DNA of 64,000 bases from Cryptosporangium arvum DSM 44712 (GTDB lineage: Bacteria; Actinomycetota; Actinomycetes; Mycobacteriales; Cryptosporangiaceae), in contig NZ_KK073874.1 of the NCBI RefSeq assembly GCF_000585375.1, forward strand, positions 3,720,001-3,784,000, given 5' to 3'. The translations under genes were made by a program, and so were the position numbers. Below are positions 1 to 64,000 of this stretch, piece by piece (within the stretch, counting starts at the first letter, position 1; each line of letters starts with the position of its first letter). Below the pieces are notes generated by a model. It ran no database searches. It was given only the letters and a program-made list of their open reading frames with translations, and had not been told where the DNA came from.

Positions 1-2
1 AG

Positions 3-380
3 CGGCTCGTCCTCCGCGGCGAGCTGCGCCGGGAGACCCGCAAGACGCTCGGCCTGTTCAACCGGAGCGTCCTCGAGGACGGCGGGACCGGCCACCGGGC
101 GCGCCTCCTCGACGACGTACGGCAGGTGCTGGTCGACGGCGCGGAGCCGCAGCCGAGAGTCGCCGCGCTGGCGGCGCTGATCTCGGGGAGCGGGACGCTG
201 CCGCAGTTCGACCCCGAGATTCCGTGGTCAACCCCGGTGATCACCCGAGCCAAGCAGCTCGAGCGAGGGAACTGGGGCGCCGGTGCCGCCGCGGAGGCCG
301 TTACGCGTACCGTCACCGCGACGATCATCAACAGCGTGATCGTCACGGCGACCGCAACTCCCCAGCCGGGCTCGTCCTGA
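3..380 (+). CDS. GPP34 (GOLPH3/VPS74-like) family protein, C-terminal part
   Basis: The frame is open from the window edge to a TGA, so the 5' part of the gene lies outside. The first visible residues (RLVLRGELRRETRKTLGLF) match the conserved part of the GPP34 family just before its C-terminal helices, and the following LVDGAEPQPRVAALAALI is the usual GPP34 segment. The tail WGAGAAAEAVTRTVTATI fits the last amphipathic helix. GPP34 proteins are homologues of the eukaryotic phosphoinositide-binding GOLPH3; their role in actinomycetes is not established. The next gene is on the opposite strand, so this gene ends its transcription unit here. Confidence 0.75.
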   Translation, partial: RLVLRGELRRETRKTLGLFNRSVLEDGGTGHRARLLDDVRQVLVDGAEPQPRVAALAALISGSGTLPQFDPEIPWSTPVITRAKQLERGNWGAGAAAEAVTRTVTATIINSVIVTATATPQPGSS

Positions 381-428
381 AGCATCGGCGGCGGCGGTCG
401 ATTCCTGGATGGACTACCAGGGTCCGAT

Positions 429-782
429 CTACTGACTGCCGGCCGGGGCCGGGGCTTGGACACTGTCGCGCAGGATGACCGCGATGTCGCAGCGGGCCCG
501 GTGCAGCCGGTCGACCTCCGCGGCCAGGTCCGCGTCGACCTGGCGCAGGATCTTCGCCGTGAGGTGCTGGTCCGCGAGCACCTCGGCGATCTGGGAGAGC
601 GAAGCGCCCAACCCCACCAGGCGCCGGATGCACAGAAGTCGGTTGAGGTCCTCGGCGTCGTATTGCTTGTACCCGTTGTACCGACGCTTCGGCTCCGCGA
701 GCAGACCGAGCCGGTGGTAGTACCGGATCGTGTTCACCGTGGTGTCGGCCAGCTCGGCCAGCTCACGGGTACTCCAAGCCAC
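429..782 (-). CDS. MerR family transcriptional regulator
   Basis: A small protein of about 117 residues. The N-terminal winged helix-turn-helix (STRELAELADTTVNTIRYYH) is the classic MerR DNA-binding motif. It is followed by the YNGYKQYDAEDLNRLLCIRRL wing and second helix region and a short coiled-coil dimerisation helix. No effector domain or metal-binding cysteine cluster is present, so the ligand is unknown. I prefer the GTG at 782 because a GGAAGGGG ribosome-binding site lies just upstream; an ATG-like extension to 803 would place the site inside the gene. It is divergent from the LAL regulator, with about 110 bp shared between them. Confidence 0.85.
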   Translation of the reverse strand: MAWSTRELAELADTTVNTIRYYHRLGLLAEPKRRYNGYKQYDAEDLNRLLCIRRLVGLGASLSQIAEVLADQHLTAKILRQVDADLAAEVDRLHRARCDIAVILRDSVQAPAPAGSQ

Positions 783-892
783 GAAAGCCCCTTCCACCTG
801 CAAAAACTTCGGTTCCGACCCGCTCGAAACGAAGCTAGCCCGCGTACTCGACGGATGCCTGAGTCAAATTGCTGCCATCTAGAGTGTTGGGC

Positions 893-3859
893 GTGAACCC
901 GGCTGGGTCAGGTCTCGTAGGGCGAGCGGCAGAGCTGGACCGTCTGGACTCGCTTCTCGACGAAACGGCACGAAACGGTGCTGCCCTCGTTCTCTCGGGC
1001 GAGCCGGGCGTCGGCAAGACGGCGCTGCTGAACGCGGCCGCGGAGCGCGCGGTGGCACGCGGAATCCGCGCGATCCGCGGCGGCGGCGTCGAGTACGAGA
1101 CGGAGATCAGCTTCGCGGGCCTGCACCAGCTCGTCAGCCCGCTCTTCCCCGAGCTGGAACGGCTGCCGGAGTCGTCGCGTGCGGCGCTGGAGGTCGCGCT
1201 CGGCGTCGGAACCGGGCTCGGGCGACCGGAGATGGCCGTCCTGCACGCCGCTCTCGCACTGTTCTGCGAGGCGGCCGCCGCGCAGCCACTGCTCTTGATC
1301 GTCGACGACCTGCACGTCCTCGATCGGGCCAGCCGATCGGTGATCAGCTTCGTCGCCCGGCGGGCCGGCGGTCACCGCGTCGGTGTGCTCGCCGCCGTCC
1401 GGACCGGTACCGACCAGTCACCGGAACGCATCCGGCTGCCGGAGATGCCCATTCTGCCGCTGGGGGACGCGGCGGCGATCCGGCTGCTGTCGGAGCGGTT
1501 CACCCACCTGTCCCGCCGGACGATCGACGGCGTAGCTCATCAGGCGCAGGGGAATCCGCTGGCCCTGCTGGAGTTCGGTGCCCTGGCCGGGGCGCCGGGG
1601 TCGCCCCGCGGTGACCACGCCCGCACCGGTACCGGTCCGGCGGAGGAGGTACGGGCGCTGTATGCCGCGCGCGTCGCCCGGCTACCCCCGACCACCCGTG
1701 AGCTGCTGCTGCTCACCGCCCTGGAAGGGACCGGGGAGCTCAGCGTCCTGGCCGCGGCCGGCGGAGCCCTCGACGCGCTCGACACCGCCGAGCGGGACCA
1801 CCTGATTCGCGCCGCGCCGGACGGGCGCACGGTGCGCTTCCAACACCCGCTGGTCCGATCGGCCGTCGTCGAGCAGGCGACGCTCGAACAGCGTCGGAGT
1901 GCCCATCGACGGCTGGCCGAGGCGCTGGCCGATCAGCTCGAGCGCCGGTCCGATCACCTCTGGATGTCCGCTACGGGTCTCGACGAGTCGGTCGCGCAGA
2001 TCATCGAGGCGGGGGCCCGGCAGAGCCTGCGCCGAGGCGACGCACTGGGGGCACTGTCCCGGTTCCGGCGGGCCGCGGCCCTGAGCCCGGATCGGGAGGT
2101 CGGGCGCCGCCGTCTCGCCCAGGCCGCGTACGTCGGGGCGTACATCGCCGGTCACCTCGAGCTCTCCCATCAGCTCATGCGGGAGCTGGACGACCAGCCG
2201 GACGTCAGCCGATCGCTGTCGGAGGCCGCCGCGGCCGGATACCTCTACCTGATGACCGACGGCGATGCCGCCACCGCCCACCGGCTGCTGGTCGAGGCAA
2301 TCGGATCCCCCGTTCCGAACGATGCCGACCTCTCGCCGGCCCTCTTCACGCTGATGTTGACCTGTTCCTACGCGGCGCGAGCGGACTACTGGACGCCGGT
2401 GCGGGATCTGGTCGCGACGCTTCCCGCCGGGTCCGCGACCTCGCCGGCGTCGCTGGTGCGGATCCTGGAGAACCCCGGTGCGGTTCCGGACGAGCTCCTC
2501 CGGGACCTCGACGAGCAGCTGGCCCGGCTCGACGAGGTGACCGACGCCGATGTCCTCACCCGGACCGCGCTGGCCGCGTTCTACCTCGATCGCCTCGCCC
2601 GCTGCAGCGCGCCGCTGGCCCAGGCGGTCCGGGACGCGCGTGACAGCGGAACGATAGGCGGAGGACTCCCCGCGCTGGTCCTGAGCGCGTGGGACGACCT
2701 GTACGCCGGTCGGTGGAGCCAGGCCCTCGTATCCGCCGGTGAGATCGTCACGTTCGGGGAGAGCACTGGTTATCGCTTCTACAGTCAGGCGGGGCGCTAC
2801 GTCACAGCGCTCGTCGCGGCCCATCGCGGTGATTCCGACGAGTGCGCGGCCCAGTGCCAGGTGCTGTTCGAGTGGGCCGGGAGCCGCGGCCTCGAACGCC
2901 TCGCGCACTGGGCCCACCTGGCACAGGCCCGGGCGGCGCTCGGCTCGTCGGACTTCGAGGCGGCCTTCGGCCACGCGTCGGCGATCACCGCACCCGGCGA
3001 GCTGCCACCGTTCGTTCTCGAAGCGCTCTCGACTGCGTTCGACCTGGTGGAGGCGGCGCTCTACTCCGGACGCAGCGACCAGGCGCTCGCGCACGCGGCG
3101 GCGGTACGGAGTGCTTCGCTCAGCCGGGTCTCGCCCCGGTTCGCGCTCGTGACCGCGGCGGTCACCGCGATGACGTCGGACCCGTCCCAGCTGGCCCGGC
3201 ACTTCGACGAGGCGCTCGCGCTGCCGGGCGTCGAGCAGTGGCCGTTCGAGCTCGCACGGACGCAGCTGGTCTACGGTGAACAGCTGCGCCGCCAGGGGCT
3301 CCGAGTCGAGCCCCGGGTTCACCTCGCCGCGGCGAGGGAGCGCTTCGAGCAGCTCGGCGCGGTGTCCTGGGCGGCGCGGGCCACTGCCGAACTGCGTGCC
3401 AGCGGGGCGACGCGCACGGCCGGGTCCCGGGTCGGGGATGCGCTCACCCCGCAGGAGCTCGGCGTCGCGGAGCTCGCCGCCGCGGGACTGTCCACGAAGG
3501 AGATCGCCGCCCGCTTGGTGCTCTCGCCGCGCACGGTGTCCGCACACCTGTACCGGGCGTTCCCCAAGCTCGGCATCACGTCACGGGCTGCGTTGCGCGA
3601 CGCGCTCAACGAGCGGGCGGGCGGCCGCGACACGGATCACCAGAGCGAGGGCGCCACCGGCTCGGACGGCCAGGCCGATCGGCAGGAGGCGGGCGCCGAG
3701 CCGGCCGTAGATCCGCGAGCTGACCGACGAGGCCGCGATCCGGGCCAGCGCGCCCGGGATGAGGACCGCCGCGACGGTCAGCGGGCTCCAGCGCAGCCCT
3801 TGCAGCAGGGAGATCGTCAACACGGTCGAGTGCGCGATCAGGCCTCCGAACCACAGTGA
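893..3859 (+). CDS. LAL-type LuxR family regulator with AAA ATPase domain, altered C-terminal tail
   Basis: A large ATP-dependent activator of the MalT/LAL class. The Walker A motif GEPGVGKT lies near residue 32, Walker B is LLLIVDDLHVLD, and a long helical TPR-like middle region follows. The LuxR helix-turn-helix sits at about residues 860-910 (VAELAAAGLSTKEIAARLVL, then LSPRTVSAHLYRAFPKLG). Family members normally stop 10-20 residues after the HTH. Here the frame continues about 75 residues as a charged, low-complexity tail that is exactly antisense to a broken MFS gene. The native stop has apparently been lost by a rearrangement near 3620. Start is uncertain: GTG at 893 or 884, TTG at 869; none has a convincing ribosome-binding site. 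Confidence 0.85.
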   Translation: MNPAGSGLVGRAAELDRLDSLLDETARNGAALVLSGEPGVGKTALLNAAAERAVARGIRAIRGGGVEYETEISFAGLHQLVSPLFPELERLPESSRAALEVALGVGTGLGRPEMAVLHAALALFCEAAAAQPLLLIVDDLHVLDRASRSVISFVARRAGGHRVGVLAAVRTGTDQSPERIRLPEMPILPLGDAAAIRLLSERFTHLSRRTIDGVAHQAQGNPLALLEFGALAGAPGSPRGDHARTGTGPAEEVRALYAARVARLPPTTRELLLLTALEGTGELSVLAAAGGALDALDTAERDHLIRAAPDGRTVRFQHPLVRSAVVEQATLEQRRSAHRRLAEALADQLERRSDHLWMSATGLDESVAQIIEAGARQSLRRGDALGALSRFRRAAALSPDREVGRRRLAQAAYVGAYIAGHLELSHQLMRELDDQPDVSRSLSEAAAAGYLYLMTDGDAATAHRLLVEAIGSPVPNDADLSPALFTLMLTCSYAARADYWTPVRDLVATLPAGSATSPASLVRILENPGAVPDELLRDLDEQLARLDEVTDADVLTRTALAAFYLDRLARCSAPLAQAVRDARDSGTIGGGLPALVLSAWDDLYAGRWSQALVSAGEIVTFGESTGYRFYSQAGRYVTALVAAHRGDSDECAAQCQVLFEWAGSRGLERLAHWAHLAQARAALGSSDFEAAFGHASAITAPGELPPFVLEALSTAFDLVEAALYSGRSDQALAHAAAVRSASLSRVSPRFALVTAAVTAMTSDPSQLARHFDEALALPGVEQWPFELARTQLVYGEQLRRQGLRVEPRVHLAAARERFEQLGAVSWAARATAELRASGATRTAGSRVGDALTPQELGVAELAAAGLSTKEIAARLVLSPRTVSAHLYRAFPKLGITSRAALRDALNERAGGRDTDHQSEGATGSDGQADRQEAGAEPAVDPRADRRGRDPGQRARDEDRRDGQRAPAQPLQQGDRQHGRVRDQASEPQ

Positions 3860-4553
3860 TGCCACCAGGTTCCCGGCCGCGAATCCCCGGGAGGTCATCA
3901 GCGCGGGCACGAACAGGGGCATGCGGCCACGGGCGGCGTACCGGTACTCCCAGACGCCGGTCGCCGCGACCAGCAGGCCGCAGATCCCGAGAATGCTCCG
4001 GAGCCGATCGCCGTCGATACCCGGGTCGATCACCGGCAGGGTCACCAGCAGCACGAACGCGCCGACCAGGACGATCGCCGGCAGATCGAGGTCCATCCGG
4101 CCCGCCTCGCGCGTCCGGACCGGGATGAAGCGGAGCGTGAGCAGCGCGGTCGCGAGGACGAACGGCAGGCTCAGGGCCAGCACCGCCCGCCAGGCCAGTG
4201 CGTCGGGCACCACGGCCAGTAGCAGCCCGGCGGCGAGCGGCCCCACGACCGCGGCGGCCGCCCCGGCGGCGGAGTAGGCGGCCAGTGCCCGGACCCGCCG
4301 CAGGCCTCTGAAGTGGTCCTGGATGATGCCCAGCACCTGAGCGCTGATCAGCCCGGCGCCCAGCCCCTGCACGGCGCGTGCCGTGGCCGCCGACCAGTCA
4401 ATACACGGACAGGAACCACTGCGCCCCGCCGGTCGGTGCACCCAGTTCGGTGGCGAGCGAGGGAACCGCGTAGTTGACGACGCCCTGATCCATCAGCGTC
4501 GCGAACCCGGCGCCGGCGCAGCAGGCGAGCACACCGAGCTCCGTGCGTCGCAT
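3581..4553 (-). pseudogene. MFS (DHA2-like) transporter, broken by internal deletion/frameshift and truncated at the 3' end
   Basis: From the ATG at 4553 the first frame encodes MRRTELGVLACCAGAGF followed by the TM1 signature LMDQGVVNYAVPSLATELGA and a QWFLSVY segment, then a stop at 4398-4400. In a second frame the protein resumes with ARAVQGLGAGLISAQVLGI, the TM4-region signature of drug:H+ antiporters, and continues through further membrane helices to about 3600. TM2 and TM3 (roughly 50 residues) are missing at the join. The C-terminal end stops well short of a 14-TM transporter and overlaps the antisense 3' end of the LAL gene. It lies 15 bp after the last LLM gene on the same strand, so it was probably the efflux gene of that operon. 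Confidence 0.75.
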
Positions 4554-4568
4554 CGACCCCGACAGCCC

Positions 4569-5846
4569 CTACGGCCGGGGAAGGTCGAGGTGCTCGCGGA
4601 GTGTGGTGCCCGTGTACTCGGTGCGGTAGATACCTCGATCCTGGAGGGCGGGCACCAGCCTGTCGACGATCTCGTCGATCGTGCCGGGGATGAGCTGCGG
4701 GATCAGGTTGAAGCCGTCGACGACGCCGTCGCCCACGAAGCGGGCCCACTCGTCGGCGACCTGGCCGGGCGTCCCGACGAAGCCCTCGTGCCGCGGGGTG
4801 ACCTCGGCGACCAGGTCGCGGATGGAGAAGCCACCTGCTTCGGCCAGCACCCTCCACTGGGCGATCCGGTCGAGCTTGCCGGTCCGCCACTCGATCGGGA
4901 GCGTGCCGCGGGAGGGGTCCAACTCGCCGTCGGTGGGCTCGATGTCCGGGAGCGGGCCGTCCGGGTCGTAGTCCGAGAGGTCCTTGCCCCAGAACTGTTC
5001 GAGGAACGCGATGGCCCGCGGGCCGGTGGTCTGCTCCCGGCGGATCCACTGGGCCCGGTCGGTGGCCTCGGCCGGGGTGTCACCGAGCACCACCGAGGTT
5101 CCCGGCAGGATCCGTAACGAGTCCGGTGCGCGGCCGTATGCGGCCAGCCGGGCCCGGAGATCGTCGGCGTACGCAGCGGCCTCGTCGTAGGTGCTGTGCG
5201 CGGAGAAGACGACGTCAGCGTGGCGGGCGGCCAGGTCGCGGCCGCCCGGGGAGTCGCCGGCCTGGAAGATCACCGGACGGCTCTGTGGACTCTTCGGCGT
5301 CGTTGCGGCGGCTCGGAGGGTCACGAGATCCGTGGCGCGCTCCACGGTGTCCGGACCCGACCAGAGGGCCTTCGCCGCGTCGACGAACTGGGCGGCCCGC
5401 TCGTAGCGCCGCTCGTGGGGCAGCCAGCCGCCGTGCCGGAAGTTCTCCCCGGTCCAGGCGTTGTCGGTGGTCACGACGTTCCACCCGGCCCGGCCGCCGG
5501 AGATCAGATCGAGCGACGCCAGACGCCGGGCCAGGTCGGCCGGGTAGTTGTAGGTCGCGTTCTGAGTGGCGACCAGGCCGATCCGCTCGGTGACCCCGGC
5601 CAGCACGGCCAGTTGGGTGATCGCGTCCGGACGGCCGGCGACGTCCAGGGAGTGGACCCGGCCCCGGTTCTCTCGGACGCGCAGCCCTTCACCGAGGAAG
5701 AAGGCGTCGAACAGGCCGCGTTCGAGGGTCCGGGCGACGTGGACGAACGTGTCGATCTCGGTGTGCGGGGCGTGCGTGGGGTCGGTCCAGAGCAGCTGCG
5801 GGCCGACACCGGTGTAGAAGACGCCCAAGTGCAGAGTCCTGCTCAC
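4569..5846 (-). CDS. LLM class flavin-dependent monooxygenase, NtaA/SnaA/DszA type
   Basis: 425 residues, full length for the NtaA/SnaA/DszA/SoxA branch of luciferase-like monooxygenases. The TIM-barrel start is HLGVFYTGVG, followed by FDAFFLGEG, the RIGLVATQNATYNYPADLAR strand, and the family hallmark LISGGRAGWNVVTT, which continues into DNAWTGENFRHG. The closing motif FVGTPGQVADEW is also present. Such enzymes use reduced FMN and oxygen to attack sulfur compounds or chelators, with a separate flavin reductase supplying FMNH2. The start overlaps the stop of the upstream LLM gene by 4 bp, so the two are translationally coupled. The actual substrate cannot be read from sequence. Confidence 0.9.
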   Translation of the reverse strand: MSRTLHLGVFYTGVGPQLLWTDPTHAPHTEIDTFVHVARTLERGLFDAFFLGEGLRVRENRGRVHSLDVAGRPDAITQLAVLAGVTERIGLVATQNATYNYPADLARRLASLDLISGGRAGWNVVTTDNAWTGENFRHGGWLPHERRYERAAQFVDAAKALWSGPDTVERATDLVTLRAAATTPKSPQSRPVIFQAGDSPGGRDLAARHADVVFSAHSTYDEAAAYADDLRARLAAYGRAPDSLRILPGTSVVLGDTPAEATDRAQWIRREQTTGPRAIAFLEQFWGKDLSDYDPDGPLPDIEPTDGELDPSRGTLPIEWRTGKLDRIAQWRVLAEAGGFSIRDLVAEVTPRHEGFVGTPGQVADEWARFVGDGVVDGFNLIPQLIPGTIDEIVDRLVPALQDRGIYRTEYTGTTLREHLDLPRP

Positions 5847-6877
5847 GACGCGGTTACCTCTCGGGAGCTGGTGGCGAAGCGGTTGATCGGGCGGGGGAGG
5901 CGCAGCGTCTCGCGCAGGGTGGCGCCTCTCAGCGGTCCGAGACCGTTCAGCTGCTCGACGAGTCCCGGCAGATCGACGTCGAGGACGGCCGGATGCAGGC
6001 GGACGCCGTCGACGTGTTCGGCGAGCCGGCGCAAGAGGTCACGGAGGGCCTCGGGTGAGCCGACGTGCCGGAGGCGGGTCGGCGGACCCCACGGCGTGCG
6101 GGCGTCCAGGGCTTCGAGACGCGTCTGCGCCGATTCGTCGGTGCCCAGGAGGACGTCGAGCTCGGCGAAGACCCGGGGTGCCCCGTCCCGCCGGGCCCGG
6201 GACACCTGACGTTCGAGGTCGATCCCGTCGACGAGGGCGATGTCCAGCTGCCCGGTGACGCCCAGGGTGTCGGCACCGAGGACGACGACCTGGCCCTGCG
6301 GGGGTCGCGGGGTGATCAGCGGCCCGATCACCGAGAACGTGTCGCCGACGAAGTTGATGTGGTGGACACGGTCGGGATCGAGGAACTGGCCGGTGGCGAC
6401 GTCCTTGATGATCGCGTCGTCCTCCCAGGAGTCCCAGAGTTGCCGCCCCACCTCGATGACGTCGCGGACCTCCTCACGGAGGGCCTCCACGGCGAGCGGT
6501 TCACGGCCGACGGTGGCCAGGGCGGCGGCCGAGTTCTGCGCGCTCACGAGCCAGGCCGCCCGTCCGTGAGTGGCGATGTCGAGGCTGGCCAGCTGCGTGG
6601 CGAGGTGGAACGGCTCGGTGGTCGTGACGTGCAGGGCCGGGGCCAGACCGATCGTCTGGGTGCGGAGGGCCAGATATGCGGCACGCACCCCCGCCTCGAT
6701 TCCGCCGCCGGAAGGCTGGGCCGAATCGTCCAGCGTCACGAGGGCGAACCCGGCGTCGTCGGCGAGACGCGCGACCCGGGTCAGTTCGTCCGGATCGAAG
6801 GCGGCGCCGGGCGGCCCCGCAGCCGCCGGATGGGCACCCGGTCCGCTGATTTCCACCGCCAGATGCGGATACGCCAT
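5843..6877 (-). CDS. LLM class flavin-dependent oxidoreductase
   Basis: 344 residues. The ATG at 6877 is preceded by a strong AGGAGG site. Recognisable segments are DDAGFALVTLDDSAQP (barrel strand and helix), TIGLAPALHVTTTEPFHLAT, SLDIATHGRAAWLVSAQN, which replaces the usual SGGR-W-VV motif, and the C-terminal VGSPEALRDLLRRLAE. It is more divergent than its neighbours, and the GGR motif is HGR here, so its cofactor preference (FMN or F420) is open. It sits 11 bp after one LLM gene and overlaps the next by 4 bp, the fourth cistron of the minus-strand operon. Confidence 0.85.
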   Translation of the reverse strand: MAYPHLAVEISGPGAHPAAAGPPGAAFDPDELTRVARLADDAGFALVTLDDSAQPSGGGIEAGVRAAYLALRTQTIGLAPALHVTTTEPFHLATQLASLDIATHGRAAWLVSAQNSAAALATVGREPLAVEALREEVRDVIEVGRQLWDSWEDDAIIKDVATGQFLDPDRVHHINFVGDTFSVIGPLITPRPPQGQVVVLGADTLGVTGQLDIALVDGIDLERQVSRARRDGAPRVFAELDVLLGTDESAQTRLEALDARTPWGPPTRLRHVGSPEALRDLLRRLAEHVDGVRLHPAVLDVDLPGLVEQLNGLGPLRGATLRETLRLPRPINRFATSSREVTAS

Positions 6878-6888
6878 CGTGCGTCCTC

Positions 6889-7950
6889 CTAGGAAGGTTC
6901 GCGCAGCAGCGGCAGGAGCTGGTCGCCCTGCCGCTTGATCTCCGGCAGATAGGGGGTGTCGGAGAGCAGGAAATGGGTGATGCCGAGCTCCCGGTAGCGG
7001 CGCAGCGACGTCGCCACGTCCTGCGCGGAGCCGACCAGCCACGTCGTCGCCGCGCCCGCGGCTCCGAACCGGCCCGGAGCGGTGTAGAGGTTGTCGTCGA
7101 GCACGTCCCCGCGCTCGGCGAGACCCAGCAGGCGCTGCTGACCGACGGCGGTCCGCCAGTCCGCGTCGCGGGCGATCGTGCCTTCGGCCATCTTCGCCAC
7201 CCGGGCCTGTGCGTCGATCCAGGCCTGCTCGGTGGTGTCGCGGACGAGCGTGGTGACCCGGAGGCCGAACTCCAGCGGAGCATGCTCGCGCCCCAGTGCG
7301 TCGCTCAGGCGCTTGAGCCGTTCGATCCGCTCGCGGACGTCGTCCAGCGGCTCGCCCCAGAAGAGCTGGACGTCGGCCTCGGTGGCCGCCACCTTCTCCG
7401 CCGCCGCGGAGGCGCCACCGAAGTAGAGCCGCGGATGGCGGCGCCCGGGCCGGACGACGGGTCGCTGGGCGATCGTGGAGTCGGTGACGTGGAAGTGCTC
7501 ACCGCGGAACGTGACGTGCTCCCGCGTCCACAATTGCCGCACGAGCCGCAGAAACTCTTCGGTGCGGGCGTAGCGCTGGGCCTGGTCGCCCTCGCTGTCG
7601 CCGTAGGCGGCCAGGTTGTCCTGGCCCGAGACGACGTTGATCAGCACCCGGCCCGCGCTGAGCTGGTCGAGGGTGGTGACCGCGGCGGCGAAGTGCGCCG
7701 GGTGCCAGTAGCCCGGCCGGGCCGCGATCAGGGGCTGGAAGGTCGTCGTGCGGGCGGCCAGCGCCGTGGCGACGGTGAAGGTGTCCGGGCGGTTCCAACC
7801 GGCCCCGAGCAGCGCCCCGCCCCAGCCGTGCTCCTCGATCGCCAGGGCCTGCTGGGTCAGCGCCGGCAAACCGTTGTGGTCTTCGACGACGTCGTCCCCG
7901 CGGTGGCCGGCCCGCACCTGGTTGGGGACGTACCAGAGGAACTCGCTCAT
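6889..7950 (-). CDS. LLM class flavin-dependent oxidoreductase, alkanesulfonate monooxygenase (SsuD)-like
   Basis: 353 residues. It starts MSEFLWYVPNQVRAGHRGD, typical of SsuD-like enzymes, with the motifs WGGALLGAGWNRPDTFTVA and ARPGYWHPAHFA, the signature LSAGRVLINVVSGQDNLAAY, and TWLVGSAQDVATSLRRYREL near the end. SsuD family enzymes cleave the C-S bond of sulfonates using FMNH2 and oxygen. No SsuE-type reductase is encoded nearby. The ATG at 7950 overlaps the upstream stop as ATGA, so it is coupled to the preceding cistron. Assignment to the SsuD branch is good; activity on sulfonates is inference. Confidence 0.9.
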   Translation of the reverse strand: MSEFLWYVPNQVRAGHRGDDVVEDHNGLPALTQQALAIEEHGWGGALLGAGWNRPDTFTVATALAARTTTFQPLIAARPGYWHPAHFAAAVTTLDQLSAGRVLINVVSGQDNLAAYGDSEGDQAQRYARTEEFLRLVRQLWTREHVTFRGEHFHVTDSTIAQRPVVRPGRRHPRLYFGGASAAAEKVAATEADVQLFWGEPLDDVRERIERLKRLSDALGREHAPLEFGLRVTTLVRDTTEQAWIDAQARVAKMAEGTIARDADWRTAVGQQRLLGLAERGDVLDDNLYTAPGRFGAAGAATTWLVGSAQDVATSLRRYRELGITHFLLSDTPYLPEIKRQGDQLLPLLREPS

Positions 7951-9056
7951 GACGCCACGGAGTTCCACTCCTTGGCCAGCAGCTCGTACGAGCGCACCCG
8001 GTCCGCGTGGTCGTGGGTGATCGTGGTGACGACCAGTTCGTCGGCGTCCGTGGCCTCCTGCAGTTCGAGCAGGCGCCGCGCGACGGTGTCGGGGGCGCCG
8101 ACGAACTGCGTCTCGAGCCGGTCGGCGACCAGTTCCCGGTCCTCCTCGGTCCAGGGGAACGCGGCGGCCTCGGCGGGCGTCGGGAAAGCGATGGCCCCGG
8201 CGGCCGTGCGGATGCTGCGGACCCACGGGGCGTATCCGGCGGCCAGCTCCCGGGCGGTGGCGTCGTCGTCGGCCACGACCACGTCGGCCGAGACGCTGAC
8301 GTAGGGCGCGTCGAGATACTCCGACGGCCGGAAGGCGGCCCGGTAGGCGGCCACGGCTTCGAGCACTCCGGCCGGAGCGACGTGGTAGTTCGCCGCGAAT
8401 CGGAGTCCGCGCTCGCCGGCCACCGTGGCACTCTGTCCGCCGCTGCTGCCCAGGATCCAGAGCTCGACGTCCGCGCCCTCGCCGGGGCTGGCGTGCCCTT
8501 CGACGCCTTCGTACTGGTAGGTGCCGTGCAGCAGCGCGAGCAGGTCGTCGATCTGCTCCCCGTAGTCCGGCGGTTGCGCACCGGGCAGCTGCAGCAGACG
8601 CTGGTGCAGCGCGATCCGGGGTGAACCGAGCAGCCGGGCGAAGGAGAACGGCTTCGGCACGACCAGCCCGTTGCTCGGCCGGGCGGGCGCGGGCGTCGCC
8701 TGCGTGCTGGGCGGACGCCCGCTCGACCGGCCGAGTCCCAGGTCGATGCGCCCGGGATGCAGCGCGTCGACCAGGCCGACCTCCTCCACGACCGACAACG
8801 CGGTGCGGTGACCGAGCTGGAACCCGGCCGAGCCGAGCCGGATGCGTGAGGTCGCCGCCGCGGCCAGCGCGATCAGGACGGACGGGGACGAGCCCAGGAC
8901 GCCGGGATTGAGGTGGTGTTCGGCGAACCAGTACCGGCGGTAGCCGAACTCCTCCGTCCGGCGGGCCAGATCGACGGCGTTGCGGACGGCGTCTGCGGTG
9001 GTGGAGCCGGAGCTGACCGGGACCAGGTCGAGCACGGAGAGCGGGACGCGGGTCAT
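7947..9056 (-). CDS. MsnO8-like LLM class oxidoreductase
   Basis: 369 residues. The sequence PLSVLDLVPVSSGSTTADA, YRRYWFAEHHLNPG, TSRIRLGSAGFQLGHRTALS and LHPGRIDLGLGRS is the standard pattern of the MsnO8-like LLM group. This group is common in actinomycetes and includes enzymes acting in natural product pathways. The WILGSSGGQSATVAG and FVGAPDTVARRLLELQ motifs near the C-terminus confirm a complete barrel. It overlaps both neighbours by 4 bp (ATGA junctions), making it the second gene of the five-LLM operon. Substrate unknown. Confidence 0.9.
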   Translation of the reverse strand: MTRVPLSVLDLVPVSSGSTTADAVRNAVDLARRTEEFGYRRYWFAEHHLNPGVLGSSPSVLIALAAAATSRIRLGSAGFQLGHRTALSVVEEVGLVDALHPGRIDLGLGRSSGRPPSTQATPAPARPSNGLVVPKPFSFARLLGSPRIALHQRLLQLPGAQPPDYGEQIDDLLALLHGTYQYEGVEGHASPGEGADVELWILGSSGGQSATVAGERGLRFAANYHVAPAGVLEAVAAYRAAFRPSEYLDAPYVSVSADVVVADDDATARELAAGYAPWVRSIRTAAGAIAFPTPAEAAAFPWTEEDRELVADRLETQFVGAPDTVARRLLELQEATDADELVVTTITHDHADRVRSYELLAKEWNSVAS

Positions 9057-9736
9057 GAGTCTCCTTCGCTGCCGCTCGGCGGACGCCAGCCGAGCTCCGG
9101 TGCCAGATGCATCCGGACGTCGTGGAGGATCTGCAGGTAGTCCTCGTGTTCGAACTCGTAGGGCAGCTCGATTTGGAAGTCGCTGACCTGCGCCAGGACC
9201 GGATCGGCGGAGAGCTGTTCGAGGATCTGCTCGGTCGGGCCGACCAGGTCGCGGAAGAAGAGGATCCGCTTCGGACCGTTCGGGGCCAGCGTCCGTTCGT
9301 AGCGGCTCTCGGCATACGCGAGATACCGCTTCCGGGTGGTGAAGTCGTCGGTGCCCTCGCCGGTGATGACGTGGCCGGGGCTGTAGGGCTGGACGCGCGG
9401 CCGCTGGATGTTGCCGGGGGAGTGGATCACCGTGCTCTCGTCGCCGATGAAGTCGCCGCGCAGGTTGTCGACGAGCCGGCTCACCCGGTTGTGGGACAGG
9501 TCGTACGTGCGCCAGTCGCCGTCGAAGGCCAGATGCCCGATCAGCTCGGCGTGCGGCGGTGTCCCGGCGCTGAAGCCGACGCCGTGTTCGAGGTGGCGCT
9601 GGCGGATCCAGGCGCCGTCGAAGCCGAGCTGCTCGCCGTACTCGAATTGACGGAGCGTGTTCTCCAGACCCAGATACGGGTCGTCGTCAGGATAGTTACC
9701 CGGCGTGAGGAACGCGAGCGACTGGATGGTGGTCAT
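9053..9736 (-). CDS. LLM class oxidoreductase, shortened by two in-frame deletions
   Basis: Only 227 residues, against about 350-380 for its relatives. The N-terminus (DGAWIRQRHLEHG) jumps directly into VGFSAGTPPHAELIGH, which in full-length enzymes lies about 65-70 residues later, after the conserved RIxLGT and LSGGR segments. A second join follows RVQPYSPG, skipping about 75 residues to the RKRYLAYAESRYERT region. The C-terminus is normal (FRDLVGPTEQILEQL, FEHEDYLQILHDV). Both losses keep the frame, and the gene leads the five-LLM operon with the ATG at 9736. It is probably not a working enzyme because much of the barrel and flavin site is gone. The deletion sizes come from memory of the family, not an alignment. 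Confidence 0.75.
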   Translation of the reverse strand: MTTIQSLAFLTPGNYPDDDPYLGLENTLRQFEYGEQLGFDGAWIRQRHLEHGVGFSAGTPPHAELIGHLAFDGDWRTYDLSHNRVSRLVDNLRGDFIGDESTVIHSPGNIQRPRVQPYSPGHVITGEGTDDFTTRKRYLAYAESRYERTLAPNGPKRILFFRDLVGPTEQILEQLSADPVLAQVSDFQIELPYEFEHEDYLQILHDVRMHLAPELGWRPPSGSEGDS

Positions 9737-9913
9737 CGGCGCTCCTTCGTGCGTCAGGCTTCGACGTTAGTGATGAACCGGCAGCCTAGTCAATTCCTAT
9801 CTAAAAAGTAGGGAAACCTGCCCGCGGAGGCATTGACAGGATATCCGATCTGCTTACTATGAATTGAACGAGCGGTTTGCCGCCGTCGCCGCTACTCCGC
9901 ATTGGACGGTGTT
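9737..9913. promoter_or_regulatory. Divergent promoter region between the two LLM operons
   Basis: On the plus strand TTGACA (9833-9838) and TACTAT (9855-9860), separated by 16 bp, form an unusually canonical housekeeping promoter for an actinomycete, about 50 bp ahead of the GTG at 9914. On the minus strand TTGACT (9793-9788) is a possible -35 element for the five-LLM operon, with no clear -10. Between them lies an AT-rich stretch with CCTA (9796-9799) and TAGG (9809-9812) as short inverted arms, a possible operator. No regulator gene is adjacent. Confidence 0.55.
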
Positions 9914-10990
9914 GTGAGGTTCCTTGCCATCACGTTGATCGTGCATGCCCCGCACCCGGTGAGCGGCGTGCAGAAGTCCACCAACGACCGTTTCCGCGAG
10001 GTCGTCCAGAACGCACTGCTGGCCGAGGAACTCGGGTTCGACGGCTTCGGCGTCGGCGAGCGTCACGAGCGGCCGTTCATCTCCTCCTCGCCGCCCGTCG
10101 TGCTCAGCCACCTGGCCTCGTTGACCCGCGAGATCCGGCTGTTCACCGCCGTCACCACGCTCAGCCTGCTCGATCCGGTCCGCGCCGCCGAGGACTACGC
10201 AACGCTCGACCACCTCTCCGGTGGTCGGCTCGAGCTGATCATCGGCAAGGGCAACGGCGCGGCGCAGCGGGAGCTGTTCCACGTCACGCCCGAGGACCAG
10301 TGGGAGCGCAACGCCGAGAGCTACGAGCTCTTCCGCGACATCTGGCGCGACGGCAGGGTGACCGCCACGCCGAAGTTCCGCCCTGCGCTCCAGGACGCCG
10401 AGGTGTGGCCGCGCCCGTTACAGCAGCCGATACGGGTCTGGCACGGCAGCGCCACCAGCAAGGAGTCGGTCGACGTCGCAGCCCGCTACGGTGACCCGCT
10501 GTTCTCCGCGAACGTCACCAATCCGATCGAGCCGTACGCCGAGCTGGTGCGCTACTACCGCGAGCGGTGGGAGCACCACGGCCACGACCCGGCGTCCGCC
10601 GTGGTGGGGGCGGGTACGGCCGGGTACTACGCGGCCCCCAACTCGCAGGACGCCATCGAGGCCTACCGCCCGGTGTTCGAAGGTCAGCGCGCCTTCCAGA
10701 AGCGGCTCGGGCTCGAACCCGTCTTCGCGACGCTGGAGGACTTCGTCGAACGCAGCTCGGCGCTGATCGGCAGCCCGCAGCAGATCGTCGACAAGGTCCA
10801 CCGCTATCACGACGCCTTCGGCCACACCGTGATGCACCTGCACGCCGACGCCGGCGGCCTCACCGACGTCCAGCACCGGGACTCCCTCGAACTGTTCCAG
10901 TCCGACATCGCCCCGGTGCTCCGCAAGGAGATCCCCGATCCGCCCTGGGGCTGGGGTAGCCCCACCCCCGATGAGAAAGCAGCTCAGTGA
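9914..10990 (+). CDS. LLM class flavin-dependent oxidoreductase
   Basis: About 358 residues. It shows DGFGVGERHERPF, the strand EIRLFTAVTTLSLLDPVRAAED, the signature LDHLSGGRLELIIGKGNG and the closing LIGSPQQIVDKVHRYHDAFG. All belong to the FMN-dependent luciferase-like fold. The GTG at 9914 (protein starting RFLAITLIVHAPHP) is preferred over an upstream TTG. The gene contains a TTA leucine codon at 10418-10420, rare in this base composition, so translation could depend on a bldA-like tRNA. Its stop overlaps the start of the binding-protein gene (GTGA), which ties the enzyme to an importer. Confidence 0.9.
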   Translation: MRFLAITLIVHAPHPVSGVQKSTNDRFREVVQNALLAEELGFDGFGVGERHERPFISSSPPVVLSHLASLTREIRLFTAVTTLSLLDPVRAAEDYATLDHLSGGRLELIIGKGNGAAQRELFHVTPEDQWERNAESYELFRDIWRDGRVTATPKFRPALQDAEVWPRPLQQPIRVWHGSATSKESVDVAARYGDPLFSANVTNPIEPYAELVRYYRERWEHHGHDPASAVVGAGTAGYYAAPNSQDAIEAYRPVFEGQRAFQKRLGLEPVFATLEDFVERSSALIGSPQQIVDKVHRYHDAFGHTVMHLHADAGGLTDVQHRDSLELFQSDIAPVLRKEIPDPPWGWGSPTPDEKAAQ

Positions 10991-12582
10991 ACAGACGTGT
11001 GCCCGCATCAGCCGTGGCAGTGACCGCTGCGCTCGCGCTCGCCGCATGCGGTGGGAGTCCCGGAGGTTCCGGGTCGTCCGGCACCCCGCAATCGGGCGGC
11101 ACGCTCACCTTCGCCGTCGGATCCGACCAGGGCTGCGTCGACCCGCAGCAGGTCGGCAGCAACGACAGCATCTACTCGCTGCGCCAGACGGTCGACTCGC
11201 TGACCGACCAGGACCCGCGGACCGGCCGGATCGTGCCTTGGCTCGCGGAGAAGTGGGAGGTCAGCCCGGACGCGAAGACCTTCACTTTCCACCTGAAGCC
11301 CGGTGCCACCTTCAGCGACGGCACGCCGGTGAACGCCGCCGCGGTGAAGGCCGACTTCGACGCCGTCCCCACGCTCGGCGTGAAGGCCCAGCTGGCGATC
11401 GGCTACCTCAGCGGTCTCGACGAGACGAAGGTCGTCGACGAGCACACGGTCGAGGTGTCGTTCAAGCAGCCGAACGCGCAGTTCCTGCAGGCGACCTCGA
11501 CGTTCTCGCTCGGCATCGTGTCGCCGGCCAGCGCCGCGAAGACCCCCGACCAGCGGTGCACCGACGGCATCATCGGCTCCGGACCGTTCGTCCTGGACAA
11601 GTACGTCGCGAACCAGTCGATCACCCTCTCCAAGCGCAAGGGCTACGACTGGGGCTCGTCGCTGTGGACGAAGAAGGGCGAGGCCTACCTCGACAAGCTG
11701 GTGTTCAAGGTGGTGCCGGAAGCCGGCGTCCGGACGGGCAGCCTCCAGTCCGGCCAGGTCGACGCGATCGGCAGCGTCGGGCTGGCCGACGAGAGCGCGC
11801 TGAAGGCCGGCGGTGTCGAGCTGAAGGCACGCGCGAACCCCGGCCTGGTCTTCGGGCTGACCTTCAACAACTCACGGCCGATCGCGCAGGACAAGGCGGT
11901 CCGGCAGGCGATCGTCGCGGCGATCGACCGCCAGCAGATCGTCGAGACGGTGTTCCCCACCGGTAGCAAGCCGGCGACCAGCGTCCTGGCCGGCACCACG
12001 CCGTTCTACACGAATCTCGGTTCCAAGCTCGCCTTCGACGCGAGCAAGGCCAAGTCGCTGCTGGACGGCGCCGGCTGGAAGCCGGGCGCCGACGGCATCC
12101 GGGCCAAGAACGGCACCCGGTTGAGCCTCACCGTGACCTGGGCGGCCAACGCGGGCACCAACCAGCCCACGCTCGAGCTGCTCCAGCAGCAGCTCAAGGC
12201 CGTCGGTGTCGAGCTCGAACTGAAGGAGATCCAGATCGCGACGTTCCCGCAGGTCCTCTCCTCGGGCAGCTTCGACGTCTTCTGGGGCAACGCCACCCGG
12301 GCCGACCCGGACATCCTGCGCAGCAGCTTCTCGACCAAGCTGGCCAACTTCTACAAGGTGCCGCCGAGCGAACTGGACGACGCCCTGGCTGGTGCGGCGG
12401 CCACCGTCGACGCCGCGAAGCGCCAGACCCTGGTGACGCAAGCCCAGAACCTGCTCGTCGACAACGCCTACACCGTCCCGGTGGTCGAGCTCACCACCGA
12501 GCTGGGCGTCGGCAAGAACGTGCACGATCTCAACTTCGAGGCCTCCAGCCGGATCCAGCTGCACGACACCTGGAAGGGCTGA
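10987..12582 (+). CDS. ABC transporter substrate-binding lipoprotein, peptide/nickel family (SBP_bac_5)
   Basis: 531 residues with a lipoprotein signal: basic start, hydrophobic core and a LALAAC lipobox, Cys-21 being the likely lipidation site. The mature protein has the family hallmarks LAEKWEVSPDAKTFTFHLK and PGATFSDGTPVNAAAVKADF, plus the later segment DKAVRQAIVAAIDRQQIVE. Members of this family bind oligopeptides, nickel chelates, opines and other small metabolites at the outer face of the membrane. It is translationally coupled to the preceding LLM gene and followed 3 bp later by the permease gene. The ligand is unknown, but the operon implies a substrate of the LLM enzymes. Confidence 0.93.
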   Translation: MNRRVPASAVAVTAALALAACGGSPGGSGSSGTPQSGGTLTFAVGSDQGCVDPQQVGSNDSIYSLRQTVDSLTDQDPRTGRIVPWLAEKWEVSPDAKTFTFHLKPGATFSDGTPVNAAAVKADFDAVPTLGVKAQLAIGYLSGLDETKVVDEHTVEVSFKQPNAQFLQATSTFSLGIVSPASAAKTPDQRCTDGIIGSGPFVLDKYVANQSITLSKRKGYDWGSSLWTKKGEAYLDKLVFKVVPEAGVRTGSLQSGQVDAIGSVGLADESALKAGGVELKARANPGLVFGLTFNNSRPIAQDKAVRQAIVAAIDRQQIVETVFPTGSKPATSVLAGTTPFYTNLGSKLAFDASKAKSLLDGAGWKPGADGIRAKNGTRLSLTVTWAANAGTNQPTLELLQQQLKAVGVELELKEIQIATFPQVLSSGSFDVFWGNATRADPDILRSSFSTKLANFYKVPPSELDDALAGAAATVDAAKRQTLVTQAQNLLVDNAYTVPVVELTTELGVGKNVHDLNFEASSRIQLHDTWKG

Positions 12583-12585
12583 CCG

Positions 12586-13566
12586 GTGCGCCGCTACGTG
12601 CTGCGCCGGCTCGGCCAGGCCGCCGTCGTGCTACTGGCCGCCTACACGGTGTCGTTCCTGATCCTGGATCTCCTCCCCGGCGATCCGGTCTCGGCGATGG
12701 CGGCCGGTGGCCTGGACGGCAACCCGATCGATCCGGCGCAGCTGGCGGCGCTGCGACACGAATACGGCTTCGACCAGCCGGTGTACCTGCAGTACCTGGA
12801 CTACCTCGGGCGCGCGGTGCGCGGCGACTTCGGCAACTCCGTCGCCACCGGCCGTCCGGTGACCACCACGATCGCCGAGGCGTTGCCGCAGACGCTCCAG
12901 CTCACGGGGGCGGCCCTGCTGATCGCGGTCCTCGCGGGGGGCGGGATCGCGATCCTGGCGACCTACAGCCGGCGGCGTTGGCTGCGTCAGGTGCTGCTCT
13001 CGCTGCCGCCGCTGGGCGTCTCGGTGCCGACGTTCTGGATCGGGCTGATGCTCGTCCAGCTGTTCTCGTTCCGTATTCACGCCTTCCCGGCGTTCGGGAA
13101 CGACGGCCTTCGCGGGCTGGTCCTGCCGGCCGTCACCCTCGCGGTCCCCACGGCCGCGCAGCTCGCCCAGGTGCTGGCCAAGAGCCTGTCGACCACGCTG
13201 GGGGAGCCCTACATCGAGACGGCGAAGGCCAAAGGCGCGGGCCGGCTCCGGATCCACTTCCGGCACGCCCTGCGTAACGCCGCACTTCCCACGCTGACGC
13301 TGGCCGGGCTGCTCGTCGGCAACCTGGTGGCCGGATCGGTGGTGGTGGAGTCGGTGTTCGCACGCAACGGCCTCGGTCGCGCGACCATCCAGGCCGTGAC
13401 CGTGCAGGACATCCCGGTGGTCCAGGCCATCGTCGTGTTCGGCGCACTCGTCTTCGTGACCGTCAACCTGGCCGTCGACCTGGCCTACCCGGTCCTCGAC
13501 CCCCGGATCGTGCTTTCCGGGCCGCCGCGGCCGACGGCACCGCTGCAGGTGGGGAGCGCCCAATGA
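12586..13566 (+). CDS. ABC transporter permease, DppB/OppB family
   Basis: 326 residues, starting at GTG 12586 with the typical RRYVLRRLGQAAVVLLAAYT. Six membrane segments are expected. The cytoplasmic EAA loop is YIETAKAKGAGRLRIHFRHA, with ALRNAALPTLTLAG following, which docks on the ATPase subunit. The GDPVSAMAAGG segment and the YGFDQPVYLQYLDYLGRAV loop are standard for the first permease of this transporter type. It overlaps the next permease gene by 4 bp (ATGA). Confidence 0.95.
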   Translation: MRRYVLRRLGQAAVVLLAAYTVSFLILDLLPGDPVSAMAAGGLDGNPIDPAQLAALRHEYGFDQPVYLQYLDYLGRAVRGDFGNSVATGRPVTTTIAEALPQTLQLTGAALLIAVLAGGGIAILATYSRRRWLRQVLLSLPPLGVSVPTFWIGLMLVQLFSFRIHAFPAFGNDGLRGLVLPAVTLAVPTAAQLAQVLAKSLSTTLGEPYIETAKAKGAGRLRIHFRHALRNAALPTLTLAGLLVGNLVAGSVVVESVFARNGLGRATIQAVTVQDIPVVQAIVVFGALVFVTVNLAVDLAYPVLDPRIVLSGPPRPTAPLQVGSAQ

Positions 13567-14417
13567 GCTTGACCCTGGATCGCGCGCAGGAACAATCCGA
13601 CGTCGGGACTCCGCCGACGCGCAGGCGGAAGTTGCCCCCGCCGGGGCTGCTCCTCTCGATCGGCCTGGTGGCCTTCATCGTGCTGGCCGCGTTCCGGCCG
13701 TCGTTGTTCGCCTCGCGCGACCCGTTGACGGGGGTGCCCGCCGACCGCTTCAGCGCCCCCGGCGCGAGCCACTGGTTCGGCACCGACGAACTCGGCCGCG
13801 ACCTCTACACCCGGGTCGTCCACGGCGCCGCGCTCTCGCTCAAGGCCACGCTGATCGCGGTGGTGGTCGCGTTCGTGATCGGCGGCGCGATCGGTCTGCT
13901 GGCCGGGTTCGTCGGCGGCTGGCTCGAAGACGTCCTGATGCGTGTCGTCGACGTCCAGCTGGCGATCCCGCCGCTGTTCCTGTCGCTCGCGCTGGTCACC
14001 GCACTGGGCTACGGCACGACGAAGGTGGCGGTCGCGGTCGGCGTCGCCAGCATCGCGAGCTTCGCGCGGGTGATGCGCGCGGAGGTGCTGCGGGTCCGGC
14101 AGTCAACTTATGTCGAGGCCGCGTACTCGCTGGGCACCCGCTGGTACACGATCCTCTGGCGCCATGTGCTTCCCAACGCGATCGGGCCCATCGCGGTGCT
14201 GGTCACCCTCGATTTCGGTATCGCGATCCTGGCCGTTTCGTCGCTGAGCTTCCTCGGCTACGGGGCGGCACCACCGGCGCCCGAGTGGGGAACGCTCGTC
14301 TCCAGCGGCCGGAACTACCTGGCCAACGCCTGGTGGCTCTCCACCCTCCCCGGCCTCACCGTCGCCGCGACCGTGCTGGCCACCAACCGGATCGCCCGAG
14401 CATTGGACGGACGTTGA
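13563..14417 (+). CDS. ABC transporter permease, DppC/OppC family
   Basis: 284 residues. A cytoplasmic N-terminus precedes TM1 (LLLSIGLVAFIVLAAFRP). The periplasmic stretch ASHWFGTDELGRDLYTRVVH is diagnostic of DppC/OppC proteins, and the EAA loop is YVEAAYSLGTRWYTILWRHV with LPNAIGPIAV following. It forms the heterodimeric channel with the upstream permease. Its TGA overlaps the TTG start of the ATPase gene. Confidence 0.95.
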   Translation: MSLTLDRAQEQSDVGTPPTRRRKLPPPGLLLSIGLVAFIVLAAFRPSLFASRDPLTGVPADRFSAPGASHWFGTDELGRDLYTRVVHGAALSLKATLIAVVVAFVIGGAIGLLAGFVGGWLEDVLMRVVDVQLAIPPLFLSLALVTALGYGTTKVAVAVGVASIASFARVMRAEVLRVRQSTYVEAAYSLGTRWYTILWRHVLPNAIGPIAVLVTLDFGIAILAVSSLSFLGYGAAPPAPEWGTLVSSGRNYLANAWWLSTLPGLTVAATVLATNRIARALDGR

Positions 14418-16000
14418 CCCTGCTGCAGATCCGCGACCTGGCCGTCTCCTACCAGACCCGGTCGGGTCCGATCCAGGCCGTCACCGGGGTCGACCTGGAC
14501 GTCGAACCGGGCGAGACCGTGGCCCTCGTCGGTGAATCCGGCTCCGGCAAGAGCACCACCGCGCACGCGGTGATCCGGCTGCTCAGCGGCAACGGACAGA
14601 TCGAGCGCGGCAGCGTCGTCTTCGACGGCCAGGAACTCACCGGGCTCTCCGAGCGCGAGATGCGCGCGATCCGCGGCGCCCGGATCGGGCTCGTTCCGCA
14701 GGACCCGACCGTCTCGCTCAACCCGGTGAAGCGGATCGGGGAGCAGGTCGCCGAGGTACTGCGCCTGCACGGGCTGACCCGCGGACGCGCCGCCGCACTC
14801 GACGCCATCGAGCTGCTCGAACGGGCCGGGTTGCCGGATCCCGCACTGCGGGCGAAGCAGTATCCCCACGAGTTGTCCGGCGGGATGCGTCAGCGCGCGC
14901 TGATCGCCGTTGCCCTCGCGGCCCGCCCGGCGCTGCTCATCGCCGACGAGCCCACCAGCGCCCTCGACGTCACCATGCAGCGGTTGATCCTCGATCACCT
15001 CCAGCACCTGAGCGAGGAGCAGAACACCGCGATCCTGCTGGTCACCCATGATCTCGGCGTTGCCGCCGACCGGGCAGAGCGCATCGCGGTGATGTCGCAG
15101 GGCACGATCGTGGAGGCCGGGCCGACCGGTGCGGTGCTCGCCGGGCCGACCCACGACTACACCCGGCACCTGCTGGCCAGCGTGCCCGCCCGCGTCGCCG
15201 GCCCGCCGCCGGTCCGGGAGGATCCGCTCGTCGTCGTCGAAGGGCTCAGTAAGGACTTCAAGGACACAAGAGTTGTCGACGAGGTGAGCTTCACGATCCA
15301 TCGTCACGAAACCCTCGCACTGGTCGGAGAATCCGGCTCCGGTAAGACCACCACGGCTCGGATGGTGCTGCGCCAGATCGAGCCGAGCGACGGCGCGATC
15401 TCCTTCGGCGGCACGGACGTCACCCGGGCGAAGGGTCGGGCACTGCGTGCGCTGCGACGCCGGGCCCAGCTGATCTACCAGAACCCGTACGCGTCGCTCG
15501 ATCCGCGCTTCTCGATCGCCGAGGTCATCGTCGAACCGTTGCGCGCGTTCGGCATCGGGAACCCGGCGCAACGGCTCGAGCGGGCCCGTGAACTGCTCGA
15601 CCAGGTCCGGCTGCCGTCCTCGACCCTGCGCAGGCGCCCCGCGGAACTCTCCGGCGGCCAGCGGCAGCGCGTCGCGATCGCCCGGGCGCTGGCCCTCTCC
15701 CCGGAGCTGGTGGTCTGCGACGAGCCGGTGTCGGCCCTGGACGTGTCGGTGCAGGCGCAGGTGCTCCAGCTCCTGACCGATCTCCAGGCCGACACCGGGG
15801 TCGCCTACCTCTTCATCTCCCACGACCTGGGTGTCGTCCGCCAGATCGCGCACCGGGTGGCGGTGATGCGCGCCGGCCGGATCGTCGAGACCGGCCGGAC
15901 CGACGCGCTGTTCACCGACCCGGGCCACGAGTACACCCGCGAACTGCTGGCGGCGATCCCGGGTGGACCGGCCGGGAGCGGGGTCGGGGCGCGCTTCTGA
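14414..16000 (+). CDS. ABC transporter ATP-binding protein with two fused nucleotide-binding domains (DppD-DppF type)
   Basis: About 528 residues with two complete ATPase halves. The first has Walker A GESGSGKST, signature LSGGMRQRALIA and Walker B LLIADEPTSALD; the second has GESGSGKTT, LSGGQRQRVAIARAL and VVCDEPVSALD. The TTG at 14414 overlaps the upstream stop and gives the usual start LTLLQIRDLAVSYQTRSG; the frame upstream of it is antisense-like and not coding. It energises the importer formed by the preceding three genes and closes the operon. Confidence 0.93.
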   Translation: MTLLQIRDLAVSYQTRSGPIQAVTGVDLDVEPGETVALVGESGSGKSTTAHAVIRLLSGNGQIERGSVVFDGQELTGLSEREMRAIRGARIGLVPQDPTVSLNPVKRIGEQVAEVLRLHGLTRGRAAALDAIELLERAGLPDPALRAKQYPHELSGGMRQRALIAVALAARPALLIADEPTSALDVTMQRLILDHLQHLSEEQNTAILLVTHDLGVAADRAERIAVMSQGTIVEAGPTGAVLAGPTHDYTRHLLASVPARVAGPPPVREDPLVVVEGLSKDFKDTRVVDEVSFTIHRHETLALVGESGSGKTTTARMVLRQIEPSDGAISFGGTDVTRAKGRALRALRRRAQLIYQNPYASLDPRFSIAEVIVEPLRAFGIGNPAQRLERARELLDQVRLPSSTLRRRPAELSGGQRQRVAIARALALSPELVVCDEPVSALDVSVQAQVLQLLTDLQADTGVAYLFISHDLGVVRQIAHRVAVMRAGRIVETGRTDALFTDPGHEYTRELLAAIPGGPAGSGVGARF

Positions 16001-16350
16001 GCCGCGGGTTCGACGTGTCCGGTCCTGCCGCGGACGGCGACGCCGAGCTCCGTGCGGGTGTGCTGGATGAGCTCACGCTCTTGTCGGGCAGCGGTGCATC
16101 CCTCGGTTGGCCGGGCCGAGCGCCGTTGCCCCTGCCGCCACCACGTCACCGGACGCTTGGCGATGTCATGTCGAGTATCTGCTGCAAGCCGTCGCTGCCG
16201 ACAACCCCTAACCCCTACCGGCGCCACCCGCCCGAACCGCTCTTCTCGTACCGTGCGCGAACGGCCTGGCCTGGCCCACCGGACGAGTGGGGTCGCCGGC
16301 TGGTTCCCGTCCGGGGGTCGGAGCGACCCGCGGCTTCCCGACGGTGGAGG
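16001..16350. other. Gene-free stretch between the ABC operon and the MarR gene
   Basis: The two flanking genes converge here. Open frames exist on both strands but have no family signature, no ribosome-binding site and poor actinomycete codon-position bias. I see no strong hairpin with a U-tract and no repeat. It may be a remnant of a lost gene, but nothing recognisable remains. Confidence 0.4.
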
Positions 16351-16803
16351 TCATCGTTCGCGGCGGATGAACGCCTGGCTCACGTCGGCGAGCTGACTCA
16401 GTACGTCGCGGACGGCATCCAGGCTCTTGACGTCGAATGACCGCAAGACGCTGTCCGTGGCGTCCGACAGCGGGCCGTAGATCTCGGCGAGCTTCTCCTC
16501 GTGCTGGCCGGTCGAGCGCACGTACACCTTGCGACGGTCGGCCGCGTCCCGGTAGCGCTCGACGAACCCGCGTTTTTCGAGCCGATCGAGCAGCGCCGTG
16601 ACCGCGGACGTACTCATGCCCGTGACGTCGGCGATCCGCCCCGCGGTGAGAGCCTCCTCGCGCGCGGCCAGATCGAGGCACTTGAGGTCCGTCGGGTTCA
16701 GACCGAACTGGTCGGCGACGGCCTGATGCAGCACCAGTGCCAGCCCCGACTGCAGGCGCAGCAGATCGCCGATCGATCCGATGAGCTCGTCACGTCTTGA
16801 CAC
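16351..16803 (-). CDS. MarR family transcriptional regulator
   Basis: About 150 residues with the complete MarR winged-helix domain: LKCLDLAAREEALTAGRIA, the recognition region VTGMSTSAVTALLDRLEKRG and the wing FVERYRDAADRRKVYVRST. The C-terminal helices make the dimer. The GTG at 16803 is favoured by GAGAGG five bases upstream; another GTG lies at 16809. It is divergent from the SgcJ-like gene, and the shared 93 bp contains a perfect palindrome, so autoregulation and control of the neighbour are likely. No ligand can be inferred. Confidence 0.9.
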   Translation of the reverse strand: MSRRDELIGSIGDLLRLQSGLALVLHQAVADQFGLNPTDLKCLDLAAREEALTAGRIADVTGMSTSAVTALLDRLEKRGFVERYRDAADRRKVYVRSTGQHEEKLAEIYGPLSDATDSVLRSFDVKSLDAVRDVLSQLADVSQAFIRRER

Positions 16804-16823
16804 GGCCACCTCTCTCAGCCAAC

Positions 16824-16857
16824 ATCTCGATCAATCAAATATCTCGATAGATCGAGA
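16824..16857. promoter_or_regulatory. MarR operator: palindrome with an additional half-site
   Basis: TCTCGAT-AG-ATCGAGA at 16842-16857 is a perfect 7+2+7 inverted repeat. The octamer ATCTCGAT at 16841-16848 recurs at 16824-16831 as a direct repeat. The element lies between the divergent MarR and SgcJ-like genes, the normal location for a MarR operator. Confidence 0.7.
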
Positions 16858-16896
16858 CTTCCTGCCCACGGAACGATCCTACCGAAGGGAACTCCG

Positions 16897-17358
16897 ATGT
16901 CCGACGAGGTCGCGATCCGCTCATTGTTCGACTCCACACTCACCGCCTGGAACAACGCCGACGCCGAGGCGTACGGAGCGGCGTTCACCGAGGACGCCGA
17001 CTACGTGATCTTCGTCGGCACCCACTACCGTGGCCGCCGGATCATCACAGACATGCACTCGGTCCTGTGGCGCAAATTCCTGAGGGGCAGCCGGCTGCTC
17101 GGTCACATCACCGACGTCCGCTTCGTCACCCCCGACGTCGCGGTGGTCACAAGCGTCGGCCGGGTGCTGAAGTCGCGGTTCAGCCGCCGGAAGCCCGACA
17201 AGGCGCAGACGTTCGTCGCGGTCCGCGAGAACGGCGAGTGGAAGTTCGCCGCGTTCCACAACACCACGCGCCGGCCGCTGCTGGAGTGGATATCCTCCCG
17301 CAGCGACCGGCGTCTGGCCCCGAACACTCCGCCGGTACCGGCAGTCCTCGCCGGCTGA
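16897..17358 (+). CDS. SgcJ/EcaC family protein (SnoaL-like NTF2 fold)
   Basis: 153 residues. EVAIRSLFDSTLTAWNNADA, the segment FTEDADYVIFVGTHYRGR and WKFAAFHNTTRRPL are the hallmarks of the SgcJ/EcaC group, small alpha+beta barrels of the NTF2 superfamily. SgcJ and EcaC were named from enediyne gene clusters; most members, including probably this one, are stand-alone proteins of unknown substrate. The gene faces the MarR regulator across a palindromic operator, which suggests induction by a small molecule. Confidence 0.85.
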   Translation: MSDEVAIRSLFDSTLTAWNNADAEAYGAAFTEDADYVIFVGTHYRGRRIITDMHSVLWRKFLRGSRLLGHITDVRFVTPDVAVVTSVGRVLKSRFSRRKPDKAQTFVAVRENGEWKFAAFHNTTRRPLLEWISSRSDRRLAPNTPPVPAVLAG

Positions 17359-17786
17359 CGCCGGCGCCCGGCCGACCGGCGACGTGCTGCTCCACGTCGA
17401 GCACAGCATCTGGGGCGACGAGTGGGGTCCGCGTTCTGGCAGACGGTCTTGGCACCGGCTGGAGCGGCGTGGAGTCGGGCCGATCATCGCCGGAAAGGTC
17501 CTCGCCAGGTCGGTGACGTCCCCCGGTTCGCCACTCGCACGGGTTGACACACAGAGGCGCTCTTGAGCCACACCGACCCGTGACGCGGCGCTTGCTCGGC
17601 CTACTCCGAGAGGGCGCTTGACCGCCTGCTCACGTCGGGCTGGTCGAGCACGACCACGAGGAGGTCGTGGACGGCCGCGACCGGCGTTAGGGAGCGCTGG
17701 CCGAAGTCGCGGGCCCGGCGGTCCTACCAGGACTGACGTGGGCGGCTCACGCATCCGCCGCATCGGCGACCGATCGGTCGCGTCCT
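17359..17786. other. Gene-free stretch downstream of the SgcJ-like gene
   Basis: The flanking genes converge. Apart from a short PadR-like fragment (separate entry) I see no gene, strong terminator or repeat. The open frames here lack family similarity and start signals. Confidence 0.4.
17579..17692 (+). pseudogene. Possible PadR-type regulator remnant
   Basis: One plus-strand frame reads RRLLGLLREGA, a stop, then a short gap and VGLVEHDHEEVVDGRDRR, then another stop. The second piece resembles the end of the PadR winged helix (GLVE...VVDGRxRRYYRLT), and the first resembles the start of the same domain. The middle is missing. This is a weak, short match that could be coincidence. Confidence 0.25.
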
Positions 17787-19103
17787 CTACGACAACGTCC
17801 CCGGGTACAGGGTCGAGCGGAAGATGCCGTCCGGGTCGTGGTGACGCCACATCGCCAGAACGCGGTCGCCGGTGGCTCCGGGGTAGAAACGCCGGAAGGC
17901 CGCCGCGTCGAGACGGCTCTCGAAATTCGCGTACGCGCCCCGTGTGTACGCGCCGATCGGACGCCAGATGTGGTCGAGCGTCGTCCGGTCGTGCGGCGGG
18001 AAGACCGTGCCGACGACCAGCACGGTCGAGTGCCGATGGGCGTAGGCGGTGGCATCCGCGGCCACGTCGTTGACGGCCCCGCCGACCGAACGCAGTTGCA
18101 TCAGCGCCGGTCGCGGTCCGGTGACAGCCGCCGTGATGGCACGGGCGACGTCCGGGGTCATGGTGGGTAGTAAGCCGTTGGTGGTATCGGTCGGCTGCTG
18201 GCCGAGGTTCGGGTGCAGATGTGCGGTCGACACGAGGGCCGCGTGCGACGCACTCTGTTGGGTCTGATCGAGCAGAGCGCCGATCTTCCGCAACGGCATG
18301 ACGGCTCCGCGCACGCGCCCGGCGTCCGTCCCGGCGTACACCGCGGTCAGCGAGAGGATCGCCTGCCGCCCGTGAGACATGAGCATGGCCGCTGTGCTGA
18401 GTTGGCGGGGCGCTCGGGCCAGGTGCTCGGCCCAGCGGGTCAGCGTGCTCCCGTCCGGGTCGACCGCCAGGGTGAGCTGCGCGACGGTGATGTCGCGCAG
18501 CTCAGTGGCCTCGATCTCGAACGCGGTGACGATGCCGACGCCGGCGCCGGCGCCGCGTACGGTCCAGAACAGGTCGGGCTCGTGCTCGGCGTCGGTGCGG
18601 ACGACGCGGCCGTCAGCGAGCACCACCTCGGCCGCCCGGACGTGGTCGATCGTCAGGCCGTAGTCGCGGACCAGCCAGCCCACGCCGCCCGCGGTGGCCA
18701 GGCCGCCGACGCCCACGTTGCCGTGATCGCCGGAGCTGATCGCCAGCCCGGCCGGTTTCAGCGCTTGAGCCACCTCGGCCCACCGTGCTCCGACGCCGAC
18801 TCGCACCAGCCGGGTTTTGCGGTCGAGGACGCGGACCTCGTTGAGCCCGGAGAGGTCGATGACCACCCCGCCGTCGTTGGACGAACGCCCGGACAGGCCG
18901 TGTCCGCCGCTGCGAACAGCGATCGGCAGACCACTGTCGCGGGCGTACCGCAACGCGACGACGACATCGGTGACGCTCTGCGGAAGGACCACCATCGCGG
19001 GTCGCGACACCCTGGTGTAAGTGGAGCGCAGGAGCCGATAGCGCGGGTCGGACGGCAGCACGACCTTGCCGTCCAGTTCCTTCGGGAGGGTCGCCGGCGT
19101 CAT
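17787..19103 (-). CDS. FAD-binding oxidoreductase, berberine-bridge-enzyme type
   Basis: 438 residues. The PCMH-type FAD domain has PIAVRSGGHGLSGRSSNDGG, in which the His of GGHG is the residue normally linked covalently to the 8-methyl of FAD, and VGVGGLATAGGVGWLVRDYG. The position where bicovalent enzymes have a cysteine reads SSGDHGNVGVGG, so only a single covalent bond is expected. The C-terminus ends with NFESRLDAAAFRRFYPGATG and MWRHHDPDGIFR, a BBE-domain pattern. Such enzymes oxidise alcohols, sugars or secondary metabolites. It overlaps the upstream LLM gene by 4 bp and is therefore its operon partner. Confidence 0.9.
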   Translation of the reverse strand: MTPATLPKELDGKVVLPSDPRYRLLRSTYTRVSRPAMVVLPQSVTDVVVALRYARDSGLPIAVRSGGHGLSGRSSNDGGVVIDLSGLNEVRVLDRKTRLVRVGVGARWAEVAQALKPAGLAISSGDHGNVGVGGLATAGGVGWLVRDYGLTIDHVRAAEVVLADGRVVRTDAEHEPDLFWTVRGAGAGVGIVTAFEIEATELRDITVAQLTLAVDPDGSTLTRWAEHLARAPRQLSTAAMLMSHGRQAILSLTAVYAGTDAGRVRGAVMPLRKIGALLDQTQQSASHAALVSTAHLHPNLGQQPTDTTNGLLPTMTPDVARAITAAVTGPRPALMQLRSVGGAVNDVAADATAYAHRHSTVLVVGTVFPPHDRTTLDHIWRPIGAYTRGAYANFESRLDAAAFRRFYPGATGDRVLAMWRHHDPDGIFRSTLYPGTLS

Positions 19104-19978
19104 CGGCTCACCCGCTTCCGCAGGGCCGGGACGACCTCGCCGGCGAACAGTTCGAGCTGGGCCTGTGGCTGCGCGACCGGCCAGAAGATGAACGTGTCGA
19201 AACCCAGGCGGGTGGACCAGTCAGCCAGCGTGTCGACCCACTGCTCGACGTCGCCCGACAAACCGGGTGCCCTTCGGTCCGATCCGATCCACCCGATGAC
19301 GTTGTAGATGCGGCTGATCGCGGCGGGGTCGCGACCCGCTGCCCGGGCCGCCTCGTCGATGATCTTCTGCTTGGCCGGTACCTCGTCCGGCTTCACATAG
19401 ATGTTCAGCGGCGAGATCCAACCGTCGGCGTAGCCGCCGGTGACGGCGAGCATCTTCGGACCCTGAGCGCCGAGCCACACCGGCACCGGCCCGGCCGGGG
19501 CGGGCCCGGCCTGGTAGCCCTCGATCCGGTGGTGCGCACCGTGGAGCCGGACGAAGTCGCCGGCCAGCGCTGGCCGCAGCACCTGGAAGGCCTCTTCGGT
19601 GTAGGCCACCATGTCCGAGTTGCTCCGGCGGGTGCCGCCCATGGCCGCAATGCCGTCGGGGAACGCGCCGCCGCCGACGCCGAGGGCCAGCCGACCGTGG
19701 TGCAGCCTGCTGAAGGTGAGCGCCGCCTTGGCGAGCATGGCGGGGGGTCGCAGTTGCAGGTCGGCCACGTCGGTCAGAAGACCGATCCGGCTGGTCCGTG
19801 CGGCCAGATGGGTCAGCCAGGTCCAGCTGTCGAGGTGACCGGCCTGGTACGGGTGGTCCTGCACGGCTAGGTAGTCAAGCCCGGCTTCTTCGGCGGCCGC
19901 GGCCAGCCGTACCGCATCGTCGGCACGCGCCGCGTCCGGGTCGAGACTCAACCCGAAGCGGAGAAGGTTGTTCAGCAC
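19100..19978 (-). CDS. LLM class (probably F420-dependent) oxidoreductase
   Basis: About 292 residues from the GTG at 19978 (VLNNLLRFGLSLDPDA). Motifs are LDYLAVQDHPYQAGHLDSW, SRIGLLTDVADLQLRPPAM, the RLALGVGGGAFPDGIAAMGG loop and PVPVWLGAQGPKMLAVTGGY. The short length and the GxGGGA loop resemble F420-dependent family members rather than FMN monooxygenases. It is the first gene of a two-gene unit with the BBE-type oxidase and is divergent from an HxlR regulator, whose probable operator lies directly in front. Confidence 0.87.
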   Translation of the reverse strand: MLNNLLRFGLSLDPDAARADDAVRLAAAAEEAGLDYLAVQDHPYQAGHLDSWTWLTHLAARTSRIGLLTDVADLQLRPPAMLAKAALTFSRLHHGRLALGVGGGAFPDGIAAMGGTRRSNSDMVAYTEEAFQVLRPALAGDFVRLHGAHHRIEGYQAGPAPAGPVPVWLGAQGPKMLAVTGGYADGWISPLNIYVKPDEVPAKQKIIDEAARAAGRDPAAISRIYNVIGWIGSDRRAPGLSGDVEQWVDTLADWSTRLGFDTFIFWPVAQPQAQLELFAGEVVPALRKRVSR

Positions 19979-20028
19979 GTTCTCAACGGTCTTCGAGCGC
20001 CCTCGCTTCTTCAACTACGGCGTTAGTT

Positions 20029-20045
20029 ACTTACAAAAAGTAAGT
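20029..20045. promoter_or_regulatory. Inverted repeat, probable HxlR operator
   Basis: ACTTAC-AAAAA-GTAAGT is a perfect 6+5+6 palindrome in the 82-bp space between the divergent LLM and HxlR genes. The position, 16 bp ahead of the HxlR ATG, suits autoregulation and control of the LLM/oxidase unit. Confidence 0.65.
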
Positions 20046-20060
20046 GTCTATACTCGCGGC

Positions 20061-20456
20061 ATGACACAGCTTCCGATCAGGCCTTCGCCCGAGGGGGCTG
20101 CCGCCGAGTGCAGGCGGGTCCAGTCAGTGCTTGACACGGTGGGTCGCCGCTGGTCCGGCGGCATCATGGTCGCAGCCAGCCGCGGCGCGCGCCGGTTCAC
20201 GGACTTCCGGCGCGCCGTGCCGGGCATCTCGGACCGCATGCTCTCCCAACGACTCAAGGAGCTGGAGAACCTCGGTCTGCTGAGTCGCACAGTGGTGCCC
20301 AGCACCCCGGTGCAGATCCTCTACGAGCCGACCGCGCGCGGCCTGGAGCTGCTGCAGCTCTTGCAGCCCCTCTTCCGATGGGGCGAGAAGCACCTGCCGG
20401 CCCTGCCCCCGGACGAGTCCCTGATTCCCACCGAGTCCGAGAAGCCGCGTCGATGA
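20061..20456 (+). CDS. HxlR family transcriptional regulator
   Basis: 131 residues. The HxlR winged helix is complete: VQSVLDTVGRRWSGGIMVA, RRFTDFRRAVPGISDRMLSQ, the segment RLKELENLGLLSRTVVPSTP and the wing/dimer part VQILYEPTARGLELLQLL. HxlR proteins sense aldehydes or redox and electrophilic stress in several bacteria; here a cysteine (in AAECRRVQS) lies just ahead of the HTH, as in redox-sensing members. It is transcribed away from the LLM/BBE genes and probably represses them. Confidence 0.9.
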   Translation: MTQLPIRPSPEGAAAECRRVQSVLDTVGRRWSGGIMVAASRGARRFTDFRRAVPGISDRMLSQRLKELENLGLLSRTVVPSTPVQILYEPTARGLELLQLLQPLFRWGEKHLPALPPDESLIPTESEKPRR

Positions 20457-20484
20457 TTCGACTGATCCACAGAGAAAGTAGATC

Positions 20485-22674
20485 TCACCGGCGACTCGTG
20501 CCGGGGGAGCCGCTCGGGCGCAGGCCCTTCACGCCATGTCGACGAAAGAACCCTGCTGATCGCCCGTGGGCAATGGGTGGCTGCGGCCAGATCCGTCGCG
20601 GCGAGAGCGCGATCACCAGTCGGGTCGGGATCGCACGCGCGCGGGAGAGGCGACGGCGCGCGCGGTCGGCGAACCACCAAGCGCTTTGCGCGTCGGTCTC
20701 GGTCGGACCGATCCGGCTGTAGCGGGCGGCGTCGGCCAGCGCGGCCAACGGGCGAACCTCGCCGATCGCCGCAGTGGAGAGCTCGCTCGCCGCGACCAGC
20801 ACGGACTCGGAGCTCGAGACGATCCGCGGGTCGATCCGGTCTCCTGCGAGAGTCTCGATGAGGTCCTCCCAGGCTCCGGCCGTCCGACCGCGGGGGGACA
20901 GCAGGCGGCGGCGCGTCCGCCGGCGCAAGCGGGGCACTACCTGAGCCGCGGTGACGTACGCCGCTGCGAGTATCAGGAGAGCGGCAGTGGCCCAGACGCC
21001 GATCGGCCGTGTGGGCGTCGGTGCTGAGCGCAGCCGCGGATTGACGACTTGGGGCACCGACGACGGAGCGAGGGCGTCCGGCCTGGCTGCCGGTGGCGGC
21101 GCCGCGGTCGGCAAGGGAACCTCTGCGGGCGCTTCCACTCGGGCCTTCCGGGCCGGCCGTGCGGGGCCGGCTGGCTGCAGTCCGGCCCATCCACCGGCAA
21201 GATGCACTTCGGTCCACACCGATACATCGCGAGCGAGGACCGTCGAGCGTCCGCTCGGACAGAATCCGACGACGATCCGACTCGGCACTCCGAGTCGTCG
21301 GGCCGCCAACGCCAGCGTCACCGCGAACTGCTCAGTAGTTCCCGATCGCCGGGTCAGGAAGCGGCGAACATCGCCGTACGTGTGGCCGCTCTCCGCGAGG
21401 GGATCGTTTCGATAGTCATCGCGCAGTAGCTTCTGCATGGCGACGATTCGTGCGTACGCCGACGTTCCGGGGCTCGCCTCCACGGCGTTGTCGAGCACGT
21501 CCGGCAAGCCGGCCGGGAGAGAGAGCGCGTCGGTGGGGCCGGAAGCGGGCCGGGTGTCGGTCGGATCGATCAGAGGCACCGACACCAGGGCGTACGTTCG
21601 TCCCCGTTCGACCGGAGCGATGGAGAGAAGGTCGCCCGTTTCGGTGTCCACCGCATCGACACCGCTACGGAGTCGGACCGGGCGATCAAGAGCGGGGAGG
21701 AAGGTGCCGCCGAGGCCGGCGATCGTCACTCTCTGCGCAATGCTGACCGGTCCCTCGGTACGTTCCCGGCTGGGCGGCACACCGAGGCCGGCCGGGGTGT
21801 AGCTCGTCGTGCCTGCGGTCCAATTCAGGCCGTCGAACCGAGACAGTGTCGTCAGTCGCCAGCACCGTGCTCCCGCCGCGGCCGCGGCGGTGAACAGCAC
21901 GTCGTTCGGGCGCACGAGCCAGGCGGAGACCCGATCGAGGGGATTGACGTCAGGACGCACCGCAACCGGGAGAGGCAGGACGCTCCGCGGGTCGGCCGGT
22001 TCGAGGTGCGTCCCCGCTACCCCGGCCACGGTGGCGACCAGCAAGAGGGCGACGGTTTGGACCGACGCTGCCGTCCGCCGCCCGGCATCGCTGTTGCTGA
22101 CGATCGCGCAGGCGAAGGCGGCGGCGAGCACCAGCGCGCCGGGCAGGACCGTCGCGAGCGCGTCCTGAGCTGCGGGCGCGGGTAGGGCGACCGCCAGACC
22201 GACGGTGAGCAGCGCGGCGGCGGGCACCATCGGAAGGAGGACCGAGCGCGATCGGACCGCCAGGTCCGCGGCCAGTGTGGTGCCCACCCACAGCAGCACG
22301 AACGGAACCGCCACCAGGTCCGGACGGGCCGGGGCCGGCAGCGTGATCGCGAACAAGCCGATCCACCCTCCCGTCAGCTCCGCCACCAGGTGACGAGGGC
22401 TCGACGAGACCGCCACTGCGAACACCGCCAGGCCGGCCGCTACCAGGGCCATGTGCGACCCGCCGCCCAGCGGTCGGCCCAGTCGTAGCAACGCGATCGC
22501 TATCGCTCCGAGAGGCACGACGACAGCGAGGACGAGCGGGACCACCACGTCCGCGAGTTCGAAAACGGCACCGAAGATCGCACCGGCCGCCACCACCCCC
22601 GTCGTCGCGGCGCCGATTCGTCCCGCCGCGACCCGGCGAGTCCAGTGCCGAGGAGATGGGCGGGGACTACTCAC
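20485..22674 (-). CDS. Transglutaminase-like membrane protein (DUF3488/TgpA type), catalytic triad apparently lost
   Basis: About 729 residues from the GTG at 22674, which overlaps the DUF58 stop (GTGA). It has a bundle of about six N-terminal membrane segments, a large extracytoplasmic region with a transglutaminase-like fold, one more membrane helix (WATAALLILAAAYVTAAQVV) and a cytoplasmic DUF4129-like tail. The core reads RSGTTEQFAVTLALAARRLG, then VPSRIVVGF, DVSVWTEVHL and GWAGLQPAGPA. Where active enzymes have Cys (GxC-EQFA), His (HAWxEV) and Asp (DPTP), this protein has Thr, Ser/Val and Gln. It is therefore probably a non-enzymatic scaffold or binding protein. It is co-transcribed with DUF58 and MoxR genes. 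Confidence 0.85.
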   Translation of the reverse strand: MSSPRPSPRHWTRRVAAGRIGAATTGVVAAGAIFGAVFELADVVVPLVLAVVVPLGAIAIALLRLGRPLGGGSHMALVAAGLAVFAVAVSSSPRHLVAELTGGWIGLFAITLPAPARPDLVAVPFVLLWVGTTLAADLAVRSRSVLLPMVPAAALLTVGLAVALPAPAAQDALATVLPGALVLAAAFACAIVSNSDAGRRTAASVQTVALLLVATVAGVAGTHLEPADPRSVLPLPVAVRPDVNPLDRVSAWLVRPNDVLFTAAAAAGARCWRLTTLSRFDGLNWTAGTTSYTPAGLGVPPSRERTEGPVSIAQRVTIAGLGGTFLPALDRPVRLRSGVDAVDTETGDLLSIAPVERGRTYALVSVPLIDPTDTRPASGPTDALSLPAGLPDVLDNAVEASPGTSAYARIVAMQKLLRDDYRNDPLAESGHTYGDVRRFLTRRSGTTEQFAVTLALAARRLGVPSRIVVGFCPSGRSTVLARDVSVWTEVHLAGGWAGLQPAGPARPARKARVEAPAEVPLPTAAPPPAARPDALAPSSVPQVVNPRLRSAPTPTRPIGVWATAALLILAAAYVTAAQVVPRLRRRTRRRLLSPRGRTAGAWEDLIETLAGDRIDPRIVSSSESVLVAASELSTAAIGEVRPLAALADAARYSRIGPTETDAQSAWWFADRARRRLSRARAIPTRLVIALSPRRIWPQPPIAHGRSAGFFRRHGVKGLRPSGSPGTSRR

Positions 22675-23804
22675 TGCTGTCCCCGCGTAGCGGCTGCCGC
22701 CAACCGCGCCCAACCAGCCAAGGCCGAGCGGAGATCGGCTGCGTCGACGATCGCCCACCGCGCCGACGCGACCGGCAGGTCGGCCGGCCGCACGTCGACC
22801 CGGACGACGACTGACCGTCGGCCCGGCGGCACCGCCGTGAGCAGGTCTGATGCCCCGCCGCTTCCCGTCACCACGGTAAACAGACCGGCGGGCCGGAGTG
22901 CCGGCACGGCTCGCCCCGGGCTGAGTCCGACGGTCCGGAGAAGCTCGTCGATCGCGTGCGGCGTCCGAGCGGTCTCGCCGGAGACGACCGTCAGCGTCGC
23001 CGCCGCGCCGACCCGCCGTGTCGAGTCGAGGATCGACGCGCTCACATCGACGGCCGTCTCGAAGGCGGCGGAGGCGTCCGGCCCACGATAGGCGGCGGGA
23101 TCCGTGTCGAGCAGGACCTCGATCGAAGGGTCGACCGGATCGACGTTCTGTCGGATCAACAGCGTCCCATCCGCCCGGCGACGGCTGGCCAGCCAGTGCA
23201 CACGGCGGACGTCGTCGCCGAACTGGTACTCCCGGAGGCTCGCGAAGTTGACGCCACCCTCCTGCCCGCCGAGCTGTCGCGGGGCGTCCGGATTCTGCCG
23301 GCCGCGGGCCCGGCCGATCTCCACCGGCAGGATTCTCGGCCCGACCTCGACGGCGACCGGTTCGCCCACCTGCTCTCTCCGGTCGAACAGCCCAAGAAGG
23401 TCACGATGGGCGATCGCGGGCGGCCCGATGACCAGTTCGCCTCGCCGGTCGGTCGGGACGTCGATCTCCAGCGGAGCCGCGGCCCGGCCGGAGCCGCGCC
23501 GGACCGGGACGACGATCTCCGCGCCGCCGCACGGCACCACCAGGGTGAAGGCGCCGCCGCGCGCGGACCGGCGGGTGACGTGAATCGCCACCCGGACCAC
23601 TTCGCCGCGCATCACCCGCCCTACCGCGGGGACCAACGAGACACTCGCCCGGCGCCGTGACCGCGCCGTCCACAGGAACGCGACGAGCACGGACACCGAC
23701 GCTCCGGCCGCGAGCAGCACCACGCCTGGGTATCGCGTCACCAGAGAGATCGTCGCGAGCACAGCGGCGGCCGCGCAGACCTGCGCGCCGTTCCGGGTGA
23801 TCAT
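22671..23804 (-). CDS. DUF58 domain-containing protein
   Basis: 377 residues. Two N-terminal membrane segments (VCAAAAVLATISLVTRYP and VVLLAAGASVSVLVAFLW) precede a beta-rich region and the DUF58 core. The core is FASLREYQFGDDVRRVHWLA, then TLLIRQNVDPVDPSIEVLLD, a VWA-like fold whose metal site starts at the DTD of LLDTDPAAY. DUF58 proteins are nearly always encoded with MoxR AAA ATPases and often with TgpA-like proteins. They are thought to act together in assembly of membrane or envelope protein complexes. Seven bases separate it from moxR upstream, and it is overlapped by the transglutaminase-like gene downstream. Confidence 0.93.
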   Translation of the reverse strand: MITRNGAQVCAAAAVLATISLVTRYPGVVLLAAGASVSVLVAFLWTARSRRRASVSLVPAVGRVMRGEVVRVAIHVTRRSARGGAFTLVVPCGGAEIVVPVRRGSGRAAAPLEIDVPTDRRGELVIGPPAIAHRDLLGLFDRREQVGEPVAVEVGPRILPVEIGRARGRQNPDAPRQLGGQEGGVNFASLREYQFGDDVRRVHWLASRRRADGTLLIRQNVDPVDPSIEVLLDTDPAAYRGPDASAAFETAVDVSASILDSTRRVGAAATLTVVSGETARTPHAIDELLRTVGLSPGRAVPALRPAGLFTVVTGSGGASDLLTAVPPGRRSVVVRVDVRPADLPVASARWAIVDAADLRSALAGWARLAAAATRGQQ

Positions 23805-23811
23805 CTGACGC

Positions 23812-24834
23812 TCAATGGACGCCGGTCGGAATCATCGGTGCCGTAGCGAGCGCGTCGTCGAGGACCCGCGCGGGGTCGACGCCGTCCAGTTCGGCCCGGG
23901 GCGTCAGCAAGATCCGATGACCGAACACCGGCACGGCGAGGGCACGGATGTCATCGGGGACCACGTAGTCCCGTCCGGCGGCGGCGGCGTAGACCCGAGT
24001 TGCCGCGACCATCGCCTTGCCGCCGCGCGGACTGACGCCGAGCGTGACCAACGGATGGTTCCTCGTCGCGTCCGCGATCGTCACGATGTGGGACAGGATG
24101 CTGTCGGCGATGTGCGTCGTCTCCGCTTGCCGAATGAGGGCCTGCACCGTCGGCGGATCGAACGGGGGCGCCGCGCCCGTGGCCGACGCCGGAGCTCCGC
24201 GCAGCATGCGGACCTCGGCGTCGTGATCGGGATAGCCGAGGTGGATCCTCATCAGGAATCTGTCGAGCTGGGCCTCCGGGAGGGGATAGGTACCCGCCAT
24301 CTCGACCGGGTTCTGAGTCGCGACGACGACGAACGGACGCGGTACCGGCCGCGGGTCGCGGTCGATCGTCACTTGGCGTTCTTCCATCACCTCGAGCAGC
24401 GCCGACTGCGTCTTGGGAGAGGCCCGGTTCACCTCGTCGCACAGCACGATGTTCGCGAAGATCGGTCCCTCCCGGACCTCCTCACCACCTCCCGGATGCA
24501 GCACGAGAGTGCCGGTGATGTCGGTCGGGAGGAGGTCCGGCGTGAACTGTATTCGCCCCCAGGTGCCGCCGACCGCGGTCGCCAACGCTCGGGCCAGGGA
24601 CGTCTTGCCGACTCCGGGAACGTCTTCGATCAGGAGATGCCCCTCCGCAAGAAGGCAGACCAACGCGAGGCGTACGGCGCCGGGCTTCCCGATGATCGTC
24701 TCTTCGACCACGTCGGACATTCGCGCGAAAGCCGCCGCGAACGCGGTCGCGGGCCCGACGTCCGAGCCGATCCGTTCACGCCCTCGAAGCCTGTACCGGC
24801 CTACCGCCGGGTTCTCGTCGTCCTCCACCGCCAC
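23812..24834 (-). CDS. MoxR family AAA ATPase
   Basis: About 340 residues. Walker A is EDVPGVGKTSLARALA and Walker B is IVLCDEVNRASPKTQ. The MoxR signature QFTPDLLPTDITG is present, with sensor I FVVVATQNPVEMAGTYPLPE and sensor II GVSPRGGKAMVAATRVYA. The GTG at 24834 (VAVEDDENPAVGR) is the likely start; an upstream extension to 24960 is cysteine-rich and not family-like. MoxR ATPases act as chaperones with VWA-type partners, here the DUF58 protein. It is the first gene of the operon, facing the beta-propeller/beta-helix gene across about 200 bp. Confidence 0.93.
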   Translation of the reverse strand: MAVEDDENPAVGRYRLRGRERIGSDVGPATAFAAAFARMSDVVEETIIGKPGAVRLALVCLLAEGHLLIEDVPGVGKTSLARALATAVGGTWGRIQFTPDLLPTDITGTLVLHPGGGEEVREGPIFANIVLCDEVNRASPKTQSALLEVMEERQVTIDRDPRPVPRPFVVVATQNPVEMAGTYPLPEAQLDRFLMRIHLGYPDHDAEVRMLRGAPASATGAAPPFDPPTVQALIRQAETTHIADSILSHIVTIADATRNHPLVTLGVSPRGGKAMVAATRVYAAAAGRDYVVPDDIRALAVPVFGHRILLTPRAELDGVDPARVLDDALATAPMIPTGVH

Positions 24835-24931
24835 CCCCGCGTCCCCCTGCGCCGCTAGCTGGCATGAGCATGGGCTACCGCCGGCCACCGAGCTGTTCCG
24901 CCTCGTAGATCCAGCCGAAAGACGAGGCTGT

Positions 24932-24950
24932 GGTGTCCGGCAAGGACACC
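24932..24950. promoter_or_regulatory. Perfect inverted repeat in the MoxR / propeller-helix intergenic region
   Basis: GGTGTCC-GGCAA-GGACACC is a 7+5+7 palindrome, 98 bp upstream of the moxR start and 91 bp upstream of the plus-strand gene, almost midway. It could be an operator for both divergent units. No regulator gene is adjacent, so the protein that binds it is unknown. Confidence 0.45.
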
Positions 24951-25040
24951 CAGTGCGCACGTTCGGCGGAGCTGCACCTGTTCTCGCGGTCGATCGACGG
25001 AACTACCGTGATCGCTGGGGCGTGATCGCCAGGGGGAGCA

Positions 25041-27056
25041 ATGACACCATCGACGCTACGGAACCGCGGTCCACGGTGGCAGATCCTGCTGCGCCTCGGC
25101 CTCGTGGCGGCACTGCTGGGAACCGTGTTCGGCGTCGCCGCGCTGGGACGCTCCGGAGAGCTGGCCGGTCTCACCATGCGGTCGGCCACGGCCTGGCTGA
25201 TCAGCACTCGTCCTGGTCTGGTTACCCGAGTCAACGGTCTCTCCGCCGCCCCGGAGACAGCCATCGCGCTCCCGACCGTGCGCGGCCATGATGCCGACAC
25301 CGGCCAGATCGGCTCCGCCGTGCTGGTGGCCGATCGGAAGACCGGCGAGGTGACGCGTGTCGACACGGCCGCCCTGCAAGCCGGCCAACCGACGCCGCTC
25401 GGTCGTGAGGCGTCCCGGCTGCTCGCCTCCCCGACCGCCGCGGCACTCGTGGATCTTGCCGCCGGAACGGTCACCTGGGTAGATCCCGCAACGGGTACTC
25501 CCCGAGGGGAGTCGTCCCCGCTCGGTACCCCGTTCTCCGACGCGGTGATCACGGCGGACGGCACGGTGTGGGTCGTCGCACCTGGGCTTGGGTCGGCGAT
25601 TCCGCTGCGCTCGTCCGGCGCCGGGAGTCCGGTTCCGGTGGGCGACCCGGGAGAGGCTCTCGGACTGACTCTCCTGGCTGGTCGCCCGGTCGCGGTGGAC
25701 GCCGCGACCGGCGTGGCGCGGCGAGTCGACACCGCGGACCGCGCTGTGATCGCGCGGCTCCCGGCAGGCGTGGATCCGGTAGCGGCGGCCGGCTCGAACG
25801 ACGGTTGGAGTCTCGTCGCCGTCGTGGGGAGTCCGACCAGGTTGATCAGCGTCGACGTGCGCTCGGGCCGGACCACGACGATCGCGCTGCCGGGCGTCGA
25901 CCTCGGCGATCTCGACGAGCCGGTCCTGGCCGGTGGACTGACCTACCTACCCGACCACCGGCGTGGCCGGATCCTGGTGACGGACGGAACCGGCTCGCCA
26001 CCGCAGAGCGTGCCTGTCACCGGCCACGCCGGCGAGTTGCAGGCTTTCGCGCAGGACGGGCTCGTCTGGGTCAACGCCCCGGCGCGTCCGGAGGCCGTCG
26101 TCTTCAGCGGGAGGGTGCACCGGCCGATCCGGAAATACGCGGCCGTCGCCGGATCTCCCGAGCCGACAGCGACGGCCACATCGAGCCAGTCGCCGTCGCC
26201 GGAGCCGACGAAGAGCCCTCCGCCGTCGGCACAGTCCAGCGTGGGGCCGACCGCCAGTGCGAGCAGTTCCAAGAGCACGGACTCCTCCGGTTCGGAGCCA
26301 GGCAGCTCGCCGACGCCCGACCCGGGGCAGAGCAGCGGTCCGGAGGCCCCGAGTCCCAGCCCGACCGCGGCGCCGCCGGCTTCGCCCGTGCGCTGCGGAG
26401 CGACCCTCACCGAGAGCGCGACGCTCGACCACGACCTCGACTGCACGACGTCGATCGGTGTCATCATCGGCGCGAACGACGTGACGCTCGACCTCAACGG
26501 TCACACGATCCGCTACACGTCGGGCTTCGCCGGAGACGAGCGGCCGATCGGGATTCGGATCACCGGCGTGCGCGGAACCGAGATCCGCAACGGAAGCGTC
26601 CGCGGTTTTCGCGACTACATCGATATCCGGGATGCGCAGGACGTCCTGCTCTCGGGACTCGATCTGGTGGATTTTCGGGTCGGCCTCCGGATCAACGACT
26701 CACGTGGAGTCCACCTCGAACGAACTCAGGTCGTCAATGCGGACAACGGTGCGGTCACCGTCGACGTCGCGAACTCCGAGATTCAGGGCACCGACGGCAC
26801 GAACATCGCCGGCTTCCAAGGAAACTGCTATCAAAGCACCTGCACCATGCTCGACAGCTCGATCGGGCATCGCTACTTCTACATCAACAATGGCAGTACC
26901 TTCGTTTTCCGCCGTGGCCAGTTCCTCAACCGCCTCACCGTGGTGTACGAGGGGTGCTCGTTGACCGTCACGGACAGCCGTCTCGGAAGCGGAAACCTGG
27001 GCGGAACGGGGGAACGTGTCCTCGAGAACAACACGGGGACCATCAACGACAACTGA
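25041..27056 (+). CDS. Membrane-anchored beta-propeller / right-handed beta-helix protein
   Basis: 671 residues. A basic N-terminus and one hydrophobic segment (ILLRLGLVAALLGTVFGVAA, about residues 15-34) look like a signal anchor. Residues ~70-370 are short repeats such as GSAVLVADRKTGEVTRVDT and GTVTWVDPATGTP, typical of a YncE/NHL-like propeller. Residues ~375-455 are a Ser/Pro/Thr-rich linker. From about 460 a right-handed parallel beta-helix begins (GVIIGANDVTLDLNGHTI, then GIRITGVRGTEIRNGSVRGF) and runs to the C-terminus. The layout predicts an exported protein with a sugar- or polymer-binding end; no catalytic residues are recognised. AGGGGGA precedes the ATG. It is divergent from moxR-DUF58-TgpA. 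Confidence 0.8.
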   Translation: MTPSTLRNRGPRWQILLRLGLVAALLGTVFGVAALGRSGELAGLTMRSATAWLISTRPGLVTRVNGLSAAPETAIALPTVRGHDADTGQIGSAVLVADRKTGEVTRVDTAALQAGQPTPLGREASRLLASPTAAALVDLAAGTVTWVDPATGTPRGESSPLGTPFSDAVITADGTVWVVAPGLGSAIPLRSSGAGSPVPVGDPGEALGLTLLAGRPVAVDAATGVARRVDTADRAVIARLPAGVDPVAAAGSNDGWSLVAVVGSPTRLISVDVRSGRTTTIALPGVDLGDLDEPVLAGGLTYLPDHRRGRILVTDGTGSPPQSVPVTGHAGELQAFAQDGLVWVNAPARPEAVVFSGRVHRPIRKYAAVAGSPEPTATATSSQSPSPEPTKSPPPSAQSSVGPTASASSSKSTDSSGSEPGSSPTPDPGQSSGPEAPSPSPTAAPPASPVRCGATLTESATLDHDLDCTTSIGVIIGANDVTLDLNGHTIRYTSGFAGDERPIGIRITGVRGTEIRNGSVRGFRDYIDIRDAQDVLLSGLDLVDFRVGLRINDSRGVHLERTQVVNADNGAVTVDVANSEIQGTDGTNIAGFQGNCYQSTCTMLDSSIGHRYFYINNGSTFVFRRGQFLNRLTVVYEGCSLTVTDSRLGSGNLGGTGERVLENNTGTINDN

Positions 27057-27067
27057 GCGGTCCGCCA

Positions 27068-29869
27068 CTACCGCCCCTGAGGGCAGGCCAGACCCTCCGC
27101 CGGGACGTCGTGTCCGGTCACCGTCGTCCACTCCGCCGAGGTGAGCTGCCGTCCGGCGACCCGGCAGACGATCGCCGACCACGACTGACGCGCGAGATTC
27201 CACCGGGTCAAGTAGCCGTCCGCGGACAACGTCAGCAGTTCCGACGTACCCGGACGAGAAACCACGGTGGTCCGCTGGGCGGACGCGGGCGAGTGCTTCC
27301 CCGGTTCGCCCCGCATCGGCAGGGGAAACCCGCCCAGCAGGTAGCCGCTGTCCGCGTCGACGATCTCGACTCCACCGCTGGTCGTCACCCGAGCGAACCA
27401 GCGGCCCCCGCGGTCCAGCGCGCGGCCTCCGGCGATCGTGTACTGGGCGGGCCCCACGGGCAGTGTTCGGACAGCCTGTCCGGTGCGCCGCGAATAGATG
27501 ATCAGCGAGCCGTCCCGGCGAGAGGCGGCGAGGTCACCGCCGGCCGTGAACCACAACGAATCGGGCTCCGGCCCGGTGAGTGTGATGGTGGAGAGTGGCG
27601 AGCGCAGGGCGGTCCACTGGATCCGTCCGTCCACGACCTGTGCCACCGACGACCGGTCTGCGGCCACCGCGGCCGCGTCATAGGAGGACGATTCGTTGGA
27701 GCCGTTCCGCCAGACGCGGATCCGGGTGCCGTCCACGCGCCGTTCCTCGATCTGCCCGCGGGGCCCCAGGACAGTAAGACTGCGCTCACTTGAGTCGGCC
27801 TGCATCGCTCCGAATGGAAAGGCGCTCCCGGCCGGCCTCTCCCATGCGCCGGCCGTGGTGACCGCGCCGCCAGGGCGCCACAGGGCAGGGTCGTACTCAG
27901 TGTCGACTCCGAGCACCAGGTGGCCATTCGAGGACACCCAGTCGGGCCGGGCCAGCGCCGTTGTCGAATCGACAGCTCTTCCGGTGGTCAGATCGACCAA
28001 CGTGGTACGGCTACCGACCAGGACGTCCTTGTCCTCACCGGAGATCGCCGCGAACCGCCCGTTGTCGCTGACCGCTACGTCCGGTGCGGACATCGACTGA
28101 CGCCGGTTCCAGCTAAAGCTGAATCCCGCCGTGGTTTGGGCCAGTCTTCCCGGTTGCTCCAGGTCCCACAGAACGACCGTCGTTCCGAATGCCGAGATCA
28201 GCCGGCGGCTGCCCCCGTAGAACTCGAGTGCACTCGCGCCCGGCACGCCCGACAGCAACTCGGACGATGCCGTGAGACCGTACGGCGCGGCACCTTGTTC
28301 GCCGATGCCTGCGACGTGGATCCCGTCGGCACTTGGAACAGCGACGAGCTTGCCATCCGAGCTGACCGCAGTCGCCAACTCGTCTGCCACGCCAGTGTCC
28401 GCGTGTGCGGTCTCGGCCGACTTGGTTGCCGCCGTCGCCGTCACCGTGACGCTGCCGTTGATGGAGAACCCGTGGAACTCGCACCCCGCGGAGTAGCTCT
28501 CCTGACCTAGGCGAGACACCCAGGGAAAGAGCATTTCTGGGGTGTACGCCGCAATCTGTGAAAGATTGGTACCGCCGTACGTGACCACGCGCCGAAATCC
28601 TCCGCACGCACGGACGGTGTCGTCGTCGACGAACCTGAGCCGGCGCAGGGTGAACCCGTTGATGGGTCCGCGCCGGATCTCCTTCCCCGTTGCCGCGTCG
28701 TTGATCGTCAGAACGGTGTTGGTGTCACTTACGACCCACGCGACGGCAACGCGCCGCTGTGACGCGGAGAGCCCCACAGCGCCGACAGCAGAGGACCCCC
28801 TGATCCGCTGCTGGGACGCACCCTGGGGATGCCACACCACGACGTCGCGGCCCGCTACGGCCACCACGGTCTTTCCGTCGTTCGCCACGACGACCTGACT
28901 GATCTGCCGATCACCGGTGTCGGTGGCGCCGATCCGGTTACCCGCTGCGTCCCAGGCGAGCAGCCGACCGTCCCGAAGACCGGCGACGGCCACGCTGCCG
29001 TCCGCCGAGCCCGCGACCGCCGACACCTCAGCACCGGTAGGAAGGAAGCGACGCAGGCTTCGGCTGGCCGAGATGACCTGGAACAACGTGGATTGGATCC
29101 GCGGATCCCCGGGGCGCAGGCGGTAGGCCTCCACAGCCAAGAGTCCGGCGAGATCCAGACGTGTCGGCAGCTGTGCCTGCGCCGCCGCCGACAGCCGCTG
29201 CGCCTCGGTCGCGATCCGTTCCGCGGCCAGGGTGGTCCTCCGGTTGTGCCAGATGAACCCCGTGGCGGTAGCGGCGAGGACGACCGCGACCGCCATCGCG
29301 GTGAACGACGCCACTCGCTGGCGCGCGCGTTTGCGGTCGTCGTCGAGCAGGGACGCCATCGGACGTTCTCGCACCGGCGCCAGGATCATCGCCAACCGCT
29401 GCCGATCGAATCGTGGACGTCCGTCCACGATCGGGGTGGTGCTCAGATCAACCAGGACACGCTCGCGCGTGAACACACCGTAAAGGTCACGCGGAAGTGC
29501 GGTGCTGGACGGAGCGAAGTCACGACCGACCCAGTTGATGGTCCCCGAGGTCCAAGCGACGAGGAGACGAGAGGGATCCCGATTCCGGAGCCACCACTGC
29601 ACCTCGTGCCGGACCCACCGCGAATTGGCCGATTCCGGGGAGGCGAGCAGAAGGAACCAGTCAGACCGACTCAGCGCTGCCTGGGCGGTGTCGTCCAGTT
29701 CGACACCTGCGGCCATGTCGGTCTGATCACGGAAGACCCGCAAGCTCCGCAGGGCCCACCACGGACGCGCGAACCGCTGCAAATCGGTTTGCAGCGCCTC
29801 CGCGGTTGTCGAGTCGGCTCCGTGGTTGTACGAGATGAAGAGGTCGTACCAGCGATCGGACCTACTCAT
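27068..29869 (-). CDS. TIR domain - transmembrane - WD40-like repeat protein
   Basis: 933 residues. Residues 5-150 are a bacterial TIR domain: RWYDLFISYNHGADSTTAEA, RVFRDQTDMAAG, LSRSDWFLLLASPESANSRW. Glu-89 in WVRHEV sits where NADase-active TIR domains carry the catalytic glutamate. Residues 187-207 (VASFTAMAVAVVLAATATGF) form a membrane helix, followed by a helical LAAERIATEAQRLSAAAQAQ and LAGLLAVEAYRLRPGDP segment seen in STAND/WD40 proteins. The rest is a degenerate WD40-type propeller ending with the family tail (AGRQLTSAEWTTVTG). No NTPase domain is present. A GGGGGA site precedes the ATG at 29869. It converges on the beta-helix gene with 11 bp between stops. Confidence 0.85.
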   Translation of the reverse strand: MSRSDRWYDLFISYNHGADSTTAEALQTDLQRFARPWWALRSLRVFRDQTDMAAGVELDDTAQAALSRSDWFLLLASPESANSRWVRHEVQWWLRNRDPSRLLVAWTSGTINWVGRDFAPSSTALPRDLYGVFTRERVLVDLSTTPIVDGRPRFDRQRLAMILAPVRERPMASLLDDDRKRARQRVASFTAMAVAVVLAATATGFIWHNRRTTLAAERIATEAQRLSAAAQAQLPTRLDLAGLLAVEAYRLRPGDPRIQSTLFQVISASRSLRRFLPTGAEVSAVAGSADGSVAVAGLRDGRLLAWDAAGNRIGATDTGDRQISQVVVANDGKTVVAVAGRDVVVWHPQGASQQRIRGSSAVGAVGLSASQRRVAVAWVVSDTNTVLTINDAATGKEIRRGPINGFTLRRLRFVDDDTVRACGGFRRVVTYGGTNLSQIAAYTPEMLFPWVSRLGQESYSAGCEFHGFSINGSVTVTATAATKSAETAHADTGVADELATAVSSDGKLVAVPSADGIHVAGIGEQGAAPYGLTASSELLSGVPGASALEFYGGSRRLISAFGTTVVLWDLEQPGRLAQTTAGFSFSWNRRQSMSAPDVAVSDNGRFAAISGEDKDVLVGSRTTLVDLTTGRAVDSTTALARPDWVSSNGHLVLGVDTEYDPALWRPGGAVTTAGAWERPAGSAFPFGAMQADSSERSLTVLGPRGQIEERRVDGTRIRVWRNGSNESSSYDAAAVAADRSSVAQVVDGRIQWTALRSPLSTITLTGPEPDSLWFTAGGDLAASRRDGSLIIYSRRTGQAVRTLPVGPAQYTIAGGRALDRGGRWFARVTTSGGVEIVDADSGYLLGGFPLPMRGEPGKHSPASAQRTTVVSRPGTSELLTLSADGYLTRWNLARQSWSAIVCRVAGRQLTSAEWTTVTGHDVPAEGLACPQGR

Positions 29870-30244
29870 GGAGTCCCCCCAAGGACGGCAGGTCGCCAGT
29901 TTCGCCAAGCTCGACCAACGGAGTTGTCCGCCGACTGGTTCGTTCACCGCTCCGGACCAGCGTTGCCGCCTCACACGATCGGATGGTCCGACTCGGCTTC
30001 AGAGTCAGATTCGCTGGCCGACCAGCAGCGCCGGGGCGGAGATCCGGCGCCGAGCGGTCGGGGTCGTCACGGCGGCAGATGGGAGCGCCCGATGAGTCCC
30101 GAGCGAGGAGACCACGCCTTCCGATGTGCTCCCACGCGGTGCGCAGGAATCGGCAGGTGGTCGGTCAGCCAGTGGTCGAGACGATCCGGTGTCGTCGCTG
30201 GACCGGGGTAGGCCGTTGCCGGTTCGGTGTCGACACTGTCGGGT
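29870..30244. other. Gene-free stretch upstream of the TIR-WD40 and YCII genes
   Basis: This is the shared upstream region of two divergent genes. Open frames on both strands have no recognisable family. I see no canonical promoter; a short GACTC...GAGTC inverted repeat near 29985-30005 is too weak to call. Confidence 0.4.
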
Positions 30245-30805
30245 ATGGAGTTCCTGTGTTATCACCGTGACCGGCCTGGCTCCGGGTCGCTTCGTGACGA
30301 GTTGCTCGAAGAGCACTGGGCCTACATGGACCGGTACGGCGCGCGGTTGATCGCCCGCGGGCCGATCCTCACGGGCGACGGGTCCGTGGCGACCGGCAGC
30401 CTGCATATCGTCGATCTGCCGAGTGCGGCCGCTGCCCGCGCGTTCGCGTTCGCGTTCGAGGAGCCCAACTACCAGGCCGGTGTGTACCGCGACGTGCTGG
30501 TGCGCAGGTGGCGCAACGGCCTGGGACGCAGCATGTGGGAGTTCCCCGGCGGCGCGACCGGCGACAACCGCTATCTGGTGCTGGCCTTCGGCGCGGGGCG
30601 CGCGGTCGATCTGGCGCTGCCGGCTCCGGTGGACCAGTTGATCGCCTATGGGCCGATGCTGTCGGACGACGGTGTGAACTGGCTCGGAACCGCGATGCTG
30701 GTGCGGTTGCCCGATCAGGAATCGGCTCGTGCGCTTCTCTCTCCGGAGCATTACGCCGAGATCGAGGTGCACGACTGGCAATTCGGAGGGCGGCGCCAGG
30801 AGTAG
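30245..30805 (+). CDS. YciI-like protein with two tandem YCII domains
   Basis: About 186 residues. The first YCII domain spans residues 1-95 (LCYHRDRPGSGSLRDELLEE, then HWAYMDRYGARLIARGPILT and FEEPNYQAGVYRDVLVRRWR). After a WEFPGGATGDNRYLV linker a second, weaker copy follows (QLIAYGPMLSDDGVNWLGTA, RLPDQESARALLSPEHYAEI). YCII proteins are small ferredoxin-like folds of mostly unknown function. Only the first copy keeps the E-H pair near the start of the domain, so the second is probably structural. It is followed by a strong bidirectional terminator. Confidence 0.8.
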   Translation: MEFLCYHRDRPGSGSLRDELLEEHWAYMDRYGARLIARGPILTGDGSVATGSLHIVDLPSAAAARAFAFAFEEPNYQAGVYRDVLVRRWRNGLGRSMWEFPGGATGDNRYLVLAFGAGRAVDLALPAPVDQLIAYGPMLSDDGVNWLGTAMLVRLPDQESARALLSPEHYAEIEVHDWQFGGRRQE

Positions 30806-30855
30806 GTTCCGCTGCCACCCTCGGGTTCGACCGAGGCGGCAGCGTGCGACCAACG

Positions 30856-30896
30856 AAACGGGCCGCTCGCAGCTCTCCGCTGTGAGCGGCCCGTTT
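30856..30896. terminator. Bidirectional intrinsic terminator
   Basis: A 17-bp stem with one mismatch (AAACGGGCCGCTCGCAG against CTGTGAGCGGCCCGTTT) encloses a 7-nt loop between the convergent YCII and LLM genes. Flanking A and T runs allow termination on both strands. Confidence 0.85.
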
Positions 30897-30919
30897 GCCG
30901 AGGCGTGGCGGGTGAGGTG

Positions 30920-31846
30920 TCAGTCCGCGAGGAGACCGGCTTCCTGGGCGGCGCCGTACACCTGCTCGGCCGCGTCGATCAGTTCCTTCAGGTCGCTGAA
31001 CCCGTACGGCAAGGTCAGGTACACGTGCTCGACGCCGCCTGCGGCGAGTTCGGCCAGGTCCTCCATCAGCTGCGCCGGGCTTCCCGCGTACGGCGCCCGC
31101 TCCGCCGACGACACCTCGGCCAGGCTGGTGTAGCCGACCTGGGTGATGCACGGCAGTTCGGCGCCCGCCGAGTCGCGGAGCCGGGACAACATCTCGGTGG
31201 TCTGGGCCGGCGACAGTCCGGTCGGCAGCCATCCGAGCCCACGCTTCGCGATCCGTCGGAGTGCCGGTTCGCTGATCCCACCGAGGAAGATCGGCAGCTC
31301 GCCGGTCGGTTTGGGGTTGATGTAGGCGGGAGGGAGACGGAACGTCGTCCCTTCGACGGAGACGGGGTCCGCGGCCCAGACGGTCGCGGCGACGTCGAGG
31401 AATTCGTCCAGGGCCGCGCCGCGCTCGGTGATCGGCCGGGGCGCGACGGCGTCGAACTCGTCGATCGACCATCCCGAGCCGAGCCCGGCGATCAGCCGGC
31501 CACCGGACGCGACGTCGAGCGAAGCAATGGACTTGGCCAGTTGGACCGGGTTGTGCAGTGGAGCGACCAGCACCCCGGTGCCCAACGCGACCCGCGTGGT
31601 GACCGCAGCCGCCTGCGCCAGCGTGACGAACGGGTCCGTGGTCCGCTGGTAGAGATCGGGCCACGGCAGGTCAGGGAAGCCGTACAAGCCGTGGGCGCCA
31701 CTCTGGTCGGTCGGCGTGAGCACCCGTTCGAACACCCAGAGGGAGGCGTACCCGATGCGCTCCGCCTCGCGCGCGAAGGCGGGAACATCCTTCGCCAAGT
31801 CGTATGGGATGGCTTGGGGAAGGCTGAGGCCGAGCTTGAGCGGCAC
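30920..31846 (-). CDS. LLM class oxidoreductase, probably F420-dependent
   Basis: About 308 residues. The GTG at 31846 has AAGGAG seven bases upstream and gives VPLKLGLSLPQAIPYDLAKD. Characteristic segments are YASLWVFERVLTPTDQSG, TRVALGTGVLVAPLHNPVQL, the SGGRLIAGLGSGWSIDEF motif and LPIFLGGISEPALRRIAKRG. GLGSGWSxDEF is typical of actinobacterial F420-dependent oxidoreductases, with mostly unknown substrates. Stand-alone gene ended by the terminator at 30856-30896. Confidence 0.88.
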   Translation of the reverse strand: MPLKLGLSLPQAIPYDLAKDVPAFAREAERIGYASLWVFERVLTPTDQSGAHGLYGFPDLPWPDLYQRTTDPFVTLAQAAAVTTRVALGTGVLVAPLHNPVQLAKSIASLDVASGGRLIAGLGSGWSIDEFDAVAPRPITERGAALDEFLDVAATVWAADPVSVEGTTFRLPPAYINPKPTGELPIFLGGISEPALRRIAKRGLGWLPTGLSPAQTTEMLSRLRDSAGAELPCITQVGYTSLAEVSSAERAPYAGSPAQLMEDLAELAAGGVEHVYLTLPYGFSDLKELIDAAEQVYGAAQEAGLLAD

Positions 31847-32140
31847 GAAGAACTCCTTCGGTGAGACGGCGAGGGGCTTACCTGTGGGCGCCACCGCCGG
31901 TTCGCCCAGCCTGACCGGGGACTCGTGGGCCCTCGGGCCGACGGCTGGGCGAGCCGCGTGGCGCCTACTACGTCTACATCGGAGGGAAATCGGGCGCGAA
32001 CCCGGGCCGTGACGTCGTGATGCCGACGCCTACGGCGGCCGTCGCCACGTCGCGTGGGACTCCGCCGTCACGGTGCGGGGCGCCTCGGCGCACTCGGTGG
32101 AACCGGCCGCGGCGAGTCGCCGTCGACCGCGCCGTGGTGC

Positions 32141-32653
32141 TCAGTTTCCCCAGAAGATGTAGTTGGCGTTGTAGGGGACGCTGATCTTCTGACCGTCGGT
32201 GCACGCGGTGGTGGGGGCCACGCCGCCGAAGGTGTTCATCCGCTGGATGTGGGTGACGGTGCTGAAGAGGCCCTGACCGGAGTGTGTCTTGACCTCCAGG
32301 AGCAGCTCCGGGATGGATCCGGGCACCGGGGAACTCGCCACCGGCGCGGCGTTGATCAGCGAGCCGTCCGACTCGGACTGCCAGCTCGGACCGGCGAAGT
32401 GATGAACCTTGCGGTTGGCGCCGTCGAAGAGCCGTGCCTCCGGAACCGACGAGCCGCTGAACTTGCCCGCCGTGCAGGTGTAGGTCTGCGTCCCGCTGCC
32501 GACCACGAACTGCCCGAGGATCTTGAGGCCGTTCGGTGGCTGCAGGGAGGGAGGTTCGGCCGCGGAGGCTGGGGACGCGCTCGTGGATACACCGGCTGTG
32601 ACGATCGCCGCGGCGGCAGCGGCGATCGCAATCTTCCTACTGAGCGTACGCAT
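32141..32653 (-). CDS. Secreted DUF3455 domain protein
   Basis: 170 residues with a clear signal peptide (MRTLSRKIAIAAAAAAIVTA followed by a cleavage motif near ASA-AEPPS, about residue 32). The mature part has ILGQFVVGSGTQTYTCTAGK, then ARLFDGANRKVHHFAGPSWQ and TVTHIQRMNTFGGVAPTTAC, the usual DUF3455 pattern. Two cysteines in the mature protein could form a disulfide. The function of DUF3455 is unknown; members are found in fungi and soil bacteria as exported proteins. No partner gene is adjacent; upstream lie gene remnants. Confidence 0.85.
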   Translation of the reverse strand: MRTLSRKIAIAAAAAAIVTAGVSTSASPASAAEPPSLQPPNGLKILGQFVVGSGTQTYTCTAGKFSGSSVPEARLFDGANRKVHHFAGPSWQSESDGSLINAAPVASSPVPGSIPELLLEVKTHSGQGLFSTVTHIQRMNTFGGVAPTTACTDGQKISVPYNANYIFWGN

Positions 32654-32850
32654 ATTTCGTACTACGCATCGAAGTCGGCGCTGGTTCAGCTCGAAAGAGC
32701 GGAAACCGACGGTCTCCGCCGCACCCGCCGGCGTCAGCGCCATCGGCCCGATCGGCTCCTCCGGGCAGCCGCCGGTGCGGCCACTGGCCGGAGGAGCCCG
32801 CGCCTCCGAGCGGCCCAGCGTGGCGCCAGCGGACCGACGCCGCGAGGGGA
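32651..32850 (+). pseudogene. Short-chain dehydrogenase (SDR) remnant
   Basis: On the plus strand the frame starting near 32651 reads SYYASKSALVQLERAETDGL, which carries the SDR catalytic YxxxK (Y-Y-A-S-K) and the following helix. The continuation (VSAIGPIGSSGQPPV) appears only in another frame from about 32733, so the gene is both truncated upstream, with the Rossmann fold absent, and frameshifted. It lies head to head with the DUF3455 start and may reflect a recombination scar. Short match, moderate confidence. Confidence 0.4.
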
Positions 32851-32859
32851 GTGTGTTCG

Positions 32860-33306
32860 ATGAGGTGGCTCGCACAGCAGCACAAGGCGATCTTGGTGAT
32901 CAGATTGTTCATGGTGGCCGTATTCGTGATGTGCGGCTCGGTCAAGCTGGCCGGTGGCCAGTTCTACGGCTAGTCCTCGGTCTACGGACGTGTGACTGGC
33001 CTGTTCGAGTTGCTCCCGGCCATCATGCTGCTTTTCGGCCGAACATCGTTGGTTGGTGCCGGGGCATTGTTCGCGGTAGGTCCGAACATCACGGCGATGG
33101 ATTTCGCCTTTGGTTTCCCGGCGGTGAAATACTTCACGCTGTTCTACACGGTGCTGACCGTGGTACTGGTGTTGCTGGAAAAGGAAAAACTATCGGTGTT
33201 GTCGGGTCCCCCCGGACGAAGTGAACCGGAAGCCGACGACGTCACCGCCCACTGTCGACCCAGACCTGGTTCACCCGGACGTACAGCACCTCGAACCCGG
33301 CCCTGA
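32860..33306 (+). pseudogene. DoxX-like membrane protein interrupted by an in-frame UAG
   Basis: From the ATG at 32860 the frame encodes RWLAQQHKAILVIRLFMVAV and VFVMCGSVKLAGGQFYG, a DoxX-like first helix, then hits TAG at 32971-32973. Reading on in the same frame gives YGRVTGLFELLPAIMLLFG, two to three further membrane segments (LFYTVLTVVLVLLEKEK) and a stop at 33306. Frame and hydrophobic pattern continue unbroken across the TAG. This is either a recent nonsense mutation, a sequencing error or, less likely, readthrough. The original C-terminus is uncertain because the tail overlaps a GNAT remnant on the other strand. Confidence 0.65.
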
Positions 33307-33450
33307 TCATGTTGTTCAGCGACGGGTTCGTGCCCTCGACCGGCGGGACGTACGTCTCCGCGACCAGCACCTCGCAACCGGCCGTCTCGGCCGCGGCGGC
33401 CCGGGCTGCGACCAGCGCGGACTGTGCGCGCCGGTGTTCGCGCCGTTCCG
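33242..33450 (-). pseudogene. GNAT acetyltransferase, C-terminal remnant
   Basis: The minus-strand frame ending at 33242 reads HRRAQSALVAARAAAAETAG, then CEVLVAETYVPPVEG and NNMIRAGFEVLYVRVNQVWV, the acetyl-CoA-binding and C-terminal strand pattern of GNAT enzymes (GxQxAL, Nmxr-GFxxxyxR). The N-terminal half is absent; upstream codons are arginine-rich noise. Probably a truncated gene. Confidence 0.5.
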
Positions 33451-33580
33451 GACGGCTCCGCCCCGCCGCACCTCGTAGCCCACACCACCTCGACCAGCAC
33501 ACGAACCCCCCGCAAGTCAAGAGACCGCAGGGAGTCCGATGTGCTGGTCGTCGTGTCAGATTCTCGTAACGCTCCGCAGA

Positions 33581-34117
33581 TCAGGCGTCGAATATCAGAA
33601 CGTCGATATCGTCGCCGCAGTAGAGGTTTATCGGCGACATTCCGGTGTACGCCTGAGCTCCCGTTGCCGGGTCGAAGGCTTCAATCGCCACCGTGCCCGT
33701 GCCGTTCGGACTGAAGTGAATGTAACCCTCGCGGTTCGGGCCGCCGGGGGCTTGGAGTCGACCGGTGGTGAAGATGACGCGCCCATTGACTACCGCATTC
33801 CAATCCGGATAGTCGCTTGGGGCACCTACCAGGAGCCGTACCACGATGTCGTACCTGGTACGTCCCCGGCCGACGTTGTAATCGAATTTGATGTACGCCT
33901 GGCCGATCCGACACCGGGCGCCATGATTGGGATTCCGGCGGGAATGCACCTGCACGTCGAAGCCCGCAGCGGCCGCCTGGGTGTGCACCGCCTCGGCGCG
34001 GGCCGGCCGGACCACGGACGCACCTGCTGGCGCCTGCACAACAAGAGACGTCAACAAGCCAGCGATGAGGAAACCGAATCGAAGTCTCGGACGATCCGGC
34101 AATGAATTTATGCGCAT
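33581..34117 (-). CDS. Secreted hypothetical protein
   Basis: 178 residues. The start is RINSLPDRPRLRFGFLIAGL followed by LTSLVVQAPAGAS, a signal peptide with probable cleavage near residue 33. The mature part is rich in beta-prone and polar segments (RCRIGQAYIKFDYNVGRGRT, YTGMSPINLYCGDDIDVLIF) with two cysteines that could pair. It contains no motif I recognise, no membrane helix and no repeat. The ATG at 34117 is the best start. It stands alone among gene remnants; no function is proposed. Confidence 0.65.
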   Translation of the reverse strand: MRINSLPDRPRLRFGFLIAGLLTSLVVQAPAGASVVRPARAEAVHTQAAAAGFDVQVHSRRNPNHGARCRIGQAYIKFDYNVGRGRTRYDIVVRLLVGAPSDYPDWNAVVNGRVIFTTGRLQAPGGPNREGYIHFSPNGTGTVAIEAFDPATGAQAYTGMSPINLYCGDDIDVLIFDA

Positions 34118-34717
34118 AACGGGACTTTAGCCCTGAAAGGGGAGTTATGTGGTTCGTCGCGACTCTGCAAATCATGAGGCCTTTTTGCTTTCACGCACAA
34201 ACGGCGTCAGGCAGTTGCCGTGGTGGTGGGTCGGCGTCACCTACGCGGTCGGACGAGCGTCACGGTTGTTCGGTGACGTCACAGCAGGGTGCGCGGCGCT
34301 CTGGAACGTCTGGCCGGACGTGATGCCCAGGTGACCTCCCGCGCTCCGAAGTGAGCGGGGCGACCCGGTTTTGGTCCCGGCGATTCCGATCGCACGAACC
34401 GGCGCTACCGGCTCAACCGCGGTGGTGTCGCCGGATGCTCGGTGTGTCGCTGGGCGCGGATGGTTCGGCGGGGAACGGCCGCGGCGGGCGGCGAGGTCTT
34501 CGATCCAGCCGAGGAGCACGAGCAGAGCGCGACGAAGGCCCAGATGCCCTGCAGTCGTGCGACACCCAGTTCCGCCAGTTCGGTGGCCGGACGCGCTTCT
34601 CCGGGCCGATCGTCACGGTCGAGTGCTTTGAGGACAACGCGCTGCTCAAGTCGGTGCTGTCGGAGCCGGGTCAGGGCCGGGTGCTCGTCGTCGACGGGGG
34701 TGGGTCGGTGCTCGGTC
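34118..34717. other. Stretch without an intact gene; contains an RraA fragment
   Basis: The first 400 bp hold no recognisable gene, repeat or strong hairpin. The last 200 bp hold an rraA fragment (separate entry) that ends abruptly at the 3' end of the HATPase gene. Confidence 0.4.
34519..34713 (+). pseudogene. rraA: RraA-family (RNase E inhibitor / HMG aldolase-like) fragment
   Basis: The frame reads [20 protein letters not shown], then [20 protein letters not shown] and [13 protein letters not shown], an excellent match to the first 60 residues of RraA (FxxFGGRxxFxGxIxTVxCxEDN, [11 protein letters not shown]). After GGGS the similarity stops where the convergent HATPase gene ends, so about 100 C-terminal residues including the active-site loop are missing. 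The frame upstream has no clean start. A truncated gene produced by a rearrangement. Confidence 0.7.
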
Positions 34718-35170
34718 TCAGCTACCAGCCGGGGGAGCGAAGAACCTCGCCCACACATGCTTGACCGATCCGGCGCCGTCGTCGTCGATGTACCAGCCCA
34801 GCTCCGAGGCCAGATCGCGAGCGAGCTTCAGTCCCAGGCCCCCGGCGCCGGGCGGGCGGCCCTCGGCGTACTCGGGAACCCGGTGGGGATCGTGGTCGAC
34901 GACGTCCAGCACGTACGAGTCGTTCGTGCTGAACAACGTCACGACGGTCGGCGGCCGGCCGTGCCTCAACGCGTTCGTGGCCAGCTCGGAGGCGACCAGC
35001 ACCATTCGCTCCGCGACGCCGTCCAGACCGACGTCGGACGGCAGTGGCCGCCCGGTGACGGCGTGGAACACACCGCGCCGCAGCTCCTGGAGCTCGGCGT
35101 CACTGCTCAGCACCCAGCGCCGCAGCTGGACACGACGGGCCGGCAACGACGCGGTTGGCAGTGGGGGCAT
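34718..35170 (-). CDS. Anti-sigma-factor-like ATP-binding protein (HATPase_c_2, RsbW-like)
   Basis: 150 residues with a GHKL ATPase fold: N-box [20 protein letters not shown], the [13 protein letters not shown] strand with the G1-type D, and the ATP-lid [20 protein letters not shown]. Actinomycetes encode many such RsbW-like kinases that bind sigma factors or phosphorylate STAS partners. It is divergent from a STAS gene with 124 bp between starts, which makes the neighbour its plausible antagonist. The sigma factor target is not encoded here. Confidence 0.88.
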
Positions 35171-35294
35171 GACACAGCTATGCCCTGCCCGTCGGCACCT
35201 CTCACCATTTTCCCGGGCCGGTTTCGTGCGTCATCTACCGGCGGGAGTGGGTACTGCCATTTCACTGTTGCCCCCTACGGATGCCCGGGACGCG

Positions 35295-35726
35295 ATGACC
35301 AATCACCACCTCGACGTGCCCACGCCGCCCGAGGGCATCCGTCTGCCGCCGGGACACACCTACGACCAGATCCACGGCGCGAACGGAGATCTCCTGCTCG
35401 CGGCCTACACCCGCGTGGATCCCGGGGCGCACCGGGCCACTCTGCAGGTGCTGGGCGAGATCGACGCGGTGAGCGTCGGGTGGTTCCGCGACCGGCTGGC
35501 GGCCGCGATCACCGAGGCTGCCGCGGTCGGGCACCGTCCGACGATCTACCTCGATCTGCACTCGGTGAGCTTCTTCAGCGCCGCCGCCGCGGGTCTCCTG
35601 GCCGGCCTCACCGCAGCGGGCAGCGAACTGGTCGTCCACCGTCCCTCTCGCATCGTGTCCCGCGTCCTGGCGCTCACCGCCACCCTCCCGCTGCTGCGCG
35701 TCGACCCCACCGAACCACCGCTGTGA
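35295..35726 (+). CDS. STAS domain anti-sigma factor antagonist
   Basis: About 143 residues from the ATG at 35295. The STAS core is ATLQVLGEIDAVSVGWFRDR, then TIYLDLHSVSFFSAAAAGLL and SELVVHRPSRIVSRVLALT. The segment SFFSAAAAG is where family members carry the phosphorylatable serine (usually DSSG or SxA), so regulation by the neighbouring kinase is possible. An N-terminal extension of about 45 residues precedes the domain. The end overlaps an antisense LLM remnant. Confidence 0.85.
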   Translation: MTNHHLDVPTPPEGIRLPPGHTYDQIHGANGDLLLAAYTRVDPGAHRATLQVLGEIDAVSVGWFRDRLAAAITEAAAVGHRPTIYLDLHSVSFFSAAAAGLLAGLTAAGSELVVHRPSRIVSRVLALTATLPLLRVDPTEPPL

Positions 35727-36030
35727 CCCGGCGGGGCCGGGCCGAGCACTGGCCGGTTTCGGTCACAGCGCGGTGGTGCTCCGCCCACCCGTGGTGCTCG
35801 TGGAGACCCGCGATGCGGTGTGCCGCCTCCAGGAACTGGTCGAGGGTGTCGTAGCGGAAGAGAAATCCACCAAGGCTTCGGTCGACGCCGTCCTCGGCGA
35901 GCTCGGTCAGCCGGTCCGCGACGTGCTCCACGGTCTCACCGGGCTCGGCGTTGACCCGGACCACCTGACGCGGCCGGGCCGGATCGCGGCCCGCCTCCTC
36001 CACCGTCCGGCGTACCGGGCGGAACCCCGG
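35674..36030 (-). pseudogene. LLM oxidoreductase, C-terminal remnant
   Basis: The frame starts inside a coding pattern near 36030 with GFRPVRRTVEEAGRDPARPR, continues QVVRVNAEPGETVEHVADRL and GVDRSLGGFLFRYDTLDQFL, and drifts into non-conserved sequence before a stop. This is the C-terminal third of an LLM-type oxidoreductase (RVxAxPGxxVEEVxxRL...AGxxxAF...T..xxLxxA). The barrel core is not found upstream, where the alpha/beta hydrolase gene ends at 36097. Truncated gene. Confidence 0.5.
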
Positions 36031-36096
36031 CGAGCGTGTGGTAGCCGGCCACGCGCCGAGCGGTGGCGGTGTCAGCGGTCGGCGTGGCGAGGGGTG

Positions 36097-36981
36097 TCAG
36101 CTGTGCCGCTGGAGCAGCGATACGGCGGCGGCGGTGAACAGGCTGGGCTGCTCGACGTGGGCGAAATGCCCGCTCTCGGGCAGGAGGTGCAGGTGTGCGC
36201 CCGGGATGCCCTCCACCAGGAGGGAACCCCACCGGGGACCGCACAGGAAGTCCTGCTCACCGACGATCACCACCGTGGGTACCGCGATGTCGCCCAGCCG
36301 GTCGCTCACGTCGAACGGCACCGGATCGGACGCGCCCGCGGCCTCCGCCGCCATCAGGACGGTGGCCCGGAAGGCGGCGTACTCGCTCTTCCGGGAGTAG
36401 AAATCCGCGAAGTAGACGGGGAGCGCGGCCGCGAACGCCCGGTTCAGGCTGTCCTCGTCGGTGGCGGTCAGCGCCTGCTGGAACGCGGCCGGTACGCCTG
36501 CGGCCTCGGGAACGTCCGGATGCCGCTGGGGGTGGGCGGCCAGCGCGCTCATCCCCTCGGCCCAGAACTCCGGCCCGGCCTGCGGCGACGTGGAGTACAG
36601 CACCAACCCGGCCAGCCGCTGGGGGGACGCCAGCGCGTAGCTCTGGGCGACGAAGCCACCGTGCGAATGACCGAGCAGGTGCACCGGCTGGTCCAGATGC
36701 TCGATCAGGGCGGCCAGGAAATGACGGTAGACGTCCACGCCGTAGCGCGGGGGGCGACCGGAGCGTCCGGTACCGACCGGCTCGGGATACACGACGGTGA
36801 AGTGTTCCTCGAGGTCGGGCGAGCGCAGGTAGGCCCAGTGCAGACCCGGCCCGCCCGGGTGGGCCACGCACACGGGGCCGCGGCCGGCGACGTGATAGAC
36901 CTGCCGCACTCCGTCGGTGCTGATCTCGTGCGTGCCCGGTGCGAGGGGACCCGTGCCGGAACCGGTGTCGGTGGCTGCCAT
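36097..36981 (-). CDS. Alpha/beta hydrolase, proline iminopeptidase-like
   Basis: About 294 residues from the ATG at 36981. The oxyanion segment CVAHPGGPGLHWAYLRSPDL, nucleophile elbow LLGHSHGGFVAQSYALA (Ser), acid VIVGEQDFLCGP (Asp) and ESGHFAHVEQPSLF (His) complete the triad. HPGGPG followed by a GTGRS loop is typical of prolyl aminopeptidase-like serine hydrolases. No signal peptide, so cytoplasmic. It is divergent from an AraC regulator with a 94-bp gap, suggesting that the regulator controls it. Confidence 0.88.
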   Translation of the reverse strand: MAATDTGSGTGPLAPGTHEISTDGVRQVYHVAGRGPVCVAHPGGPGLHWAYLRSPDLEEHFTVVYPEPVGTGRSGRPPRYGVDVYRHFLAALIEHLDQPVHLLGHSHGGFVAQSYALASPQRLAGLVLYSTSPQAGPEFWAEGMSALAAHPQRHPDVPEAAGVPAAFQQALTATDEDSLNRAFAAALPVYFADFYSRKSEYAAFRATVLMAAEAAGASDPVPFDVSDRLGDIAVPTVVIVGEQDFLCGPRWGSLLVEGIPGAHLHLLPESGHFAHVEQPSLFTAAAVSLLQRHS

Positions 36982-37075
36982 GTCGTCATTCGATCGCGGC
37001 GGCCGGTCCCGCACCATGTCCCGGTGGATCGAGCGGCATACGAGTCCTTCCACCCGCGTCGCTAGGATCGGCTCG

Positions 37076-37963
37076 ATGGACCTGATCAACGAGGTGGTGG
37101 CCCGCGCCAGGGCCGGTCGGGCCGTCGCCCGCCGCAGCCGCTACGCCGGCGACTGGGCCACCCGCTTCCCCGCGGTGAACGGCTCCGGCCTGCACGTGGT
37201 CCAGCGCGGCTCGCTCTGGCTGATCCCCGAGAACGGTGACCCCGTGTCCCTGCGCGCCGGCGACGCCGTGTTCGTGCCGCACGGCCCCCCGCACGGCTTC
37301 AGCCATGCTCCGGCCCCGTTCTCGTCGCTGTCGGAGACCGGGGCGTGGATGCCGGGCGGGGACGCGTTCGACGTCGAATTCGTCTCCTGCTGTTACCACC
37401 TGGACCGTGGACAGGTCCACGAGTCGCTGACCGGCCTGCCCGACGTGATCACGCTGACGATCGACGGGCACCAGCACCCCCAACTGCCGGTCCTGGCCGA
37501 ACTGCTGGGCGACCACGCCGACGGGGCCGGTTCCGGCAACGACATCGGTCTGGCGGCGGTCGTCGACCTGATGCTGGTGCACCTGCTCCGCGCCTGGCGC
37601 GGGCTGCAGGACGAGCAGGTCCGACGCCGGACGCCCGACCCGCAGATCGCGCACGTCCTGAAGGCCGTCCAGGACGAGCCGTACCGGGCGTGGAGCGTGC
37701 GGGAGCTGAGCGACCGGACCCGGCTGTCGCGGGCCGCCTTCACCCGCCGGTTCACCGCCGCGCTGAACGAAACTCCGAGCGCCTACCTGACCCGGCGGCG
37801 GCTGGAACAGGGTGCGCACCTGTTACGGCACACCGAACTGCCGCTGGCCTCGGTGGCGGAGCACCTCGGCTACGCCACCGAGTTCAGCTTCTCCACCGCT
37901 TTCCGTCGCCACTACGACATCGCCCCCGGACGTTTCCGTTCCCAGCACCGCGTCGATCAATGA
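37076..37963 (+). CDS. AraC family regulator with cupin_6-like sensor domain
   Basis: 295 residues. The N-terminal cupin-type half (LHVVQRGSLWLIPENGDPVS, then LRAGDAVFVPHGPPHGF) binds an unknown ligand. The C-terminal half has the two AraC helix-turn-helix motifs: WSVRELSDRTRLSRAAFTRR and LASVAEHLGYATEFSFSTAF with RRHYDIAPGRFR. A TTA codon is present in frame at 37823-37825, rare in this DNA. It is divergent from the alpha/beta hydrolase gene and is probably its regulator. The stop overlaps the end of the convergent SRPBCC gene by 7 bp. Confidence 0.9.
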   Translation: MDLINEVVARARAGRAVARRSRYAGDWATRFPAVNGSGLHVVQRGSLWLIPENGDPVSLRAGDAVFVPHGPPHGFSHAPAPFSSLSETGAWMPGGDAFDVEFVSCCYHLDRGQVHESLTGLPDVITLTIDGHQHPQLPVLAELLGDHADGAGSGNDIGLAAVVDLMLVHLLRAWRGLQDEQVRRRTPDPQIAHVLKAVQDEPYRAWSVRELSDRTRLSRAAFTRRFTAALNETPSAYLTRRRLEQGAHLLRHTELPLASVAEHLGYATEFSFSTAFRRHYDIAPGRFRSQHRVDQ

Positions 37964-38454
37964 GCGGTGTGCTCCTCGACGACCGCGACCATGCGGTTCA
38001 GCGCGGCCTGCATGTAGCGCTGCCACAGCGGTTTGAACGGCCCGGCGAGGACCAGACGACGTCCCGGGCGGGGCTTGAACTCGTACGTCCAGCGGATCGT
38101 CGTGCCGCCGCCGTCGGGGAGGAACGAGAACTCACCGCGTACCCCCAGCGCGAGGGTGGCCAGTGTGTTCGTGAAGCCGGTCAGCTCGTAGGCGAACCCG
38201 TGACCGTCCACGTACTCGGTGAGCGACTCGGTGACCTGCGATCCGTCGGTGAACCGCGGCCGCCGCGAGACCCCGGCGTGGTCCCACGTGTCGGTCTGTC
38301 CCTCGACGCCGGCGACGCCGGGGAACAGCCGGTCGGCGAGGAAGACCCGGCTCAGGTCGATCGGGGCGACGATCCGGAAGGCCACGTCGGGAGCCGCGGA
38401 CGTGCGGGCGAAGACGGTGATCGGAACGGTCTTGTCGGTGCGTGCGATGAGCAT
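37957..38454 (-). CDS. SRPBCC family (START/Bet v 1-like) protein
   Basis: 165 residues. Segments TVPITVFARTSAAPDVAFRI, TWDHAGVSRRPRFTDGSQVT, the strand TTIRWTYEFKPRPGRRLVLA and the long C-terminal helix PLWQRYMQAALNRMVAVVEE form the SRPBCC fold, a hydrophobic ligand-binding cavity. Such proteins act as polyketide cyclases, aromatases or lipid-binding proteins, or have no known role. It is divergent from an XRE/MmyB-type regulator with a 71-bp gap containing a small inverted repeat; this pairing is common in actinomycetes. Confidence 0.82.
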   Translation of the reverse strand: MLIARTDKTVPITVFARTSAAPDVAFRIVAPIDLSRVFLADRLFPGVAGVEGQTDTWDHAGVSRRPRFTDGSQVTESLTEYVDGHGFAYELTGFTNTLATLALGVRGEFSFLPDGGGTTIRWTYEFKPRPGRRLVLAGPFKPLWQRYMQAALNRMVAVVEEHTAH

Positions 38455-38493
38455 GTGGTCAGCTTCCGGCCGGCGCCGCGCGGCAGCCAGACA

Positions 38494-38509
38494 CCTGTCA
38501 GTACACAGG
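38494..38509. promoter_or_regulatory. Short inverted repeat between SRPBCC and XRE regulator genes
   Basis: CCTGT-CAGTAC-ACAGG, 5+6+5, lies 17 bp ahead of the regulator ATG and 40 bp ahead of the SRPBCC start. The place suits an operator for the divergent regulator; the short arms make it tentative. Confidence 0.4.
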
Positions 38510-38525
38510 CTGGGAGCATGCGTCG

Positions 38526-39395
38526 ATGAACTTCGGAGCGTTGGTACGACAGTGGCGCGATCGGCTGGACCCGGCTGACGCCGGTTTCACCCGGACGGCC
38601 AAGAGCCGCGCTCCCGGTCTGCGGCGCGAGGAGTTGGCCCACCTCGCCGGGCTCTCGGTCGAGTACGTCCTCCGCCTCGAGCAGGGTCGCGCTACCCACC
38701 CGTCGACGCAGGTGGTGGCCGCGGTCAGCCGCGCTCTGCAGCTGCGGCGCCCGGAACGCGACCAGCTCTACCGCGCCGCCGGGCTGTTGCCGCCGCAGGA
38801 CAGCATGGTCGACGACCACGTGCCGCCCGGCGTCGCCCGGCTGGTCGCGCGGCTCGGCGACGTACCGATCGGGATCTTCGCCGCCGACTGGCGACTGCTG
38901 TCGTGGAACGACCTGTGGATCGCCCTGCACGGCGACCCGGCCCTCGTGCCGGAGCGGGAGCGCACGATCGCCCACATGCTGTTCGGCACCGGAGCGGCGG
39001 CGGCCTATCTGCGGCCCCTGCGCTCGGAGTCCGGCCCGGACGCGTTCGCAGCCGCGATCGTCGCCGACCTCAAGGAAGCCACGGTCCGCTACCCCGCGGA
39101 TCCGGGTCTGGCGGCCCTGGTGACCGGTTTCCGGCAGACGTCGCCGAACTTCGACCAGCTCTGGACGACGGCGGGCGCGTCGATGATCACCAGCGAGGAG
39201 AAGACGATCAGCCACCCGGAGATCGGCGACGTGACGCTGGACTGCGACGTACTCACCGTCCGCGGAGTCGACCTGCGCATCGTCACCTACACGGCGGCGG
39301 CGGGCTCGGCCGACGCGGGCAAGCTGGATCTGTTGCGGGTGACCTCGGGCCAGTCGTTCCGCTCAGCGGGCCGAGAGGCCGAAAGTCGCCGGTGA
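38526..39395 (+). CDS. XRE family regulator with MmyB-like ligand-binding domain
   Basis: 289 residues. The N-terminal HTH reads RAPGLRREELAHLAGLSVEY followed by VLRLEQGRATHPSTQVVAAV, the hallmark of the MmyB/XRE group. The second half (DVPIGIFAADWRLLSWNDLW) is the MmyB-like PAS-type domain that can bind a fatty acid or a similar ligand. Regulators of this type usually repress a divergent oxidoreductase or small-molecule-processing gene, here the SRPBCC gene. The ATG at 38526 follows GGAGCAT. Confidence 0.9.
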   Translation: MNFGALVRQWRDRLDPADAGFTRTAKSRAPGLRREELAHLAGLSVEYVLRLEQGRATHPSTQVVAAVSRALQLRRPERDQLYRAAGLLPPQDSMVDDHVPPGVARLVARLGDVPIGIFAADWRLLSWNDLWIALHGDPALVPERERTIAHMLFGTGAAAAYLRPLRSESGPDAFAAAIVADLKEATVRYPADPGLAALVTGFRQTSPNFDQLWTTAGASMITSEEKTISHPEIGDVTLDCDVLTVRGVDLRIVTYTAAAGSADAGKLDLLRVTSGQSFRSAGREAESRR

Positions 39396-39604
39396 CGACA
39401 CGGTGCCGGCCCTACGACCGGTTCCCGGGCTTGTCGCGGCCGCCTGGGCTCCGGAACCTTCGAGCAGTCACGTGCCGCCGGCAGCGACGGTGCTCGGGTG
39501 ACTGAACAGCAGGCGCCCACCCGGCCAGGGCGCGGAGTTGACCGCTCCGCGGCTGCCTGGGCCTGGCCGGTCATGGTGTCGCCCGTGGCCGCTGCCGATG
39601 GCGT

Positions 39605-40048
39605 TCATGGTGGGCCTTCCAGGTTTTCCAGCACCCGGGCGAGCAACGCCTTGAGGGTTTCCACCTCCTCCTTGCCGAGCCCTTCGACGGCCTGACGTTC
39701 AAGGTCCATCAGCCGTTTGCTCCCCTCGTCGATCCGACGATCGTCGGGGTCGGCGAGCACGATCGTGCGGCTGCGCGCGTCCGTCGGGTGCGGCCGGGAT
39801 TCGATCAACCCGTCGCGGTCCATGCGCGCCAGCAGCTGAGCCATGGACGGTTGCTCGATGCCGGTCGCGTCGGCGAGCGCCTTCTGCGTCAGCCCGGTCC
39901 GCATCTTCAGCAGCGCGAACACCGGGATCTGGGCGTACCGCAGGCCCAGGGGCTTGAGTGCGGCATCGCCGTGCCGGGCCAGCGCCCGGGCGACCCTGTT
40001 TATCGACTGGGACAGGCTCGGTGACGCTTCGGCGGTCCGTGAGGTCAT
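39605..40048 (-). CDS. MarR family transcriptional regulator
   Basis: 147 residues. The MarR domain is complete: LRYAQIPVFALLKMRTGLTQ, the recognition helix LADATGIEQPSMAQLLARMD and the wing GLIESRPHPTDARSRTIVLA. It is divergent from the FAD monooxygenase gene, and the 83 bp between them carries two copies of GGATCCTATG. The usual reading is that it represses the monooxygenase until an aromatic or antibiotic ligand binds. No ligand can be named. Confidence 0.9.
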   Translation of the reverse strand: MTSRTAEASPSLSQSINRVARALARHGDAALKPLGLRYAQIPVFALLKMRTGLTQKALADATGIEQPSMAQLLARMDRDGLIESRPHPTDARSRTIVLADPDDRRIDEGSKRLMDLERQAVEGLGKEEVETLKALLARVLENLEGPP

Positions 40049-40065
40049 GCCTCCGACTTTACATC

Positions 40066-40101
40066 GGATCCTATGTTTATTAGGTTGCATTGGATCCTAT
40101 G
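40066..40101. promoter_or_regulatory. Repeated GGATCCTATG motif, probable MarR operators
   Basis: GGATCCTATG occurs at 40066-40075 and 40092-40101, 26 bp apart, in the 83-bp divergent region between marR and the FAD monooxygenase. The core GGATCC is itself palindromic, as expected of a dimeric repressor site. Confidence 0.55.
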
Positions 40102-40131
40102 GAGTTCGACGCCACTCGAAAGGTCACTGAC

Positions 40132-41696
40132 ATGTCCAGCACTGCCCAGGTGGTCATCGCCGGCGCCGGTCCGGTCGGCCTGATGCTCGCCGCCGAACTG
40201 CGCTCGGCGGCATCGAGGTGCTCGTCGTCGAGCGTCGGCCGGCCGGCACGGTCGGTGAGTCACGCGCTCCCGGCATCAACGCGCGCAGCCTGGAGATCCT
40301 CGCCCAACGGGGCCTGGCCGACACGTTCCGCGCGGCGGGCAAGCCGATGCCCGGGGTTCTGTTCTCCGGCATCCTGCTGGATCCGCGCAGCATCGATCCG
40401 GCCTGGCCGGACGCGTTGATCCTGCCGCAACACCAGAGCGAGCGGATCCTCGCCGAGCGCGCCGCCGAACTCGGCGCGCGGTTCCAGTGGTCCACCGAGG
40501 TGACCGGCATCGACCAGGACCAGGACGGCGTCGACGTGCAGTTGCTCTCGGTGAACGGGCCCGAGCGGGTGCGCGCGGCCTACCTGGTGGGCTGTGACGG
40601 CGGGCGCAGCACCGTGCGCACGAGCAGCGGCATCGAGTTTCCCGGCCTGCCCGGCGAGACCTGGTGGGTGGTCGGTGACCTGGACCTCGCCGCCCCGCCG
40701 GACCAGGGATTCGGCTACAACGACCGGGTCGGCTTCTACCAGATCTCGCGCACCGAACCGGACTGGATCCGGCTGTCGGTGATGCGCCAGAACCCACCAC
40801 GGGACCCCGACCAACCGACCACTCTCGACGAGATCCGCGAGGCCATGATCCACGCCTTCGGCACCGACTACGGCCTGCGTGGGGCGCGCTGGATGTCGCG
40901 CTGGTCCGACGGCTACCGCCACGCCGCCACCTACCGTGCCCAGCGGGTCTTCCTCGCCGGCGACGCCGCCCACATCCACACCCCGGTCGGCGGCCAAGGA
41001 CTGAACCTCGGCATCCAGGACGCGGTGAACCTGGGCTGGAAGCTCGCCGCCGTCCTGCGCGGCGACGCACCCGACAGCCTGCTCGACACCTACCACGCCG
41101 AGCGGTACCCGGTCGGCGCCAACGCACTGAAATGGTCGATGGCGCAGACCGAGGTCCTCAAGCCCGGCCGCCGCCGCGAAGCCGTGCGGGAAATCTTCAG
41201 TGACCTGCTCGCGGCTCCGCAGGCCACCCTGCAGCTCGCCGGTGGGCTCAGCGGCCTCGCTCTGCGGTACCCGCTCGGCGACTACCACCCGCTGCTCGGA
41301 CGACGCATGCCCAACCTGGCCCTCACCGGCGGCACCGACGTTTTCACTCTGTTGCACGACGCCCGCCCCGTCCTGATCGACCTGGGCGCCGAAGGCATCA
41401 CCGACACCCTCGCCCCGTGGGCCGACCGGATCACGCACGTGACCGCCGAATACCGCCCCGACGAGCGCGAGGGCCTCTGGCACGTCCCGGTCTTCGGCGA
41501 CATCCCGCCCTTCGCGGCCGCTCTCATCCGCCCCGACGGCTACGTCGCCTGGGTCCAACCGGCCGCGACCCCTTTCGAACCCACGACCCTGACCGACGCC
41601 CTGACCCGGTGGGTCGCCACCGTCGACCAGAGCCGTGACCCCCACCCGATCACGGAAGACACCGCCGACAGGACCGACACCGTCGACGGCACCTGA
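40132..41696 (+). pseudogene. FAD-dependent aromatic monooxygenase (PHBH/rifampicin-monooxygenase type) with a frameshift
   Basis: From the ATG at 40132 the N-terminus reads VVIAGAGPVGLMLAAELR, a proper dinucleotide-binding GxGxxG. At about 40203 a single missing base moves the reading into the next frame, where GGIEVLVVERRPAGTVGESR continues the protein without loss. The rest is complete to 41696: GCDGGRSTVR, the FLAGDAAHIHTPVGGQGLNL second FAD motif and the C-terminal thioredoxin-like part, in all about 520 residues. Class A flavoprotein hydroxylases of this kind attack phenols, polyketides or rifamycins. One base restores the gene, so this is a recent mutation or an assembly error. Divergent from MarR. 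Confidence 0.8.
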
Positions 41697-41871
41697 ACCC
41701 ACTGCACGGCCACGGTCGAGAACGACACCATGTCCGGCAAGGCCGAAGCGGCAGAAACCCCGCGCACCCCACCGAGGCCGGAGGACGTCGTGGACGATGA
41801 GGGTGCCGACGGTGACCAGGGCGGCCTGCGACACGCGCAGCACAGCACCGCGAACCCAAGCGGTCAACGCG

Positions 41872-42280
41872 CTAGAGACCGAGCTGGACCGGGTGGTCCG
41901 GCGTCCCCGCGGTGAGCAGTGCGGTCAGGGGAGCGGTGAGGTCGCGGGGCGAGAAGAGTTCCGGTCCCGTATGGCCGGCGATCTCCGAGAGCTGCCACCA
42001 CCGGAAGGCGGTCAGGTTCCCTATGGTCGGCGGACACGACTTCCTGGTGCCAGACATGCGGCGGATCGGCGGTGATCACCAGACCGGTCTCCTCACGCAA
42101 CTCGCGACGCAAAGCCGTCAGCCGGTCTTCGCCGGGTTCGATGCCGCCGCCTGGGGCTGCCCAGACGGCCGTCGCCTGCGCCGGAGCCGCCGGGTGAGGA
42201 AGGTCGAACCGGCAGAGCAGGATGCGGTCGCCCTCATCAAGGATGATCGCGCGGACGCCGCGTCGCAGTTGCGGCGTCAT
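41872..42280 (-). pseudogene. Nudix hydrolase with internal deletion and frameshift
   Basis: From the ATG at 42280 the protein starts TPQLRRGVRAIILDEGDRIL and has an intact Nudix box (GGGIEPGEDRLTALRREL followed by REETGL) and HVWHQEVVSA. Relatives then have about 40 residues with a YFLVR motif; here these are missing and the conserved C-terminus resumes in another frame (NLTAFRWWQLSEIAGHTGPE, then LFSPRDLTAPLTALL and HPVQLGL) to the stop at 41872. The catalytic helix is present but the domain cannot fold normally, so it is probably inactive. Confidence 0.7.
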
Positions 42281-42451
42281 GGCGTTTCGGACTTGCCGGT
42301 GAGGCGGATGCCGATCGACACCGCCGCAGACCAACCCGCATTTCGTACCGTCGAGCGCGGCATGACCGGAGTTTCGCGGCCGGACCCGACGGCCGTGCCG
42401 GGACGCGTCGGCTCGGTCACACGGTGCGCCCGGCGATCCGGGGCCGCGGCC

Positions 42452-42881
42452 TCAGAGCACGCCGCATCGCCAGAGGATGAAGGGACTGCTCAGGAAGAAG
42501 ATCGGACCGGCGTACCTGCGGAGCAGCCAGCGCAGGACCGACGCGTCGCCGAGTAGCAGCGTTCCGACGAGGAAGAGCAGCACGAGGAACGCGAAGATCG
42601 CGAGCCCGCAGCGGCGCAGACCGCGACGAGAATCAGACCTGCGACCAGCAGCAGCGCGGCCGCGCTCGACTGGCTGCGAACTCCGGAGAGCCGCACCACC
42701 ACGACGGTGAGCACCAGAACGACCAGGTTGCCGAGGAAGGCGCCGAGGAGGTTCTGGCCCGGCACGAGAAGGCGACGCCGAGGCTCAGGCCGAACAGCAG
42801 CACGGCGGCGCCGGTGTTGCTCTCGACGCCGCCGAACCGAACCAGCAGGAAGACGCCGACGAGCGTGCCGACGTTTCCCAC
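42452..42881 (-). pseudogene. Small multi-pass membrane protein broken by at least two frameshifts
   Basis: Three minus-strand frames in succession carry hydrophobic helices that would join into one protein. They are VGNVGTLVGVFLLVRFGGVE with GAAVLLFGLSLGVAF (from GTG 42881), then LLGAFLGNLVVLVLTVVVVR with AAALLLVAGLILVAVC, then LAIFAFLVLLFLVGTLLLGD with a tail ending RWLLRRYAGPIFFLSSPFIL before the stop at 42452. About four or five membrane segments. I do not recognise the family. The shifts lie near 42765 and 42615. Frameshifting by sequencing error would have to occur twice, so real decay is more likely. Confidence 0.55.
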
Positions 42882-43089
42882 GCGAGCCTCGAGCGCGGCG
42901 TGGTGTATCTCCCCATGTGCTCACCGTAGGGAGCAAACGCCCGCGAGGGTCGAGCGCGTGCTTGACGATCCGTGGACGGATCGTGCTCCGCCCGCCGCCG
43001 GCTTGCACTGATCCTCAACCGGCTCACGCTTTTCTTCGGGCGGGGTCGTGACCGACCTCTGACTGATCCCGCCACGACCAGGAGCGCTC

Positions 43090-43920
43090 ATGCTTGAGCA
43101 CCATCGTCCTTCGCCGAGCCGCCGGGCTCGCAGATCGATCGTCGCCGTTGCCGTCGCCGCGCTGCTCGCGACGGCGTTCGCGTCGCCCGCGGCGGCCCAG
43201 AGCCCCGGCCCCAAGTCCAAGCCGACGATCGTGCTCGTGCACGGAGCCTGGGCCGACGGCGCGAGCTGGGCGCGGGTGACCGAGCGCCTGCAGGCGCAGG
43301 GTTATCCGGTGCTGGCGGTGCCGAACCCGCTGCGTGGTCTGAGCAGCGACGCCGCGTACCTCGGCGCGTTCCTGAAGGATCACACGAGCGGTCCGGTGGT
43401 GCTGGTCGGCCACTCGTACGGTGGCGCGGTGATCACGTCCGCGGCGGCGTCCGATCCGGACGTCGAAGCGCTCGTCTACGTGAACGCCTTCGTTCCCGAT
43501 CGCGGGGAGTCGTTGCTCGGACTCCTGAGCAGCGAGGGCCCGGTCGACACGAGCATCTTCGAAGCCGTCGCCTACCCGGGTGGGTCGGGGGACGTCGACC
43601 TCTACGTCAAGGCGTCGGTCTTCCCGTCGGCGTTCGCGAACGACCTGAGCCCGGCGACGGCGAAGCAGCTGGCGGCGGCGCAGCGTCCGATCACCCGGAG
43701 CGCGCTGGGCGAGCAGGCCGGTGCGCCGGCGTGGAAGTCGCTACCCAGCTGGTATCTCCTGGGCACGGCCGATCACATCATCAGCCCGTCGCTGCAGGAG
43801 AAGATGGCTGAGCGGGCGAAGAGCAAGATCACCAAGGTCAACGCTTCCCACCTGTCGATGATCTCGCAGCCGCGCGCGGTGGAAGCCGTCATCACCGCGG
43901 CCGCGCGGTCGGTCCGCTGA
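43090..43920 (+). CDS. Secreted alpha/beta hydrolase
   Basis: 276 residues. A signal peptide (RRARRSIVAVAVAALLATAF then ASPAAAQ, cleavage near residue 37) is followed by the hydrolase core TIVLVHGAWADGASW, the nucleophile elbow VVLVGHSYGGAVIT (Ser), an acid in YLLGTADHIISP and His in VNASHLSMISQP. HGAW followed by GHSYGG is typical of the salicylate-esterase-like/haloalkane-type exported hydrolases common in actinomycetes and proteobacteria. AGGAGC precedes the ATG. It ends before a strong bidirectional hairpin. Confidence 0.9.
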   Translation: MLEHHRPSPSRRARRSIVAVAVAALLATAFASPAAAQSPGPKSKPTIVLVHGAWADGASWARVTERLQAQGYPVLAVPNPLRGLSSDAAYLGAFLKDHTSGPVVLVGHSYGGAVITSAAASDPDVEALVYVNAFVPDRGESLLGLLSSEGPVDTSIFEAVAYPGGSGDVDLYVKASVFPSAFANDLSPATAKQLAAAQRPITRSALGEQAGAPAWKSLPSWYLLGTADHIISPSLQEKMAERAKSKITKVNASHLSMISQPRAVEAVITAAARSVR

Positions 43921-43966
43921 CGGCTTATCCGGGGTGCCGGTGCCGACCCGGCTGATGTCGTCGGCG

Positions 43967-43996
43967 GCTCGGGGCAGGGGAAACCCTGCCCCGAGC
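43967..43996. terminator. Bidirectional intrinsic terminator
   Basis: GCTCGGGGCAGGG-GAAA-CCCTGCCCCGAGC is a perfect 13-bp stem with a GAAA tetraloop, exactly between the convergent hydrolase and membrane protein genes. It has no long U-tract, which is usual in high-GC actinomycetes. Confidence 0.8.
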
Positions 43997-44001
43997 GGTG
44001 G

Positions 44002-44562
44002 TCAGGGGGGTGCGATCAGGCCGCCGGCGAAGAACAGGAAGTACAGGGTGCCGACGAACGCGGCCAGGATCGCCCCACCGACGGCGCGGCCGCCCAACCG
44101 TCCGTGCGTGCCCGCCCAGATCGCGAGGCCGGCCACCGCGAACGCACCCAGCACGACCTCCTGCAGCACGATGTGGGTGACCGACATCCCGGCCGCGTCG
44201 GCGAACCGGGCCAGCAGGACCATCTCGACGATCTGGACGGGCACGGTCACCAGCGCCAGATCACCCAGCGGGCGCGGGTCGTAGCCCTTGAGCTGCACGA
44301 TCGTCGTAGCCAGGAACTGCAGACCGTACATGCCGGTGATCGCCGAGAACAGGAGTTGCAGGCGGACGGCCGGTCCTTCGGTGCCGAGCGGCGCCGCGAC
44401 GATCAGGTGCGCCGACATGAACAGGAGCGTGACGGCGCCGAGGAGGCTGGCGGAGACCGCGACGCTCTTCACGTCGGCGGTTCCCCGGAGGTTGGCCAGG
44501 CCGTTGCCCCACAGCGCGAACGCCAGGCCGACCATGCCCAGCGTGATGGGTGCGAGCCCCAT
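44002..44562 (-). CDS. Membrane protein, probably AmiS/UreI-like amide channel
   Basis: 186 residues with about six hydrophobic segments, for example APITLGMVGLAFALWGNGLA, SVAVSASLLGAVTLLFMSAH and VGGAILAAFVGTLYFLFFAG. Spacing of NGLANLRGTADVKSVAV and AITGMYGLQFLATTIVQL recalls the NG-x-x-L...DPK-x-AV and TGLxxGFTYLY motifs of UreI/AmiS acid-activated urea and amide channels, though divergent. The start codon overlaps the stop of the acetamidase gene (TGATG), the natural partner of an amide importer. Assignment rests mainly on context and helix pattern. Confidence 0.6.
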   Translation of the reverse strand: MGLAPITLGMVGLAFALWGNGLANLRGTADVKSVAVSASLLGAVTLLFMSAHLIVAAPLGTEGPAVRLQLLFSAITGMYGLQFLATTIVQLKGYDPRPLGDLALVTVPVQIVEMVLLARFADAAGMSVTHIVLQEVVLGAFAVAGLAIWAGTHGRLGGRAVGGAILAAFVGTLYFLFFAGGLIAPP

Positions 44563-45698
44563 CAGATGAAGATGTCGAGGGGGAGGACGGCGGTGACGAC
44601 GAAGTTCGGTACGTCGACCATCTCGGAGATCTTCAGGTCCACCGCGACCGAGCAGATCGTGTAGGCCTGCTGCTCGTCGTAGCCCCACTCGTCGACCAGG
44701 TAGGCGATCATCTGGTGCAGCGCGTTGGCCGCCGCCAGGCTGGTGTCCTCGGATTCGTTGGTGCCGTCGGCCCGGATGGGGAGTCCGGTGGTGGCGTAGA
44801 AGCGCGTCGGCGTCGACCAGGCCGGTTCCGTGGTGCCGTGACCGGTGGCGAGGGCATCACGGAAGAACTGCAGGCCCTGCACCCCGCGCCGCCTCGCTTC
44901 ACCCTTGCGCAGACGCAGCTCCGCGGTGAAGGTCGCGGCCACCTCGATCGCGGTTCCGCAGACCTCGCCGTCCCCCTGCGCGAAGTGGGCGTCGGCGACG
45001 GAGAACAGCGCGCCCTCGGTGGCGACCGGGATCAGCATCGTGGTCCCCGCCGTGAGCTGCTTGACGTCGATGTTGCCGGCGATCTCCCGCGGCGGAATCG
45101 TGCGCAGCGCCTCGTCGGCGATCGCCGGATCAGCGGGTACGGCGCCGCGCGGCTCCGGACCCTTGACCGCGCCGCCGCGAGCCAGCAGCTCGGCCTCCCG
45201 GCGGAGGTAGGTCTCGCGCAGCGACGTCGACGGAGCCACTCCGATCGATCCCATGAACGGTGCTCCGGGGATCCGCACGCCGGGGATCTGTTCACTGGTG
45301 GCCCAGTTGTCGGCGATATCCCACTTGGTGATGTGCGGAGCCTGGTACGTCTCGCGCAGGAACCCGAATCCGGGCACCTGGACGGTGTAACCCCAGCGAT
45401 CACATCGCGTCGGCCCGATGCGGACCTCGAGCAGATCACCCGGTTCGGCGTCCCGCACGTACACCGGGCCGGTGTGCGGGTGGACGAGGTCGGTGGTCGC
45501 CCGGCCGACGTCGTCGTTGGTCGTGTCCTTGTCGAACTGGGAGTCCCAGGCGTCGCGGACGTCGAGGACCACGGTGTCTCCGGGGTCGACGGTGAGGATC
45601 GGCGGGATGTCCTCGTGCCAGCGGTTGTGCCCGGTGAGGGGCTCCTCGGCCAAGGTCTTCGTTTTGTCGATTTTCACGTAGTGCGTGGTGCCTGCCAT
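44562..45698 (-). CDS. Acetamidase/formamidase family protein
   Basis: 378 residues. Family hallmarks are HNRWHEDIPPILTVDPGDTV, VHPHTGPVYVRDAEPGDLLE, the loop IPGAPFMGSIGVAPS and DAHFAQGDGEVCGTAIE, with the conserved D-H pair likely in metal or substrate binding. These cytoplasmic hydrolases release ammonia from formamide, acetamide or related amides. It starts at ATG 45698 and is coupled to the putative amide channel. It faces a PAS-AraC regulator across 169 bp, suggesting amide-inducible nitrogen supply. Confidence 0.92.
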   Translation of the reverse strand: MAGTTHYVKIDKTKTLAEEPLTGHNRWHEDIPPILTVDPGDTVVLDVRDAWDSQFDKDTTNDDVGRATTDLVHPHTGPVYVRDAEPGDLLEVRIGPTRCDRWGYTVQVPGFGFLRETYQAPHITKWDIADNWATSEQIPGVRIPGAPFMGSIGVAPSTSLRETYLRREAELLARGGAVKGPEPRGAVPADPAIADEALRTIPPREIAGNIDVKQLTAGTTMLIPVATEGALFSVADAHFAQGDGEVCGTAIEVAATFTAELRLRKGEARRRGVQGLQFFRDALATGHGTTEPAWSTPTRFYATTGLPIRADGTNESEDTSLAAANALHQMIAYLVDEWGYDEQQAYTICSVAVDLKISEMVDVPNFVVTAVLPLDIFI

Positions 45699-45716
45699 GG
45701 GATCCAGACAAGCGGG

Positions 45717-45767
45717 CGGCGAATCGCGGCGACAGGCATTCCGCGCTGATCTGCCCGGCGATTCGCG
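45717..45767. promoter_or_regulatory. Direct repeat CGGCGAWTCGCG, possible regulator site
   Basis: CGGCGAATCGCG (45717-45728) and CGGCGATTCGCG (45756-45767) are near-identical 12-mers 39 bp apart, upstream of the amidase start in the divergent region with the PAS-AraC gene. Two direct repeats spaced by whole helical turns suit an AraC-type activator, though GC-rich DNA produces such repeats by chance. Confidence 0.4.
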
Positions 45768-45867
45768 CACCGCGGAGAGCGGGTTACACGGCGGACACCC
45801 GCACCCAACGCGACGGCAATGAGCTGCGACGACGCTCAGTCGAACAGCCGGATGCGGAGGATACGAC

Positions 45868-46647
45868 ATGGCGCTCGGTGAACTGTCGCAGCAGGTGCTG
45901 GAGCGGCTGCCGCGACCGGTGTGGGTCGTCGACGGCGGCGGCGAGATCGCCTTCGCCAACCTGGCTGCCGCGGCGGAGCTCGGCTGGTCCGACCCGCACG
46001 CGCTCAACGGGCTGCCCAGCCACGAAACGGCCCACCACCGGCACCCCGACGGCTCGGACTACGCGCGCGGCGACTGCCGGGTCCTGCGGCGCGGGACGGC
46101 GTTCCCGTACACCCCGGCGTCCGACGAATGGTTCATTCGCCGCGACGGCACGATGTTTCCGATCGCGTGGGCGTGCACCCCGATCGAGCTGCCCGGCGGC
46201 CCGGGAATGATCGTGTCCTTCGACGACGTCAGCGAACAGCGGGAGCAGACCCGCAGACACCGCGGCGCGCTCTGGGAGGCCGTCCGGGCCGAGCTACCCC
46301 ACACACGGACGACGCCCGACCGCGACGCGTTGCTCGGGCGCATCCGGCGCTTCGTGGCCGAGAACGCCACCGATCCCGACCTGGACCCGGCCGCGTTGGC
46401 CCGGGCCCATCACATCTCGCTGCGACTGCTGCAGGCGTTGTTCGCCGACTCCGGCTCCTCACCGGCCCGCTTCATCCGCGACCAGCGGCTCCTGGAAGCA
46501 CGCCGGCTCCTCGACGAGGGGGAGTCGATCTCCCGGGCCGGTTCCCTGAGCGGCTTCCCCGATCCCGGAACGTTCACGCGCGCCTTCCGGCGGCGGTTCG
46601 GCTGCACGCCGTCGGCCTTTCTCAACGGTTACCGGACGCTGCCCTGA
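45868..46647 (+). CDS. PAS domain - AraC type transcriptional regulator
   Basis: 259 residues. The N-terminal half is a PAS domain (LERLPRPVWVVDGGGEIAFA, then NLAAAAELGWSDP; the FYPR-like loop is FPIAWACTPIELPGGPGMIV). The C-terminal half is an AraC-type DNA-binding region (LARAHHISLRLLQALFADSG, then ISRAGSLSGFPDPGTFTRAF and RRRFGCTPSAFLNGYRT). PAS-AraC fusions usually control amidase or redox genes by sensing a small ligand. It is divergent from the acetamidase operon and is its probable activator. The 3' end overlaps the convergent glycosylase gene by 19 bp. Confidence 0.88.
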   Translation: MALGELSQQVLERLPRPVWVVDGGGEIAFANLAAAAELGWSDPHALNGLPSHETAHHRHPDGSDYARGDCRVLRRGTAFPYTPASDEWFIRRDGTMFPIAWACTPIELPGGPGMIVSFDDVSEQREQTRRHRGALWEAVRAELPHTRTTPDRDALLGRIRRFVAENATDPDLDPAALARAHHISLRLLQALFADSGSSPARFIRDQRLLEARRLLDEGESISRAGSLSGFPDPGTFTRAFRRRFGCTPSAFLNGYRTLP

Positions 46648-47273
46648 GGCGGTGGCTTCGTGATGCTCCACAGCAGAGCCGCGGCGTACGAGCGGTTCGG
46701 CGACCAGGGAAGTCCCAGCGCGATCGTCTCCTTCACCGTCGGCTCGGCGGGTAACTCCATCAGCTGTTGCACGCCGCGACGGATCCAGAGGTCCGGAGCG
46801 GGAAGGATGTCGGGCCGGTGCAGCTGATGGAGGACGAACAGCTGGGCGGACCAGACCCCGATACCGGGCTGCGCTACGAGCTGAGTGATCGCTTCGCCGT
46901 CGGAGAGATGGTCGAGATGCTCCAGGTCGATCCGTCCCTCGACCTGTGCGTGCGCGAGCGCGTTGAGGTACCGGGCCTTCGCCCCGGAGAGCCCGGCCGC
47001 CCGGAGCTCGACGATCTCCAGCTCCGCGAGTCGCGCGGCGGTCACCTCACCTCCGGCGCGCTGCGCGAGGCGGCCGAAGATCGTCTTCGCGGCGCGCACC
47101 GAAATCTGCTGCCCGACGATGTGGAACGCCATCGCGGCGAACTTGCTGCGGTCCGGCTCGTCGCTGTCTTGCCAGCGGAACGGGTCGACCTCGCCGTACA
47201 GGTCGACGAGACGCGCGAACCGCGGCTCGGCGGCCACGAGCTCGCGGTAGTGACGGTTGCTTCGCAGGTCCAT
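46629..47273 (-). CDS. DNA-3-methyladenine glycosylase II (AlkA-like, HhH-GPD)
   Basis: 214 residues, a compact version without the extra N-terminal domain of E. coli AlkA. The segment AAMAFHIVGQQISVRAAKTI is the family opening, LVAQPGIGVWSAQLFVL is the helix-hairpin-helix, and LPAPDLWIRRGVQQLMEL contains the catalytic Asp that attacks the glycosidic bond. It removes alkylated purines in base excision repair. The gene runs between the convergent PAS-AraC gene and a promoter region of 140 bp with no visible alkylation-response site. Confidence 0.92.
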   Translation of the reverse strand: MDLRSNRHYRELVAAEPRFARLVDLYGEVDPFRWQDSDEPDRSKFAAMAFHIVGQQISVRAAKTIFGRLAQRAGGEVTAARLAELEIVELRAAGLSGAKARYLNALAHAQVEGRIDLEHLDHLSDGEAITQLVAQPGIGVWSAQLFVLHQLHRPDILPAPDLWIRRGVQQLMELPAEPTVKETIALGLPWSPNRSYAAALLWSITKPPPQGSVR

Positions 47274-47413
47274 GGTCTCGATCCTCGGCGTGCTCCGGCC
47301 CTGGTCGACGCGGAATCTACGGGGGCGCAGTGCACGGCCACTGGAGTTGCCCGCCCGGTGACTCGAAGTGATCTCCGGCGCGCCGGCCGAGGCTCCAGCG
47401 CCGGCCGGCCGGC

Positions 47414-48010
47414 CTAGGCCGTGAACCGGACGGGGGCGCCGGGCGCGGGCACCGCCACGTCGTGGACCGACGGATGGATGCCCACGTACTCGCAGGCCAC
47501 CCGCAGCAGGTCCGGCATGCCGTCGGCGTCCGGATCGTCCTCGTCCTCGAACGGCTGGAAGGCGTCCGCCACCAGCGCGAGGAGCACCTCGCGCAAGGCG
47601 GGGTCGTCGGTTCGCACCACCTCGGGCTCGTCGGCGTCGACCTCGGCGACCGCCGCGCCGTCCCGAGTGATCACGAGCCGCTCGGCGCCGCTGCTCGGGC
47701 TGAGATACGCGGTCACCGCGACCGTGCCCATCGACAGCGGCCCACCCCAGCGGTAGAGGCCCATCCCGCCGTTCTCCTCGACCAGGACGGCGTGCCCGCC
47801 GACGTCGAACGCCGCGACCGGCACGTAGTCGCCCCCGAGCAGCCGGGCTTCCCGCCGGAGGGCGTCGTAGACGCGGGGCAGCACACCCGGCACGCCCGCT
47901 CGCCGCAGGGCCTCGGTGGACGAGATCGCGAGCGCGATCGTGATGCAGTAGCCCGGGCCGAGGTCGAGGCCGGCCCGGCCGATCCAGTCCGGCGAGTATT
48001 CGTCGAGCAC
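47414..48010 (-). CDS. DUF6461 family protein
   Basis: 198 residues. The segments DLGPGYCITIALAISSTEAL, VAAFDVGGHAVLVEENGGMG, LSMGTVAVTAYLSPSSGAER and FQPFEDEDDPDADGMPDLLR follow the DUF6461 pattern: a C-t-x-x-x-G start, VGG-A-LVE-NG, a SxGTxAVx strand and an FDP...PD end. DUF6461 proteins are soluble, often encoded near immunity- or SMI1-like proteins in actinomycetes; no function is known. It follows the SARP gene on the same strand with 46 bp between, so the pair may be co-transcribed. Confidence 0.65.
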   Translation of the reverse strand: MLDEYSPDWIGRAGLDLGPGYCITIALAISSTEALRRAGVPGVLPRVYDALRREARLLGGDYVPVAAFDVGGHAVLVEENGGMGLYRWGGPLSMGTVAVTAYLSPSSGAERLVITRDGAAVAEVDADEPEVVRTDDPALREVLLALVADAFQPFEDEDDPDADGMPDLLRVACEYVGIHPSVHDVAVPAPGAPVRFTA

Positions 48011-48056
48011 AGCAGTTCTCCGTTCGGTCCGGGGCGGCGGGCGGTGGCCGGCGCGC

Positions 48057-50108
48057 TCAGCCGGCCAGAGGAGGGGGGAGCTCGCTGCGTACCGGTGGTG
48101 CCTCGAGCAAACCTGCCGTGTGCGAGTCGCCGCGTGCGTAGTACTGGCTCAGGCGGGTGACCGCGGCGGCCCGGTCCGGCGTGGAGTCGGTGGCGAGCGA
48201 CACCTCGTGGCCGTAGGCGCGTACCAGTACGTGCGCGGAGTACACGCCCCGGTCGTCTTCCTCGAGCAACGTCGCGAGCGTGAGTTCACGCAGCGACGCC
48301 CGAACGGCCGCCGGCGTGGTGCCGCACAGGCTCGCGCAGGCCCCCGCGGTGGCACCCGCGGACAGGGTCAGCGGGAACAGCCGGAGGAGCCGGGCGGCCT
48401 CCGGGCTGAGCCGGCGGTACGACCATTCGAAAGCCGACAGCAGATCGCTCAGGGGAGAGCCACCGGAGAAGCTCGTCGGGCGCTCGTAGCCGTCGCGGAG
48501 CTCGTTCGCCACGGTGGCGAGCGACCGGCGCGGGCGGGAGCTCAGCCACCCGGCCACGCTCGCCAGCGCGAGCGGCAGACGTCCGCACCGGGCGATGATT
48601 TCGTCGAGGGTCGTCGCCTGGGCCGCGAGCTCGGCGGCGGACAGGTGGCGCGAGCGCTCCAGGCGTCGGCGGAGCAGCGACCGCGCGGACGGGAGGTCCG
48701 GAAGGTCGACGTGCAGCAGGTGGGCGCCGTCGTGCACGGCGAGGCCGACGAGGGGCGTGCGGCTGGTCACGAGAACCAGGCAGCCGGTCGAATTCGGAAG
48801 CAACGGACGTACCTGCGCCACGTCCCGGGCGTTGTCCAGGACCACGAGGATCCGCTTCCGCGCGGTCAGGCTGCGGTAGGCCCCCGTCCGGGCGTCGAGC
48901 GTTGCCGGGATGTTCCCCTCCGGCACGTCGAGTGAGGACAGCAGTGAGCGCAGCGCGTCGCCGGCCGACAGGTCGTCCTCGTCCGCGCAGTCTCCGCGCA
49001 GGTCCAGGTAGAGCTGTCCGTCGGTGAACCGGTCGGCGACCTGGTGCGCGAAGCGGGTGGCCAGCGCCGATTTCCCCACGCCGCCCATCCCGTCCATCGC
49101 CACGATCAGCGGGCTCGTCCGGACCTCGGAGAGCAGATCGGCGAGGAACGTCAGCTCGCGGCCGCGCCCGACGAACGTCGGCAGGGCCGGCGGGAGCTGG
49201 GCCGGTTGTGCGTCCGGGCCCGGAACCGGTGTGTCGAGCGGCTCGTGGTCGGGCGCCGAGGCGCCGGTCTGACTCAGGACCTTCCGCTGTGCCTCCTGGA
49301 GAGCCGGGCCGGGATCGATGCCGAGCTCCTCGGCGAGTCGCTCCCGGGTCGCCCGGAACACCGCGAGGGCCTCCGCCTGCTGACCGTCGGCGGCCAACGC
49401 GCGCGCGAGGCCGGCCTGGACGTGTTCGTGCAGCGGCGCCATCCGTGCCGCCAGCCGCAGCGACGGCAGCACCCGGGACGATTGGTTCAGCGCGACCGCG
49501 AGGTCGGCGGCCGCGCAGCAGGCCTCGTGGAACTCGCCGTCCAACGCCGTATGGAGCCCGGTCGCCGCCGACTCGCGGGCCAGCGCGTCCGCCGTGGAGC
49601 CGCTCCAGAGACGGAGCGCGTCGACGTACCGGTCGAGAGCGTCGTCCGGGCGGCCCGCCGCATGCTCGTCCTTCGCCGCCTTGGTGAGCCGGCGGAAGCT
49701 CGTCAGGTCGAGAGTTCCCGGGCGAGCAGTGAAGAGGTAGCCGTTTCCCTGGCGCACGAGGTAAGAGCCCATCTCCCGGGCGGGAAGCGCCGGCTCCAGC
49801 AGCCGGCGCAGCAATCCGACGTACTTGTGGATGACGTTGAGCGCGCTGGCCGGGGCCTTGTCGTCCCAGATCAGGTCGATGAGGTCGTTCGTGCTGATCG
49901 GCCGTCCGTCCCGGGAGAGCAAGAGGGCCAGCAGGTAGGCCTGCTGCGGTGGGCCTGCGTCCAGCTCGACCCCGTTCCGCCAGATCCGTAGCGGGCCGAG
50001 TATCTGGAGCCGGAGGTCGGCGTCGGCCGCCGCCCGCGGACCGGTGGCCGTGCGGAGAGTGCTGACTGATGCGGACACGTCCGTCCCCCTGATCGGTAAC
50101 CGGTTCAT
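48057..50108 (-). CDS. AfsR/SARP family regulator (OmpR-like HTH, BTAD, NB-ARC)
   Basis: 683 residues. The N-terminal OmpR-like winged helix (about 33-115) has LQILGPLRIWRNGVELDAGP, LIWDDKAPASALNVIHKYVG and LLRRLLEPALPAREMGSYLV. BTAD follows at about 120-270 (FRATRERLAEELGIDPGPAL). The NB-ARC ATPase has Walker A MDGMGGVGKSALATRFAH and kinase-2 KRILVVLDNARDVAQVRPLL, then a winged-helix region ending at about 640; the C-terminal TPR domain of AfsR is missing. Such proteins bind direct heptamer repeats and activate secondary metabolism. It is divergent from a LAL regulator across 318 bp with a palindrome. Confidence 0.92.
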   Translation of the reverse strand: MNRLPIRGTDVSASVSTLRTATGPRAAADADLRLQILGPLRIWRNGVELDAGPPQQAYLLALLLSRDGRPISTNDLIDLIWDDKAPASALNVIHKYVGLLRRLLEPALPAREMGSYLVRQGNGYLFTARPGTLDLTSFRRLTKAAKDEHAAGRPDDALDRYVDALRLWSGSTADALARESAATGLHTALDGEFHEACCAAADLAVALNQSSRVLPSLRLAARMAPLHEHVQAGLARALAADGQQAEALAVFRATRERLAEELGIDPGPALQEAQRKVLSQTGASAPDHEPLDTPVPGPDAQPAQLPPALPTFVGRGRELTFLADLLSEVRTSPLIVAMDGMGGVGKSALATRFAHQVADRFTDGQLYLDLRGDCADEDDLSAGDALRSLLSSLDVPEGNIPATLDARTGAYRSLTARKRILVVLDNARDVAQVRPLLPNSTGCLVLVTSRTPLVGLAVHDGAHLLHVDLPDLPSARSLLRRRLERSRHLSAAELAAQATTLDEIIARCGRLPLALASVAGWLSSRPRRSLATVANELRDGYERPTSFSGGSPLSDLLSAFEWSYRRLSPEAARLLRLFPLTLSAGATAGACASLCGTTPAAVRASLRELTLATLLEEDDRGVYSAHVLVRAYGHEVSLATDSTPDRAAAVTRLSQYYARGDSHTAGLLEAPPVRSELPPPLAG

Positions 50109-50426
50109 GCGACGTGTTCGGCCAGGTCGAACCGCCGGCGATCTGTTGACCGCGCCTACGTCACCCGCTCAGCCTCGGACGGGCGGCTGGCCCGTGCATC
50201 CGCCACCGGCCGGTGGTGGGTGGCCGGCGCGGCCCGGCCGGTCGGCGCGCGCCGGTCGGACCACTGGCTCCCGGTCAGTGCCGGCCGGATCGAGGTCAGT
50301 GCGGTTGAAGTAAGACGTCAGTTCGCCTCGGCAGACTGCCCGTGCGATCGGCAGAAGTGGGGTCGCCGCAGCAGAAAACGGGGATGACCTAATGACGAGA
50401 GAGCTTTGCCGCGGTAGTGGGCGGCT
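50109..50426. promoter_or_regulatory. Regulatory intergenic region with a 14-bp palindrome between SARP and LAL genes
   Basis: CCACCGGCCGGTGG (50203-50216) is a perfect 7+7 palindrome about 95 bp upstream of the SARP start and 210 bp upstream of the LAL start. The rest is GC-rich with no gene and no clear -10/-35 pair. GC content makes such palindromes more frequent, so its role is tentative. Confidence 0.4.
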
Positions 50427-53201
50427 ATGACCGTTTCAGCGAATGTTCCGGCGAAACGTGCGGGATTGGTGGGCCGCGACGACGAGTGCCGCGTGCTCGA
50501 CGACGTGCTCGAGGCGGTGCGCGCCGGCGAGAGTCGCGCCCTCGTGGTGCACGGTGAGCCGGGGATCGGGAAGAGCGCCCTCCTGCAGGCTCTCGTGAAC
50601 AAGGCCGGTGATCTGCGAATTCTCGCGACGGTCGGCATGCCGTCGGAGGCGGAGCTGCCGTACGCCGGGTTGCACCAGCTGTTCGGGACGATGACCGACC
50701 GGATCGATCGCCTCCCGGTTCCGCAGCGCAACGCTCTGCGGGTGGCGTTCGGACTGCAGGAAGGCGACTCGCCCGACCGGTACGTCGTCTCGCTGGGGGT
50801 GCTCGGCCTGCTGGCCGATCTGTCGCGCGAGTGCCCGGTGCTCTGCGTCGTCGACGACGAGCAGTGGATGGACCGGGAGACCGTGCTGACCCTGACGTTC
50901 GTCGCTCGCCGGATGAAGTCCGAGGCGGCGGCCGTCGTGTTCGCGTCCCGGGAGGGCCGGGAGGAGTTCCAAGGGCTCCCGACGCTCGTCCTGACCGGGA
51001 TCTCGGCCCGCCACGCACGCGAACTGCTGGACTCGGTGATGGCCGGCCCGCTCGACCCGAGCGTGCGGCGCCAGATCGTCACCGAGACGCACGGAAACCC
51101 GCTCGCGCTGCTCGACGTCGCTCGTGGCGTCGGGCCGGCGGAGCTGGCGGGGGGCTTCCGGTTCCCGGGCGCGGTACCGCTGTCTCCGCAGGTCGAGCGG
51201 GGCTACCGCCAGCGTCTCGACGCGCTGCCGCCGGCGGCACGTCAGTTCCTGCTGCTGGCCGCCGCCGACCCGGTGGGCGACCCCACGACGCTGTGGTCCG
51301 CCGCGGACCGGCTGGGTCTCGAGCTCTCGGCAGTGACACCCGCGCTCGCCTCCGGCCTGATCTCGCTCGGCGCCCGGGTCGAGTTCCGTGACCCGCTGGC
51401 GCGTTCGGCCGTGTACCGGGCGGCGGGGCTCGTCGCTCGTCGCGAGGTGCACGAGGCGTTGGCCGCGGTCACCGATCCGAGCTCGGATCCGGACCGCAGG
51501 GCCTGGCATCGGGCGCACGCAGCGGACAGCCCGGACGAGGACACCGCCGTCGAGCTCGAACAGTCCGCGGGCCACGCGCGCGCCCGGGGTGGGCTCGCCG
51601 CGGCCGCCGCTTTCCTCGAGCGCGCCGCGGAGCTCACCGCGGACCCGTCGACGCGGACCCGCCGTCTGATCGCCGCGGCGGAAGCGACCCGGGACGCGGG
51701 GGGCCACGAGGCCGCCCTCTTCCTCCTGGACACCGCGAGCATGCGGCCGCTCGCCGACGAGCAGGCGGCGCGCGTCATGCGGATCCGGGGGATCATCGCG
51801 ATCGAGCAGCACCGCCGCGCCGACGGCGTCGAGCTGCTCCTCGGCGCCGCGGCGCGATTCGGGCCCGACCACGCCGAGGAAGCCCGGGCGACGGCGCTGG
51901 AAGCGCTGGCGGGCACGTTCTGGGACGCGAGGCAGAACGATCCGCTGTTCGCGAAGGCCGCCGCGTCGGTCGCGGACATCGTCCGGAGGTCCGGTGATCC
52001 GTCCACGTTCACGGACCTGCTGCTGGAGGGGCTGTACGTCCGGATCGTCGACGGCTTCGTCGCGGCGGTGCCGCTGTTGCGCCGGGCCGTCGACCTGCTG
52101 GTGACCGCCGCGCCGACCGATCGTTGGCCGGTGTTCGGCGTGAACCGGCTGCTCCTGATGCTGGCGGAGGAGCTCTGGGACGAAGAGGCGATGGGCGTTC
52201 TCGCGACGCGCCAAGTCGTCGTCTGCCGGCGCGACGGCGCGCTCGCGGCCCTGCAGCAGGCGCTGAACTACAGCGCCTTCCACCGGATGCACGAGGGCGA
52301 TTTCCTCGCGGCCGGAGCCCTGATCGAGGAGTCGCTCGCCGTCGCCGCGGTCAGCACCGGTCGGACGAATCGCCACGTGGAGGTGGTTCTCTCGGCCTGG
52401 CGGGGCGACGAGATCCGGACTCCGAAGCTCAGCGCCGAGGTGCGTCAGCAGGTCCTCGATGGCCGCGCGACGTTCGGCTTCTGCGCCGACTACGCGGACG
52501 CCGTGCTGTCCAATGCGCTCGGCCGGTTCGACGTGGCGCTCGAGGCGGGGAAGAGGGCCTTCGACTCCGATCAGCGGATCGTGGCGTCGATGGTGGTGTC
52601 CGAGATCATCGATGCGGCCTCGCGAACCGGTGACCTGAACGAGCTCCGCTCCATCCGGGACTGGCTGGCCGAGCGGGTCGCCGCCACCCCGCGGGCCTGG
52701 AACTTCGGCCTGCACGAGAGGTGCCTGGCGCTGCTCCGCGACGACGACCGGGCGGAGGACCACTACCTGGAATCCATCGCGCAGCTCAGCACCACCCGGG
52801 GGCAGCTCGAGATCGCGCGTTCCCAGCTGCTGTTCGGGGAGTGGCTGCGTCGGAAGGGCCGGCGGGGGGACGCCCGCCGATATCTGCGGAAAGCGCACCA
52901 GACGTTCCACGCACTCGGCTCCGTCGGGTTCGCGGGCCGGGCGGCGCGCGAGCTGCAGGCCACCGGGGACGTCACGACCCGGGCCGCCGAGAGACGCCAT
53001 CCGTCGCTCACCGCACAGGAAGCCCAGATCGCGGCGCTGGCGAGCGCCGGACTGACCAACCCGGAGATCGGCGCGCGCCTGTTCATCAGCCGCCGAACGG
53101 TGCAGTACCACCTGCGCAAGGTGTTCATGAAGCTCGACATCACCTCGCGTGCCCAACTCACCCAAGCGTTACCACCCGAGGCCGCAGCGCTTCCCGTGTG
53201 A
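50427..53201 (+). CDS. LAL-type LuxR family transcriptional regulator
   Basis: 924 residues. Walker A is VVHGEPGIGKSALLQAL (about residues 40-56), Walker B LCVVDDEQWMD, and the C-terminal LuxR domain reads LTAQEAQIAALASAGLTNPE then IGARLFISRRTVQYHLRKVF and MKLDITSRAQL. The middle is helical, TPR-like. A TTA codon is in frame at 53169-53171, six residues downstream of the HTH, so translation of the last ten residues could depend on a TTA-reading tRNA. LAL proteins are pathway activators in actinomycetes. Normal 3' end, unlike the LAL gene at 893-3859. Confidence 0.92.
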   Translation: MTVSANVPAKRAGLVGRDDECRVLDDVLEAVRAGESRALVVHGEPGIGKSALLQALVNKAGDLRILATVGMPSEAELPYAGLHQLFGTMTDRIDRLPVPQRNALRVAFGLQEGDSPDRYVVSLGVLGLLADLSRECPVLCVVDDEQWMDRETVLTLTFVARRMKSEAAAVVFASREGREEFQGLPTLVLTGISARHARELLDSVMAGPLDPSVRRQIVTETHGNPLALLDVARGVGPAELAGGFRFPGAVPLSPQVERGYRQRLDALPPAARQFLLLAAADPVGDPTTLWSAADRLGLELSAVTPALASGLISLGARVEFRDPLARSAVYRAAGLVARREVHEALAAVTDPSSDPDRRAWHRAHAADSPDEDTAVELEQSAGHARARGGLAAAAAFLERAAELTADPSTRTRRLIAAAEATRDAGGHEAALFLLDTASMRPLADEQAARVMRIRGIIAIEQHRRADGVELLLGAAARFGPDHAEEARATALEALAGTFWDARQNDPLFAKAAASVADIVRRSGDPSTFTDLLLEGLYVRIVDGFVAAVPLLRRAVDLLVTAAPTDRWPVFGVNRLLLMLAEELWDEEAMGVLATRQVVVCRRDGALAALQQALNYSAFHRMHEGDFLAAGALIEESLAVAAVSTGRTNRHVEVVLSAWRGDEIRTPKLSAEVRQQVLDGRATFGFCADYADAVLSNALGRFDVALEAGKRAFDSDQRIVASMVVSEIIDAASRTGDLNELRSIRDWLAERVAATPRAWNFGLHERCLALLRDDDRAEDHYLESIAQLSTTRGQLEIARSQLLFGEWLRRKGRRGDARRYLRKAHQTFHALGSVGFAGRAARELQATGDVTTRAAERRHPSLTAQEAQIAALASAGLTNPEIGARLFISRRTVQYHLRKVFMKLDITSRAQLTQALPPEAAALPV

Positions 53202-53224
53202 GCGCGGCCGCGGTCTGCTGCCGC

Positions 53225-53875
53225 TCACAAGTAGCCCTCACGGAGAACGTGGGCCACCGCGTGGGTGCGGTTCCGGAGCCCGTAGCGGGCGGTGACGCCG
53301 TAGAGGACGTTCTTGACGGTCCGTTCGGAGAAGGACAGGTGCGCGGCGACCTCGCGGGTCTCCATGCCCTCGGCGATCAGGCGCAATACGTCCAGCTCGC
53401 GCTGGGTCGGGGGCCGCTCGTCGTCGCGACCGGCGGGGTCGGCTCGCCGCAGCCGGACCACCACGTCGACGAGGTGGCCGACGGCGTCGGCCGGCAGGTC
53501 CCGGTCGTGGCGAGCCGACGCCCGGACGGCCCGCAGCAGGCGGTCCGGGGTCACGTCGTGGCGGAGCAGGATCGCGAAGACGTCGGCGTCCAGTGCCCGC
53601 AGCAACTCCGGCTCCCGGAGGTGGGCGACGATCAGTACCGCCTTCCACCCGCTGCTCAGCGCACGGAGGCGGCCCACCGCGGCCCGGTCGACCCGGTCGG
53701 TGGCCACCACCGCGACGCCGGGCCGATGATCCCCGTCCGGGGTCGCCGGCCGCAGGTCGATGTCCGGACCGGACTGTAGGTGGGCGATCAGGCCCGCACG
53801 GGTCAGCGGATCGTCGCCGATCACGGTGACCGGGATGCGCCGGGCTCCCGCGGCCGGCGCTCCGTGGTTGGACAC
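53225..53875 (-). CDS. Orphan LuxR/FixJ-type response regulator with degenerate receiver
   Basis: 216 residues. The receiver-like half (VTVIGDDPLTRAGLIAHLQS, then GVAVVATDRVDRAAVGRLRA) has acidic residues at the start of strand 1. Strand 3 reads VAVVATDRVD, where the usual phospho-Asp is not clearly placed, and the strand 5 lysine is replaced (ILLRHDVTPD). The LuxR HTH is intact (LTQRELDVLRLIAEG-like PTQRELDVLRLIAEGMETRE, then VAAHLSFSERTVKNVLYGVT). Such receivers often respond to ligands rather than phosphate. It has no adjacent kinase. An inverted repeat lies 65 bp upstream. Confidence 0.85.
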   Translation of the reverse strand: MSNHGAPAAGARRIPVTVIGDDPLTRAGLIAHLQSGPDIDLRPATPDGDHRPGVAVVATDRVDRAAVGRLRALSSGWKAVLIVAHLREPELLRALDADVFAILLRHDVTPDRLLRAVRASARHDRDLPADAVGHLVDVVVRLRRADPAGRDDERPPTQRELDVLRLIAEGMETREVAAHLSFSERTVKNVLYGVTARYGLRNRTHAVAHVLREGYL

Positions 53876-53938
53876 CGAACGTGCTCCTGACTCCTCGACC
53901 GTCGTGGGCGCAGGATAGTGAGCGGCTACTGAACCGGG

Positions 53939-53978
53939 ACTTACCGGCGGCCGAGCGGGGATTCAGAGCGCGGTAAGT
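53939..53978. promoter_or_regulatory. Inverted repeat ACTTACCG ... CGGTAAGT upstream of the orphan regulator
   Basis: Two perfect 8-bp arms (53939-53946 and 53971-53978) are separated by 24 bp, so their centres lie about three helical turns apart. They lie 64 bp upstream of the regulator start. The arms resemble sites for a dimer of LuxR-type regulators; a short GAGCGC hairpin overlaps the right arm. Confidence 0.4.
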
Positions 53979-54030
53979 GCGCTCCGGCCGGGACGGACTC
54001 CTACCGTGGAGCGGTCCACTGGACCCGCTC

Positions 54031-54840
54031 TCAGGCGTGACTGACGACCTGACGCTTCACCCAGCTCTCGACCTGGTCGGCGACGTCCGCCCAGCCGTGG
54101 TCGAACGGAGCCGAGTGTCCGCGCCCGGGCAGCTGGATCAGGTCGGCGACCGCCGGGGAGTCGCGGTACAGGCGGTGCGCCGCGCGGGTCACGACGTCCG
54201 GCACGGTGTGGTCGCGCTCGGCGGAGACGAACAGGAGCGGAGCCCGCTGCCCGGTCCGGGTGTCCACCGCGGCGGGTGAGCTGCTCCGGAAGTTCGACGT
54301 CGCCACCTCGAACAGCGGCCGGCCGGGGCCGGGAATCGCGAAACGTTCGTGGAGTTCGTCCGACTCATCGGCCGTCAGGGTGTTGCCGAAGCCGTAGCGG
54401 AACTGCTCGGCGCTCAACGCGATCACCCGCTTCTGGTTGCCGGGGCTGCGCAGCACCGGGAACGAGGACCGCAATTGGGCGAGCGGGAGCGCCCGGACGC
54501 CCTTGATCGGGGCCGGGTTGAGGACCACCGCGGCGCACAGGTCGCTCGTGAGGTTCAGCTTCTGGACGACGGTGCCGCCGACGGAGTGTCCGATGACGAT
54601 CGGCGGCCGGTCGAGATCCTCGATGATGCCGCGGTAGTGCGTCGCGATGTCCTCCAGCCCGACGCCGGCGAGACGCCCGGGCCGTGCCCGGGTGTCGGCC
54701 ACGGTCTCGCCGTCTCCCGGCCAGCCCGGGGCGATCGGCTGGTAGCCGGCGGCGTGAAACAGCTCTACCCACGGTGTCCACGACGACGAGTGGATCCACA
54801 GGCCGTGGATGAAGACGACGGGTATTCCTGGCGCAGTCAT
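54031..54840 (-). CDS. Alpha/beta hydrolase
   Basis: 269 residues from the ATG at 54840. Motifs are VVFIHGLWIHSSSWTPWVEL, the nucleophile elbow PPIVIGHSVGGTVVQKL (Ser), the acid LLFVSAERDHTVPD and the C-terminal His in PGRGHSAPFDHG. HGLWxHSSSW is typical of a common actinobacterial hydrolase group (non-heme chloroperoxidase/esterase-like). No signal peptide. It is the only enzyme gene inside the regulator island; it follows the giant regulator gene on the same strand with 58 bp between, so it may be a target or passenger. Confidence 0.88.
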   Translation of the reverse strand: MTAPGIPVVFIHGLWIHSSSWTPWVELFHAAGYQPIAPGWPGDGETVADTRARPGRLAGVGLEDIATHYRGIIEDLDRPPIVIGHSVGGTVVQKLNLTSDLCAAVVLNPAPIKGVRALPLAQLRSSFPVLRSPGNQKRVIALSAEQFRYGFGNTLTADESDELHERFAIPGPGRPLFEVATSNFRSSSPAAVDTRTGQRAPLLFVSAERDHTVPDVVTRAAHRLYRDSPAVADLIQLPGRGHSAPFDHGWADVADQVESWVKRQVVSHA

Positions 54841-54898
54841 GTGCGCGAGTGGAGCCGAGAGCAGGAGATTTCCGGTGGACGTCGTCTCCACCGGTCGT

Positions 54899-57800
54899 TC
54901 AGTCGGTATCCAGCGCGTCGAGCATCTCCTGCGCGCGGCGCGCGAACAGGTACGCCTCGCGTTGGCCGGAGAGCACCCGCGCCCGCTCCGCCGCGGCTCG
55001 GACGTCGGCGAGAGGCGCACCGCGTGCCTGGAGCAACCGGGCGCGCAGCAGCAGAACGAGGCCCTCGGCGTACCGCTGGTCGTTGACGCCGAGGAAATGC
55101 TCGGCCCGCACGAGCGCGGCCTCGGCCCGGTCGGGGGCGTCGGCCGCGAGCCACATCTCGGCAATCAGCCCGTACCAGGTGGCGACGCCACTCAGCGGCG
55201 GGTCGACGAGGGTGGCGCTCAGGATCCGCTCGGCCTCGACCGCGGCGCCGGCGGGGTCGTCGCCGGTGACCGCGTGCGCCCAGTGCCGGGCCATCCGGAG
55301 GTAGGCGCCGAAGAAGACGAACGAGAACCCGGGGTCTTCGGCGATGCCGCGCTCCGCGGACCGCAGGGCCCAGGCGGGCTCGCCCGCCAGCGCCGCGCTG
55401 GTGGCGGCGAAGGTGGACCAGATCGTGACGACGTACGGATCGTCGCCCGCGGTGGCCTCCAGCCGCTCGATCACCGTGCGTGCCGAGTCGACGTCGCCGT
55501 GCAGGGTGGTGACCAGGGCGAGCATCACCGGCGACTTGAGCTGCAGGTCACGTCGGAGGCGGTTCTCGTCGCGCCAGGTGAGCTCGTCGAGCACGAGCGG
55601 GTCGGCCTTGCGAAGGTAGCGGAACGCCTCGCCGATGTTGCCCCGGTCCCACTCCTGGATGCCCCAGCTGACCAGACCGTACGCGCGCAGGACCGGGTCG
55701 GGGGAGGCTTGCCCCTCCTCCAGCAGACGCCGGGCCAGTGGGCCGCTGCGGTCGAGCTGCGCCGCTTCCGAGTAGGCGGCACGACGGGAGAACCGGAAGT
55801 CGGCGGCCTCGAGCTCGCGGCCCAGGTCGCGGGCCAGCTGCTCGGCCCGCTCGAGCAGGTCCAGCGCGGCGCCGACGTACCCGGCGCGCATGCCGACGAC
55901 CGCGGTGAGGTGCGAGAGCGCGGAGAGTTCGAGCTCGCGCAGCCCGCTCGTTCTGGCCAGCCGGGCGGCCGAGCGGAGCTGCCGCTCGGCGTCCTGGAGT
56001 GCGAGCTTCGTGGCGGCGCTCCGGCCGGCGCGAATCAGCGCCGCGGTGGTGCGGGCGGGGTCGGCGAGTGGTCCGGCGGCCCAGAGATGGTGGGCGAGGC
56101 GTTCGGCGACGGACCGCCCCGGCGTCTGCTCGAGCGCGTCGGCGATACGCAGATGGAGCCGGGGCGCGCGCAGCGGCGGGGTCGTCTCCGAAATCGATTC
56201 GCGCACGAGGTCGTGGGCGAAACGGTAGGCGAAGGGATCGTCAGGAGCGGGCTCCAGCAAGCCCAGGGTTTCGACCGGCTCCAGAAGTCCCAGGCTGGTC
56301 TGGACGTCGACGCGGGCGGCGTGGGCGAGCAGCCGGAGATCGACACCCCGCCCGACGAGGGCGGCGATCTGGAGCAGGTCCGTGGCGCGATCGTCGAGCC
56401 CGGCCATCCGGTCGCGGACGACGTCACGCACCGTCGACGGCACGCCGGTGCTCACCGCGCTGCGCTCGGTGAGCACCCCGCCGTCGGCCGTGAGCAGCCG
56501 GGCCAGCTCGCGGACGAAGAACGGGTTGCCGGCCGTGCGGGCGGAGATGGTGCGGGTGACGGCTGCGTCCGGAACCTGGCCGGTCTCCCGCCGGACCAGC
56601 TCGGCCACCTCGTCCCGGTCGAGCACGTCGAGGCGCAGACGTCGATGACCAGGCACGCGGCTGGCCGCCGCGAGCATTCCGACCAGCTCCGTACCGGGCA
56701 GCGGGGCGCGGGTGCGTAGCGTCCCGATCAGCAGGACGCCACTCGGGAGCCGGGCCGCGAGGTGGCCGAACAGCTGCACCGAGGCGACGTCGGCCCAGTG
56801 CAGATCGTCGATGATCAGCAGAACCGGCCGCTGGCGGGCGGCCTGCCCGACGGCGTGCACGACGTGTTCGAACAGGCGGAACTGTGCGGTGTTGTCCGGC
56901 AGCACCGGGGTGTCGGAGACGCCGTCGTCGGGTTCGGCGAGCCGGCCCAGCCGACCGGCGAGCCACTCCTCCCGGCTCGGATCGGGGAGGGTGTCGAGGA
57001 TCGCGCCGATCGCTTTCACCCAGGGCCACATCGAGGGCGAGCCGTCGCCCTCCAGGCAGTGACCCCAGACGACGAGTGCACCACGGCGGGTCGCCTCGCC
57101 GGCGGTCTCCTCCAGCAACCGGGTCTTGCCGATTCCGGGGTCGCCCTCCACGACGAGCAGACCGGTTCCGCTGGCGAGGACCGAAGCCACCGCCTGCCGG
57201 AGGACCGACAGCTCGGCGGCTCGGCCGACCAGCTTCGACGCGGGTTCCGCGGCCGCGGGGCGGGGCGTCGCCGGCCGGTCGCGGATCCGCCGCTTGGCGT
57301 CGCGCATGGCCGGCCCGGGGTCGATGCCGATCTCCTCGGCCAGGCGGGCGCGCACCCGCTCGTAGAGCGAACGAGCCTCGGCGTGCTGTCCGGCCGCGGC
57401 GAGCGCGGTGACGAGAGCGGCCTGCACCCGTTCGTGCAACGGGGCCATCGACGCGGCGAGGCGCAGGGGACGCAGGACGCGTTGCGGCCGGCCGAGCGAG
57501 ACCGCCAGCTCGGCCGCGGCCGAGCACGCGGTGAAGAACTCCTCGTTGAGCGAGGCAAAGAGGGGTGCCGCCGCCCGCCCCGGGTTCAACCCGTCACCGG
57601 CCGGGCCCCGCCAGAGTGCCAGCGCGGCCGCGAAGTCGTCGAGCGCCGCCCGGGGCTCCCGCTGGGCGAGCCGGCGGTGGGCCGCGGCGACCAGGGCCCG
57701 GAACGCGGCGACGTCGGAGGCCTCCGTATCGGCGACGAACAGGTAGCCGTTGCTGTGTCGCCGCAGGTAGGCGCCGTTGCTCCGGGCCGGCAGCTCCGGC

Positions 57801-58072
57801 TCGAGCAACCGCCGGAGCGCACCGACGTACCGCTGAACCACGTTGAGGGCGCTGGGCGGGGCCTCGTCGTCCCAGATGAGCTCGATCAGATCGTCGACGC
57901 TGACCGGTTGGCCGGCTCGCGCCAGCAGGAGACCCAGTAGGTAGGCCTGCTGGCGCGGGCCCAGGTCCACCTCGACGCCGTTCCGCCGGATGCGTAACGA
58001 ACCGAGGATGTCCGACCGCGCTGAGCCACCGGCGGCTGGTGTTCCCGGCGAGACGTCCACGCCGCCGATCAC
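54899..58072 (-). CDS. BTAD-AAA giant transcriptional regulator (AfsR-type HTH, BTAD, AAA ATPase, TPR-like)
   Basis: About 1057 residues from the GTG at 58072. OmpR-like HTH (residues ~20-110): ILGSLRIRRNGVEVDLGPRQ, LIWDDEAPPSALNVVQRYVG. A complete BTAD domain ends SLYERVRARLAEEIGIDPGP. The AAA domain starts at LVGRAAELSVLRQAV, with Walker A VVEGDPGIGKTRLLEE and Walker B LLIIDDLHWADVASV. The C-terminal third is helical repeats. It has the same architecture as the next two genes, so the three form a paralogous set. It may sense a ligand through its repeats and activate a pathway outside the window. Confidence 0.9.
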   Translation of the reverse strand: MIGGVDVSPGTPAAGGSARSDILGSLRIRRNGVEVDLGPRQQAYLLGLLLARAGQPVSVDDLIELIWDDEAPPSALNVVQRYVGALRRLLEPELPARSNGAYLRRHSNGYLFVADTEASDVAAFRALVAAAHRRLAQREPRAALDDFAAALALWRGPAGDGLNPGRAAAPLFASLNEEFFTACSAAAELAVSLGRPQRVLRPLRLAASMAPLHERVQAALVTALAAAGQHAEARSLYERVRARLAEEIGIDPGPAMRDAKRRIRDRPATPRPAAAEPASKLVGRAAELSVLRQAVASVLASGTGLLVVEGDPGIGKTRLLEETAGEATRRGALVVWGHCLEGDGSPSMWPWVKAIGAILDTLPDPSREEWLAGRLGRLAEPDDGVSDTPVLPDNTAQFRLFEHVVHAVGQAARQRPVLLIIDDLHWADVASVQLFGHLAARLPSGVLLIGTLRTRAPLPGTELVGMLAAASRVPGHRRLRLDVLDRDEVAELVRRETGQVPDAAVTRTISARTAGNPFFVRELARLLTADGGVLTERSAVSTGVPSTVRDVVRDRMAGLDDRATDLLQIAALVGRGVDLRLLAHAARVDVQTSLGLLEPVETLGLLEPAPDDPFAYRFAHDLVRESISETTPPLRAPRLHLRIADALEQTPGRSVAERLAHHLWAAGPLADPARTTAALIRAGRSAATKLALQDAERQLRSAARLARTSGLRELELSALSHLTAVVGMRAGYVGAALDLLERAEQLARDLGRELEAADFRFSRRAAYSEAAQLDRSGPLARRLLEEGQASPDPVLRAYGLVSWGIQEWDRGNIGEAFRYLRKADPLVLDELTWRDENRLRRDLQLKSPVMLALVTTLHGDVDSARTVIERLEATAGDDPYVVTIWSTFAATSAALAGEPAWALRSAERGIAEDPGFSFVFFGAYLRMARHWAHAVTGDDPAGAAVEAERILSATLVDPPLSGVATWYGLIAEMWLAADAPDRAEAALVRAEHFLGVNDQRYAEGLVLLLRARLLQARGAPLADVRAAAERARVLSGQREAYLFARRAQEMLDALDTD

Positions 58073-58142
58073 CCCCGAGCCGGTTTCTGACGGAGCGCCC
58101 TTGACCCGTCCGGAAATGTACCCGCAGTGCGTGGGTACGCCA

Positions 58143-61100
58143 TCAGGGCGCGTCCTCGGAGGACGATGGCCGGAGAGGTCGGTCGAGCTCGGTGAGCAGT
58201 TGGTCGACGCGCTGAGCGAACAGGTGGGCCTCGCGCTCGACCGACAAGGCGCGTGCCCGTCGCGCGGCCTTTCGGACGGTAGCGGCGGATTCGCCGCGCG
58301 CCTGGAGGAGCCGGGCGCGTTGGAGGAGGACGAGCCCCTCCGCATATCGCTGACCGAAGGTCTCGAGGGCCTGGTCCGCCCGGTCGAGCGCGTCGGCGGC
58401 CTCGTCCGGAGCCCCGGCCGCCAGCCGCATCTCGGCGAGCAGCGCGTACCAGGTGGCGACGCACGAGACCGGCGGGTCCAGCAGACGGTCGGAGAGGAGC
58501 GCCCGGACCTCGGCCGCCGCGGCCTCCGGGTCGTTCCCTCGCATCGCCAGCGCCCACGCGCGGACCAGCCGCTGATAGGTGCCGAGAAACGCGAAGGAGA
58601 ACTCGGGGTCGACCGCGATGCCCCGCTCCGCGGCTCGGAGAGCCCAGCCGTGGTCTCCCACGATCGACGCGGTTCGCGCGGAGATGGTCGCCCACACCGT
58701 GATCGCGTACCGATCCTCGCCGGCCGCGACCTCCAGTTCGTCCAGGAGCGCACGCGCCGCGTCGACGTCGCCGTGGAGTGCCGTCACCTCGCCGAGCATC
58801 GCGGCCGAGAGCAGCCGGAGGTCGTAGCGGAGCGGGTTCTCCGCGCGGGGGACGAGGTCGGCGGGCAGACTCCGGCCCAGACGGGCCAGGTGCCGGTAAC
58901 CCTCGCCGACGTTGCCGGTCGACCACTGCTGGAGCCCCCAGGCGTGCAGACCGTAGGCCTGCACCACGGGGTCGCCGGAGGTCTCGCCCGCGACGAGCAG
59001 CCGGCGCGCCAGGCGCTCGCTCCGGTCGAAATCCATGCCTTGGACGTGCACGACCCAGCGGGTGAAGAGGAAGTCGGCGGCCTCCCGTTCCCGGCCCAGC
59101 CGGGCGGCCAGCTCCTCGGCTCTCGCCAGCCGGTCGAGCGCGGGGGCGCCGTACATGGATCGCATCCCGGCGACGGTGATCAACTGCCCCAGCGCGGCCA
59201 GCTCCCGTTCCGGCCGGTCCGCGGTGCGCGCCGTGCGAGCGGCCGACCAGAAGTGCTGCTCGGCCGCGTCGAACGCGGACTTGGCCGCGGCCCGGCTACC
59301 GGCGCGCAGCAGCGCGTCGGTGATCCGGGCCGGGTCGGCGAGCGGTGCGGCGGACCAGAGGTGATGGGCGAGACGTTCGTCGTCGGACGTGCCGGCGAGC
59401 GTGAGCGCGTCCGCGATGCGCAGATGCAGCGAGTGGGCCCTCATCGGCGTCACCGTTCCCGACACGGCTTCCCGGACCAGGTCGTGGGAGAAGCGGTAGG
59501 AGAGCGGAGCCTCGGGGGAGAGCCCGACGAGACCGAGTGACTCGGCGGGTCCGAGCCGACGGCGGCTGGTCTCGGTGTCGAGTCCCGCGGCGTCGGCGAG
59601 CAGTTCCAGGTCGATGTCGCGGCCGAGGAGCGCGGCGATCCGCAGGAGGTCCCGGCCGTCGTCGTCGAGCCCGGCCATGCGGTCCAGGACGACGGCTCGC
59701 ACGGTGGACGGCACCTCGGTGCGCGCCGGGGCGTCCGTGCTCAGCGAGTCGCCGGCCGCGAGCAGCCGCGCCAGCTCGCGGACGAAGAACGGGTTGCCCG
59801 CCGTGCGCGCGTGAATGTCGCGCGCCACGCCGGGAGCGGGGGTCTGCCCGATCTCGCGGCGAACCAGCTCGATGACCTCGGCCGAATCGAAAGGCGCCAG
59901 CCGGAGGTGGCGATGCCCCGGCGTGCGGCCGGCGGCGGTCAGGACGCGGACCAGCTCCGCACCGGGCCGGGGGGCGTGGGTTCGCACCGCGCCGACGAGG
60001 ACCGCGCCGCGGGGCGCGTGCGCGGCCAGATGCCCGAACAGCGTCAGCGACGCCGTGTCGGCCCACTGGAGGTCGTCGACGATCAGCATCGCCGGCCGCT
60101 GCGCGGAGATCGACGCCAGCAGGGCCACGACCGCGTCGAAGAGCCGGAGCTGGCCGCCGCCGTCCGGGAGCAGCAGGGAGCCGAGGGATTCGCCGCGTGG
60201 CTCGACCAGGCGACCGAGCTCCCCGGCGAGCCACTGTGCCCGCGGCGCGGCGGGGAGCCCGTCGAGAAGCGCGCCGACGGCCTCCACCCACGGCCACATC
60301 GACGGCGTGCCGTCGCCGTCGAGGCAGTGGCCCCAGACGACGAGGGCGCCGGACCGTTCGGCCGCCGTGCCCGCCTCCTCCAGGAGGCGGGTCTTCCCCG
60401 CGCCGGGCTCACCGTCCACGACGACCACGCGGCCCTCGGCCGACGCGGCCGAGTCCAGGACCTCTCGCAGCGTGGCCAGCTCCCCGGTCCGGCCGACGAG
60501 GCCGACGGCGTGAGCGGACCGGATGCGTCGGTCCGGGACCGGGGGCGGCCGGGTGCTCCTGGCGGCGGCCACGGTGGAGGCGAGCGCCGCTCGTGCGGGT
60601 TCGTGGAGCGGTGCCATCGACACGGCCAGCCGGAGCGGGGCCAGCACCTCCGCCGGCCGGACCAGGGACATCCCCAGCTCGGCCGCGGCCACGCAGGCGT
60701 CGACGAATTCGGCGTCGAGCGCGGTGAAGATCGCGCGTGCGGCCGGTCCGTGGGAGAAGTCGCCGCCGGCGGCGCCGTGCCAGAGCGCCAGGGCGTCCAG
60801 ATAGGTCTCGAACGCGGCCTCGGGGCGCCCGTCGGCCTGCGCGGACTCGGCTTCCGAGACCAGGCGGCGGAAGTCGGCGAGGTCGAGAACGCCCGGACCG
60901 GCCACGAATCGGTACCCGGTGCCCTGGCGTTGCACGTACGTGCCGGCCTCGCGGGGCCGCAGTTCGGGTTCCAGCAGTCGCCGCACCGCGCTGACGTGCT
61001 TCTGGATCACGTTCGGCGCGGTGGCGGGAGCGTCGTCGCCCCAGACCAGGTCGACCAGCTCACCCATTCCGATCGGCCGGTTGGCGCGGGTGAGCATCAA

Positions 61101-61259
61101 GGCCAGGACGTACGCCTGCTGGCGCGGGCCGGCGTCCGTCTCGTGGCCGTCCCGGACGATCCGCAACGGACCCAGGACGTGCAGGCGTAGGCGAGTCGAG
61201 GCGGTCACGGGGCTGATCGCCTCTCCTCTGGCCGCGCGCAGATCTGCCCGAACGGGCAC
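58143..61259 (-). CDS. BTAD-AAA giant transcriptional regulator, BTAD shortened
   Basis: 1038 residues; an alternative GTG start is at 61208. The HTH half is RLHVLGPLRIVRDGHETDAG, LVWGDDAPATAPNVIQKHVS. BTAD begins normally (YLDALALWHGAAGGDFSHGP) but stops after MAPLHEPARAALASTVAAAR. The final helices and the xRRLADELGIDPG element seen in the neighbouring paralogue are missing, replaced by a proline-rich linker to the AAA domain (LVGRTGELATLREVL; Walker A VVDGEPGAGKTRLLEEA; Walker B LIVDDLQWADTASL). C-terminal helical repeats as in the paralogue. Tandem with it, 70 bp apart, and divergent from the third copy. Confidence 0.9.
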   Translation of the reverse strand: MPVRADLRAARGEAISPVTASTRLRLHVLGPLRIVRDGHETDAGPRQQAYVLALMLTRANRPIGMGELVDLVWGDDAPATAPNVIQKHVSAVRRLLEPELRPREAGTYVQRQGTGYRFVAGPGVLDLADFRRLVSEAESAQADGRPEAAFETYLDALALWHGAAGGDFSHGPAARAIFTALDAEFVDACVAAAELGMSLVRPAEVLAPLRLAVSMAPLHEPARAALASTVAAARSTRPPPVPDRRIRSAHAVGLVGRTGELATLREVLDSAASAEGRVVVVDGEPGAGKTRLLEEAGTAAERSGALVVWGHCLDGDGTPSMWPWVEAVGALLDGLPAAPRAQWLAGELGRLVEPRGESLGSLLLPDGGGQLRLFDAVVALLASISAQRPAMLIVDDLQWADTASLTLFGHLAAHAPRGAVLVGAVRTHAPRPGAELVRVLTAAGRTPGHRHLRLAPFDSAEVIELVRREIGQTPAPGVARDIHARTAGNPFFVRELARLLAAGDSLSTDAPARTEVPSTVRAVVLDRMAGLDDDGRDLLRIAALLGRDIDLELLADAAGLDTETSRRRLGPAESLGLVGLSPEAPLSYRFSHDLVREAVSGTVTPMRAHSLHLRIADALTLAGTSDDERLAHHLWSAAPLADPARITDALLRAGSRAAAKSAFDAAEQHFWSAARTARTADRPERELAALGQLITVAGMRSMYGAPALDRLARAEELAARLGREREAADFLFTRWVVHVQGMDFDRSERLARRLLVAGETSGDPVVQAYGLHAWGLQQWSTGNVGEGYRHLARLGRSLPADLVPRAENPLRYDLRLLSAAMLGEVTALHGDVDAARALLDELEVAAGEDRYAITVWATISARTASIVGDHGWALRAAERGIAVDPEFSFAFLGTYQRLVRAWALAMRGNDPEAAAAEVRALLSDRLLDPPVSCVATWYALLAEMRLAAGAPDEAADALDRADQALETFGQRYAEGLVLLQRARLLQARGESAATVRKAARRARALSVEREAHLFAQRVDQLLTELDRPLRPSSSEDAP

Positions 61260-61448
61260 GTGGGATGTTATCGCGTGCAGCTGGAACGATCCGGTCCACG
61301 GGGTTCACCACCGACACCCGTGCCGATTCGCGGTGATTGCCCCTTCGGGCAGGTTCGACGGAGAAGATCCGGTCAGTTGGTCGGGGCGTGGACAGCGGGT
61401 ACTTTGACGGCGTCGAGAATCCGTACGTGCCGGGGGTTCCACGGGGTG

Positions 61449-64000
61449 ATGGCGGAGCTGCCTGTCCGGTCGGCCGCCGACGGTGCTCTCCGCCTGCACA
61501 TCCTCGGCCCGCTGCGCGTCGGGCGCGCCGGCGTCGGCCTGGACGTCGGGCCGCCGCGACAGGCTCGCCTCCTCGCCCTGCTGCTCGCGCAGGCGGGCCG
61601 CCCGTTGAGCACGGCGATGCTCGTCGACCTGCTCTGGGGTGACGACGCGCCGGCCAGCGCACCCAACGTCGTCCAGCGATACGTCGGCGCGCTACGCCGG
61701 CTGCTGGAGCCGGAGCTGCCGGCCCGGGAGCCCGGCTCCTATCTCCGGCGGCAGGACTCCGGCTACCTCTTCGTGCCGGGGGAGGGGATGCTCGACCTCG
61801 TCGCCTTCCGGCAGCGGGTCGAGGCGGCGCGGGCGGCTCTCGCGGAGCAGCGCCCCGAGGCTGCGCTCAGCGACTACATCCGGGCCCTGGAGCTCTGGGA
61901 GGGTCCTGCGGCCGACGGCCTGCGACACGGGGCCGGGGCGACCGGGGTCTTCGCGGCGCTGGACGGCGAGTTCTTCGATGCGTGCGTCGCCGCTGCCGAA
62001 CTGTCGATTCGGCTCGAGCGTCCCCAGCAGGTCCTGCGTCCCCTGCGCCTGGCGTCGGCGATGGACCCGTCGTGCGAGTCGGTGAATACCGCCCTCCACG
62101 CGGTGCTGACCGCCGCCGGCCCGCCCTCGGCGACCGCGGACGACGCCACGGTGACGCGCGAGTCCGTCGTCGGACGGGCCGCCGAGCGGGTGACGCTCCA
62201 GCGGGCCGTGAGCGCCTCACTAGACGGAGGCACCGGCCTGGTCTTCCTCGAGGGTGAGCCCGGTGTCGGGAAGACCCGGCTGCTGGAGGAGGCAGCCCTC
62301 GACGCGGACCGGCGCGGGGTGCTCGTTCTCTGGGGCCGCTGCCGGGAAGGCGACGGAGCGCCGGCGATGTGGCCGTGGATCCAGATCGTCGAGGGTGTTC
62401 TCGACGCGCGCGGGAGCGCCGACCGGGACCAGGGACCGACCGGCGAGCTCGTCCACCTCGTGCGGCAGCGCGAGGGCGACGTCGTCGAGGCGGCCCTACC
62501 GGTCGAGGGATCCCAGTTCCGCCTGTTCAGGCAGGTCGTCGACCTTCTCGCCCGGACGGCGGCGCCGCGCCCGGTGCTGGTGCTCCTCGACGACCTGCAG
62601 TGGGCCGACACCGCGTCGCTCCAGCTGCTCGGCTACCTGGCGGAGTGGCTGCCGGAGCGAACCGTCGTCGTCGGCGCTCTCCGGGAGCACGGCGTTCTCT
62701 CGGACCCGGAGCTGACGCGGATGCTCTCCACGGTGAGCCGCGTGTCCGGCCATCGCCGGATCCACCTCGGGCCGCTCGGTCCGGACGAGGTGACCGAGCT
62801 CGTCCGGCGCGAGATCGGCCGGGATCCGGCGCCGGAGGTCGCCCGGGGCATTTACACGCGGACGGCGGGAAACCCGTTCTTCGTCCGGGAACTGGCCCGG
62901 CTGCTCGCCGACGGCGGCGTCTTCACTCCGGAGGCCCTCACCCGGGGCGGAGTGCCCTCCACCGTGCGAGACGTCGTCCGCGACCGGATGGACGGACTCG
63001 GCGATCGCACGTCGGAGCTGCTGCGGACCGCATCGGTCGTCGGCCGGGACGTGGATCTCCGGCTTCTCGCGGGCATCACGCGGCTCGACGTGGCGTCCTG
63101 CCTCGCCGCCCTGGAGCCCGTGCACGCGCTCGGTCTGCTCGCGACCGTGCCGGGCGATCCGTTCTCGGTGCGCTTCACGCACGACCTCGTCCGGGAGTCG
63201 GTCGCCAGGGACATTCCGCAGGCACGGGCGGCTCGGCTCCACCTGGCGGTCGCGGACGGGCTGGAGAAGGTCGACCTGGGGGACGTGTTCACCGCGGAAC
63301 GCCGTGCCCACCACCTGTGGGCCGCCGGCCCGCTCGCCGATCCGGCCCGGACCGCGGCGGCGCTCGTCGCGGCGGGCCGGCGCGCGGCGGCCCGGTCCGC
63401 GCTCGTCGCCGCCGAGCAGCAACTGCAGTCGGCGGCGCAACTGGCACGCGACGCGGACCTCCCGGAGTGGGAACTCGCCGCACTGTCCCAGCTCACCGCC
63501 GTGGTGGGCATGCGGACGGGGTACCGCGCGTCGGCGTTCGACGCGCTGGAACGCGCCGAGCAGCTCGCCCGGACGCTCGGCCGCGAGCGCGAGGCCGCCG
63601 ACTTCCTGTTCTCCCGCCGGGCCGCGTACTCCCAGGCGGGCCGGCTCGATCGGAGCGGCCCACTGGCGCGTCGCCTGCTCGAGCAGGGCAGCGACTCGCC
63701 GGATCCGCTCGTGTGCGCGTACGGCCTGCTCGCGTGGGGCATCCACCAGTGGGACGTGGGCGATGTCGGAGAAGCGTTCCGCTACCTCGGCCGGGCCAAC
63801 CGCACGCTCGTCGAGGATCTGGCCGAGCGAGCGGAGCGGCCCCTCCGCTACGACCTGCAGCTCATGTCGCTCGGCATGCTCGCCGAGGTCACGGCACTGC
63901 ACGGCGACGTCGACGCGGCACGCGCGTTGCTCGACGGGATGGAGATCGCCGCCGGGGAGGACTCCTACGCGATCACCGTCTGGACCAGCTTCGCGGCGCG
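61449..64000 (+). CDS. BTAD-AAA giant transcriptional regulator (partial, runs off the window end)
   Basis: The frame is open from ATG 61449 (GTG 61446 also possible) to the end, about 850 residues. The HTH reads RLHILGPLRVGRAGVGLDVG and LLWGDDAPASAPNVVQRYVG, with ALRRLLEPELPAREPG. BTAD is shortened as in the gene at 58143-61259 (a proline/alanine linker directly follows LHAVLTAAG). The AAA domain has Walker A LEGEPGVGKTRLLEEA and Walker B VLLDDLQWADTASL, and the C-terminal helical repeats begin by about residue 600. It is divergent from its paralogues with 189 bp between, which are otherwise gene-free. Third member of the paralogous array; 3' end outside the window. Confidence 0.88.
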   Translation, partial: MAELPVRSAADGALRLHILGPLRVGRAGVGLDVGPPRQARLLALLLAQAGRPLSTAMLVDLLWGDDAPASAPNVVQRYVGALRRLLEPELPAREPGSYLRRQDSGYLFVPGEGMLDLVAFRQRVEAARAALAEQRPEAALSDYIRALELWEGPAADGLRHGAGATGVFAALDGEFFDACVAAAELSIRLERPQQVLRPLRLASAMDPSCESVNTALHAVLTAAGPPSATADDATVTRESVVGRAAERVTLQRAVSASLDGGTGLVFLEGEPGVGKTRLLEEAALDADRRGVLVLWGRCREGDGAPAMWPWIQIVEGVLDARGSADRDQGPTGELVHLVRQREGDVVEAALPVEGSQFRLFRQVVDLLARTAAPRPVLVLLDDLQWADTASLQLLGYLAEWLPERTVVVGALREHGVLSDPELTRMLSTVSRVSGHRRIHLGPLGPDEVTELVRREIGRDPAPEVARGIYTRTAGNPFFVRELARLLADGGVFTPEALTRGGVPSTVRDVVRDRMDGLGDRTSELLRTASVVGRDVDLRLLAGITRLDVASCLAALEPVHALGLLATVPGDPFSVRFTHDLVRESVARDIPQARAARLHLAVADGLEKVDLGDVFTAERRAHHLWAAGPLADPARTAAALVAAGRRAAARSALVAAEQQLQSAAQLARDADLPEWELAALSQLTAVVGMRTGYRASAFDALERAEQLARTLGREREAADFLFSRRAAYSQAGRLDRSGPLARRLLEQGSDSPDPLVCAYGLLAWGIHQWDVGDVGEAFRYLGRANRTLVEDLAERAERPLRYDLQLMSLGMLAEVTALHGDVDAARALLDGMEIAAGEDSYAITVWTSFAA

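Follow-up and report, generated by a model that had tools for sequence, protein, structure and literature searches.

A propeller-MoxR-DUF58-TgpA gene set common in one actinobacterial order and its Cryptosporangium arvum copy with a beta-helix and an adjacent TIR gene

The window analysed here is a 64-kb stretch of the genome of Cryptosporangium arvum DSM 44712 (genome label G000; the loci compared with it carry labels in L, and their genomes labels in G). Its minus strand encodes, in this order, a MoxR AAA+ ATPase (23812–24834), a DUF58 protein (22671–23804), and a TgpA-like membrane protein (20485–22674). A gene for a 671-residue propeller-helix protein (25041–27056) runs divergently on the plus strand, and 206 bp of intergenic sequence (24835–25040) separate the divergent starts. 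A gap of 7 bp separates the MoxR stop codon (23812–23814) from the start of DUF58 (23804), and the DUF58 stop codon (22671–22673) overlaps the GTG at 22674 as GTGA. Because of this overlap, the TgpA-like protein is best read as 729 residues from that GTG rather than from a longer frame starting at 22758. The MoxR gene most likely begins at the GTG at 24834, which is preceded by GGGGGA and is preferred over a longer open frame reaching 24960. The order, coordinates, overlap, and spacing of these genes are as the initial annotation of this region described them. The segment which that annotation covered ends just short of the next gene, which proved relevant: a 968-residue open frame on the minus strand (27068–29974) encoding a TIR domain (TIR_2, 3.4e-10), one membrane segment (residues 223–241), and a WD40-like part. 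It is convergent with the propeller-helix gene, from which 11 bp separate it, and its homologues suggest a start near 29869.

The MoxR protein matches the Pfam families AAA_3 (7.7e-57) and AAA_lid_2 (6e-22), and the motifs GVGKTS and VLCDE are readable in it; it also matches bpMoxR (8.9e-10), but the AAA_3 score is far higher. The DUF58 protein (377 residues; Pfam DUF58, 3.9e-6) has a hydrophobic N terminus in the hydropathy profile. In the TgpA-like protein (TgpA_N, 1.6e-11; Transglut_core, 1.7e-14), seven predicted N-terminal membrane segments precede a transglutaminase-like domain, one C-terminal membrane segment, and a tail. Hydropathy and the usual topology rules would place MoxR inside the cell, DUF58 at the membrane, and the transglutaminase-like domain outside with its tail inside. 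By the same rules, the propeller, linker, and beta-helix of the divergent protein would lie outside the cell, and the TIR protein would have its TIR domain inside and its WD40 part outside.

The only hydrophobic segment of the propeller-helix protein spans residues 15–33. It is followed by a propeller (about 39–370), a linker rich in Ser, Pro, and Thr (about 371–445), and a right-handed beta-helix (446–671). The protein itself has no Pfam match, and a single-sequence search of the PDB was also empty. A five-row profile of residues 39–370, searched against solved structures, found designed Pizza6 propellers, the best at 5e-5, with weak matches to YncE (0.012) and NirF (0.13), and one homologue (L076) exceeds the Pfam cut-off for the PQQ_2 propeller. 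The C terminus aligns with the C termini of L001, from Asanoa ishikariensis, and L078. We assign the beta-helix on the basis of these homologues, since L078 exceeds the Pfam Beta_helix cut-off (8.7e-11) and L001 matches the family below it (6.6e-4). The architecture first proposed for this protein, an N-terminal membrane segment with propeller, Ser/Pro linker, and beta-helix, was thus borne out by hydropathy, profile search, and alignment with homologues. The beta-helix part in the window (26376–27056) has 226 residues, against 331 in L001 and 345 in L078, and so is about 105–120 residues shorter; it ends exactly where the inverted TIR gene lies. One possible cause is a small rearrangement.

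A contig search with the full protein returned a single relative, that of A. ishikariensis (29% identity over residues 36–664). Its locus has the layout of the window, with TgpA, DUF58, and MoxR genes divergent from the propeller-helix gene, together with a TIR gene in inverted orientation. The propeller alone matched three actinobacterial replicons in a plasmid collection, and all three matches have FN3 C termini with MoxR, DUF58, and TgpA genes nearby (in L003, MoxR lies 7.7 kb from the propeller). The search was then extended to 298 genomes of the window's order with a five-row propeller profile (A2), and the hit regions were scanned with small HMMs built from the proteins of the window, L001, L003, and L004 (A2 for the propeller; HMMER --max). 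A2 matched in 95 of the 298 genomes (E ≤ 1e-5) and in 12 of 396 genomes of a phylum sample (1e-8); as this profile sees it, the propeller is therefore uncommon outside the window's order.

With E ≤ 1e-9 as the threshold, 117 propeller proteins from 116 loci were counted. MoxR, DUF58, and TgpA genes all lie within about 10 kb of the propeller in 104 of the 117, and 91 of these linked sets share one co-directional order with the operon downstream. Five of the 104 needed extension loci, among them L076, whose TgpA gene is 10.4 kb away. One propeller (L061) has DUF58 and TgpA only, and 12 have none of the three genes, five of these with less than 6.5 kb of flank on one side. The seven lone propellers with adequate flanks (L043, L046, L054, L059, L072, L191, and L192) indicate that the propeller can exist alone; the genomes of the first four hold a linked propeller in addition. 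Among nine weaker frames outside the 117 (E above 1e-9; L080, L095, L096, L097, four frames of L193, and L194), only two have operon genes nearby, L080 with all three and L194 with DUF58 and TgpA, and the other seven have none. On rescanning, L098 contained no propeller; the still weaker matches L112, L114, and L115 have no operon genes near them, and five weak matches (G269, G056, G175:1445972, G278:6252253, and G605:5950409) lie outside the locus set. A divergent order beside the operon is rare; it occurs in L001, the window, and L184, whose propeller gene is truncated by the end of the contig. Within the window's genus, three other genomes were sampled; G011 has the propeller, and G023 and G032 do not.

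The copy number of TgpA genes follows the same association. At least two are present in 81 of 88 propeller genomes versus 17 of 210 others (Fisher, 6e-47, a value that ignores kinship among these related genomes, in which both searches score only a few candidates each), and in 18 control regions fetched for TIR genes elsewhere, all four core genes are absent. A chance neighbourhood of propeller and operon is rejected on the linkage in 104 of 117 cases, the 18 control loci, and the TgpA copy numbers. The association suspected in the initial annotation is real, as homologues of the propeller mostly occur with the operon.

While the propeller is constant, the C-terminal module varies among the 117 homologues. 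It is FN3 in 89 (three-sequence HMM), PASTA in three (L068, L070, and L076), and beta-helix in three (the window, L001, and L078, the last with PKD and beta-helix); the remaining 22 are Pro-rich or have no domain match, some of them appearing FN3-like by eye and some being truncated at contig ends. The initial annotation called the domain combination unfamiliar from described systems. This holds in part, in that the pairing of propeller and beta-helix is rare, but the propeller-FN3 form is common, and one relative of that form is annotated as a "fibronectin type III domain-containing protein" in a public record. The L078 TgpA falls outside the group formed by the window and Asanoa proteins in the TgpA tree, although its branch is long and its placement unsure, and the beta-helix may thus have been fused to the propeller twice.

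Alignment of the TgpA-like proteins revealed a second constant feature. The catalytic columns were fixed by L039 (G000:C1:7138000-7157900), an unlinked paralogue from the window's own genome with the motifs RGYCEQYA and DAHAW. In the window protein, the catalytic Cys, His, and Asp are replaced by Thr, Ser, and Gln. The Cys is retained in none of 107 linked TgpA proteins (106 distinct genes, one being read twice in L087 and L105; those of L080 and L194 are included), and its column holds Ser in 90, Ala in 12, Thr in two, Pro in two, and Asp in one. The His is retained in a single linked protein, that of the weak propeller locus L194, and the Asp in 94. The unlinked controls, L039 and L196 to L205, retain both Cys and His in 11 of 11 cases, with Asp in nine and Glu in two; they are a nonrandom sample, L196 to L205 having been picked among high-scoring TgpA_N matches on contigs without, or far from, any propeller match. 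In a tree of 73 TgpA rows, a branch supported at 100/98 separates the controls from all other rows, and the window and Asanoa proteins are sisters (99/97). L039 belongs to a second MoxR-DUF58-TgpA set in the window's genome, with its triad intact, and the surrounding 20 kb contains no propeller match.

Since the Cys is retained in 0 of 107 linked versus 11 of 11 unlinked proteins, the linked TgpA-like protein is most likely a noncatalytic membrane partner. Another activity, with Ser in the place of Cys, is possible and would be compatible with these substitutions. An active TgpA that cross-links the surface protein was considered and rejected, given the loss of catalytic residues in the linked copies. 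The role of membrane receptor suggested earlier for the TgpA-like protein gains support from the loss of the Cys. The contrast between linked and unlinked TgpA proteins is the new element here. The Pseudomonas aeruginosa TgpA (PA2873), which shares the DUF3488/TgpA_N and Transglut_core architecture (both above the Pfam cut-off in the window protein), differs in this respect: it is reported to have a Cys-His-Asp triad and to be active in vitro (PMC3507681), whereas all three residues are lost in the window protein.

The closest published relative of the module is the bifidobacterial PFNA operon, which comprises pkb2 (a kinase), fn3, aaa-atp/MoxR, duf58, and tgm (PMC8430577). The likeness lies in a MoxR-DUF58-TgpA-like trio, adjacent and in the same direction, beside one large exported protein. 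This type of trio beside an exported FN3 protein, as well as the idea that MoxR may fold FN3, is already known from that source. The window differs in its divergent propeller gene, its adjacent TIR gene, and a partner protein with a beta-helix and no fn3 match, although most of the propeller homologues do carry FN3. Other papers state that PFNA occurs only in bifidobacteria (PMC10688814), that the moxR operon of mycobacteria is similar to it (PMC12067865), and that a MoxR-DUF58-transglutaminase arrangement is frequent downstream of moxR, the function of DUF58 being unknown (PMC6803598). In text searches, the word "propeller" was absent from PMC10688814 and PMC12607495, and "beta-propeller" was absent from PMC8430577 and PMC6803598. 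A literature search in which subscription journals were thinly covered found no publication joining MoxR, DUF58, and a TIR domain and, judged by titles and abstract openings, none on DUF58-linked transglutaminase pseudoenzymes; the triad loss, the propeller, or the wider spread of the module may already be in print elsewhere.

A MoxR ATPase, a propeller, and variable modules are also combined in the MoxR-vWA-centric ternary conflict systems of Kaur et al. (2020). In the beta-propeller type, the propeller is fused C-terminal to a vWA domain, and most descriptions of the type come from other phyla (PMC7159879). The window propeller, in contrast, belongs to a separate membrane-anchored exported protein that has no vWA match. 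Membership of these systems was rejected, as the propeller is encoded by a gene of its own.

If the module were purely a chaperone system, MoxR, DUF58, and TgpA would fold or display one large exported adhesin, and the neighbouring kinase and TIR genes would be unrelated. In favour of such a function, nearly every locus has one propeller protein per core, close by and mostly co-directional, and the bifidobacterial studies report that FN3 mediates adhesion (PMC8430577, PMC12607495), MoxR being its proposed folder. Yet the neighbouring genes point beyond folding. Of the 116 propeller loci, 37 have a Ser/Thr kinase gene, a further likeness to PFNA, no more than 5 kb from the cluster (two-sequence kinase HMM); among the 104 loci that hold a TgpA gene, the figure is 35. 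None of 20 controls, namely the 18 TIR loci, L039, and L040, has one. In a survey of the flanks of 36 loci, 20 of 124 open frames matched Pkinase, the gene calls being approximate. In addition, TIR or caspase frames overlap cluster genes in L001, L041, and L190. Nearby kinases together with overlapping TIR and caspase frames argue for signalling rather than folding alone. This objection is tempered by the 79 of 116 loci without a kinase within 5 kb, which include every locus of family f13. As a complete account, the chaperone function strikes us as possible though somewhat doubtful, and parts of it are compatible with the reading that we prefer below.

The same HMM (E ≤ 1e-15) found no kinase in the 64-kb window, in which PFNA's pkb2 thus has no counterpart, nor in L001, L041, and L078; L190 has none within 5 kb. 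The Asp of the HRD motif is retained in 22 of 45 aligned kinase frames (some from extension loci, with one gene read twice), and about half therefore look like pseudokinases. The f12 kinases beside clusters (in L073, L079, L083, L086, L186, and others) often have HGGVxPxN in place of HRDxKPxN; by this motif, they are apparent pseudokinases beside a pseudo-transglutaminase.

The kinases, both with and without the HRD Asp, also bear on the idea of an envelope stress or wall-status sensor, in which PASTA, FN3, and beta-helix modules would read the cell's own peptidoglycan or exopolysaccharide, and the kinase or TIR protein would adjust growth. The PASTA repeats of L068, L070, and L076 fit such a role. 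No wall-linked family, on the other hand, is among the 25 commonest of 121 flanking-gene families, and beta-helix folds act more often on polysaccharides outside the cell. We regard wall sensing as a tentative proposal, which could hold alongside the preferred reading.

The TIR-membrane-WD40 gene adjoins the cluster in three of 116 loci: the window, L001, and L041, the last from genome G011 of the window's genus. It overlaps the propeller-helix gene in L001 (stop 9992, start 9983) and TgpA in L041 (stop 15192, start 15185), that is, at two different positions of the cluster. A caspase-nSTAND1-WD40 frame in L190 (15557–18998, cut by the locus end) overlaps with its start the end of the linked TgpA gene; it occupies the slot that the TIR gene holds in L041. 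TIR genes of this type are present in 23 of 298 genomes (E ≤ 1e-20, three candidates being scored per genome), and among the copies listed, a comparison of coordinates by eye shows a propeller adjacent only in G000 and G011 and not in the 21 other genomes. In the TIR tree, the proteins of the window and Asanoa pair as sisters (97/96), yet each of them is closer by BLAST score to the unlinked L118 protein (G188) than to the other. Because the L041 TIR protein falls in another clade, such clusters appear to have acquired a TIR gene two or more times or to have exchanged it. In the three cluster-linked TIR proteins, the Glu of the SxWVxxE motif, which we take to be the NADase Glu, is invariant. 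With regard to partners of the Thoeris or SAVED-TIR defence type, a PADLOC scan of the cluster proteins only gave SAVED_TIR (5e-8) and ThsB (5.7e-5) on the TIR protein and TRIP13 (9e-4) on MoxR, with no match on the DUF58, TgpA, and propeller-helix proteins.

One might argue that an ordinary MoxR-DUF58-TgpA operon has come to lie beside the divergent beta-helix gene and the TIR gene by chance, and a TIR association in three loci only would suit this view. For the propeller gene, it is refuted by the linkage described above. The recurrence of the five-gene set in Asanoa, albeit with the TIR gene inverted, and the sister relationships of the window and Asanoa proteins for both TgpA and TIR speak against it as well, and we consider it highly improbable. 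We infer that the TIR gene is a member of the module at the window locus.

The four genes for propeller, MoxR, DUF58, and TgpA-like protein travel together; the propeller is fixed, the outer module is exchanged, and the linked TgpA lacks its Cys. The module is common in one actinobacterial order, and the window copy carries a rare beta-helix and an adjacent TIR gene. The explanation that we prefer, while judging the case for it to be evenly balanced, is that the window holds a variant of an actinobacterial envelope module: a receptor-like complex with a dead TgpA, assembled or reset by MoxR and DUF58, and with an intracellular output. The propeller would be the handle recognised by the outer domain of the pseudo-TgpA, while DUF58 and MoxR, working as co-chaperones on the inner side and driven by ATP, would assemble or reset the complex. 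The exchangeable outer module would meet the ligand, whether a sugar, the wall, or another cell, and an accessory gene would provide the intracellular output, a kinase elsewhere and the TIR-membrane-WD40 protein in the window. The chaperone part of this mechanism goes back to the initial annotation, and the PFNA authors had suggested the like for FN3 (PMC8430577). What that annotation had linked, propeller and operon, as well as a receptor role for TgpA, gains support from our comparison; MoxR and DUF58 as the loader and the propeller protein as the client would make a plausible chaperone-client assembly.

Several results count against the envelope-module reading. The TIR gene adjoins few clusters and in the window is convergent rather than co-directional, 12 of the 117 propellers, five of them with short flanks, have none of the three operon genes, and the phylum sample yielded few matches. 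The seven weaker frames that lack operon genes, the closeness of the window and Asanoa TIR proteins to L118 by BLAST score, and the possible Ser-based activity of the linked TgpA weigh in the same direction. A transmembrane alarm may also be imagined, in which the dead transglutaminase would hold, and MoxR and DUF58 would prime, an exported propeller receptor whose ligand-reading tip can be exchanged. When this tip met a competitor, a phage, or a damaged wall, the system would fire an exchangeable intracellular effector (kinase or pseudokinase, TIR, or caspase-STAND); we deem this unlikely.

A whole branch of MoxR-DUF58-transglutaminase clusters with a fixed propeller partner and a dead domain offers a handle on the targets of MoxR and DUF58. 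It is also a warning not to take the product of tgm in these clusters for an enzyme, and it extends a PFNA-like arrangement beyond bifidobacteria.

A mobile-element origin found no support. In a tblastn search against plasmids, the propeller-helix protein matched three replicons from actinobacteria, 0.4 to 11.9 Mb in size, and a beta-helix-only protein of Methylomagnum, a second query added a weak Rhodococcus match (3e-3), and viral contigs contained no relative. One locus, L003 (CP108401.1, 120877–141848), carries propeller-FN3, DUF58, TgpA, and MoxR genes on a 438-kb linear plasmid with primase and integrase genes adjoining, the integrase gene being near the MoxR gene. In L044 (7397–12765), an EccB (type VII secretion) gene immediately precedes a tandem pair of propeller-FN3 genes and the MoxR-DUF58-TgpA trio, and genome G004 holds four propeller copies.
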